Below, piece after piece: positions 1 to 35,400 of a stretch of 35,400 bases of DNA. This DNA is from Prevotella sp. (lineage in GTDB: Bacteria; Bacteroidota; Bacteroidia; Bacteroidales; Bacteroidaceae). The stretch covers positions 1 to 35,400 of the forward strand of contig JAFUFD010000104.1 of NCBI GenBank assembly GCA_017470055.1. The letters run 5' to 3'. The notes below the pieces were generated by a model. That model ran no database searches and was not told where the DNA came from. It saw nothing but the letters and a program-made list of their open reading frames with translations. Position numbers and translations under genes: made by a program. Numbering within the stretch: position 1 is the first letter of the stretch; each line of letters begins with the position of its first letter.

Positions 1-140
1 GCGAGGCTAAGCGCGACGACGAGAACTACTTCTATGTTGGCTGCTGGGAGTACAATGGCAAGGGTAACGAGACTGAGTTGACCAAGGAGCCTCTGGAGTA
101 CGAGGCAATTAAAGTACAAACCCGTAATTATAAGAATTAA
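1..140 (+). CDS. sdhA: Succinate dehydrogenase/fumarate reductase flavoprotein subunit, C-terminal end (partial)
   Basis: The reading frame is open from the window edge to a TAA at 138-140. It encodes about 45 residues, including [15 protein letters not shown] and ending in QTRNYKN. The composition and position, 5 nt before the iron-sulfur subunit ATG, fit the C-terminus of the Bacteroidetes SdhA/FrdA flavoprotein. That subunit carries covalent FAD and interconverts succinate and fumarate on the cytoplasmic face of the membrane. The catalytic part lies outside the window, so the assignment rests on the C-terminal tail and on synteny with the next gene. The two genes are almost certainly co-transcribed, and the cytochrome b subunit gene is expected further upstream. 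Confidence 0.8.
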
Positions 141-145
141 AGACT

Positions 146-904
146 ATGGCTAAGAATATTTCATTTACGATTAAATTTTGGCGTCAGAACGGTCCGAAAG
201 ATGCGGGTCACTTTGATACGCACGAAATGCACGACATCCCCGATGATACCTCATTTCTGGAGATGCTCGACATTCTGAACGAGGAACTTATCAACGAGGG
301 CAAGGAGCCTTTCGTATTCGACCATGACTGCCGCGAGGGTATCTGCGGTATGTGCTCACTGTATATCAACGGTACACCTCATGGTAAGACAGAGCGTGGT
401 GCTACTACCTGCCAACTCTATATGCGCCGTTTCAACGATGGCGACGTGATCACTGTGGAGCCTTGGCGCTCTGCCGCATTCCCTGTTATCAAGGACTGCA
501 TGGTAGACCGCAACGCCTTCGATAAGATTATTCAGGCTGGTGGCTATACCACGATCCGCACAGGTCAGGCTCAGGATGCCAACGCTATCCTGATTCCTAA
601 GGAGGATGCCGACGAGGCGATGGACTGCGCTTCTTGCATTGGCTGTGGCGCTTGCGTTGCCGCTTGTAAGAACGGCTCTGCCATGCTCTTCGTATCTTCT
701 AAGGTCAGCCAACTCGCCCTGCTTCCTCAGGGTCGTGTAGAGGCTGCCCGTCGTGTGAAGAACATGATTGCCAAGATGGATGAACTCGGTTTTGGTAACT
801 GCACCAATACTCGTGCCTGCGAGGCAGTATGCCCGAAGAACGAGACCATCAGCAATATCGCTCGCCTCAACCGTGAGATGATCAAGGCAAAACTTGCCGA
901 CTAA
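146..904 (+). CDS. sdhB: Succinate dehydrogenase/fumarate reductase iron-sulfur subunit
   Basis: The 252-residue protein has the standard SdhB/FrdB layout. An N-terminal ferredoxin domain carries the 2Fe-2S ligands C62, C67, C70 and C89 (motif [10 protein letters not shown]). A C-terminal domain holds a [14 protein letters not shown] motif (C161, C164, C167, C170, C174) and a second cluster of cysteines (C219, C225, C229) that supply the 4Fe-4S and 3Fe-4S centres. It passes electrons between the flavoprotein and the membrane cytochrome b/menaquinone. In anaerobic Bacteroidales the complex normally works as a fumarate reductase in succinate production (family knowledge). The ATG at 146 lies 5 nt after the flavoprotein stop, so the genes form an operon, and a strong hairpin follows at 922-958. 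Length and cysteines are complete. Confidence 0.95.
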
Positions 905-921
905 GTTTCACCTTATCTATA

Positions 922-958
922 ATAATAGCGCCGCAGGTCTTCCCTGTGGCGCTATTAT
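922..958 (+). terminator. Strong hairpin after sdhB
   Basis: A 16-bp stem (922-937 with 943-958, one G-U pair) encloses a 5-nt loop. It starts 18 nt after the sdhB stop and is followed by CGTTT. The stem is symmetric enough to serve both sdhB and the convergent sod gene. The run of T after it is short, so termination strength is uncertain. Confidence 0.75.
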
Positions 959-991
959 CGTTTAGCATGCCGCTGTGGCAGGGCAACAAAC
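957..991 (+). repeat. REP-like element, copy 1
   Basis: It begins with ATCGTTTAGCATG (957-969), identical to the start of the copy at 1713, followed by GC-rich sequence CCGCTGTGGCAGGGCAAC. The two copies differ at a few stem positions, and the palindrome here has decayed to a 4-bp stem. It abuts the sdhB hairpin. It is probably a non-autonomous REP unit related to the transposase at 1749-2768. Confidence 0.55.
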
Positions 992-1002
992 AGCCTGATC
1001 TA

Positions 1003-1587
1003 TCATCCTAACCTCTTATTAATCTCCTCCCAGTTCACGATTTGCCAAAGGGCAGAGAGATGAGCAGGGCGACGATTCTGATAATCTAAGTAGTAGGCAT
1101 GCTCCCAGACATCGAAGGTAAGCAGCGGAGTGAGTCCCTTTGTCAGTGGATTACCAGCATTGGGTTCTTGGGTGATGACGAGTTTGTTGCCAGTATCAAC
1201 AGAAAGCCATACCCAACCGCTCCCGAAGAGAGTAGATCCTTTCTTCTCGAACTCCTCACGGAATGAGTCGAATGAGCCGAACTGACTGTTAATCATCTCC
1301 GCAATACGACCAATAGGAGCGTTATTCTCCTTAGGTGCCTGGAACTGCGTAAAATACAGGTTGTGGTTTAGGATCTGTCCTGCGTTGTTGAAGATACCGC
1401 CTTCACCCTTGCGTACGATATCCTCCAAAGTCGCTTCCTCAAAACCACTGCCAGCCAACAGTCCGTTCAGGTTATTGACATAGGTCTGTAAGTGCTTCCC
1501 ATAATGGAAATTGATGGTCTCAGCACTAATTACTGGCTCCAATGCGTTTGGAGCATACGGCAGTTGAATCAGTTCAAATGTCTTCAT
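1003..1587 (-). CDS. sodB: Superoxide dismutase, Fe/Mn family
   Basis: The 194-residue cytoplasmic enzyme dismutes superoxide to oxygen and hydrogen peroxide. The four metal ligands are visible: H28 (FHYGKH), H75 (NHNLYF), D159 and H163 (DVWEHAYY). The signature GSGWVWL is at 122-128. Q71 in the first half of the active site, together with NAG at 143-145, is the Fe-type arrangement. Bacteroidales enzymes of this group are often cambialistic, so Mn use is possible (family knowledge). The gene is monocistronic and convergent with sdhB. A -7 box lies on the minus strand at 1625-1632, about 40 nt before the ATG. Oxygen-responsive control is plausible but not shown by the sequence. Confidence 0.95.
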   Translation of the reverse strand: MKTFELIQLPYAPNALEPVISAETINFHYGKHLQTYVNNLNGLLAGSGFEEATLEDIVRKGEGGIFNNAGQILNHNLYFTQFQAPKENNAPIGRIAEMINSQFGSFDSFREEFEKKGSTLFGSGWVWLSVDTGNKLVITQEPNAGNPLTKGLTPLLTFDVWEHAYYLDYQNRRPAHLSALWQIVNWEEINKRLG

Positions 1588-1624
1588 GTCTTTTTATGTT
1601 AGAGGTTTGTTTTTATTTCTTTTG

Positions 1625-1632
1625 CAAAGATA
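1625..1632 (-). promoter_or_regulatory. Promoter -7 box for sodB
   Basis: The minus strand reads TATCTTTG, matching the Bacteroidetes TAnnTTTG -7 element. A GTTG lies about 22 nt upstream as a weak -33 element. The sodB ATG follows after about 38 nt. Confidence 0.6.
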
Positions 1633-1712
1633 ATCATTTTTTCTATTTAGCGTGCAACATTAGCATATTTTATCTTCATGCCTTTGTTCTGGCTGCCCAT
1701 TGCCGCCCCCTC

Positions 1713-1749
1713 ATCGTTTAGCATGTTGCTGTGCCACAGCAACAGACAT
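1713..1749 (+). repeat. REP-like palindrome, copy 2, abutting the transposase 3' end
   Basis: ATCGTTTAGCATG (1713-1725) is shared with the copy at 957. It is followed by the near-perfect palindrome GTTGCTGTGCCACAGCAAC (1725-1743), with an 8-bp stem and 3-nt loop. It lies directly after the stop of the transposase gene, the usual place for a REP unit in a RAYT/REP pair. Bases 1721-1744 recur identically at 2329-2352 inside that gene. Confidence 0.7.
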
Positions 1750-2768
1750 CACCCATTCCCTTCACAAATAACTTTTGCCATCCCATTCAGTTCCAAGCAC
1801 TGCCCTCTTCTGATGGTTGTCCTCTCATTATGATGCTCCCAAGGAGCAAGGATCAGCAACTGCCCCCTGGCACAAGCATCCATCCTTTTACCACCAGGTT
1901 TCGCTAAATCAGTAAAACCATTCTCCTGCAAATAAATCAGTGGAAACCCTTCCTCAAAAGCAGCCCTCATAATCGTCTTCTCACCCTTAGAGATAGCAGG
2001 CGATACCAGCACAGCCCCTTGACGCGCCGCCTGTAAGCAGGTATTGAGTTTCTCTTGCAATTCATCCTCCGTCATCTTTCTGGAGCACTGCACTTGCATT
2101 TTCTGCGGTCTTTCCAACAAGAATCGGTTGCCAATGGCAGAAAAACGAAGTCCCGCATACGTTAGCCCCCTCTGCACTCGAAAGAGTTCAGGATTCTCCC
2201 GTTTCATCAGCAAACGTCGAGGATTGTCTTTCAGATAGTTCATCCAATGCTCCAACTGTCCATCCCTGAACAAAATCTGATCATTAAACCCCTTCGCAAA
2301 CAGCATCCCATTCTCCCTCGCTTGTCCCGCATGTTGCTGTGCCACAGCAACAAAAGCCTTAGGCATCACCTCCCTAAACACTTGGTTACAAGCCTGCTTC
2401 ACGCCAAGCAGCACCTTCCCCAACGGCTTCTCTAACCTTTCCTTCACAAAGAGTATCGCATGCAGATGGTCTGGCATCATCTGTAAAGCCACCACCTGCA
2501 CCTCGGGGTGATGGCTCCCTATCGATTGCCATATCTGCGCGATAGCCACTCCCAACGTTGATAACTCAATATGAGGAGCCTCAGCCGATGGCGCTACTGC
2601 CTCACTATTGCCCACCACCTTACCAAACAATGGCTTTCGTCCTTCTGTCACCATAGTGATCATATACATCCGTCGCTGTGTGTAGTCATTATCCACACAG
2701 CGTCGTTGCATCGAGGGCTTTTTCTCTCCTGCAAATGCTTTCTGCTTTTCAAACGTTGCTCTATCCAT
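1749..2768 (-). CDS. REP-associated tyrosine transposase-like protein (HUH) with DprA-like C-terminal domain
   Basis: The 339-residue protein has an N-terminal Y1 (IS200/RAYT-type) domain. The HUH metal motif is H101-L-H103 in MMPDHLHAILFV, and the likely catalytic tyrosine is Y178 in MNYLKDNPRR. Such enzymes nick and rejoin single-stranded DNA at REP hairpins (family knowledge). Residues about 220-335 are not part of a minimal Y1 transposase. The stretch GAVLVSPAISKGEKTIMRAA followed by FPLIYL resembles the Rossmann-type DprA/SLOG fold, which is an inference from pattern alone. Residues 140-147 are encoded by a 24-bp segment identical to the REP hairpin downstream, so they look like an in-frame insertion. 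The gene is single and has its own -7 box. It is probably a domesticated one-copy RAYT, not an active insertion sequence, because no element ends are evident. Confidence 0.8.
   Translation of the reverse strand: MDRATFEKQKAFAGEKKPSMQRRCVDNDYTQRRMYMITMVTEGRKPLFGKVVGNSEAVAPSAEAPHIELSTLGVAIAQIWQSIGSHHPEVQVVALQMMPDHLHAILFVKERLEKPLGKVLLGVKQACNQVFREVMPKAFVAVAQQHAGQARENGMLFAKGFNDQILFRDGQLEHWMNYLKDNPRRLLMKRENPELFRVQRGLTYAGLRFSAIGNRFLLERPQKMQVQCSRKMTEDELQEKLNTCLQAARQGAVLVSPAISKGEKTIMRAAFEEGFPLIYLQENGFTDLAKPGGKRMDACARGQLLILAPWEHHNERTTIRRGQCLELNGMAKVICEGNG
2329..2352 (+). repeat. REP-like palindrome, copy 3, inside the transposase reading frame
   Basis: These 24 bp are identical to 1721-1744 and contain GTTGCTGTGCCACAGCAAC. 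Read on the minus strand they encode part of VAVAQQHAG (residues about 140-147) without breaking the frame. Confidence 0.75.
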
Positions 2769-2798
2769 AGTTGACTTATTGTTTAATGTTTAACTCTG

Positions 2799-2806
2799 CA
2801 AAATTA
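2799..2806 (-). promoter_or_regulatory. Promoter -7 box for the RAYT-like gene
   Basis: The minus strand reads TAATTTTG, matching TAnnTTTG, 31 nt upstream of the ATG at 2768. No convincing -33 element was seen. Confidence 0.5.
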
Positions 2807-2848
2807 CAACTTTTCCAGATACTTTGCCTGTTAATTTAAATTATTTTG

Positions 2849-2856
2849 TATATTTG
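2849..2856 (+). promoter_or_regulatory. Promoter -7 box facing the island (plus strand)
   Basis: TATATTTG matches TAnnTTTG, with a TTTG at 2823-2826 some 22 nt upstream as the -33 element. It points rightward to the hairpin at 3067-3191 and the gene at 3232, and is the best candidate for their transcription. The 2857-3066 leader contains only short hairpins: TGAGGCTCAGCCTCA at 2950-2964, and ACAGAA/TTCTGT at 3006-3023. No supported gene lies there. Confidence 0.5.
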
Positions 2857-3057
2857 CAAACAGAAATCATAGTTAACACAAAGTTAAACCCTTAAAAAAC
2901 AAGATGCCGATGACATAGAAACGAAGAAAACGCTAACCGACCCCATTGCTGAGGCTCAGCCTCACAAGGTCACAGAGAGATTAATAAACAATTAATTATT
3001 AACTTACAGAATAGCGTTTCTGTTCGTACTTATTATATAAGATTTTGGGCTTTTGCT

Positions 3058-3191
3058 CTTGTTCTTGGAAGTTGAATACCGCCAAACATTCACATAGTAA
3101 GAGAACAAGCAGACAGAAGGCTCACGTCCATAAGGCGTGGGCTATTCATGCTTGTTTTACTATATGGTCACTTGGCGGTAACCAAACTTCC
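3058..3191 (+). ncRNA. Candidate structured RNA: long composite hairpin upstream of the secreted repeat protein
   Basis: Five paired blocks nest in order. They are 3067-3073 with 3185-3191 (GGAAGTT/AACTTCC), 3077-3085 with 3172-3180 (TACCGCCAA/TTGGCGGTA), 3094-3100 with 3157-3163 (ATAGTAA/TTACTAT), 3104-3111 with 3149-3156 (AACAAGCA/TGCTTGTT), and a GC-rich apex 3120-3129 with 3134-3142 closed by an ATAA loop. That is about 40 base pairs over 125 nt. An upstream 8-mer CTTGTTCT at 3058-3065 can instead pair with AGAACAAG at 3102-3109, so two exclusive folds are possible. The structure ends 40 nt before the ATG at 3232, so it may be a leader. A stand-alone RNA or a palindromic mobile unit are alternatives. 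No named RNA family was recognised. Confidence 0.5.
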
Positions 3192-3231
3192 GATAAGCAT
3201 CGAATGGTTCCGCCTTTTAATGTTTTTAGAG

Positions 3232-4890
3232 ATGATAAAAGTTAATCAAATATTAGTGATTTTGGTCTTCCTTTTGTTGTTGATTCCCCAACAAGTAAAC
3301 GCACAAAAACAAAAGAAGTTTGATGAAGCGATATCTAATGGCTGGATAGAGGCCAAGGGCTATGCTTATCAAGACAGAATTACAGGGGAGTCGAAACAAG
3401 AAAAGTTCAAGGCTAAGGCAAGAGAAATGGGCTATTTCGTTAATTATTTCGGTGTAGATTGCGTGTATTTCTGTAGAGCAGATGAAAAGGGTAAGTTGGA
3501 TTTGGAAATCGAATACGTCAAAAGAGGTGAAGAATACAAACAGTTTCGAAACGGAAAAAAAATAAAAGGTAGTAGTTTCAAAAATGTGGGTACGGCATAT
3601 GTGCTTTATATGTTAGTATACAATCATCCTTGGTTTGGATCTCGTAATGACCGAGAAATCTACAAGTGTTCTGAGGCAAAATGGACAGGTCAACTTAAAG
3701 ACGGCAAATTAGAGGGTGAAGGTGACGGCTATTGTGTCACAAAAACACAAGATAAGGATTATTCCTGTGCTTTTAGTGGAACTTTCCATAATGGATTCAT
3801 GGTTAAAGGAAAATATTGGTATTTTAAAGAGTTGCCTGGTAAGAACTGGTTTGGTCATAGAATCGAGTTGGAGACAACCCCCTTTTCGGAAGGATTGGCT
3901 TTTATGAAATATAAATTTGGCAACTGGAATACGGCAATTATTGATTCAAATGGCAAAATATTGGTACATCAAGGACCGCTGAAGTCAATTACCGATGTAA
4001 AACAGAACTTTAATAATGGAAAAGCCATTGTAACAATGAACGGCATGGATGTAATTATTAATCCAAAAGGTGAAATTATTGGTATTGATAATAATGTAAA
4101 TACAATAACGAGCAACATCTTCTCTGGAGAAACATCATGCCACATGAAATCTATTATTCTTCCAAATTCTGTGCAGACAATAGCACCAAAAGCCTTTTCT
4201 TCAAATAAATATTTAGAAGAGATATCCCTTCCCGAAGGACTTGTGGAAATTGGGAAAGAGGCGTTTTCTTTCTGTTCAGCCTTAAAAAGTATCAAACTCC
4301 CCTCTACGATTACAAAAATTGGAATAGATGCGTTCAGTTATTGTGAGAATTTAACATCTGTCACGATACCAGTCTCTCTTATCAATTATATTAAAGGACA
4401 ACATATCTTTAAGAAATGTAAACAATTGAATGAAGTTAATGTCGTTGCAGAGAATGGTAAAATAGTTAAGGATGATAACTGGTATTGGAAAGAAGAAATG
4501 AGTCAGGAAGCCCAGATGCAACTGGCAGAAGAAAAAAAGGAACAGAAACGGATTGAGAATCAAAAAATTGAAAACTCATACGATTTTCCTCAACCAGACA
4601 AAAAGCCTGATTTTAAACATGATAATATATTAGAAGATATATTTGAAGATTATAAGTCTGGATATGCTGTATGGAATCAACCAAATATTCATGTAACAAT
4701 CTGTTGGAAGGTCAGTGCAGGATATAATCGTTATTTCTTCTATCATTACAAAAACGGTCGGAGAAGTGTAAGTCCAGACTATAGAACATATGATGATGTT
4801 ATAGCCGCTGCTTGGTTCTATTTTGTTCATGGAAAAACGCGCACAAGAGGACTTTGGAACCCAAGTGATAAGGATTGGTGGGATAGGTAA
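3232..4890 (+). CDS. Secreted mosaic protein with MORN-like, WG-like and BspA-type leucine-rich repeats
   Basis: I chose the ATG at 3232 because it opens a clear signal peptide (MIKVNQILVILVFLLLLI, cleavage after QQVNA). An in-frame ATG at 3148 lies inside the hairpin. The 552-residue product has several parts: an MORN-like unit at about 148-165 (WTGQLKDGKLEGEGDGYC), a WG-like stretch at about 218-245 (FSEGLAFMKYKFGNWN), and three BspA-type (LRR_5) repeats at about 305-385 (NKYLEEISLPEGLVEIGKEA and similar). A charged, helix-prone segment of Q, E and K follows at about 423-450, then an unassigned aromatic-rich C-terminus. Such repeats mediate binding, but the ligand is unknown. It has no catalytic motif. 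The gene is clearly more AT-rich than its neighbours, with many AAA/AAT/ATT codons, which suggests acquisition by transfer. Confidence 0.8.
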   Translation: MIKVNQILVILVFLLLLIPQQVNAQKQKKFDEAISNGWIEAKGYAYQDRITGESKQEKFKAKAREMGYFVNYFGVDCVYFCRADEKGKLDLEIEYVKRGEEYKQFRNGKKIKGSSFKNVGTAYVLYMLVYNHPWFGSRNDREIYKCSEAKWTGQLKDGKLEGEGDGYCVTKTQDKDYSCAFSGTFHNGFMVKGKYWYFKELPGKNWFGHRIELETTPFSEGLAFMKYKFGNWNTAIIDSNGKILVHQGPLKSITDVKQNFNNGKAIVTMNGMDVIINPKGEIIGIDNNVNTITSNIFSGETSCHMKSIILPNSVQTIAPKAFSSNKYLEEISLPEGLVEIGKEAFSFCSALKSIKLPSTITKIGIDAFSYCENLTSVTIPVSLINYIKGQHIFKKCKQLNEVNVVAENGKIVKDDNWYWKEEMSQEAQMQLAEEKKEQKRIENQKIENSYDFPQPDKKPDFKHDNILEDIFEDYKSGYAVWNQPNIHVTICWKVSAGYNRYFFYHYKNGRRSVSPDYRTYDDVIAAAWFYFVHGKTRTRGLWNPSDKDWWDR

Positions 4891-4928
4891 TTTTAAATCA
4901 ATACCGAAAGCGATGTGCTTGTGACTTA

Positions 4929-4965
4929 CAAACGGGTCGTTTGTGGCTTACATTCGACCCGTTTG
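4929..4965 (+). terminator. Inverted repeat after the secreted repeat-protein gene
   Basis: CAAACGGGTCG (4929-4939) pairs perfectly with CGACCCGTTTG (4955-4965) across a 15-nt loop, 38 nt after the stop codon. No long T run follows, so it may act as an RNA 3' end stabiliser as well as, or instead of, a terminator. TTGTGACTTACA and TTGTGGCTTACA form a short direct repeat around it. Confidence 0.5.
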
Positions 4966-5149
4966 AACGCTTCATTTAGTTGGAGAAATAATGACTTTCG
5001 AAAAACACCTAACCCACATCTACCATGACAGGTGAAGTATTCTTCAACAAAAGCCTAAAGTCTCCTTGCATTCCCTCCATCGCCGACCAGCGTTTAGCGT
5101 AGGCGGCGTCAAGAAACAAGGCGTCGTCCCGCCTTACCAAAACACAGGA

Positions 5150-5181
5150 GGAGTCGCGGTTTCTGCGACTCCGAGTTTTTT
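5150..5181 (+). terminator. Intrinsic terminator inside the repeat element
   Basis: GGAGTCGC (5150-5157) pairs with GCGACTCC (5165-5172) around a 7-nt loop, followed by GAG and six T (5176-5181). It is the clearest intrinsic terminator in this gap for rightward transcription from the gene ending at 4890. Confidence 0.65.
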
Positions 5182-5219
5182 CCTTCCCTGAGGGGAGGAA
5201 AGACAAAGGAGAGGTGGAG

Positions 5220-5239
5220 CCCCTCCTGGCGAGGAGGGG
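5220..5239. repeat. GC-rich palindrome inside the repeat element
   Basis: CCCCTCCT (5220-5227) and AGGAGGGG (5232-5239) form a perfect 8-bp stem with a GGCG loop. Purine-rich sequence lies on both sides. Confidence 0.6.
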
Positions 5240-5453
5240 ACTGGGGAGGTCGAAAAAGTTACATGTAGGTTAGGTGTTTCAAAACACCTACCCCACTTCA
5301 ATCCCTTTGTACAAGGTCATTTGAAGGCTATTGTGGTAGGTGGTTTGGTGTTTTTCGAAATAGACAAAAAAGTCTCGATTTTACTCCGATATAGGTTTAC
5401 TTTTGATGTGTTACATTTTCCCAAACTAAATCAGTTTATTCAGAAATAATTGC

Positions 5454-5461
5454 TATATTTG
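5454..5461 (+). promoter_or_regulatory. Orphan promoter-like -7 box
   Basis: TATATTTG matches TAnnTTTG on the plus strand but faces the 3' end of a minus-strand gene, and no -33 TTTG sits at the right distance. It could drive an antisense RNA, or it could be chance in AT-rich DNA. Confidence 0.25.
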
Positions 5462-5507
5462 CATACTTAAAAATCTCCCAATATAGAAGTAATAAGGTAT
5501 TGGAAAT

Positions 5508-6977
5508 TTATTGCCGATACAGACGACCGTTTCTGATGATAAGTCCTTTGTGGGTGGAACTGACTCGTCGACCTAGTAAGTCGTAGGTTGGTGCATCCAC
5601 ATCGTTTTCTGACTGTTTCCTGATGATGCTGATACCAGAGGTCATCGTCACATGACTGATCATAAAATTGTACATCTGCAGCAAGTCCGTTTCAGACTGT
5701 GGTACCGCATGCCCCGAACTGTAGCCTGTAAGTGTTGCCGTGGCTGTCCCTACAGCATCGAGCCTCTCCTTCATGAGTTGCGCTTGGGTAGCATATAGTC
5801 CCTGAGGGTCTTTGTTCTTATCGGCAAAGAAATCGTCGGTATTATGGAAAAAGAGCGTAGGAGCCGAGGCATTGTTTTCGATCGTTGCCAAAGCACCTTG
5901 CTGCTCCCATGACGAACCAGTCGATGACACGAAAGCACTCATGCGGGTATATTCATTGGAGGAGGCTAAAGCATGCTGGTAGTCGAACATGCCAGGTCCC
6001 AGAATGGCGCACTGTACCTTACTACTCTCCTCGGCAAAGCGACCTCGTGACGCATCCTCATAGGTTGCTATGTAGCCATCGCCAACGGCAAGGGCGGCTG
6101 CGGTGGAGCCACGTGAGAAACCCGTCACGACCACCTCGCCATTAAGTCCCATACTACTGCCGACACCACGGATGGTCCGGATGGCGGACTTCACCTTGCA
6201 TGCCGCATCGGGATTGACCTCAATGGCACCAAGACTCTTGTTACCGCCACCTGTATATTTGCCCTGTCCCCACTCACAATACTTGGGGTGGTCGCATACA
6301 GCCCAGGCAAAGCCGACGGCAGAGGCTCCTTCCACGAAACTGTCTTTAAACTGTCCCCATGAATTGGTCAGGTTCATGCGTTGGTGTTTATTGGTTGCAT
6401 AACTGTTGCTGTAGGAGAAAGTGACCACCACAGGAACAGGATGGGAGGGATTGGCAGGATAAACAAGGTCGAGAAAGAGGGAGTCGCCCTGGCTATTCTT
6501 ATAGGCATCAGGATAGTTGTACACGCTGGGGTCGTCCTTATAATAAGAGATGTCACGACAGAGGCGATAGCCCTCCATCAGGATATAGGAGCGTGAGGGC
6601 GAGCAGTTCACTCCACAGAACTTACCATTCTGTAGACTGCTGTTGATGTCGATGATATCTTTGTTCAGTGCAGGAGATACCGCTTTCCCATTTTTAGCAT
6701 AGTCCAACTCTATCACCTGATAGCCCTGCTGGCGCAGCCAAGCCACATCATCGGCATTGCTGTTCTGTCCTATCTTCTGGAAACCGAGGTTCTCCAGATA
6801 GACCACCGTCATGAGTTTTCCGTTGGCATCTTTGGCGGCAGAGCCAGTAGCGGCAGAGGTGGTGTAGTTGATAGCCGTCCCTGTCGCAGAACTATTCCAT
6901 TTTCCCGTTCCTGCCATTAACCCGTTGGTCAACAATAGGAACAAAACAGTAAAATATGAACGCACCTCTTTTCTCAT
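5508..6977 (-). CDS. Secreted alpha/beta hydrolase (esterase/lipase-like)
   Basis: I use the ATG at 6977; the codon before it is GTG. The 489-residue protein starts with a signal sequence (RKEVRSYFTVLFLLLTNGLMA). It has a serine hydrolase core: the nucleophile elbow GFSRG at about 286-290 (VVVTGFSRGSTAAA), an acidic residue in FFHNTDDFF, and a histidine in YSSGHAVPQ. The C-terminus, PTYDLLGRRVSSTHKGLIIR, resembles the short tail found on many Prevotella exported proteins, which may link it to surface sorting. The substrate is unknown. An acyl or acetyl esterase acting on plant polysaccharide is plausible given the nearby utilisation locus, but the gene is not part of that operon. The minus-strand -7 box is at 7004-7011. 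Confidence 0.7.
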   Translation of the reverse strand: MRKEVRSYFTVLFLLLTNGLMAGTGKWNSSATGTAINYTTSAATGSAAKDANGKLMTVVYLENLGFQKIGQNSNADDVAWLRQQGYQVIELDYAKNGKAVSPALNKDIIDINSSLQNGKFCGVNCSPSRSYILMEGYRLCRDISYYKDDPSVYNYPDAYKNSQGDSLFLDLVYPANPSHPVPVVVTFSYSNSYATNKHQRMNLTNSWGQFKDSFVEGASAVGFAWAVCDHPKYCEWGQGKYTGGGNKSLGAIEVNPDAACKVKSAIRTIRGVGSSMGLNGEVVVTGFSRGSTAAALAVGDGYIATYEDASRGRFAEESSKVQCAILGPGMFDYQHALASSNEYTRMSAFVSSTGSSWEQQGALATIENNASAPTLFFHNTDDFFADKNKDPQGLYATQAQLMKERLDAVGTATATLTGYSSGHAVPQSETDLLQMYNFMISHVTMTSGISIIRKQSENDVDAPTYDLLGRRVSSTHKGLIIRNGRLYRQ

Positions 6978-7003
6978 CACTAGTTATGTTTTCATTGACG
7001 GTG

Positions 7004-7011
7004 CAAAGATA
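7004..7011 (-). promoter_or_regulatory. Promoter -7 box for the secreted hydrolase
   Basis: The minus strand reads TATCTTTG, 26 nt upstream of the ATG at 6977. It is arranged divergently with the promoter of the peroxiredoxin gene. Confidence 0.6.
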
Positions 7012-7060
7012 CGAATTTTTCCCATACAACCTCCTTGATCACTAAATTTTCCTATTAGTT

Positions 7061-7092
7061 TTTGGTTGTTTTACCAATATTGTTTATCTTTG
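7061..7092 (+). promoter_or_regulatory. Promoter of the peroxiredoxin gene
   Basis: TTTG at 7061-7064, a 20-nt spacer, then TATCTTTG at 7085-7092. This is an almost ideal Bacteroidetes primary-sigma promoter. The ATG follows 20 nt later at 7113. Confidence 0.8.
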
Positions 7093-7112
7093 CCTCATAA
7101 AATCATAAGACG

Positions 7113-7562
7113 ATGAATATTGGAGACAAAGCCCCTGAGATATTAGGGAAAGACGAGCAGGGACGGGAGATCCGTCTGAGTGACTATAAAGGTAGGAAAC
7201 TGGTGTTGTATTTCTATCCGAAAGACAATACCAGTGGATGTACTGCTGAGGCTTGCAGTCTGCGTGACCATTATGAGCAGTTGCAGGGTGCCGGCTATGA
7301 GGTAGTAGGTGTGAGTAAGGACTCTGCCGCCTCTCATCAGAAATTCAAGGAGAAGCACTCACTGCCCTTCCCCTTGATAGCCGATATCGACCATTCCCTG
7401 TTGGAGGCAATGGGTGCCTGGGGTGAGAAAAACATGTACGGCAAAAAGACGATGGGTACCATTCGTACTACCTTTATTATTAATGAGGAGGGAATTATCG
7501 AGCAGATTTTCGCTGGCAAGCAGATCAAGACAAAGGAGCATGCCGAGCAGATTCTGAAGTAA
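7113..7562 (+). CDS. bcp: Thioredoxin-dependent peroxiredoxin, BCP/PrxQ type
   Basis: The 149-residue cytoplasmic thiol peroxidase reduces hydrogen peroxide and organic hydroperoxides, with electrons normally supplied by thioredoxin. The peroxidatic cysteine is C43 in PKDNTSGCTAEAC. C48, five residues later, is the resolving cysteine of the alpha-2 type BCP. The sequence VLYFYPKDNTSGCT and the later TMGTIRTTFIINEEG are characteristic, and the length is normal for the family. The gene has its own strong promoter. Its stop lies 5 nt from the 3' end of the convergent alkyltransferase-like gene. Confidence 0.95.
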   Translation: MNIGDKAPEILGKDEQGREIRLSDYKGRKLVLYFYPKDNTSGCTAEACSLRDHYEQLQGAGYEVVGVSKDSAASHQKFKEKHSLPFPLIADIDHSLLEAMGAWGEKNMYGKKTMGTIRTTFIINEEGIIEQIFAGKQIKTKEHAEQILK

Positions 7563-7567
7563 CTATT

Positions 7568-7918
7568 TCACAGTATTTCCGGCTCCCAAAGGAATCGTTT
7601 CATGTCTACGTGACCATTAGGGAGGAAGATGACACCCTCTTCCTCCAAGAGGGTACGCTGGCGACTCCAGCCTGGTGCCGTTCGACCCACAGTGTTCACC
7701 ACCCGATGACAGGGGAGTGTGGTGGCTTCTGGGGAATAGCGAAGGGTGCGTCCTACCATCCGAGAGTGGCTGGGCCACCCAGCCAAGGAGGCGATAGTGC
7801 CATAGGTGGTTACACGCCCAAAAGGTATCTGACTGACTATATTCAGCACGTCCGTGTTGAACTTACGGGCTTGCTCAACGGTCATCTTGTCTGGAAAGTC
7901 TTTTGTGTAACTCATCAT
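7568..7918 (-). CDS. Minimal MGMT-family DNA alkyltransferase-domain protein
   Basis: The 116-residue protein covers only the C-terminal DNA-binding and active-site domain of O6-alkylguanine-DNA alkyltransferase. A winged-helix part (PFGRVTTYGTIASLAG) is followed by the arginine-finger region (SRMVGRTLRYSPE) and the active site PCHRVV with C70. Alkyltransferase-like proteins of this size usually replace that cysteine with tryptophan. Here the cysteine is kept, so alkyl transfer is possible. The N-terminal domain of full Ada/Ogt proteins is missing. The frame is open further upstream, but a start at 7918 (or the next codon, 7915) is supported by the -7 box at 7945-7952. The gene is convergent with bcp and divergent from the GH95 gene. 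Confidence 0.8.
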   Translation of the reverse strand: MMSYTKDFPDKMTVEQARKFNTDVLNIVSQIPFGRVTTYGTIASLAGWPSHSRMVGRTLRYSPEATTLPCHRVVNTVGRTAPGWSRQRTLLEEEGVIFLPNGHVDMKRFLWEPEIL

Positions 7919-7944
7919 GACACACACATTCAACTTATTTGCTG

Positions 7945-7952
7945 CAAAGATA
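7945..7952 (-). promoter_or_regulatory. Promoter -7 box for the alkyltransferase-like gene
   Basis: The minus strand reads TATCTTTG, 26 nt before the start at 7918. This supports a short product over the longer open frame. Confidence 0.6.
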
Positions 7953-7973
7953 CGCTTTTTTCTTTTTATTTTG

Positions 7974-7981
7974 TATCTTTG
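7974..7981 (+). promoter_or_regulatory. Promoter -7 box for the GH95 gene
   Basis: TATCTTTG lies 25 nt before the ATG at 8007. Together with the minus-strand box at 7945-7952 it forms a compact divergent promoter. No clear -33 element is present. Confidence 0.6.
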
Positions 7982-8006
7982 CCAAGGAAAAACGAAAAGA
8001 AAGACT

Positions 8007-10358
8007 ATGAGTATCAGATACAAAGCACAGAAAGCGATTGCCCTACTACTTTTCACAGGGGCTCTTACCGCAGTGGCCCAGCAACAGCCGATGCGTCTAT
8101 GGTACGATAAGCCAGCACAGTATTTCGAGGAGTCGCTGCCTATCGGCAATGGTAAACTAGGGGCATTGGTGTATGGCGGAACAGACACCTGCCTCATCCA
8201 ACTGAACGATATCACACTATGGACGGGTAAGCCCGTAGACAAGAATATGGATGCGGATGCCCACCAGTGGATACCAGAGATTCGCAAGGCGCTCTTCAAC
8301 GAGGACTACCAACTCGCAGACTCCCTACAGTTGCATGTGCAGGGGCCGAACTCACAGTTCTATCAACCCTTGGGAACATTATATATTATTGATGAGAACG
8401 AAGGGGCGGTCAGTGAATACCGTAGGACACTGAATCTCGACGACGCGCTGGTGAATGACAGTTTTACCCGAGGGGGGAAGGGTTTCACCAGAGACTATTT
8501 CGCCTCCCATCCCGACAAACTCATCGCCATCCGTCTGAAAGGAGAGGGTGACATCAACTGCAAACTGGTGATGACTGCACAGGTGCCCCATTCCGTCAAG
8601 GCAAGCGACAACCAACTGACACAGACAGGTCATGCCACAGGCGACCCGCAGGAGACGATTCATTTCTGTACCATTCTCCAGGTGCAAACAGATGGAGAGG
8701 TAGTCAGTAGCGACTCCACCCTTACCATCCGCCATGGAAAAGAAGCAACGATCTATATCGTCAACGAGACAAGTTTCAACGGCTTCGGCAAACATCCCGT
8801 GAAGGAGGCTGCCCCCTATTTGGAGAATGCCACCGATGATATCTGGCATACCAAGAACTACACCTACGAGCAGTTCATAGATCGGCATATCAAGGATTAT
8901 CAGAAATATTATAACAGGGTGAAACTGGATTTAGGTGGCACATTGCCAGCCATTCCTACAGACCAGTTGCTGAAGCAGCAAAACTCCCGCTACTTGGAAA
9001 CCCTCTATTTCCAATACGGACGCTATCTGCTCATCTCCTGTAGCCGTACTCCTGGTGTTCCTGCTAACCTGCAAGGACTATGGACCCCTTATCTATGGTC
9101 GCCTTGGCGTGGCAACTATACCGTTAATATCAACTTAGAGGAGAACTACTGGCCTGCCTTTGTCGCTAACTTGGCGGAGATGGCACAACCCTTGGACGAC
9201 TTCATCAAGGCATTGGCAGAGAATGGTAAGTATACGGCAAAGAATTATTATGGTGTTGACAAAGGCTGGTGCTCCAGTCATAACAGCGACATCTGGGCGA
9301 TGACGAACCCAGTGGGCGAGAAGCGGGAGTGGCCAGAATGGGCTAACTGGAACTTAGGTGGTGCCTGGCTCGTCAATACACTATGGGAGCGTTATTTGTT
9401 CACACAAGACAAAGCGTATTTGCGCACGGTAGCCTATCCTTTGATGAAAGGTGCAGCCGATTTCTGCCAGAATTGGCTGGTGGATTATAACGGAGAACTG
9501 ATAACTGCTCCTAGTACCTCGCCAGAGAATGAGTATGTCACAGACAAGGGCTATCACGGCATGACCTGCTATGGAGGTACTGCCGACCTCGCAATCATCC
9601 GTGAACTGTTAGGAGCGGTAGTCGCAGCGGGTCCCCTTTGTGGCGACCAAGTCGCCACATACAGAAAGACACTTGGGCGGCTCCATCCCTATACCATCGG
9701 CAAGGACGGAGACTTGAACGAATGGTATTATGACTGGCAGGACTGGGACCCCAAGCATCGCCACCAGAGTCATCTTATCGGACTCTATCCAGGAAGTCAT
9801 CTGGAAGCCTCGGAATTACAAGAGGCGGCTAAGCAGACACTCATCCAGAAAGGTGACGAGACAACGGGCTGGAGTACAGGTTGGCGCATCAACCTGTGGG
9901 CAAGGTTGAAGAACGGAGAAAAAGCCTACCAGATCTATCGTAAGTTGCTGACTTTTACGGATGCTCAAGACGACCAGCGGGAAGGAACCCGTCATGCAGG
10001 TGGTACCTATGCCAACCTGATGGACGCTCATCCGCCTTTCCAGATTGATGGTAACTTCGGGGGGACAGCAGGTGTCTGTGAGATGCTGATGCAAAGCCGA
10101 CTGCTAACCGCTAAAGGCAAACAGCCCATAGTCCTCATTGAACTCCTCCCCGCCCTGCCCAAAGAGTGGAAAGACGGAAAGGTCAGCGGACTCTGTGCCC
10201 GTGGCGGTTTCGAGATTAGTTTCGAATGGAAAGACGGTAAGGTACGTAGTGCGACGATTAAAGCAAAGAAAGCAGGTCCTATTACCTTGTTATACAATAG
10301 CCAGCAGAAGACCTTTCGTCTAAAGGCAGGGCAGACATTGCATGTAAAGACATGGTAA
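8007..10358 (+). CDS. GH95 alpha-L-fucosidase / alpha-L-galactosidase
   Basis: I chose the ATG at 8007 because it opens a signal peptide (AQKAIALLLFTGALTAVAQ) just after the promoter box; the open frame begins at 7917. The 783-residue exported enzyme matches GH95 along its length. It has an N-terminal beta-sandwich (LWYDKPAQYFEESLPIGNGK) and an alpha/alpha toroid with NYTVNINLEENYWPA. N374 and N376 there are the catalytic asparagines, with further motifs STSPENEY (E507) and FQIDGNFGGTAG (D681). GH95 enzymes invert terminal alpha-1,2-fucose or L-galactose. Fucosidases usually have NINTE where this protein has NINLE (L377), so L-galactose or another sugar is possible. A perfect palindrome at 9639-9659 sits in frame. 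L-galactose on complex xylans would connect it with the locus at 13326-29566. Confidence 0.9.
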   Translation: MSIRYKAQKAIALLLFTGALTAVAQQQPMRLWYDKPAQYFEESLPIGNGKLGALVYGGTDTCLIQLNDITLWTGKPVDKNMDADAHQWIPEIRKALFNEDYQLADSLQLHVQGPNSQFYQPLGTLYIIDENEGAVSEYRRTLNLDDALVNDSFTRGGKGFTRDYFASHPDKLIAIRLKGEGDINCKLVMTAQVPHSVKASDNQLTQTGHATGDPQETIHFCTILQVQTDGEVVSSDSTLTIRHGKEATIYIVNETSFNGFGKHPVKEAAPYLENATDDIWHTKNYTYEQFIDRHIKDYQKYYNRVKLDLGGTLPAIPTDQLLKQQNSRYLETLYFQYGRYLLISCSRTPGVPANLQGLWTPYLWSPWRGNYTVNINLEENYWPAFVANLAEMAQPLDDFIKALAENGKYTAKNYYGVDKGWCSSHNSDIWAMTNPVGEKREWPEWANWNLGGAWLVNTLWERYLFTQDKAYLRTVAYPLMKGAADFCQNWLVDYNGELITAPSTSPENEYVTDKGYHGMTCYGGTADLAIIRELLGAVVAAGPLCGDQVATYRKTLGRLHPYTIGKDGDLNEWYYDWQDWDPKHRHQSHLIGLYPGSHLEASELQEAAKQTLIQKGDETTGWSTGWRINLWARLKNGEKAYQIYRKLLTFTDAQDDQREGTRHAGGTYANLMDAHPPFQIDGNFGGTAGVCEMLMQSRLLTAKGKQPIVLIELLPALPKEWKDGKVSGLCARGGFEISFEWKDGKVRSATIKAKKAGPITLLYNSQQKTFRLKAGQTLHVKTW
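9639..9659. repeat. Perfect intragenic palindrome within GH95
   Basis: TGTGGCGAC (9639-9647) and GTCGCCACA (9651-9659) form a 9-bp stem with a CAA loop. In frame it encodes about LCGDQVAT (residues about 544-551), a segment between conserved GH95 blocks. Confidence 0.65.
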
Positions 10359-10375
10359 AGAGGATGTAGAATACA

Positions 10376-10960
10376 TTAGAAGAGTCGGGCGACTTCACAA
10401 AGTTCGTCGTACCACTCCTGACCGAAACGGCGGATAAGAGGCTCTTTCAGGAATTGATAGACGGGAAGGTGTAATGCCTTCCCTTTCTCTACGGCATCCT
10501 TGCAGACAGCCCAACGGTTATAGTTCAAGCCAATGAGTCCGTTGCCGAAATTCTTCTCACGAATGGGATACAGCGCACAACTGATGGGTTTGCAGAACTG
10601 TGTCTTGCCATTACGATAGGCTTTTTCCAAGGCGCAAAGGCAGTTGTCACCATCATAGCACGTAAACACACAATCCTTCCCCCGTACGATACTTGTCACA
10701 AGGTCACCATCGCTATCGTTGTACACAACACCTTGCTGGTCGATAACCGATTGTGCCGACGCAGAGAGGTCACCCCATACGATATCTAACGCCTCCTCGA
10801 TACCTGCGACCTCCTCTATCTTGACAGGTGCGCCAGCATCTCCCTCCACGCAACAGATGCCCTTGCACTTCTCATAGTCACAACAGAAGCACTCCGTCAG
10901 GATATCAGAGGAGATCAAGACACCTCCTACTTCTAAGATGGGGGGAATCTTGTCTACCAT
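10376..10960 (-). CDS. DUF3109 family cysteine-rich protein
   Basis: The 194-residue cytoplasmic protein has 13 cysteines, clustered as C24, C26, C27, C32, C36, C37 (ECFCCDYEKCKGICC), then C97, C101, C107, C109, C123, C128 and C153. This pattern and the motif KPISCALYPIREK match the DUF3109 family found throughout Bacteroidales. The cysteines suggest a metal or iron-sulfur cluster. The function is unknown. Its ATG overlaps the end of the uracil-DNA glycosylase gene by 7 nt (ATGGTAG), which implies translational coupling in an operon with ung and gpmI. It is convergent with the GH95 gene, with only 17 nt between stops. Confidence 0.85.
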   Translation of the reverse strand: MVDKIPPILEVGGVLISSDILTECFCCDYEKCKGICCVEGDAGAPVKIEEVAGIEEALDIVWGDLSASAQSVIDQQGVVYNDSDGDLVTSIVRGKDCVFTCYDGDNCLCALEKAYRNGKTQFCKPISCALYPIREKNFGNGLIGLNYNRWAVCKDAVEKGKALHLPVYQFLKEPLIRRFGQEWYDELCEVARLF

Positions 10961-11619
10961 TGGATGGGAGTCATGCCGTTTTGTTCGAGATAGGTATTGC
11001 AGCGTGAGAACTGATGCTGTCCGAACCAGCCACCACGGTTAGCCGACAGTGGAGAGGGATGCACCGATTCTAAGACGAGGTTTGTCTGGCGGTTAATCAT
11101 ATACGCCTTACCACGGGCATAGCCGCCCCATAGCATATAGACCAGATGCTCCCGATGGGCGGCAAGTGCCTGGATAGCGGCATCGGTGAACTTCTGCCAG
11201 CCCAGCATAGAGTGGCTGTTAGCCTGGTGGGCACGGACGGTCAGCGTAGCGTTGAGCAATAGTACACCCTGTTCTGCCCATCGTGTCAGATTACCAGTTG
11301 GTGGGACAGGAGTACCCAAGTCGTTCTGTATCTCCTTGAAGATGTTTTGAAGGGAGGGAGGAAACTGCACTCCGTCCTGTACGGAGAAACTCAGTCCATG
11401 TGCCTGTCCTGGCTCATGGTACGGGTCCTGTCCGATAATCACCACCTTCACCTTGTCGAATGGACAGAGGTTGAAGGCATTGAAGATCTGCTTACCAGGA
11501 GGATAGCACTGGTATTGTGTATACTCCTGACGAACAAAACGAGTGAGTTCGACAAAATAGGGCTTGTCGAACTCACTGCATAGATACTGTTTCCAACTAT
11601 CCTCTATCTGGACGTTCAT
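10954..11619 (-). CDS. ung: Uracil-DNA glycosylase, family 1
   Basis: The 221-residue enzyme removes uracil from DNA to start base-excision repair. Motif A, GQDPYH at 63-68, contains the water-activating D65. N123 in LLLNATLTV contacts the uracil. Motif B is HPSPLSANRG, with H187. The length matches UNG. Its start overlaps the gpmI stop by one base (TAATG), and its end overlaps the DUF3109 start by 7 nt, so the three genes are one tightly packed operon transcribed from the gpmI promoter. Confidence 0.97.
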   Translation of the reverse strand: MNVQIEDSWKQYLCSEFDKPYFVELTRFVRQEYTQYQCYPPGKQIFNAFNLCPFDKVKVVIIGQDPYHEPGQAHGLSFSVQDGVQFPPSLQNIFKEIQNDLGTPVPPTGNLTRWAEQGVLLLNATLTVRAHQANSHSMLGWQKFTDAAIQALAAHREHLVYMLWGGYARGKAYMINRQTNLVLESVHPSPLSANRGGWFGQHQFSRCNTYLEQNGMTPIQW

Positions 11620-13145
11620 TATTTATTATCGCTAATCAGGTTCTCACCAGTCATGTCAGCAGGCTGCTCCAGTCCCATGATATGGAGGATAGAGGGAGCC
11701 ACATCGGCAAGGCGACCGTCCTTTACAGTAGCCGAGTTATTATTGGTCACATAGATGAAGGGAACGGGGTTCAGCGAGTGTGCCGTGTTAGGTGAGCCGT
11801 CAGGGTTGATAGCGTTATCGGCATTACCATGGTCGGCGATGATGATAGCCTCATAGTCATTAGCCTTGGCAGCCTCGATGACATCATGCACACAATGGTC
11901 AACAGCCCAAACAGCCTTGGCGATGGCGTTATAGACACCCGTGTGTCCCACCATATCACCATTGGCGAAGTTGACGACGATAAAGTCGTACTTGTTCTCA
12001 TTGATAGCGGCTACCAACTTATCCTTCACCTCATAGGCACTCATCTCAGGCTTCAAGTCGTAGGTGGCTACCTTTGGAGAAGGCACCAGGATACGGTCCT
12101 CACCATCGAAGGGAGTCTCACGACCACCGTTGAAAAAGAAGGTGACATGGGCATATTTCTCCGTCTCTGCCGTATGCAGTTGTTTCTTGCCCTGGCGAGA
12201 GAGATATTCTCCTAAGGTGTCCTCCACATTCTCTTTCGGGAAGAGGATATGCACACCAGTGAAAGAGGCATCGTATGGAGTCATGCAATAGTACTGCAAA
12301 CCAGGAATCGTCTTCATACCCTGCTCTGGCATATCCTGCTGAGTCAGTACGATGGTCAGTTCTTTGGCACGGTCGTTACGGAAGTTGATGAAGATGATGA
12401 CATCACCCTCCTCGATCAGACCATTGACACTACAGTTATGAATAGGCTTGATAAACTCATCGGTCACGCCCTCATCATAACTCTCCTGCATAGCGGCAAC
12501 CATATCGGCAGACTGCTTACCCTCACCCTTGACGAGCAGGTCGTAAGCCTCTTTTACACGCTCCCAGCGCTTGTCACGGTCCATGGCATAGAAACGACCC
12601 ACGATGGAGGCGATGGCGGCGTCATTGTCAGCGCAGACCTTGCTGACCTGCTCGATGAAGCCCTTACCGCTCTTGGGGTCGGTATCACGACCGTCCATGA
12701 AACAATGTACGAAAGTCTGGTTCTTCAGTCCGTAATGCTTACCCACCTCAATGAGTTTAAACAGATGGTCGAGGCTTGAGTGCACACCACCATCACTGGT
12801 CAGTCCCATCAGGTGCAGTTTCTTGTTGTTCTCCTTGGCATAGGTATAGGCAGCCTTCACCTGGGCGTTCTCTACGATAGAGCCGTCCTTGCAGGCGCGA
12901 TTGATCTTCACCAGATCCTGATAAACGATACGACCAGCACCAATATTCAGGTGACCCACCTCAGAGTTACCCATCTGACCATCGGGCAGACCAACGTCCT
13001 CGCCAGAAGCCTGCAACTGAGAGTGAGCCGATACGGCTGTCAGATAGTCCAAATACGGAGTCGGCGTGTTGAAAATCACGTCACCCTTTCCATGCTTACC
13101 GATTCCCCATCCATCGAGAATCATGAGTAATGCTTTCTTTGCCAT
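11619..13145 (-). CDS. gpmI: 2,3-bisphosphoglycerate-independent phosphoglycerate mutase
   Basis: The 508-residue enzyme interconverts 3- and 2-phosphoglycerate in glycolysis and gluconeogenesis using two manganese ions. The N-terminal metal motif is MILDGWGIG (D11). S61 in [17 protein letters not shown] is the phosphorylated serine. Later metal-binding motifs are [12 protein letters not shown] and [10 protein letters not shown] use the ATG at 13145 because the conserved sequence starts there; upstream codons of the open frame are not conserved in style and contain the promoter. It is the first gene of the gpmI-ung-DUF3109 cluster. Confidence 0.97.
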
Positions 13146-13187
13146 AATCTTATACCTATTTAAATTAAAATATTTGCTTTCAGACTG

Positions 13188-13195
13188 CAAAATTA
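13188..13195 (-). promoter_or_regulatory. Promoter -7 box for the gpmI-ung-DUF3109 operon
   Basis: The minus strand reads TAATTTTG, 42 nt upstream of the gpmI ATG at 13145. Confidence 0.6.
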
Positions 13196-13286
13196 CGAAA
13201 TCTTTTAAACATAAAGACACAGAGATATGGAGATTTATTATAAAAAAGGTGAAAACTCTACGTCACTGTATCTTTATCTTCGATAA

Positions 13287-14495
<1,209 letters not shown>

Positions 14496-14511
14496 CCAAT
14501 ATTTACCTTAT

Positions 14512-16866
14512 ATGATAACAAAAAAACTATTATTACTTGGCTTGATAGCCAGTCTAACAACCACAACAATGAATGCACAACCAAAACTGAGAGCAGACAA
14601 TATTGATGAGGTATTGGCAGCCATGACTCTGGAGGAGAAAGCGAAACTATTAGTAGGCGGAGCCAATAACTTCTTCAGCGAGGGCGCTGTAGTAGGTGGC
14701 GAGGCGGACCTCGTGGCTGGTGCCGCAGGTAATACTGCGGAGATAGCCCGATTGGGAATTCCCGCTACCGTGTTGACAGACGGTCCTGCTGGTGTGCGTA
14801 TTGACCCCACTCGTGAGGGCTCCAGCGAGACATTCTATGCTACTGCCTTCCCCATCGGTTCTTGTCTCGCCTCTACATGGAATACGGAATTGGTAAATCA
14901 GGTAGGAGCAGCCATCGGCAATGAGACGAAGGAGTACCGTTGCGATGTTATTTTGGGACCAGGCATGAACCTACACCGTAATCCTCTTTGTGGACGAAAT
15001 TTCGAGTATTACAGTGAGGACCCTCTGTTGACGGGTAAGATAGCAGCCGCTTATATCAATGGTGTTCAGAGTCAGGGTGCTGGTGTCAGTGCCAAGCATT
15101 TTGCAGTCAACTCCCAAGAGACTGCCCGCACCAGTGTGGATGAGCGTGTCAGTCAGCGTGCCGCCCGTGAACTCTATCTGCGTGGGTTTGAGATAGCCGT
15201 CCGTGAGAGTAATCCTTGGACCATCATGTCCAGTTATAACAAGGTAAATGGAACCTATTCCATGGGTAACCATGACCTCCTGACCAGTATTTTGCGTAAT
15301 GACTGGGGATATAAGGGCATGGTGATGACCGACTGGCATGGTATTCGTGAGGGACTGCCCACCATTAGCGAGGTACATGCGGGCAATGACCTGATGGAGC
15401 CAGGACAGCAGAAGCAGATTGACGAGATTATTGAGGGAGTGAGGAATGGCACTTTGGATATCGCAGATGTTGATCGTAATGTCCGTCGTATGCTGGAGTA
15501 TATTGTCAAGACACCGAGTTTCCATAAGTATCCCGCCTCTAACAAACCAGATTTCAAGGCTCATGCTGCCATCACCCGTCAGAGTGCAGCAGAGGGTATT
15601 GTCCTGCTGAAGAATAATGGTGCTCTTCCTTGGAAGGATCATGCCATCAAGACCGTTGCCCTGTTTGGTGAGAACTCATACGAATTCTTCTCTGGCGGCA
15701 CGGGCTCTGGTTGTGTGCATCCGCCTTATGTGGTCGATATGCTTGAAGGCTTGAAGAATGCGGGTATCAGTTCCTCAGAGACGCTGACCAATATTTATCG
15801 CAAGTATATTGAATATGCCAAAGTGAAGTTCCAGGCAGAGCGTCATCCTGCCAAATGGTATCAGTTGGAGTACTTCGGACAGCAGAAATATCCTGAGATC
15901 AGCATCAGTCCTATCTGTGTGAATAATGAGGTGAAAGTCGCAGATGCCGCTATTATCACGATAGGTCGTCAGGCTGGTGAGGGTGTTGACCGTGATATCG
16001 ACACGGAGTTTAATCTTGTCAATGAGGAGCGTCAACTCATCTTCGACGTATGTCAAGCCTTCCACGCAGCAGGAAAGCCTGTCATCGTGATCATCAACTC
16101 TGGCTCTGTGATAGAGACCGCCTCATGGAGTAACTATCCTGATGCCATCCTGTGCGCATGGCAGCCAGGAATGGAGGGTGGAAACTCTATTGCCGACCTG
16201 TTGACGGGTAAGGTGAATCCTTCTGGTAAACTGACCATGACATGGCCTATTGCCGTTACCGATCATCCGTCTACCAAGAATTACCCTGGCAATATTGATT
16301 TCTACTCCTTTAAAGATCAGGCTACTCAGAAAATAGCGATTTCAGGATATACCTACACCAACCACGAGGAGGATATCTATGTAGGCTATCGCTACTTTGA
16401 CTCTTTCAATAGGGACGTTGCCTATCCCTTTGGCTTCGGACTCAGTTATACCACTTTCGAGTATAGCAAGCCAACGGTGAAAGTCAATGGCGACCAGATT
16501 ACTATCAGCGTAACCGTCAAGAATACAGGTAAGATGGCAGGCAAGGAGATAGCCCAGGTCTATGTGGCAGCACCAAAGGGGAAAATCGAGAAGCCAGACC
16601 ATGAGTTGAAGGGGTTCGCCAAGACCCGTGAGTTGAAACCAGGAGAGAGCCAGACGCTGTCTATTCAGATGGCAAAGCGTGACCTTGCCTCCTTCGATGA
16701 GGCGGGCAGCCAGTGGGTCACGGAGGCAGGACAGTACTCCTTCGAGATTGGTGCTTCCAGCCGTGATATCAGAGGTTGCGTAACGGCTAACCTGACAGCA
16801 TATTCGGAGCCTGTGAGCAACGTACTGGCTCCCCAGCAGAAGTTGAATATACTGAAAAGAAACTAA
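14512..16866 (+). CDS. GH3 beta-glycosidase (beta-xylosidase/beta-glucosidase type)
   Basis: The ATG at 14512 opens a signal peptide (MITKKLLLLGLIASLTTTT, then MNAQ); the longer frame from 14464 overlaps the esterase gene. The 784-residue protein has the three GH3 parts: an N-terminal barrel with nucleophile D274 in GMVMTDWHG, a C-terminal alpha/beta sandwich (AIITIGRQAGEGVDRD), and a fibronectin-III-like domain (about 665-760, KEIAQVYVAAPKGKIEKPDH). GH3 enzymes release non-reducing-end sugars with retention. Specificity, xylose or glucose, cannot be read reliably here. In this locus it probably acts in the periplasm on oligosaccharides. It is co-transcribed with the esterase. The next gene starts 55 nt later after a hairpin. 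Confidence 0.9.
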   Translation: MITKKLLLLGLIASLTTTTMNAQPKLRADNIDEVLAAMTLEEKAKLLVGGANNFFSEGAVVGGEADLVAGAAGNTAEIARLGIPATVLTDGPAGVRIDPTREGSSETFYATAFPIGSCLASTWNTELVNQVGAAIGNETKEYRCDVILGPGMNLHRNPLCGRNFEYYSEDPLLTGKIAAAYINGVQSQGAGVSAKHFAVNSQETARTSVDERVSQRAARELYLRGFEIAVRESNPWTIMSSYNKVNGTYSMGNHDLLTSILRNDWGYKGMVMTDWHGIREGLPTISEVHAGNDLMEPGQQKQIDEIIEGVRNGTLDIADVDRNVRRMLEYIVKTPSFHKYPASNKPDFKAHAAITRQSAAEGIVLLKNNGALPWKDHAIKTVALFGENSYEFFSGGTGSGCVHPPYVVDMLEGLKNAGISSSETLTNIYRKYIEYAKVKFQAERHPAKWYQLEYFGQQKYPEISISPICVNNEVKVADAAIITIGRQAGEGVDRDIDTEFNLVNEERQLIFDVCQAFHAAGKPVIVIINSGSVIETASWSNYPDAILCAWQPGMEGGNSIADLLTGKVNPSGKLTMTWPIAVTDHPSTKNYPGNIDFYSFKDQATQKIAISGYTYTNHEEDIYVGYRYFDSFNRDVAYPFGFGLSYTTFEYSKPTVKVNGDQITISVTVKNTGKMAGKEIAQVYVAAPKGKIEKPDHELKGFAKTRELKPGESQTLSIQMAKRDLASFDEAGSQWVTEAGQYSFEIGASSRDIRGCVTANLTAYSEPVSNVLAPQQKLNILKRN

Positions 16867-16877
16867 ATCATGACTAC

Positions 16878-16910
16878 GCAGCACTCTTATCCGATGGACG
16901 AGGGTGCTGC
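16878..16910 (+). promoter_or_regulatory. Intercistronic hairpin between GH3 and the regulator gene
   Basis: GCAGCACTC (16878-16886) pairs with GAGGGTGCTGC (16900-16910); the outer 7 bp are perfect and the loop is about 13 nt. No T run follows, and it ends 11 nt before the regulator ATG. It fits an attenuator, an mRNA processing site or a translational control hairpin better than a full terminator. Confidence 0.45.
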
Positions 16911-16921
16911 ATAAACCATCT

Positions 16922-19900
16922 ATGAGAGAGCATTTCCGTCAACTATTAGTAACCGGCTGCCTGCTGTTAGCAATATGCTGCAGGGCAGACTCTGGTCACC
17001 TCTACACTCCTGATAAGTTGTCGAGTGGCTTGATAACCTGTATATGCCAAGATGTCTATGGCTATATATGGATAGGTACGGAATACGGTCTGAACAAGTT
17101 TGACGGTTATCGTTACACCACCTATCACCATAGCCGGCAAGACTCAACGACAATATCAGACAATGAGATAGCCTCCTTGTTCGTAGACCAAAGTGGACAA
17201 TTATGGGTGGGAGGCTCGAAGGGGCTGGCTCGTTATGATTATGAGCAGGACAACTTCCGTCGCTATCCTTTCCCTGACAACCGTATGCCACGTGTCAACT
17301 CTATGACGCAGTCACCAGAGGGCGACCTGTTGATAGGAACAGCAGGCTACGGACTTTTCTCGCTTCATAAGGACGACCAGGCCATCCATTATGAGAGTGC
17401 TTTTATCCGAAGAAGTATCGACGATTTCTGTAGTCGCATCCACATAGACCAACGGGGAAACTTCTGGCGAAGCAGCCATCTGCCTACTATTACACGGTAT
17501 ATTGTCAAAAAAAAGCAGCCAACTACTTTACGCGACTATCAGTCGGAATGTGGCTCGCCCAGAAATTTCATAGAATACTCCAAAGACGAGATGCTCATTG
17601 TCTGCATGTATGGCATCATGAGTTATAATTATCTGACTGATGAGATACAAATAGCAGACTTCGACTTATCACTGCTTGACCGGAATGTAGGCATCAAAGA
17701 GGCAAGACTGGATAGTCAGGGAAATATTTACATAGCAACAGCGGGCTCCGGGCTCATGGTGATTCCCAAGGGGGAACGAAGTCTGCAACGGATAGAGAGT
17801 GTCAGTGCCAGAATCGACATATCGTCGGCTAACGTTGTGGATGTCATGGAGGATAAAAACCAGAACCTATGGGCAGCCTGCTATAACAAGGGACTGATCC
17901 TTATCTCCAAACAGAGATCCTCCTTCAACTCTTGGAGTTTCTCGAATCAGCATGTTGTGACAGGAGGTAATGTGGCGTCTATCGTCGCAGGGGACGATAA
18001 TGACATTTGGTGCTCTGTACAGAACAATGGAATCTATCGGATCAGTGAGACAGGGCACATTGTGGAGCATCCTGCCTCCCCCGCAGGAACCCGTATCATC
18101 TATCGGGACAGGAAAGGACAGTATTGGTTGACGACGGAGAATTCCCTGTACCGCTATAATCCCTATATAGGGAAGGCGACGATAGAGAAGACTTTTGGAG
18201 GTCGTGGACTGAACTGTATGGCGGACGACGGGCAAGGGCACCTCTATATTAGTGTCTTTGGCTCAGGATTATGTGTCTATGACACCCAGACCCACGAGAG
18301 CCAGATGATCAGTATGCAGCAGACGCATCGCAGAGGCGGCTATCTGTGTAATGACTGGATCAAGTCGATGATTTTCGACTCACGGGGGATGTTGTGGATA
18401 ACTACGACCAATGGTACGGCGATGTTGAACCCTGATGGACTTGTCTTCAACCAAAAGGGGTGGAATGCCCTGATGGAGGGGCTGCAATGCTATAGCATCT
18501 GTGAGACGCAGGATGGCGATATGCTCATTGGCACAGAGACGGGACTCTATCGTTACTATTGGAGGAGAAACGAGGTAAAGGAGGATCCTAAGGCGAAGAT
18601 GCTCACCGACAGGATGATCTGCAGTATGGCCAAGGACAACAAGGGGGAGATATGGGTCTCTACCACGAATGGCATCTGGCAGTATTCCGATAAGCGCAAA
18701 GAGATGATAGGACATATCGGGGGCGACGGGTTGCTGTCGAAGGAGTATATCCTGGGAGCAGTCCTGCATCTTCCTACCGACCAGATTTTCTTCGGGACAG
18801 CCGATGGCATCACCACTTTCCTGCCACAGGACATCAACAAACGGGGTAACCAACTGGGAATGGTCTATCTGACACGCTTTTTCTCCAACGGGCATACCCT
18901 CAATCCCTTGCAAGACGATTATCAACTTCGCTATGCTGACAATACTTTCTCCCTTGAGTTCTCGCTGCTCGACTATCAGAATGTGGAGAATATCGCTTTC
19001 CAATACAGGATTAATGGCAATGAGAATTGGATGCAGACCAATGAAGGTGTCAACCAGATTACCTTCACCCAGTTGCCTCCTGGGCAATATACCATCGAGG
19101 TCAGAGCCTCCAGCAATGGCATCTTCAGCAAGGAGTCAAAGGTCCTGCATATCATCATCTTAAAACCTTGGTATAAGTCGTGGTGGGCTTATCTTTTCTA
19201 TTTCTTGGTGGTAGCGGGTTTCTTGGGATTGATCCTCTTTAACTTCGAGCGCCAACGCCGTCGTGACTTGGAGGAGACGAAGATGCGTTTCCTCATCAAT
19301 GCTACACATGATATCCGCTCACCGCTTTCCCTGATCATGGGGCCTCTGGAGAAACTCAAACAGCGGCTGACCGACAAGGCTGACCAGTCTGACTTGGAGA
19401 CCATCGACAAGAATGCCAAACGGTTGATGCATCTGGTAGACCAGATCCTCGATGAGCGGAAGATAGACAAGCACCAGATGAAACTGTCATGCTCAAAGAC
19501 CAATCTGGTGGAGTTCATACAGGGCGTCTATAAACTATACGACTATAACGCCAAGCAGCGTAACATCACCTTCCTGTTCGAATATCCCGACGAGCCTGTC
19601 TATGTGTGGATTGACCGCACCCAGTTCGATAAGGTCATTACCAACCTCCTGTCGAATGCCTTTAAGTTTACTTACGACGGTGGTGAGGTAACTATCCGCT
19701 TACTGCAGTCGGAGGAACAGCAGACAGCCACCATCGAGGTCATCGACAACGGGATAGGTTTTGACGACGACAGGACAGAGCGTTACTTCGAGCGTTTCTA
19801 TCAGGGCAAGCGTTCCCGCGACTTGCATATCAACGGAACGGGTATCGGACTGAACCTGTGCCGTGCCTTGACAGAGATGCATGGAGGCACCATCAAAGCC

Positions 19901-20860
19901 GCCAATCGCACGGATGGTGTGAAGGGGGCTGTCCTCACCGTCCAACTGCCTTTGGGGAAGAAGCACTTGAAACCAGAGGAGATAGAGGATTCGTTACAAC
20001 CTGTCAGGATTAAGGGAGAAAGGAATCAAAAGGCTTATGGCAATAGGAACATCAGTATCCTCTTCGTGGATGACGACCCAGAGATAGGCACCTATGTCAA
20101 GCGAGAACTGGGGAAATGGTATCGCTTCGATTATGCGCCTAATGGTAAAGAGGCGTATAAGATGCTGCTGGTTAAGAAGTATGATATCGTGATCACTGAT
20201 GTCATGATGCCTGTGATGGATGGTATTGAGTTGCTGCATGAGATAAAGAGGAACTATACCATCAGTGATATCCCTGTTGTCCTGCTGACCTCCAAGGCGG
20301 AGGTGTCTACCCGTCTGGAGGGACTGAAACGGGGTGCTGACGCTTTCCTTGCCAAACCGTTCTCCATGGAGGAACTGCATATTATCATCGATAATTTGGT
20401 GGATAATGTGCGTCGTCTTAAGGGCAAGTTCACTGGGGTTCAGATACAAGAGGATAAAGTGGATGACGCGCAGGTGGATGGCAATGACCAGTTGTTTATG
20501 GAGCGAGTTACCAGATATGTCAATGAGCACTATGCCGACTCGGAGTTTGGCACAGAGGAACTGGCGCAGATGGTGGGAGTCAGTCGTGCCCATCTGCATC
20601 GTAAAATGAAAAGGCTCACAGGAATTCCTCCAAGCGATTTCTTGCGGAATATTCGACTGGAAAAGGCTTACCGTCTTCTCAAGGAGAATAAGGTGAATAT
20701 CTCACAGGTAGCCTATTCAGTTGGCTTCGCAACTCAGTCATCATTCTCTCTCATCTTTAAGCGACAATATGGTATCTCCCCAAAGGAGGTCGTAGACAGT
20801 CTGAAGGCAGAGGATGAGACCATCACAGAGGATTATAACGAAAAAACAATAGAAGAATGA
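16922..20860 (+). CDS. Hybrid two-component system regulator (HTCS) of the utilisation locus
   Basis: I use the ATG at 16922 (1312 residues), which opens a signal peptide (FRQLLVTGCLLLAICCRA). The order is: a periplasmic two-part beta-propeller (about 30-690), a Y_Y_Y domain (about 690-750), and a transmembrane helix at about 754-776 (WWAYLFYFLVVAGFLGLILF). Next comes a histidine kinase with H796 (NATHDIRSPLS), N box at about 908 (NLLSNAFKF), G1 at about 942 (DNGIGF) and G2 at about 973 (GTGIGL). A receiver has acidic pocket 1050-1052, D1093 and K1125. The last domain is an AraC-type helix-turn-helix (about 1210-1305). HTCS proteins sense a specific oligosaccharide in the periplasm and activate the neighbouring susC/susD genes. 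Its stop overlaps the GH67 start by 4 nt (ATGA). Confidence 0.95.
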   Translation: MREHFRQLLVTGCLLLAICCRADSGHLYTPDKLSSGLITCICQDVYGYIWIGTEYGLNKFDGYRYTTYHHSRQDSTTISDNEIASLFVDQSGQLWVGGSKGLARYDYEQDNFRRYPFPDNRMPRVNSMTQSPEGDLLIGTAGYGLFSLHKDDQAIHYESAFIRRSIDDFCSRIHIDQRGNFWRSSHLPTITRYIVKKKQPTTLRDYQSECGSPRNFIEYSKDEMLIVCMYGIMSYNYLTDEIQIADFDLSLLDRNVGIKEARLDSQGNIYIATAGSGLMVIPKGERSLQRIESVSARIDISSANVVDVMEDKNQNLWAACYNKGLILISKQRSSFNSWSFSNQHVVTGGNVASIVAGDDNDIWCSVQNNGIYRISETGHIVEHPASPAGTRIIYRDRKGQYWLTTENSLYRYNPYIGKATIEKTFGGRGLNCMADDGQGHLYISVFGSGLCVYDTQTHESQMISMQQTHRRGGYLCNDWIKSMIFDSRGMLWITTTNGTAMLNPDGLVFNQKGWNALMEGLQCYSICETQDGDMLIGTETGLYRYYWRRNEVKEDPKAKMLTDRMICSMAKDNKGEIWVSTTNGIWQYSDKRKEMIGHIGGDGLLSKEYILGAVLHLPTDQIFFGTADGITTFLPQDINKRGNQLGMVYLTRFFSNGHTLNPLQDDYQLRYADNTFSLEFSLLDYQNVENIAFQYRINGNENWMQTNEGVNQITFTQLPPGQYTIEVRASSNGIFSKESKVLHIIILKPWYKSWWAYLFYFLVVAGFLGLILFNFERQRRRDLEETKMRFLINATHDIRSPLSLIMGPLEKLKQRLTDKADQSDLETIDKNAKRLMHLVDQILDERKIDKHQMKLSCSKTNLVEFIQGVYKLYDYNAKQRNITFLFEYPDEPVYVWIDRTQFDKVITNLLSNAFKFTYDGGEVTIRLLQSEEQQTATIEVIDNGIGFDDDRTERYFERFYQGKRSRDLHINGTGIGLNLCRALTEMHGGTIKAANRTDGVKGAVLTVQLPLGKKHLKPEEIEDSLQPVRIKGERNQKAYGNRNISILFVDDDPEIGTYVKRELGKWYRFDYAPNGKEAYKMLLVKKYDIVITDVMMPVMDGIELLHEIKRNYTISDIPVVLLTSKAEVSTRLEGLKRGADAFLAKPFSMEELHIIIDNLVDNVRRLKGKFTGVQIQEDKVDDAQVDGNDQLFMERVTRYVNEHYADSEFGTEELAQMVGVSRAHLHRKMKRLTGIPPSDFLRNIRLEKAYRLLKENKVNISQVAYSVGFATQSSFSLIFKRQYGISPKEVVDSLKAEDETITEDYNEKTIEE

Positions 20861-22734
20861 GAAAATTATTATTGACTTTAGCAGCCGTTCTCACCCTGTC
20901 TGCCGTGCAGGCAGAGGACGGTCATCGTCTTTGGATGAGGTACGACCTCGCCAAGACGGCACAGGTGGAGGCACCCGCTGGCTCACCGACTATCAGCATT
21001 GCCAAGGGTGAGTTGGAGAACTATTACCAAGGCTCGCATGTCATGTTGAGGCTCGATCCCTCCCTGCCTGATGACGACGGTTTCACCATCAAGGGTGATG
21101 ACGACCAGTTGACCATTACGGCTCGCCATGACATCGGACTGCTCTATGGGGCGTATGAGGTGTTACGCTTGCAGGCGACCGATATGCCGATTGCAGACGA
21201 GACACAGCAGCCAAAGTTCAAGTTGCGACTGCTCAACCACTGGGACAATTTGAACGGTTCCATCGAGCGTGGCTATGCGGGGGAGAGTATTTTCGAGTGG
21301 TTCCATCTCGACGAGCAACTCATCCGTGACTATGCCCGGGCCAATGCGTCTATCGGGATTAATGGCTCCGTCCTGAACAATGTCAACGCGTCGCCCAAGA
21401 TACTGACGAAGCCCTATCTGCAGGAGGTGAAGAAGATTGCGGATGTCCTGCGACCTTACGGCATCCGTGTATTCCTCTCCATCAATTTCGCCACCCCGAT
21501 GGCACTCGGACAGACCAAGACAGCCGACCCCAAGGACGGAAAGGTGAGCCGCTGGTGGCGGAACAAGGCTCGTGAGATCTATAGGCTAATTCCCGACTTC
21601 GGTGGTTTTCTGGTGAAAGCGAATAGTGAGGGACAGCCGGGTCCTGGCGACTACCATCGCACCCATGCTGATGGCGCGAATATGCTTGCCGACGCATTGG
21701 CACCCTATAACGGCATTGTCATGTGGCGCTGCTTTGTCTATGGTGCCAACCATAAGGGTGAGGATCGCGTGAAACAAGCCGTCTCGGAGTTCAAGCCCCT
21801 TGATGGCAAGTTCCGTAAGAATGTCATCCTTCAGACGAAGAACGGTCCCCTCGACTTCCAGCCCCGTGAGCCATATAGTCCTGTGTTCGACCAGATCAGG
21901 GAGACTCCTAACATGGTGGAGTTACAGATCACCCAGGAGTACCTTGGGCAGTCCATCCATCTGGTCTATCTCGCTCCGATGTGGAAGGAGTTCTTCCAGT
22001 ATGTGGAGCCCGACTGGTTGGCGGGTATCGCTGGGGTGGCTAACATCGGAAAGGACGCCAACTGGTGTGGTCATCATTTCTCACAGGCTAACTGGTACGC
22101 CTTCGGACGACTTGCTTGGAACCCGTCGCTGTCGTCCGAGCAGATTGCCAAGGAGTGGCTGGAGCAAACCTTCACGACCGACGAGAATTTTGTGTTCTTG
22201 ATGTCGACGGTCATGGAGGAGAGTCGTGAGGCGTGTGTCAGTTACATGATGCCTTTGGGCTTGCATCATATCTTTAAGTTCGACCACCACTACGGTCCAG
22301 AGCCCGACGGCTTCAAGGCAGAATATCCGTTGGAGTGGTGTCCCGTCTATTACCACAAGGCAGACAAGGGCGGTATTGGCTTCGACCGTTCCTCTGCGGG
22401 TACCGATGCCGTCAGCCAGTATCGGGAGCCTTATGCCTCTATGTATGACAAGGTAGAGACCTGTCCCGAGAACCTGTTGCTCTGGTTCCATCATTTGCCT
22501 TGGGACTATCGGATGAAAGACGGCTCTACCTTGTGGGAGTCATTACAATACCACTACAACCAAGGTGTCATCATGACGGAGACTTACGAGAACCTGTGGC
22601 ACAACAAGATGCGGGCGTATGTTGACGACCAACGTTGGCATGAGGTCGACGAGCGTCTGCGGCAACAGGTGCAGAATGCCAAGGAATGGCGTGATGTCTG
22701 CCTCGATTATTTCGGACAATTCGCAAGAAAATAG
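20857..22734 (+). CDS. GH67 alpha-glucuronidase
   Basis: The 625-residue exported enzyme (signal peptide RKLLLTLAAVLTLSAVQA) matches GH67. It has an N-terminal beta domain, a central barrel (RLLNHWDNLNGSIERGYAG) and a helical C-terminal domain. By comparison with characterised GH67 enzymes, E258 in VKANSEGQPGPGDY is the acid. D333 (KNGPLDFQPREP) and E361 (QITQEYLG) activate water. The family removes (4-O-methyl)glucuronic acid from the non-reducing terminal xylose of xylo-oligosaccharides, with inversion. This is the gene that most directly points to glucuronoxylan as the substrate. It is translationally coupled to the regulator by a 4-nt overlap and lies 26 nt before the GH35 gene. Confidence 0.93.
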   Translation: MRKLLLTLAAVLTLSAVQAEDGHRLWMRYDLAKTAQVEAPAGSPTISIAKGELENYYQGSHVMLRLDPSLPDDDGFTIKGDDDQLTITARHDIGLLYGAYEVLRLQATDMPIADETQQPKFKLRLLNHWDNLNGSIERGYAGESIFEWFHLDEQLIRDYARANASIGINGSVLNNVNASPKILTKPYLQEVKKIADVLRPYGIRVFLSINFATPMALGQTKTADPKDGKVSRWWRNKAREIYRLIPDFGGFLVKANSEGQPGPGDYHRTHADGANMLADALAPYNGIVMWRCFVYGANHKGEDRVKQAVSEFKPLDGKFRKNVILQTKNGPLDFQPREPYSPVFDQIRETPNMVELQITQEYLGQSIHLVYLAPMWKEFFQYVEPDWLAGIAGVANIGKDANWCGHHFSQANWYAFGRLAWNPSLSSEQIAKEWLEQTFTTDENFVFLMSTVMEESREACVSYMMPLGLHHIFKFDHHYGPEPDGFKAEYPLEWCPVYYHKADKGGIGFDRSSAGTDAVSQYREPYASMYDKVETCPENLLLWFHHLPWDYRMKDGSTLWESLQYHYNQGVIMTETYENLWHNKMRAYVDDQRWHEVDERLRQQVQNAKEWRDVCLDYFGQFARK

Positions 22735-22760
22735 CGTTCACAAATAAATACTAAAACCTG

Positions 22761-24416
22761 ATGAAACGGATAAAAATATTAATCATAGCATGGTTTGCAG
22801 CCTTGGGACTGCAAGCACAGGACACACCCATCATCCTTGGTGGGGAGTTAAGCAACTCGGCTGTTACCTCTGTGGCGGATGTCGACGAGGTGATACCCCG
22901 TATGAAGACCTTCGGACTGAACACCGTCTTGGTGCCTGCCTACTGGGAGTTTCTGGAGCCCGAGGAGGGGAAGTTTGACTTTACCCTCATCGACCGTACC
23001 ATCCTGCGGGCTCGGGAGAATGAGTTGAGGATCGTGTTCCTGTGGTTTGGCGCATGGAAAAACTCCATGTCGTGCTACGCTCCGCTGTGGTTTAAGAAAG
23101 ACACTAAGCGTTTTCCCCGTGCCTGTACCGCTGAGGGCAAGCCCTTGGAGATAGCCAGTGCGTTCTCGGAGAATGTGTTTCAGGCAGACAACCGTGCCTT
23201 TGAGACATTGGTGAAGCATATCGTAGCAGTAGGGCAGGACGTGGTTAGCATGATACAGGTGGAGAACGAGATTGGAATGCTGGAGTCTGCCCGTGACCAC
23301 TCGAAACTTGCCGATGAAATCTACAAAAAAGGCGTTCCACAGGAACTGACTAACTACCTGAAGAGGCATCAGCGGGAACTGCATCCCTGGCTCAAACAAC
23401 GGATGGACGCTCACCGCTCACCAATCACCGCTCACCAATCATGGACTTCCCTTTTCGGGGATGACATCTATACCGATGAGATTTTCATGGCCTACTATTA
23501 TGCGAGATATGTGGGCAGGCTCTGCGAGACGGCACGCAAACACACGCAGATACCCTTGTATGTCAATGCGGCGATGAACAGTAGGGGGAGACAGCCAGGG
23601 CAATACCCCTCTGCAGGACCTTTAGCCCACCTCATCGACCTCTGGCATGCGGGAGCCCCCCAACTCGCCATGCTGGCACCTGACATCTATGACACGGGTT
23701 TTAAGGGATGGGCTGACCAGTATGCGCTGCCCAACAACCGCCTGTTTATCCCCGAGAGCCGTTGCTGTGAGAACAGTGGTGTCCGTGCGCTCTATGCTTT
23801 TGGTGAGCACCACGCCCTGGGTTTCTCTCCCTTCGCCATCGACCAGGCTTCTCCTCGGGAGGCGAAGAGTGTCACAAAGGCTTACGACCTCATCCGCCAA
23901 CTCTCCTATCTCCCTTCATCCCTCATCCATCAACCATCCTACGGTCTTCTCTTCGACCAGCAAGACAAGGAGCGGGTCATCCGTGAGGGTGATCTCGTCC
24001 TGACCTGTCGCCATTACTTCACGTTGCCATGGGATCCTCGTGCCACTGACGGCTCCGTCTGGCAGGAGGGTGGTGCCATCATCCAGAGACTTGCCGATGA
24101 CGAGTATCTTATCGCAGGCAATGGTGTCGTGGTCAATTTCGCCTCCGCCTATGAGAAGGAGCGTGAGGAAGAGAAAGTGCTTGGCGAGGACGGATTTGTG
24201 GCAGAAGGTGCTACAAAAAAGGCTGAAAATGCAAAAAATGCCCATTTCAACGGGAAACGGGTCGGAATTGGCTTTGTCGATGAGGTGACCATCGACGAAA
24301 ACGGACATATTATATATGTCCGACGACATAATGGCGACCAGGACCACCAAGGTCGTCATGCCCGTATCTCAGTCGGAGAATGGAAGATTTTGCACGTAAA
24401 ACTGTACTTTTTTTAA
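22761..24416 (+). CDS. GH35-like beta-galactosidase with DUF5597-type C-terminus
   Basis: The 551-residue protein has a signal peptide (KILIIAWFAALGLQAQ) and a TIM barrel. The acid/base glutamate is E170 in IQVENEIGML, and the nucleophile is E332 in LFIPESRC. The C-terminal region ending GDQDHQGRHARISVGEW is typical of the DUF5597 group, whose members include beta-galactosidases from plant-glycan loci. Removal of terminal beta-galactose from xylan or xyloglucan side chains is likely, but activity on arabinose cannot be excluded. Residues about 218-227 are encoded by a perfect 14-bp tandem duplication. A 9-bp palindrome lies near the 3' end. The gene follows GH67 by 26 nt and precedes susC by 110 nt. 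Confidence 0.85.
   Translation: MKRIKILIIAWFAALGLQAQDTPIILGGELSNSAVTSVADVDEVIPRMKTFGLNTVLVPAYWEFLEPEEGKFDFTLIDRTILRARENELRIVFLWFGAWKNSMSCYAPLWFKKDTKRFPRACTAEGKPLEIASAFSENVFQADNRAFETLVKHIVAVGQDVVSMIQVENEIGMLESARDHSKLADEIYKKGVPQELTNYLKRHQRELHPWLKQRMDAHRSPITAHQSWTSLFGDDIYTDEIFMAYYYARYVGRLCETARKHTQIPLYVNAAMNSRGRQPGQYPSAGPLAHLIDLWHAGAPQLAMLAPDIYDTGFKGWADQYALPNNRLFIPESRCCENSGVRALYAFGEHHALGFSPFAIDQASPREAKSVTKAYDLIRQLSYLPSSLIHQPSYGLLFDQQDKERVIREGDLVLTCRHYFTLPWDPRATDGSVWQEGGAIIQRLADDEYLIAGNGVVVNFASAYEKEREEEKVLGEDGFVAEGATKKAENAKNAHFNGKRVGIGFVDEVTIDENGHIIYVRRHNGDQDHQGRHARISVGEWKILHVKLYFF
23413..23440 (+). repeat. 14-bp tandem duplication inside the GH35-like gene
   Basis: ACCGCTCACCAATC occurs twice head to tail (23413-23426 and 23427-23440). 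A period of 14 shifts the frame between copies, so the two read as different residues (part of HRSPITAHQS). The reading frame stays open, and the segment lies in a poorly conserved loop. Confidence 0.7.
24302..24322. repeat. Palindrome near the 3' end of the GH35-like gene
   Basis: CGGACATAT (24302-24310) and ATATGTCCG (24314-24322) form a perfect 9-bp stem with a TAT loop, about 95 nt before the stop codon. It may be an mRNA hairpin upstream of the susC promoter. Confidence 0.4.
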
Positions 24417-24444
24417 GGTTGTAGACATCACGATATGTTTTTGA

Positions 24445-24476
24445 GACAAATTAAAACGACCGTTTTTTGATTTGTC
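24445..24476. promoter_or_regulatory. Candidate operator: nested dyad upstream of susC
   Basis: GACAAAT (24445-24451) is mirrored by ATTTGTC (24470-24476). Inside it, AAAACG (24453-24458) is mirrored by CGTTTT (24461-24466). TTTTTGA also occurs as a direct repeat at 24438-24444 and 24464-24470. The block ends 2 nt before the -7 box, in the position where an activator or repressor would act. The locus regulator (16922-20860) is the obvious candidate, which is an inference. Confidence 0.45.
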
Positions 24477-24478
24477 AC

Positions 24479-24486
24479 TAACTTTG
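24479..24486 (+). promoter_or_regulatory. Promoter -7 box for susC-susD
   Basis: TAACTTTG matches TAnnTTTG, 40 nt before the ATG at 24527. No -33 TTTG sits at the right spacing, as expected for an activator-dependent promoter. Confidence 0.6.
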
Positions 24487-24526
24487 CCGCATAGTTTCAA
24501 TAACTTTAACTTTACTTAAGTTGACT

Positions 24527-27500
24527 ATGCGAAAAAGTAAAACTATCCTAGCAATGGGAATGATGGCTCTGGTAGGGCTGATGTGTTCCCCACAGGTGCA
24601 AGCCGGCAATGCTCTCAAGAGCGCAGCTGTACAGCAATCTAAGGAGATCACTGGTAATGTCAGTGACTCCGAGGGACCTCTGATTGGTGCTACTGTCATG
24701 GTGAAAGGCAGCAGTACAGGTGTTATTACCGATATCAACGGTAATTTTATTCTTCATGCGGATGCGGGTGCCACCCTCGTCGTCTCTTATGTGGGCTATG
24801 TCACGAAAGAGGTTCCTGCGCGCGATCATATTAATATTATATTGGAACAGGAAGGGCGAAGTCTCAATGAGGTGGTCGTCATCGGTTATGGTACTCAGCG
24901 CCGTGAGGCAGTGACAGGTTCTGTCGCCAATATCAATGGTGAGAAACTTAATCAGATTGCCGCTACTAATGCCGCACAGGCACTGCAAGGACGTGTGGCA
25001 GGTGTATTGATGACACAGACTTCCTCACAGCCTGGTGCCGAGATGCAGATCCGTATTCGTGGTCAGCGTTCGCTGAGCGCTTCCAACGACCCGTTGATCG
25101 TGCTCGACGGTATCCCCTTCATGGGGCAACTCTCCGACATCAACCCTACCGACATCAAGTCGATGGATATCCTGAAGGATGCCTCCGCCACCGCTATTTA
25201 TGGTAGCCGTGGTGCCAATGGTGTCATCATGATCACCACCGTGAAGGGTAGTCAGGGTACTCCTGCGAAGGTCAGTTATAACGGTTATGTCAGTTTCAAG
25301 ACTCTCTTCAAGAAGTATCCGATGATGAGTGGTGTGCAGTTTGCCAAGATGCGCAAATACGCAGGACTCTATGAGAACTCCCTGGAGGAGAGCGACGGCA
25401 CGGATACCGACTGGCAGGATGAGTTCTATCAGACAGGTGTCAGTCATAACCATGATATTAGCGTGACTGGTGGAACACAAGGTGGCAGTTATAGTTTTGG
25501 CGCAGGCTACTACCACGACGAGGCAGTAGTCCCCTCACAGGGCTACGACCGTGTGTCCGTACGTGGTAACTTCGACCAGATGGTGGGTAAATGGTTCCGC
25601 TTCGGACTGACCACCAATAACAGTTATCGCATCACCAAAGGCTCTAACATCGGTCTGTATAACGTACTGAGTATGAGTCCTCTGGCAAGTCCCTATGATG
25701 AGGATGGCAACCTGAAGCGTACCGTCCACATGCCTGCCGACGAGACATGGGTGCTCACCAAAGATGTAGTGGAGCGTAACGAGAATAACTGGTTGAAGGA
25801 AGACAAGGGTATCGGTTCCTATAACACCCTTTTTGGAGAAGTGAAATGTCCATGGGTGGAGGGTCTGAGTTATCGTATCAACTTAGGTCTGAACTACCGT
25901 TCGTCCAAGACGGGCGCCTTTACGGGAGTGGGTATCAACAATACCAACCCAGACTATCGTAACTCTGGTTCCGTCATAGAGAATAGCACCCGTAACTGGG
26001 CAGTGGAGAACGTGCTGACCTACGACCGTACTTTTGCGGAGAAGCATCACCTCAATGTGGTTGCCATGTACTCTGCCGAGGAGACGACCTTTGAGCAGAC
26101 AGGCGCCTCCGTCACAGACATCCCCGCCGAGTATTTCCAATACTACAACCTCGCTTCAGCATTAGGAGAGAAGAATCTCAACAACTATAATTATTGGCAG
26201 AGCGGACTCATCTCATGGATGGGACGTGTGATGTACTCCTACGACAACAAGTACATGATTTCCGCAGCCCTCCGCTCCGATGCGTCGTCACGACTCGCCA
26301 AGGGTCACCAATGGCATACCTATCCCGCTGTCTCCGTGGGATGGAATATCGCCCGTGAGAACTTCATGAGTGATCTCAAGTGGATTGACAATCTGAAGTT
26401 ACGTATCGGCTATGGTGAGACCTCCAACCAGAGTATCAGTCCATACTCTACGCTTGGTGGACTGGGTACCCGTGATTATAACTTCGGGTCCACCTACCTC
26501 ACTGGCTATTATGTGAATGCCCTGCCTAATACGGAGTTAGGATGGGAGTATTCCAAAACTTGGAACTTCGGTCTTGATTTCTCGCTCCTTAACGGTCGCC
26601 TGTGGGGAACTTTTGAGTACTATACGCAAAAAACTGACAATATATTGCTTGACGTATCCCTTCCCTCTACCGCTGGTGTTAGCAGTTTCACAGGTAACAT
26701 CGGTAAGACGCAGAACAAGGGCTTCGAGTTCACCCTTAACGGTATTATCCTCGACAACCATAACGGTTGGAACTGGGAGGCAGGCATCAACCTCTATGCT
26801 AACCGCAACAAACTCGTCGAACTCGCCTCTGGACAAGAGGAGGACGTGGCAAACCGCTGGTTCGTAGGTCATCCTATCGATGTCATCTACGACTATAAGA
26901 AGATCGGGTTGTGGCAGGCTGACGACCCCTATCTGGATATCCTTGAGCCTGGTGGTAACGTGGGTATGATAAAGGTGGAGTACACGGGTGAGTATAATGA
27001 CGACGGCACTCCAAAACGCTCCATCAATGCTGATGACCGTCAGGTGATAGACATGGAGCCCGATCTGATGGGAGGTTTCAATACTACCGTGGGCTACAAA
27101 CACTTTGACCTGAACGTGATTGGCTCCTTCCAGATTGGTGGAAAACTCATCAGCGCCATCCACTCCTCCAATGGTTATCTGAACATGCTTACAGGTCGTC
27201 GCAACAACCTCGATGTCGACTACTGGACAGAGGAGAATACTGGTGCGAAATATCCGAAACCAGGTGGCGCGACTACCAACGACAATCCGAAATACGGTTC
27301 TACACTCGGCTATTTCAATGCGGGCTATCTGAAGATCCGTGCCATCACCTTGGGGTATAACTTCGAGCACCTGAAATGTATCAAGGACTTGGGTATCAGT
27401 CGCCTGCGCCTGTATGCCACCATCCAGAATCCCTTTGTGCTCTTCTCACCTTACAATAACGAGTGCGGTCTTGACCCAGAGACCAACACCCTTGCCAACA

Positions 27501-27619
27501 ACGACAGCAACATGGCGGTGACGATGGACGGCTATACGGGTAAGCACAGTCTGCCCGTCATCGGCTACAACACGCCAACCACCCGCAATTTCTTGTTTGG
27601 CATCAACGTAACATTCTAA
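24527..27619 (+). CDS. susC: SusC/RagA-family TonB-dependent outer-membrane transporter
   Basis: I use the ATG at 24527; the open frame extends to a TTG two codons earlier. The 1030-residue protein has a signal peptide (ILAMGMMALVGLMCSPQVQA). A carboxypeptidase-regulatory-like domain follows at about 40-107 (ITGNVSDSEGPLIGATVMVK), then the conserved LNEVVVIGYGTQRR segment and a plug domain at about 125-235 (IRIRGQRSLSASNDPLIVLDG). A large beta-barrel ends in NFLFGINVTF, with the terminal aromatic residue needed for outer-membrane insertion. There is no N-terminal STN domain, so it does not look like an anti-sigma-linked transporter; control by the HTCS fits. It imports oligosaccharides with its SusD lid, encoded 12 nt downstream. 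Confidence 0.95.
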   Translation: MRKSKTILAMGMMALVGLMCSPQVQAGNALKSAAVQQSKEITGNVSDSEGPLIGATVMVKGSSTGVITDINGNFILHADAGATLVVSYVGYVTKEVPARDHINIILEQEGRSLNEVVVIGYGTQRREAVTGSVANINGEKLNQIAATNAAQALQGRVAGVLMTQTSSQPGAEMQIRIRGQRSLSASNDPLIVLDGIPFMGQLSDINPTDIKSMDILKDASATAIYGSRGANGVIMITTVKGSQGTPAKVSYNGYVSFKTLFKKYPMMSGVQFAKMRKYAGLYENSLEESDGTDTDWQDEFYQTGVSHNHDISVTGGTQGGSYSFGAGYYHDEAVVPSQGYDRVSVRGNFDQMVGKWFRFGLTTNNSYRITKGSNIGLYNVLSMSPLASPYDEDGNLKRTVHMPADETWVLTKDVVERNENNWLKEDKGIGSYNTLFGEVKCPWVEGLSYRINLGLNYRSSKTGAFTGVGINNTNPDYRNSGSVIENSTRNWAVENVLTYDRTFAEKHHLNVVAMYSAEETTFEQTGASVTDIPAEYFQYYNLASALGEKNLNNYNYWQSGLISWMGRVMYSYDNKYMISAALRSDASSRLAKGHQWHTYPAVSVGWNIARENFMSDLKWIDNLKLRIGYGETSNQSISPYSTLGGLGTRDYNFGSTYLTGYYVNALPNTELGWEYSKTWNFGLDFSLLNGRLWGTFEYYTQKTDNILLDVSLPSTAGVSSFTGNIGKTQNKGFEFTLNGIILDNHNGWNWEAGINLYANRNKLVELASGQEEDVANRWFVGHPIDVIYDYKKIGLWQADDPYLDILEPGGNVGMIKVEYTGEYNDDGTPKRSINADDRQVIDMEPDLMGGFNTTVGYKHFDLNVIGSFQIGGKLISAIHSSNGYLNMLTGRRNNLDVDYWTEENTGAKYPKPGGATTNDNPKYGSTLGYFNAGYLKIRAITLGYNFEHLKCIKDLGISRLRLYATIQNPFVLFSPYNNECGLDPETNTLANNDSNMAVTMDGYTGKHSLPVIGYNTPTTRNFLFGINVTF

Positions 27620-27631
27620 AGACAGGACATT

Positions 27632-29566
27632 ATGAAAACATCAATCAATAAAATCATTACTATCGGTGCGTTAGTGTCAGCACTGATGCTGAGTGCCTGT
27701 GGCAGTGTCCTCGACGAACAGCCACGCTCCCAGTTCGACCCGACCTTCTTCACTGAGGAGACGGGTATTGAAGGCGGACTCACCGCCCTTTACGCACACC
27801 TGCGTTACATCTATGGCAACGGTTACTACCTAAATATCTGCGAGACAGGTACCGACGAGTACACCTATGCCCAGTCGGCAGACGGTAACTTTAAGGATGC
27901 CGATTTCACCGACGCTGGTAAACTTGATGCCTCCACCAGTCGCTCGGACGTCCTGTGGGGACAGGCGTTCACCAATATTAATACCGCCAGTGGTATCATC
28001 GAGAATGGTGAGGCGGCAGGCATCAACGATGCTCTCCTTGCCGAGGCGTATTTCTTTCGTGCTTTCGATTATTTTCTGCTGGTACAGACTTTTGGCGGTG
28101 TTCCTCTGGATCTGGGTGCCGGTGAGATGGAGTTCAACACCTCACCAGTCCGTATCTCCGTCCGTAACACGGTTCCTGAGGTCTATGCCGCTATCTTCAG
28201 CGACTTGGAGAAAGCCGTCGCCGATCTGCCCGAGACCCCTCGCCTCACAGGTACTGTCACCAAGAATGTGGCACGTCTCTACCTCGCCAAGGCATATCTG
28301 ACCTATGGATGGTGGCTGGAGAACCCCAACAATATCCCCACCTATCCTGAATGCACCCGCAATGGTGGCGAGGCAAACAGTTATTTCCAGAAGGCTTACG
28401 ATACCGCCCAACAGGCTATCAACAATCCAGGACCCTATGCCTTGCAGGAGACTTTCTATGAAGTCAATGTCGCTACCAACGACCGTAACAGCGAGATCAT
28501 GCTCTATGCCGACCATGACGAGAACGAGAAGTATGGTAATGGTGGCAATGGTTATGGCTGGGGTAATGGCAACTCTCCTGAGAACTTCGCCTACTGGATG
28601 GAGACTTGGAACTATACAGAGTTGAAGGCGACAGCAGCCTCTGGCGGTGACATCAACCCCGTGCAGCGTGAGGCAGTGCAGGCACTGGGTCGTCCATGGA
28701 CTCGTATGGCTCCTATCGCAGACAACTTCATCGCTGGTGGTGCCTGGGAAGATGCAGTCAAGGACATCGACTCCCGTTATGATGCCACCTTCACCCTGCG
28801 CTATCACACCAATTTCCATAAGGCAGGCATCAGCGAGCCCTATGTCATTGGTGCCAACGGCATGCAGGTAGGTCCTGACGAGGTGTTCTTCAGTTGGGTA
28901 CCAGAGCGTGATGACGCAGCCATCGACTACACCGCCAATGGCGGAGCCCTTGGTGGTGGTGAGTTGCCTGGACGTGCCGACTTCGTGGTAGGCGTCAACC
29001 ATATCAGCCGTAAGAAGTACCCCATCAACTGGAAGTTAGGCATGTACCGCACCGACAACAATGGAACGCTGGGAACGCCCAATGGCGGCAGTCCCCGTCC
29101 CTATGTCATCGCCAAATTCTCTGAACTCTACCTGATTGGCGCTGAGGCTGCCGTCAAGTTAGGCAAGAACAGCGATGCTCGCACGTTGGTCAACGTGCTC
29201 CGTGCCCGTGCTGGTAAGCAGACCTTCTCGCAGAACGACAATACCATTGTCGCTGTCGACAATAGTGCCGCCATGACGGCAGCCACCCCCTCCACCATCA
29301 CCATCGACTTCATCCTCGATGAGCGTATGCGTGAGTTCTGGGGCGAGGGCTATCGTTGGTTCGACCTCGTGCGCACCCAGACATGGGCGCAGAAGGCAGG
29401 CACCTACCGCATCGCAGGCAATGGTGCCACCGACCGTGAGTTACAGACCTACACCCGCGCCATCAAGCCAGAGCATTACCTGCGTCCCATCCCACAGGGG
29501 CAGATCGACGGTCTGGAGCTGACGGAGGCGGAGAAAGACAACTATCAAAATCCCGCTTATCGCTGA
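27632..29566 (+). CDS. susD: SusD/RagB-family surface glycan-binding lipoprotein
   Basis: The 644-residue protein has a lipoprotein signal with the lipobox LSAC (C23). It has the SusD helical fold: an N-terminal region with tetratricopeptide-like helices (NDALLAEAYFFRAFDYFLLV) and the C-terminal SusD/RagB motif (FILDERMREFWGEGYRWFDL). It forms the hinged lid over the SusC barrel and binds the oligosaccharide at the cell surface. Aromatic clusters such as NGYGWGNGNSPENFAYWMET could contribute to glycan contact. It is co-transcribed with susC and is followed by a terminator hairpin at 29596-29633, closing the operon. Confidence 0.95.
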   Translation: MKTSINKIITIGALVSALMLSACGSVLDEQPRSQFDPTFFTEETGIEGGLTALYAHLRYIYGNGYYLNICETGTDEYTYAQSADGNFKDADFTDAGKLDASTSRSDVLWGQAFTNINTASGIIENGEAAGINDALLAEAYFFRAFDYFLLVQTFGGVPLDLGAGEMEFNTSPVRISVRNTVPEVYAAIFSDLEKAVADLPETPRLTGTVTKNVARLYLAKAYLTYGWWLENPNNIPTYPECTRNGGEANSYFQKAYDTAQQAINNPGPYALQETFYEVNVATNDRNSEIMLYADHDENEKYGNGGNGYGWGNGNSPENFAYWMETWNYTELKATAASGGDINPVQREAVQALGRPWTRMAPIADNFIAGGAWEDAVKDIDSRYDATFTLRYHTNFHKAGISEPYVIGANGMQVGPDEVFFSWVPERDDAAIDYTANGGALGGGELPGRADFVVGVNHISRKKYPINWKLGMYRTDNNGTLGTPNGGSPRPYVIAKFSELYLIGAEAAVKLGKNSDARTLVNVLRARAGKQTFSQNDNTIVAVDNSAAMTAATPSTITIDFILDERMREFWGEGYRWFDLVRTQTWAQKAGTYRIAGNGATDRELQTYTRAIKPEHYLRPIPQGQIDGLELTEAEKDNYQNPAYR

Positions 29567-29595
29567 TTTTGTCATCTATTTTTTGTTCATTTGGG

Positions 29596-29633
29596 AACTC
29601 GGGGGGCGTAGTGATGCGCCGCCTGAGTTTTTA
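29596..29633 (+). terminator. Terminator after susD
   Basis: AACTC (29596-29600) and following G-rich sequence pair with the complementary arm ending GAGTT (29625-29629). The stem is 15 positions long with two wobbles and one mismatch, followed by TTTTT. It lies 30 nt after the susD stop. Confidence 0.7.
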
Positions 29634-29645
29634 AATAAAGCATTG

Positions 29646-29653
29646 TAGTTTTG
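29646..29653 (+). promoter_or_regulatory. Promoter -7 box directly in front of the helix-hairpin-helix protein gene
   Basis: TAGTTTTG matches TAnnTTTG and ends only 4 nt before the ATG at 29658. The expected transcription start would fall at or next to the start codon, giving a leaderless transcript. Confidence 0.4.
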
Positions 29654-29657
29654 TAGA

Positions 29658-31661
29658 ATGTTATTAAGAGTTATCCATTTATTTATCGCTTTGTTGTTCT
29701 CCCCAACTCTTTTCTCACAAAATGCGGGAGGGTGGGAGAATGCTTTTCGGCAATGGATGGATGAAGAGGACATAGAGACTACCTCGATAGAGGAGGTCTA
29801 TGATATCTTATCCGTCTATGCGGACAATCCGCTAAACTTAAATCAGGCTACCCGTGAGGAACTGGAGCAGTTGCCTTTCCTCACACCACAGCAGGTGGAA
29901 CAGTTGTTGGCGTATGTCGACCGTTATGGTCCTATGCGTTCCATGGGTGAGTTGCAGATGCTGACGGCTCTGGATGCGGAGCGTCGCCAACTCCTGCGGT
30001 ATTTCACCTATCTTGGAGAGGCGAAGCCACGGGACAGCAGGCTCCGATTGGACTCTGCCTTTTTGCATGGCAACCACCAGTTGATGCTGACAGGAAAAAT
30101 TCCTCTTTATGAGCGGAGAGGTTTTCATGATGGTTATCTGGGCAGTCGCTATCGACATAGCATGCGTTACCAACTGAACTATCATGACAGGGTGAAGTGG
30201 GGAGTGACAGGTGCCAATGATGCTGGTGAGCCTTTTCTCTCCGGACGAAACAAGACAGGCTATGACCACTACTCCTATTATCTCCAATTGAAAGAACTTG
30301 GCATGACAGAGAACCTCTGTTTGGGAATGTATCGGGTACAGATGGGGATGGGACTCCTGATGAATGGAGGTTTTTATCTTGGCAAACTTGCCATCCTGCA
30401 ATCGATGGGTCGCTCTGGGGTGACGCTCCGTCCTCACTCCTCTCGTTCGACACAAGGGTATCTGCAAGGAGTAGCGGCCACATTCCGACTCCATCGTAAC
30501 TGGCAGTTGACAGCCTTTGCCTCCTATCGTCCTTTGGATGCGACATTGAACAAGGACAGCACGGCTCGCACATTGCTCACCAGCAGTTATCATCGCACCA
30601 AGACGGAGATGGGAAAGAAGAACAACACCCATGAGACAGACCTGGGAGGTAGTATTGGATGGCGCAAAGGTACGTTGTATGCACATGCCAATATCCTATA
30701 TACCCATTTCGACAGGACACTGGTTCCTCAGAAAGAGAGTATGCCCTATCGCCTGTATGCCGCTGAAGGCAATGATTTCATGAATATGAGTCTTGACTAT
30801 GGCTATACCAATGCTCGCCTCTCTTTCTCTGGTGAGACGGCAGTCAATAGGACAGGTGCCTTTGCCGCCATCCATCAGTTCAACTATCGTGTCAACCGCT
30901 ATCTGAATGCGCTATTGCTGCATCGTTATTATGACAAGAGGTATACAGCCCATCATGCACAGAGTTTCTGCGAGGGCTCTACTATTCAGAATGAGCATGG
31001 TGCCTATGTCGGGATGACTTGGCAACCCTCCTCTAAATTCTCGCTGAACTGGTATGCCGACTATGCCCATTTCCCTTATGTGCGCTATCAAGTCAGTCTA
31101 CCGAGTGATGCGTTTGATACCATGATACTTGTGCGTACCTTATTATATAAAGGATGGAAGTTAGAGGGACGCTACCGATTGCATATCCGCCAGAAAGACA
31201 ATGATGACAAAACGTGGCTTATCAACCGTAAAGAACACAGGGTAAGGCTTCGTCTCAGTCATGAGACCCGTTTCGGGCTTTCCTTGCAGACACAGGTAGA
31301 CGGTATCTACGTTGACTATCATCAATACGACAAAGGTTGGCTACTGTCTCAACAGGCAGTCTACCAGCGGCAATGGTTTCAATGTACTGGTAGTTTTGCT
31401 TATTTCCATACTGATAATTATGAGAGTCGCCTTTACCTCTATGAGCGTCCCATGCTCTATGAATACTCCTCGTTGATGCTTTATGGGAAGGGTATTCGTT
31501 ATATGTTGATGTCTCGTGCCGATATAGGGAAGCACCTGATGGTCACGGCAAAGATAGGAGTCACTAACTATTTTGACCGCTCAAAGATATCCAGTAGTTA
31601 TCAGGAGATTAACGGTTCTTCGATGGCTGATGTAGATGTACAGATAAGATGGAAATTCTAA
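29658..31661 (+). CDS. Helix-hairpin-helix and outer-membrane beta-barrel protein, function unknown
   Basis: The 667-residue protein has a signal peptide (RVIHLFIALLFSPTLFSQ). A ComEA-like helix-hairpin-helix region follows at about 58-115 (LNLNQATREELEQLPFLTPQ). About 540 residues follow, rich in alternating polar/aromatic strands (LMLTGKIPLYERRGFHDGYL, RLSFSGETAVNR) and ending in DVQIRWKF. This looks like a porin-like barrel with a terminal phenylalanine. The helix-hairpin-helix would normally bind DNA, yet here it sits on the periplasmic side. DNA uptake is a possible but unproven role. The gene stands alone; its stop overlaps that of the convergent glycosyltransferase by 3-4 nt (CTAA). 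Confidence 0.75.
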   Translation: MLLRVIHLFIALLFSPTLFSQNAGGWENAFRQWMDEEDIETTSIEEVYDILSVYADNPLNLNQATREELEQLPFLTPQQVEQLLAYVDRYGPMRSMGELQMLTALDAERRQLLRYFTYLGEAKPRDSRLRLDSAFLHGNHQLMLTGKIPLYERRGFHDGYLGSRYRHSMRYQLNYHDRVKWGVTGANDAGEPFLSGRNKTGYDHYSYYLQLKELGMTENLCLGMYRVQMGMGLLMNGGFYLGKLAILQSMGRSGVTLRPHSSRSTQGYLQGVAATFRLHRNWQLTAFASYRPLDATLNKDSTARTLLTSSYHRTKTEMGKKNNTHETDLGGSIGWRKGTLYAHANILYTHFDRTLVPQKESMPYRLYAAEGNDFMNMSLDYGYTNARLSFSGETAVNRTGAFAAIHQFNYRVNRYLNALLLHRYYDKRYTAHHAQSFCEGSTIQNEHGAYVGMTWQPSSKFSLNWYADYAHFPYVRYQVSLPSDAFDTMILVRTLLYKGWKLEGRYRLHIRQKDNDDKTWLINRKEHRVRLRLSHETRFGLSLQTQVDGIYVDYHQYDKGWLLSQQAVYQRQWFQCTGSFAYFHTDNYESRLYLYERPMLYEYSSLMLYGKGIRYMLMSRADIGKHLMVTAKIGVTNYFDRSKISSSYQEINGSSMADVDVQIRWKF

Positions 31662-32761
31662 ACGAACTGTCGATAGACCTCTAACACTTGACCTGCGACA
31701 TCAGTGCCACGGAAGCGTTGGATGTACTCTTGACTCTGGAGAATACGGAGGTCACGGTCTGGGGTATCACGTAAGACAGAGAGGATAGCAGCAGCCATTC
31801 CCTCGACATCATCGGGAGCAACATAAAGACAGGAGGGACCACCCGCCTCCTCTAAGCAGGAGCCCGTGCAGGCGATGACAGGGAGTCCTGCGGCTATCGC
31901 CTCAAGGATGGGAATGCCAAAACCCTCATAACGGGAGGGATAAACGAAAGCCTCGGCAGTCGCATAGATAGCAGCAAGGTCGCTGTCAGGGACTCCACTC
32001 AACAGGTGCAGGCGGTTACTCTTTGACAGCGTAGCAGCATAGTCGGTCTGTCTGCCTACAGCGACTAAATGCAGGTCGGAGGGTAATAGTTGTAATGCCT
32101 CGACGGCAAGACGGAGGTTTTTCCTACGCTCAATGGTACCAACACTAAGGATGAAACGCTCAGGGAGATGATAACGCTGGCGTACCTCCTGTCGCACATT
32201 AGGTGCGACGTTGGTTGAGAATCGGGGGGCAAAACTCTGATAGACAAGGCGGATGCGCTCCTCAGAGACATGTCCCAATTCCATAATGTCTTGTTTGGTA
32301 CGTTCACTGATAGCGATGATGCAGTCAGCCTCCTTGAGTGTCTGGCGAAACTTCCACTCATAAATCTTTGTGTCTATCCAATGGTAGTACTCGGGGTGGC
32401 GCAGAAAGATGAGGTCATGGATAGTCACTACACTACGAATACCCGTTTTACGGATGCCGATAGGCAGTTCGCCTGACAAGCCATGGAAGACTTGTACGCC
32501 ATCGTTTATCAAATCTTTGATAATGCCGTGGGTGCGCCACCATGCCTTGCGGAGGGAGGAAGGATTGCCTTGCGGATAGTGGAACTGGGCTCCTTCGATG
32601 ATCTGTGAGCGCAGGTCGTCACGTCCTTTGTCAGGGGCATAGAGAAGGTATTCGACACCCTCTTCCCCCCGTCTGATAAGGTCATTGACGAGGGTACGAC
32701 CATAACTGCCGAGTCCCGTCCCATTCCATACGATGCGCTTCGCATCGAAACCAATAATCAT
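31658..32761 (-). CDS. Glycosyltransferase family 4 (GT-B fold)
   Basis: The 367-residue cytoplasmic enzyme has the GT4 layout. The N-terminal domain begins MIIGFDAKRIVWNGTGLGSYG with the glycine-rich acceptor loop. A middle segment (FILSVGTIERRKNLRLAVEA) precedes the nucleotide-sugar binding site with the E-x7-E motif, E279 in YEGFGIPILEAIAAG and E287. Such enzymes transfer a sugar from a nucleotide donor with retention, usually in surface polysaccharide synthesis. The donor is unknown. Its start overlaps the stop of the aminotransferase gene by 4 nt (ATGA), so the two are coupled and may build or attach the same amino sugar. Confidence 0.88.
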   Translation of the reverse strand: MIIGFDAKRIVWNGTGLGSYGRTLVNDLIRRGEEGVEYLLYAPDKGRDDLRSQIIEGAQFHYPQGNPSSLRKAWWRTHGIIKDLINDGVQVFHGLSGELPIGIRKTGIRSVVTIHDLIFLRHPEYYHWIDTKIYEWKFRQTLKEADCIIAISERTKQDIMELGHVSEERIRLVYQSFAPRFSTNVAPNVRQEVRQRYHLPERFILSVGTIERRKNLRLAVEALQLLPSDLHLVAVGRQTDYAATLSKSNRLHLLSGVPDSDLAAIYATAEAFVYPSRYEGFGIPILEAIAAGLPVIACTGSCLEEAGGPSCLYVAPDDVEGMAAAILSVLRDTPDRDLRILQSQEYIQRFRGTDVAGQVLEVYRQFV

Positions 32762-33903
32762 GGTTGGTCAGGGGTTAGCGTTTTTATACCCTCTAACACT
32801 AACTGTGCTATACGGATAGCCTCCTCATCGGTCAACTCATAATATAGTGGAAGGCGGACGAGACAATCACCATACCGATCACAGTTCACCAAAGAAGCCC
32901 CAGTGAACTGGTCTTTATAATATGCACTAGAATGGAGGGGCAAATAATGGAAAGTAATCTGTATACCTTGTTCTTTCAGTCCTGCTATCAATTTAGTACG
33001 AAAGTCAAGGCTGGGGCATACAAGATAATACATGTGCCCGTTGTTGGTGGCATAGTCAGGAATCTGTGGCAATAGGATGCCGCCGTCCTCCACGTTTCCA
33101 CGTAAGATACTGTCATAAATCTTCCAGATATGCTTTCGCTTTCCCTGAATATCTTCCAACTGCTCCAACTGTGCCCATAAGAAGGCTGCGTTGAACTCGG
33201 AAGGGAGAAACGACGAACCGATGTCACACCAGCCGTATTTATTGACCATTCCCCGATAGAATTCCGCACGGTTGGTACCTTTCTCCCAGATAATCTCGGA
33301 GCGGCGGATGAAACGCTCGTCGTTGACGACCAACATACCACCCTCACCACAATTGATGTTCTTCGTCTCATGGAATGAGAAAGCCCCTAAATGACCGATG
33401 CCACCTAAGGGAAGACCCTTATAAAATGAGTCTATGGATTGGGCTGCGTCCTCGACCACAAGGAGGTGGTGTTGCTCAGCCAACCGCATAATGTTGTCCA
33501 TATCACAGGCAACTCCCGCATAGTGAACGACCACAATGACTTTGGTCTTTTCTGTGATAAGTGGCTTAATGGTCTCTACCGTAATATTGGGATTGTCAGC
33601 ACCACTATCGGCAAACACCACCTTGGCACCCTCACGCAGGAAAGCGATGGCTGACGATACGAAGGTATAAGAGGGTACTATCACCTCGTCATCTGGCTTC
33701 AACTCACAAAGCATGGCACACATCTCTAATGCATCCGTACCAGAGGTACATAACAGGCACTTCTTGAAACCATAACGCTTCTCGAAGAACGCATGGCAAC
33801 GCTTGGTGAAATCACCATTGCCTGACATGGTCATCGAGCCACATACTTCCTTGATATAGTCCAATTCTCGACCAGAACAATAGGGTTTATTAAATGGTAT
33901 CAT
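32758..33903 (-). CDS. rffA: dTDP-4-keto-6-deoxyhexose aminotransferase, RffA/WecE type
   Basis: The 381-residue PLP enzyme closely follows E. coli RffA in its motifs: MIPFNKPYCSGRELDYIKEV at the start, then DEVIVPSYTFVSSA, VHYAGVACDMDNIM and VVEDAAQSID (D152). The PLP lysine is K181 in FSFHETKNINCGEGG. RffA transaminates dTDP-4-keto-6-deoxy-D-glucose to the 4-amino-4,6-dideoxygalactose nucleotide used in surface glycans. Product stereochemistry is inferred from the similarity. It is first in a two-gene unit with the GT4 gene. No dTDP-glucose synthesis genes are in the window, so the substrate must be supplied from elsewhere. The -7 box is at 33927-33934. Confidence 0.88.
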   Translation of the reverse strand: MIPFNKPYCSGRELDYIKEVCGSMTMSGNGDFTKRCHAFFEKRYGFKKCLLCTSGTDALEMCAMLCELKPDDEVIVPSYTFVSSAIAFLREGAKVVFADSGADNPNITVETIKPLITEKTKVIVVVHYAGVACDMDNIMRLAEQHHLLVVEDAAQSIDSFYKGLPLGGIGHLGAFSFHETKNINCGEGGMLVVNDERFIRRSEIIWEKGTNRAEFYRGMVNKYGWCDIGSSFLPSEFNAAFLWAQLEQLEDIQGKRKHIWKIYDSILRGNVEDGGILLPQIPDYATNNGHMYYLVCPSLDFRTKLIAGLKEQGIQITFHYLPLHSSAYYKDQFTGASLVNCDRYGDCLVRLPLYYELTDEEAIRIAQLVLEGIKTLTPDQP

Positions 33904-33926
33904 GGGCTTTTCGTTTCTTTGCGATG

Positions 33927-33934
33927 CAAAGTTA
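33927..33934 (-). promoter_or_regulatory. Promoter -7 box for the rffA-GT4 unit
   Basis: The minus strand reads TAACTTTG, 23 nt upstream of the ATG at 33903. Confidence 0.6.
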
Positions 33935-34052
33935 CGAAATAATGCTGAAATAGAAAAGCATTTTTGGATGATTAACGCAGTTCAGCCCATAAATAAAGGC
34001 ATTTGAGCGCAAAACGAGGAAATTTCGCAAAGTGGCATTAAGCAAATCGCGG

Positions 34053-34215
34053 CGAATTGCGGAACGAGTTAGGTTTCTTATTCGTAACCCAGACAGAGGC
34101 ATCTCCGAAAGTTAAACTTTCTTAACGACCTACGCAATTCGTGACATATCACGGCAGTTCAAACCACTTTAACACTTCCCGTTCCAACTTCCGAAATTTG
34201 ACGTGATTTGCGTAG
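34053..34215. repeat. Inverted-repeat cluster upstream of the recombinase (candidate recombinase or regulator sites)
   Basis: CGAATTGCG (34053-34061) is the inverse of CGCAATTCG (34133-34141). CTACGCAA (34130-34137) is the inverse of TTGCGTAG (34208-34215). GAAAGTTAAACTTTC (34107-34121) is a perfect 15-bp palindrome. The gap 33935-34273 holds no supported gene. Such repeats next to an integrase gene are typical of recombinase arm sites or excision-control operators, but no core attachment site can be defined from one end. Confidence 0.4.
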
Positions 34216-34237
34216 CAATTTATTCCCAGAAAGGTAT

Positions 34238-34245
34238 TACTTTTG
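34238..34245 (+). promoter_or_regulatory. Promoter -7 box for the recombinase gene
   Basis: TACTTTTG matches TAnnTTTG, 28 nt before the ATG at 34274. No well-spaced -33 TTTG is present. Confidence 0.5.
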
Positions 34246-34273
34246 CAGCCCGAATTTTAAAACTGAGTTAAAA

Positions 34274-35400
34274 ATGAGAAGAGCAACGTTTTCTGTTTTG
34301 TTCTACGCGAACAAGAGTAAGGTAAAGGACGGCATCGTGCCAGTGATGGGCAGAATCACCATCAACGGAACACAGAGCCAGTTCAGTTGTAAGCGCAGCA
34401 TCCCGTTGTCATTATGGGATGCCAAGGGCAACTGCGCCAAAGGCAGGACGAGGGAGGCACTGGACTTGAACCGCGACCTTGACAACATAAAGGCACAGAT
34501 TATCAAGCACTACCAGCACCTGTCAGACCGTGAGGCGTTCGTCACGGCTGAGATGGTGCGCAATTCCTATCAAGGCTTTGGCAGTGAGTACGAGACCCTG
34601 CTCCGTGCCTTTGACAAGGATTGTGAGAGTCTGAAACGGCGTGTCGGCAAGGACAGGGCATTGGGGACATACAAACTACAAGTGAGGTCGAGGAACTATG
34701 TGGCCGACTTTCTGCAGATGTACCATAGACGTACCGATATATCCATGCAGGAACTCACGCCCGACTTCATCAAGGAGTTTGCCGTGTACCTTGCCAACGA
34801 CCGCCACTTAGCCAAGTCCACTATCTGGCTGACGTGTATGCATCTGAAAGGAGTCGTAGGCCGTGCCCATGACAACGGCAAGATACAGCGCAACGTCTTT
34901 GCGCAGTTTCATATCAGTCCCAAGTGCAAGGAGCGTACGTTTCTGACAGAAGAAGAACTTAAAACCGTGATGACGCATGAGTTTGAAGATGCACATCTCG
35001 CCTTTGTCCGTGACCTCTTCGTATTCATGAACTTCACTGCTCTGTCGTTCGTGGACTTGAAGGAACTGACTACGGACAACATCGTGGAAGTGAACGGCGA
35101 GAAATGGATTGTCGGCAAGCGTCACAAGACGGGTGTACCCTATCAAGTGAAGCTGCTGGAGGTTCCCTTGCAAATCATAGAGCGTTACCGAGACTATCCG
35201 AAGGAAAATCCCAAGTCAGTATTTGGCGAGGTCAATTACTGGAGCGTCTGCAAGAAGTTGAAGCCAGTGATGAAGGAGTGCGGCATTGAAAAGCCCATTT
35301 CCGCACACTGTGCAAGACATGGATTCGCTACGATGGCCTTAACGAATGGCATGCCAATTGAGAGCGTAAGCCGGGTATTGGGACATACGAACATCGTCAC
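34274..35400 (+). CDS. Tyrosine recombinase/integrase (partial, runs off the window)
   Basis: The ATG at 34274 opens a frame that continues to the window edge (375 codons, no stop). The N-terminal arm-binding-like domain (MRRATFSVLFYANKSKVKDG) and the SAM-like core-binding domain (about 110-215) match integrases of Bacteroidetes transposons and integrative elements. In the catalytic domain, a lysine is in GKRHKTGVPY, H345 and R348 in HCARHGFAT, and H371 in LGHTN. The catalytic tyrosine would lie just beyond position 35400. Where most recombinases carry the first arginine, this protein reads FTALSFVDL with serine at 258. CTnDOT-type integrases share that substitution (family knowledge). It probably moves a mobile element lying to the right. 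Confidence 0.9.
   Translation, partial: MRRATFSVLFYANKSKVKDGIVPVMGRITINGTQSQFSCKRSIPLSLWDAKGNCAKGRTREALDLNRDLDNIKAQIIKHYQHLSDREAFVTAEMVRNSYQGFGSEYETLLRAFDKDCESLKRRVGKDRALGTYKLQVRSRNYVADFLQMYHRRTDISMQELTPDFIKEFAVYLANDRHLAKSTIWLTCMHLKGVVGRAHDNGKIQRNVFAQFHISPKCKERTFLTEEELKTVMTHEFEDAHLAFVRDLFVFMNFTALSFVDLKELTTDNIVEVNGEKWIVGKRHKTGVPYQVKLLEVPLQIIERYRDYPKENPKSVFGEVNYWSVCKKLKPVMKECGIEKPISAHCARHGFATMALTNGMPIESVSRVLGHTNIV

Follow-up and report, generated by a model that had tools for sequence, protein, structure and literature searches.

Results

Genes and features at the locus

The window analyzed here is a 35,400-nt stretch of Prevotella sp. contig JAFUFD010000104.1 (assembly GCA_017470055.1), and the element under study lies in it between a transposase-like gene and the gene for a repeat protein. 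The RAYT-like transposase gene (1749-2768, minus strand; NF047646, E 1.1e-9, 38.3 bits, below the cut-off of 80) is a neighbor that is probably not part of the element. Its product carries an extra C-terminal region that we take to resemble a DprA/Rossmann-type domain, and a relative is encoded elsewhere in the genome (C120:6160-7086). On the other side, 3220-4890 (plus strand) encodes a probably exported protein, 552 or 556 aa long, whose leucine-rich repeats are of the BspA type (Pfam LRR_5, E 2.7e-24). By eye it has a signal peptide, and it starts at ATG 3220 or, in frame, 3232; the exported repeat protein that had been placed about 40 nt downstream from sequence alone is thus borne out. 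In the window and at related loci (L056, L057, L059, L062, L064, L066), sdhB (window 146-904) is followed by different genes, by toxin-antitoxin-like genes or by a RAYT gene, depending on the genome; at L066, part of a second sdhB copy lies beyond the inserted gene.

The element spans 3013-3218 on the plus strand and comprises a small hairpin P2 and a long hairpin P3, both enclosed by a stem P1 whose 3' side leads into a U-tract. The 5' strand of P1 (3014-3034, with pairs at 3014-3016, 3020-3026 and 3029-3034; defined by fold, partition function and covariation) joins a 3' strand at 3192-3213 (partition function and fold), and the TTTT at 3215-3218 completes an intrinsic-terminator signature in the sequence. 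Between the P1 strands lie P2 (GGGCUUUUGCUC, 3047-3058), region 1 (CUUGUUCUU, 3058-3066) and P3 (3067-3191), which has 46 pairs in the minimum-energy fold. P3 consists of stem A (3067-3073 with 3185-3191), which is variable and covaries, stem B (3077-3085 with 3172-3180), the variable stem C (3090-3099 with 3158-3167), the strands D1 (GAGAACAAGCA, 3101-3111) and D2 (3149-3157), and an apical stem-loop E (3116-3146; 3116-3117 with 3145-3146, and 3119-3128 with 3134-3143). Positions 3103-3111 of D1 pair with D2, and 3101-3109 can pair instead with region 1, so that region 1 and D2 are rivals for D1.

Folding of 3045-3235 gives -70.2 kcal/mol, compared with -45.2 ± 4.2 kcal/mol for 200 dinucleotide shuffles (z -5.97; 0/200 as good), and the larger domain 3004-3222 gives -78.1 versus -47.3 kcal/mol in shuffles (z -6.60). 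The sequence-only reading had described a hairpin of about 40 base pairs at 3067-3191. This hairpin is real and forms the core, but the element proper is larger and includes P1 and the terminal TTTT.

Farther upstream, a promoter-like -7 box, TATATTTG (2849-2856, plus strand), has counterparts upstream of part of the other copies. The assignment presumes a TAnnTTTG -7 box consensus; the box is a possible start of the leader transcript, and P3 would then lie in a leader of about 360 nt. A conserved 5' module common to other copies, alpha (2883-2990, plus strand), follows. Alpha (also at L063 4179-4386 and L064 3878-4028) is found without the core as well, before toxin-antitoxin-like genes, and may therefore be an RNA element of its own; in some copies it is replaced by another module, beta (CTCCACCGC..GCGGTGG). 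Inside the alpha module of the window, 2904-2918 (plus strand) could encode a mini-ORF, MPMT*. We considered it as a leader peptide and rejected it: by eye it is roughly present in types I and III and absent from most copies of types II and IV, and a strict pattern matched only 2/6 genomes.

A structured RNA family recurring in Bacteroidales

An initial DNA search matched 30/149 genomes, the window genome included, and a covariance model was built from 29 complete copies over 208 positions. The search of Bacteroidales that the sequence-only reading had proposed uncovered a family: the model matches 178/299 genomes of the same genus (E up to 1e-3) and 104/393 Bacteroidales genomes (E 1e-6), the latter in 61/206 genera. 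Copy numbers from these searches are lower bounds, because only 8 (genus) and 6 (order) candidates were scored per genome. With fuller scoring, 12 chosen genomes had 1 to 15 matches each, with a maximum of 11 places once antisense rows to the palindrome were set aside. The window genome holds four copies on four contigs (E up to 7.4e-7), and among the named carriers are Prevotella, Xylanibacter and Palleniella as well as the cultured strains Paraprevotella clara YIT 11840 and Leyella stercorea DSM 18206. Strong matches also come from records labeled Bacillota (L189), a label that is probably wrong, and Roseburia (L244). A record labeled Ignavibacteria (L183) gives a weak match of 49.6 bits, and a Clostridia record (L198) gives no covariance-model match. 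The phage collection contained no match to the element, and one plasmid-labeled record did (Phocaeicola massiliensis); a single viral-contig match (L274) has none of the other element motifs, looks like chance and was discarded.

No Rfam 15 family matched the window at gathering scores or 3045-3235 and its surroundings (2840-3240) at E up to 1, in keeping with the earlier remark that no named family was recognizable, and ten homologue loci yielded only 5S rRNA and SAM-I/IV, both outside the element. No description of the element was found in the literature searched, which did not extend to the supplementary tables of PMC8040213. The element thus appears to be an unnamed, large structured RNA family that recurs in Bacteroidales.

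For comparative analyses, a contig scan whose pattern fixes stem B recovered at least 117 stretches (L157-L273). The model was run on 100 of these, leaving out L264-L273 and also seven stretches from contigs already sampled (L160, L163, L184, L190, L195, L216 and L233). It gave 98 matches at 1e-12, and the gene-context set comprises 97 copies, a second match in L248 being left out. These copies share ancestry, so that counts over them are not counts of independent events.

Several irregular copies and neighboring repeats were encountered. Half copies (L068, L075, L084, L085, L088, L090) could reflect recombination, decay or assembly error. In two genomes, a palindromic insert (TTTGCTGCGCAAAG..) falls within the P1 5' strand or next to it, at L064 (between G034:C73:42469 and 42502) and at L206. 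A repeated palindrome-bearing stretch near leaders (GCCAATATGCTTGCATAATTGGC in L055; also upstream of L147) is a candidate REP of its own.

Evidence for selection on the structure

Across the 97 distinct copies, 97.5% of 4438 pair cells form standard pairs, and double changes occur at 22/46 pairs, the most affected pair showing them in 62 copies. None of 500 shuffles equaled these values, and controls with slid partners dropped to 33-44%. Variation without compensatory change, which the sequence-only reading had named as grounds for abandoning a selected structure, was not seen. Because the 97-copy alignment was fitted to the structure, cognate tests on raw arms were added. Stem A arms reach -9.43 kcal/mol with their own partner and -2.47 kcal/mol with the arms of other copies (88/94 in the best 5%), and stem C arms -8.65 versus -3.66 kcal/mol (68/94 in the best 5%); the mismatched-arm-type controls for these two stems were null. 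P1 arms likewise favor their own partner (-14.56 versus -11.96). The invariance of stem B in the 97-copy set is by construction, given that the scan pattern fixes it, and in distant families stem B has a different sequence with complementarity kept (by eye). The element therefore shows the conserved structure with compensatory changes that is looked for in cis-regulatory leaders.

The stem followed by a U-tract that is expected of an attenuator is present as well. Partition functions place P1 in 92/94 copies, and 93/96 copies have at least four T in the first six positions after it. P1 is weak or absent in 2/5 type III copies (L137, L147). By eye, the variant L089 is without P2 and P3, yet retains P1 and the U-tract before its gene.

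D1 has two conserved, mutually exclusive partners

In the window, CTTGTTCT (3058-3065) is complementary to AGAACAAG (3102-3109), an alternative pairing proposed in the sequence-only reading whose complementarity is borne out and conserved. In the consensus, region 1 is CUUGUUCU[C/U] and D1 is GAGAACAAG, and P3 pairs D1 with D2. A 9/9 partner for region 1 was present at the D1 site in 85/94 copies of a first set and anywhere else in 8/94. The widest set held 184 distinct copies, drawn from 91 sense rows of a model search, the 97 copies and three loci selected through a small HTH protein; 23 did not fit the region 1 pattern and were left out. Among the 161 parsed copies, region 1 and D1 match at 9/9 positions in 135, at 8/9 in 11 and at fewer in 15.

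The three strands also change together. In the 146 copies with at least eight pairs, the region 1/D1/D2 triple reads G/C/G in 124 and A/U/A in eight; in all 11 copies where region 1 carries A instead of G, D1 carries U instead of C, and in eight of these D2 has A as well. (These counts replace an earlier one on hand-picked rows: 133/150 with 9/9, G/C/G 122, A/U/A 7.) Seven A/U/A copies span four families of the order (f29, f56, f79, f81), and the excluded copy L230 is an exception, its D1 carrying C opposite an A in region 1. The two exclusive states suggested from the single sequence therefore hold up as conserved pairings, as an attenuator would require. They stand beside a cognate test on region 1:D1 alone that was flat (mean rank 0.478), both motifs being nearly fixed within the genus.

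Folding of growing transcripts, an equilibrium model at each length, predicts that region 1:D1 forms early and is displaced later. Over 83 copies, its probability exceeds 0.5 in 76 when the transcript ends 3 nt after D1, in 80 at 36 nt, in 25 at 51 nt and in none at full length. In the window copy, the modeled probability is 0.97 at transcript ends 3124-3136 and has vanished at 3156. The full-length minimum is an OFF-like fold, in which forcing region 1:D1 would cost about 15 kcal/mol (window, full length). A further small hairpin upstream of P1, P0, was tried as an antiterminator and dropped, as it gave no signal (mean rank 0.465).

Position before genes and the proteins encoded downstream

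A same-strand ORF lies downstream of 93/97 copies, at a median distance of 17 nt. The comparison with gene starts called for in the sequence-only reading favors a leader: where enough sequence was available, 91/93 copies have a same-strand ORF within 160 nt, 88 of the 91 within 60 nt, whereas on the other side and opposite strand an ORF lies within 160 nt in 13/83. This placement just before same-strand gene starts is the one expected of cis-regulatory leaders. Upstream, 32/79 copies have a same-strand ORF (100 aa or longer) that ends within 300 nt, an operon-like arrangement.

Exported-looking proteins are enriched among the genes that follow the element (76/93, of which 52 Sec-type and 24 lipoprotein-type) over other ORFs at the same loci (126/451; Fisher p 3e-22), with export called by a simple rule of our own and a background made up of the longest frames (100 aa or more) that do not overlap, which may include false ORFs and so possibly lowers the background rate. 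A Pfam scan covered 89 of 92 downstream proteins, that of the window included. BspA-type repeats occur in 13/89 of them, and among 25 of the 35 Pfam families listed only leucine-rich-repeat types exceed three members. The link to export is weaker in distant families: in 27 copies from the wider order, assigned by eye, 10 precede an exported protein, six a small HTH protein, nine another ORF and two none.

The leader is not obligatory for its gene. Homologues of one downstream protein with an FLGIP motif have the element at 4/16 loci, two of the four being weak matches and two previously in the set; two other FLGIP-motif loci have, by eye, a different long hairpin upstream. At L279 and L283, another long hairpin, ending in CTGCGCCTCTTG, precedes a homologue of an element-carrying gene and is possibly a further subtype.

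A small HTH protein follows the element at L301, L304, L311, L314, L315, L324, L252 and L124 (in the window genome) and, by coordinates, at L312. Selection by this protein drew on 27/198 genomes, and 30 of the listed matches were taken as loci. In 12/30 of these, the model finds a match ahead of the gene and in its orientation, at 0 to about 190 nt (seven at E up to 5e-8, five at 0.0016-0.0097), and two further loci have a similar long hairpin by eye. The family consensus is HIGKLI..EL..QERSV.WLARKL.C.R.NVY.IF, with members at L354 (C123:18668-18853, window genome), L252, L325, L326 and L352. Pfam matches are marginal (HTH_26 in 4/12 members, best 4.3e-6), and no solved relative was found.

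Discussion

We identify a structured element that precedes same-strand genes across Bacteroidales, and we propose, with a probability of roughly 0.6, that it is a 5' leader in which P1 and its U-tract attenuate transcription, timed by strand exchange. The proposal draws on observations of several kinds: the family itself, compensatory changes, conserved competing pairings, position and the U-tract. P1 and the U-tract would act as an intrinsic terminator with a large folding domain in its loop. During transcription, region 1 (3058-3066) would pair first with D1 (3101-3109); with the emergence of the rest of the hairpin, D1 would pass to D2 (3149-3157), and P3 would then zip through stems C, B and A, bringing together both arms of P1, so that transcription stops a few nucleotides before the start codon. 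If a ligand, a protein or an altered polymerase speed kept region 1:D1 in place, P1 would close late and the gene would be read. The handover of D1 from region 1 to D2 would thereby serve as a timer for closure of P1 before the polymerase leaves. The order of folding in this scheme is a computed one, and we infer that termination occurs, that it is regulated and in which direction the switch works. Among the options that the sequence-only reading had set side by side, the leader switch gains most, through compensatory changes, gene-start position, exclusive pairings and the U-tract.

A different arrangement of the same strands was favored initially, that of a classic attenuator whose terminator would form between the 3' strand of stem B (GGCGGTAACC) and GGTTCCGCC-TTTT, with the long hairpin serving as antiterminator. 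The window has the required complementarity (-16.6 kcal/mol, z -2.67, over 3160-3222), and so, by eye, do types I and II. We dropped this arrangement in view of divergent copies and partition functions, and we now regard it as highly improbable: copies with an altered stem B retain P1 and lose the pairing of stem B with the terminal strand, 0/94 copies form it at equilibrium, and forcing it costs about 15 kcal/mol. Control of translation start or mRNA decay, with P3 as a 5' structure that protects the mRNA or is cut by RNase III and with ribosomes loading at the U-rich end, would accord with the 46 pairs of P3 in the window and with the median distance of 17 nt from the element 3' end to the ATG. 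P1 followed at once by a U-tract in 93/96 copies is nevertheless the signature of a terminator, and a static structure needs no conserved competing pairings; we consider this reading unlikely. A free sRNA, made from its own promoter as a structured body with a terminator, acting in trans and lying before a gene by chance (the gene being read by leak-through or from another promoter), is to our minds just as unlikely. It would explain the terminal U-tract, the promoter-like box that precedes the window copy and some of the others, and the presence of multiple paralogues in one genome (as many as 11 places among the 12 more fully scored), and multicopy sRNA families are known in Bacteroides, as described for FopS (PMC11697453). 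A gene start on the same strand just downstream in 91/93 copies, 88 of them within 60 nt, speaks against chance placement, as do the operon-like upstream ORF ends in 32/79. The reading keeps some standing because early termination would itself release such an RNA.

Mobility offers another account of a multicopy palindrome, in which the element is a REP- or MITE-like DNA unit moved by the adjoining RAYT, or a recombination site for gene cassettes. A RAYT-like gene adjoins the window copy and lies near two more copies at the same sdhB locus (L056, L064), the genes behind the element after sdhB differ between genomes, and the half copies are fused, by eye, to other, partly coding-looking sequence. 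Half copies and the variable gene site after sdhB together suggest that leader and gene recombine. As a general mobilizer, however, RAYT was rejected: palindromes are not concentrated near RAYT genes, with relatives in only 2/97 other loci and no model match near the second RAYT-like gene of the window genome (C120). The strict orientation to gene starts, the U-tract and the near absence from phage and plasmid records also count against a mobile palindrome, which we judge very unlikely. Of the two alternatives to a leader switch raised by the sequence-only reading, then, the small RNA is compatible with early termination, and the palindromic unit has lost ground.

The small HTH protein encoded behind some copies is a speculative candidate for a partner of the leader. 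In its broadest form, the idea is of a Bacteroidales-wide RNA regulon, with one leader at up to 11 places per genome acting as a co-transcriptional strand-exchange switch on unrelated surface and secreted proteins, and with an autoregulated small HTH protein (about 66-78 aa), often encoded behind a copy of this leader, as the trans-acting partner that sets it; this extension is a long shot. If regulated termination is confirmed, one RNA-level control absent from Rfam 15 would be common to numerous surface and secreted proteins in Bacteroidales of the gut and rumen, among them BspA-type proteins and lipoproteins that have no known domain, and would offer direct access to the way these bacteria select their surface. 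The element would also be a clean example of conserved co-transcriptional strand exchange, with D1 held by two partners in turn.

Several known systems invite comparison. The palindromic candidate structured RNAs of human microbiomes described by Fremin and Bhatt (2021) include Bacteroidetes candidates predicted as terminators, such as HMP2_4205 (132 bp) near TPR genes, and the supplementary tables of that study might list fragments of the element under a number (PMC8040213). REP/BIME sequences with RAYT share with the element a palindromic, multicopy nature and, at the window copy, a RAYT-like gene alongside, but the element is about 210 nt long, has variable, covarying stems, is oriented to gene starts and has RAYT relatives in 2/97 loci. 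The multicopy sRNAs FopS and GibS of Bacteroides are likewise Bacteroidales RNA families with an intrinsic terminator. FopS is described as combining a single-stranded 5' stretch with a terminator hairpin, as acting on susC-like mRNAs and as deposited in Rfam (PMC11697453); unlike these sRNAs, the element is about 210 nt long, has three helices that meet and sits before genes, and it has no match in an Rfam release that may or may not hold the FopS model. Similar in general kind are the attenuators of riboswitches and ribosomal-protein leaders, which also have a structured 5' leader, mutually exclusive helices and a U-tract just before the gene. The element differs from them in lacking an Rfam match and in preceding many unrelated proteins rather than the genes of one pathway.
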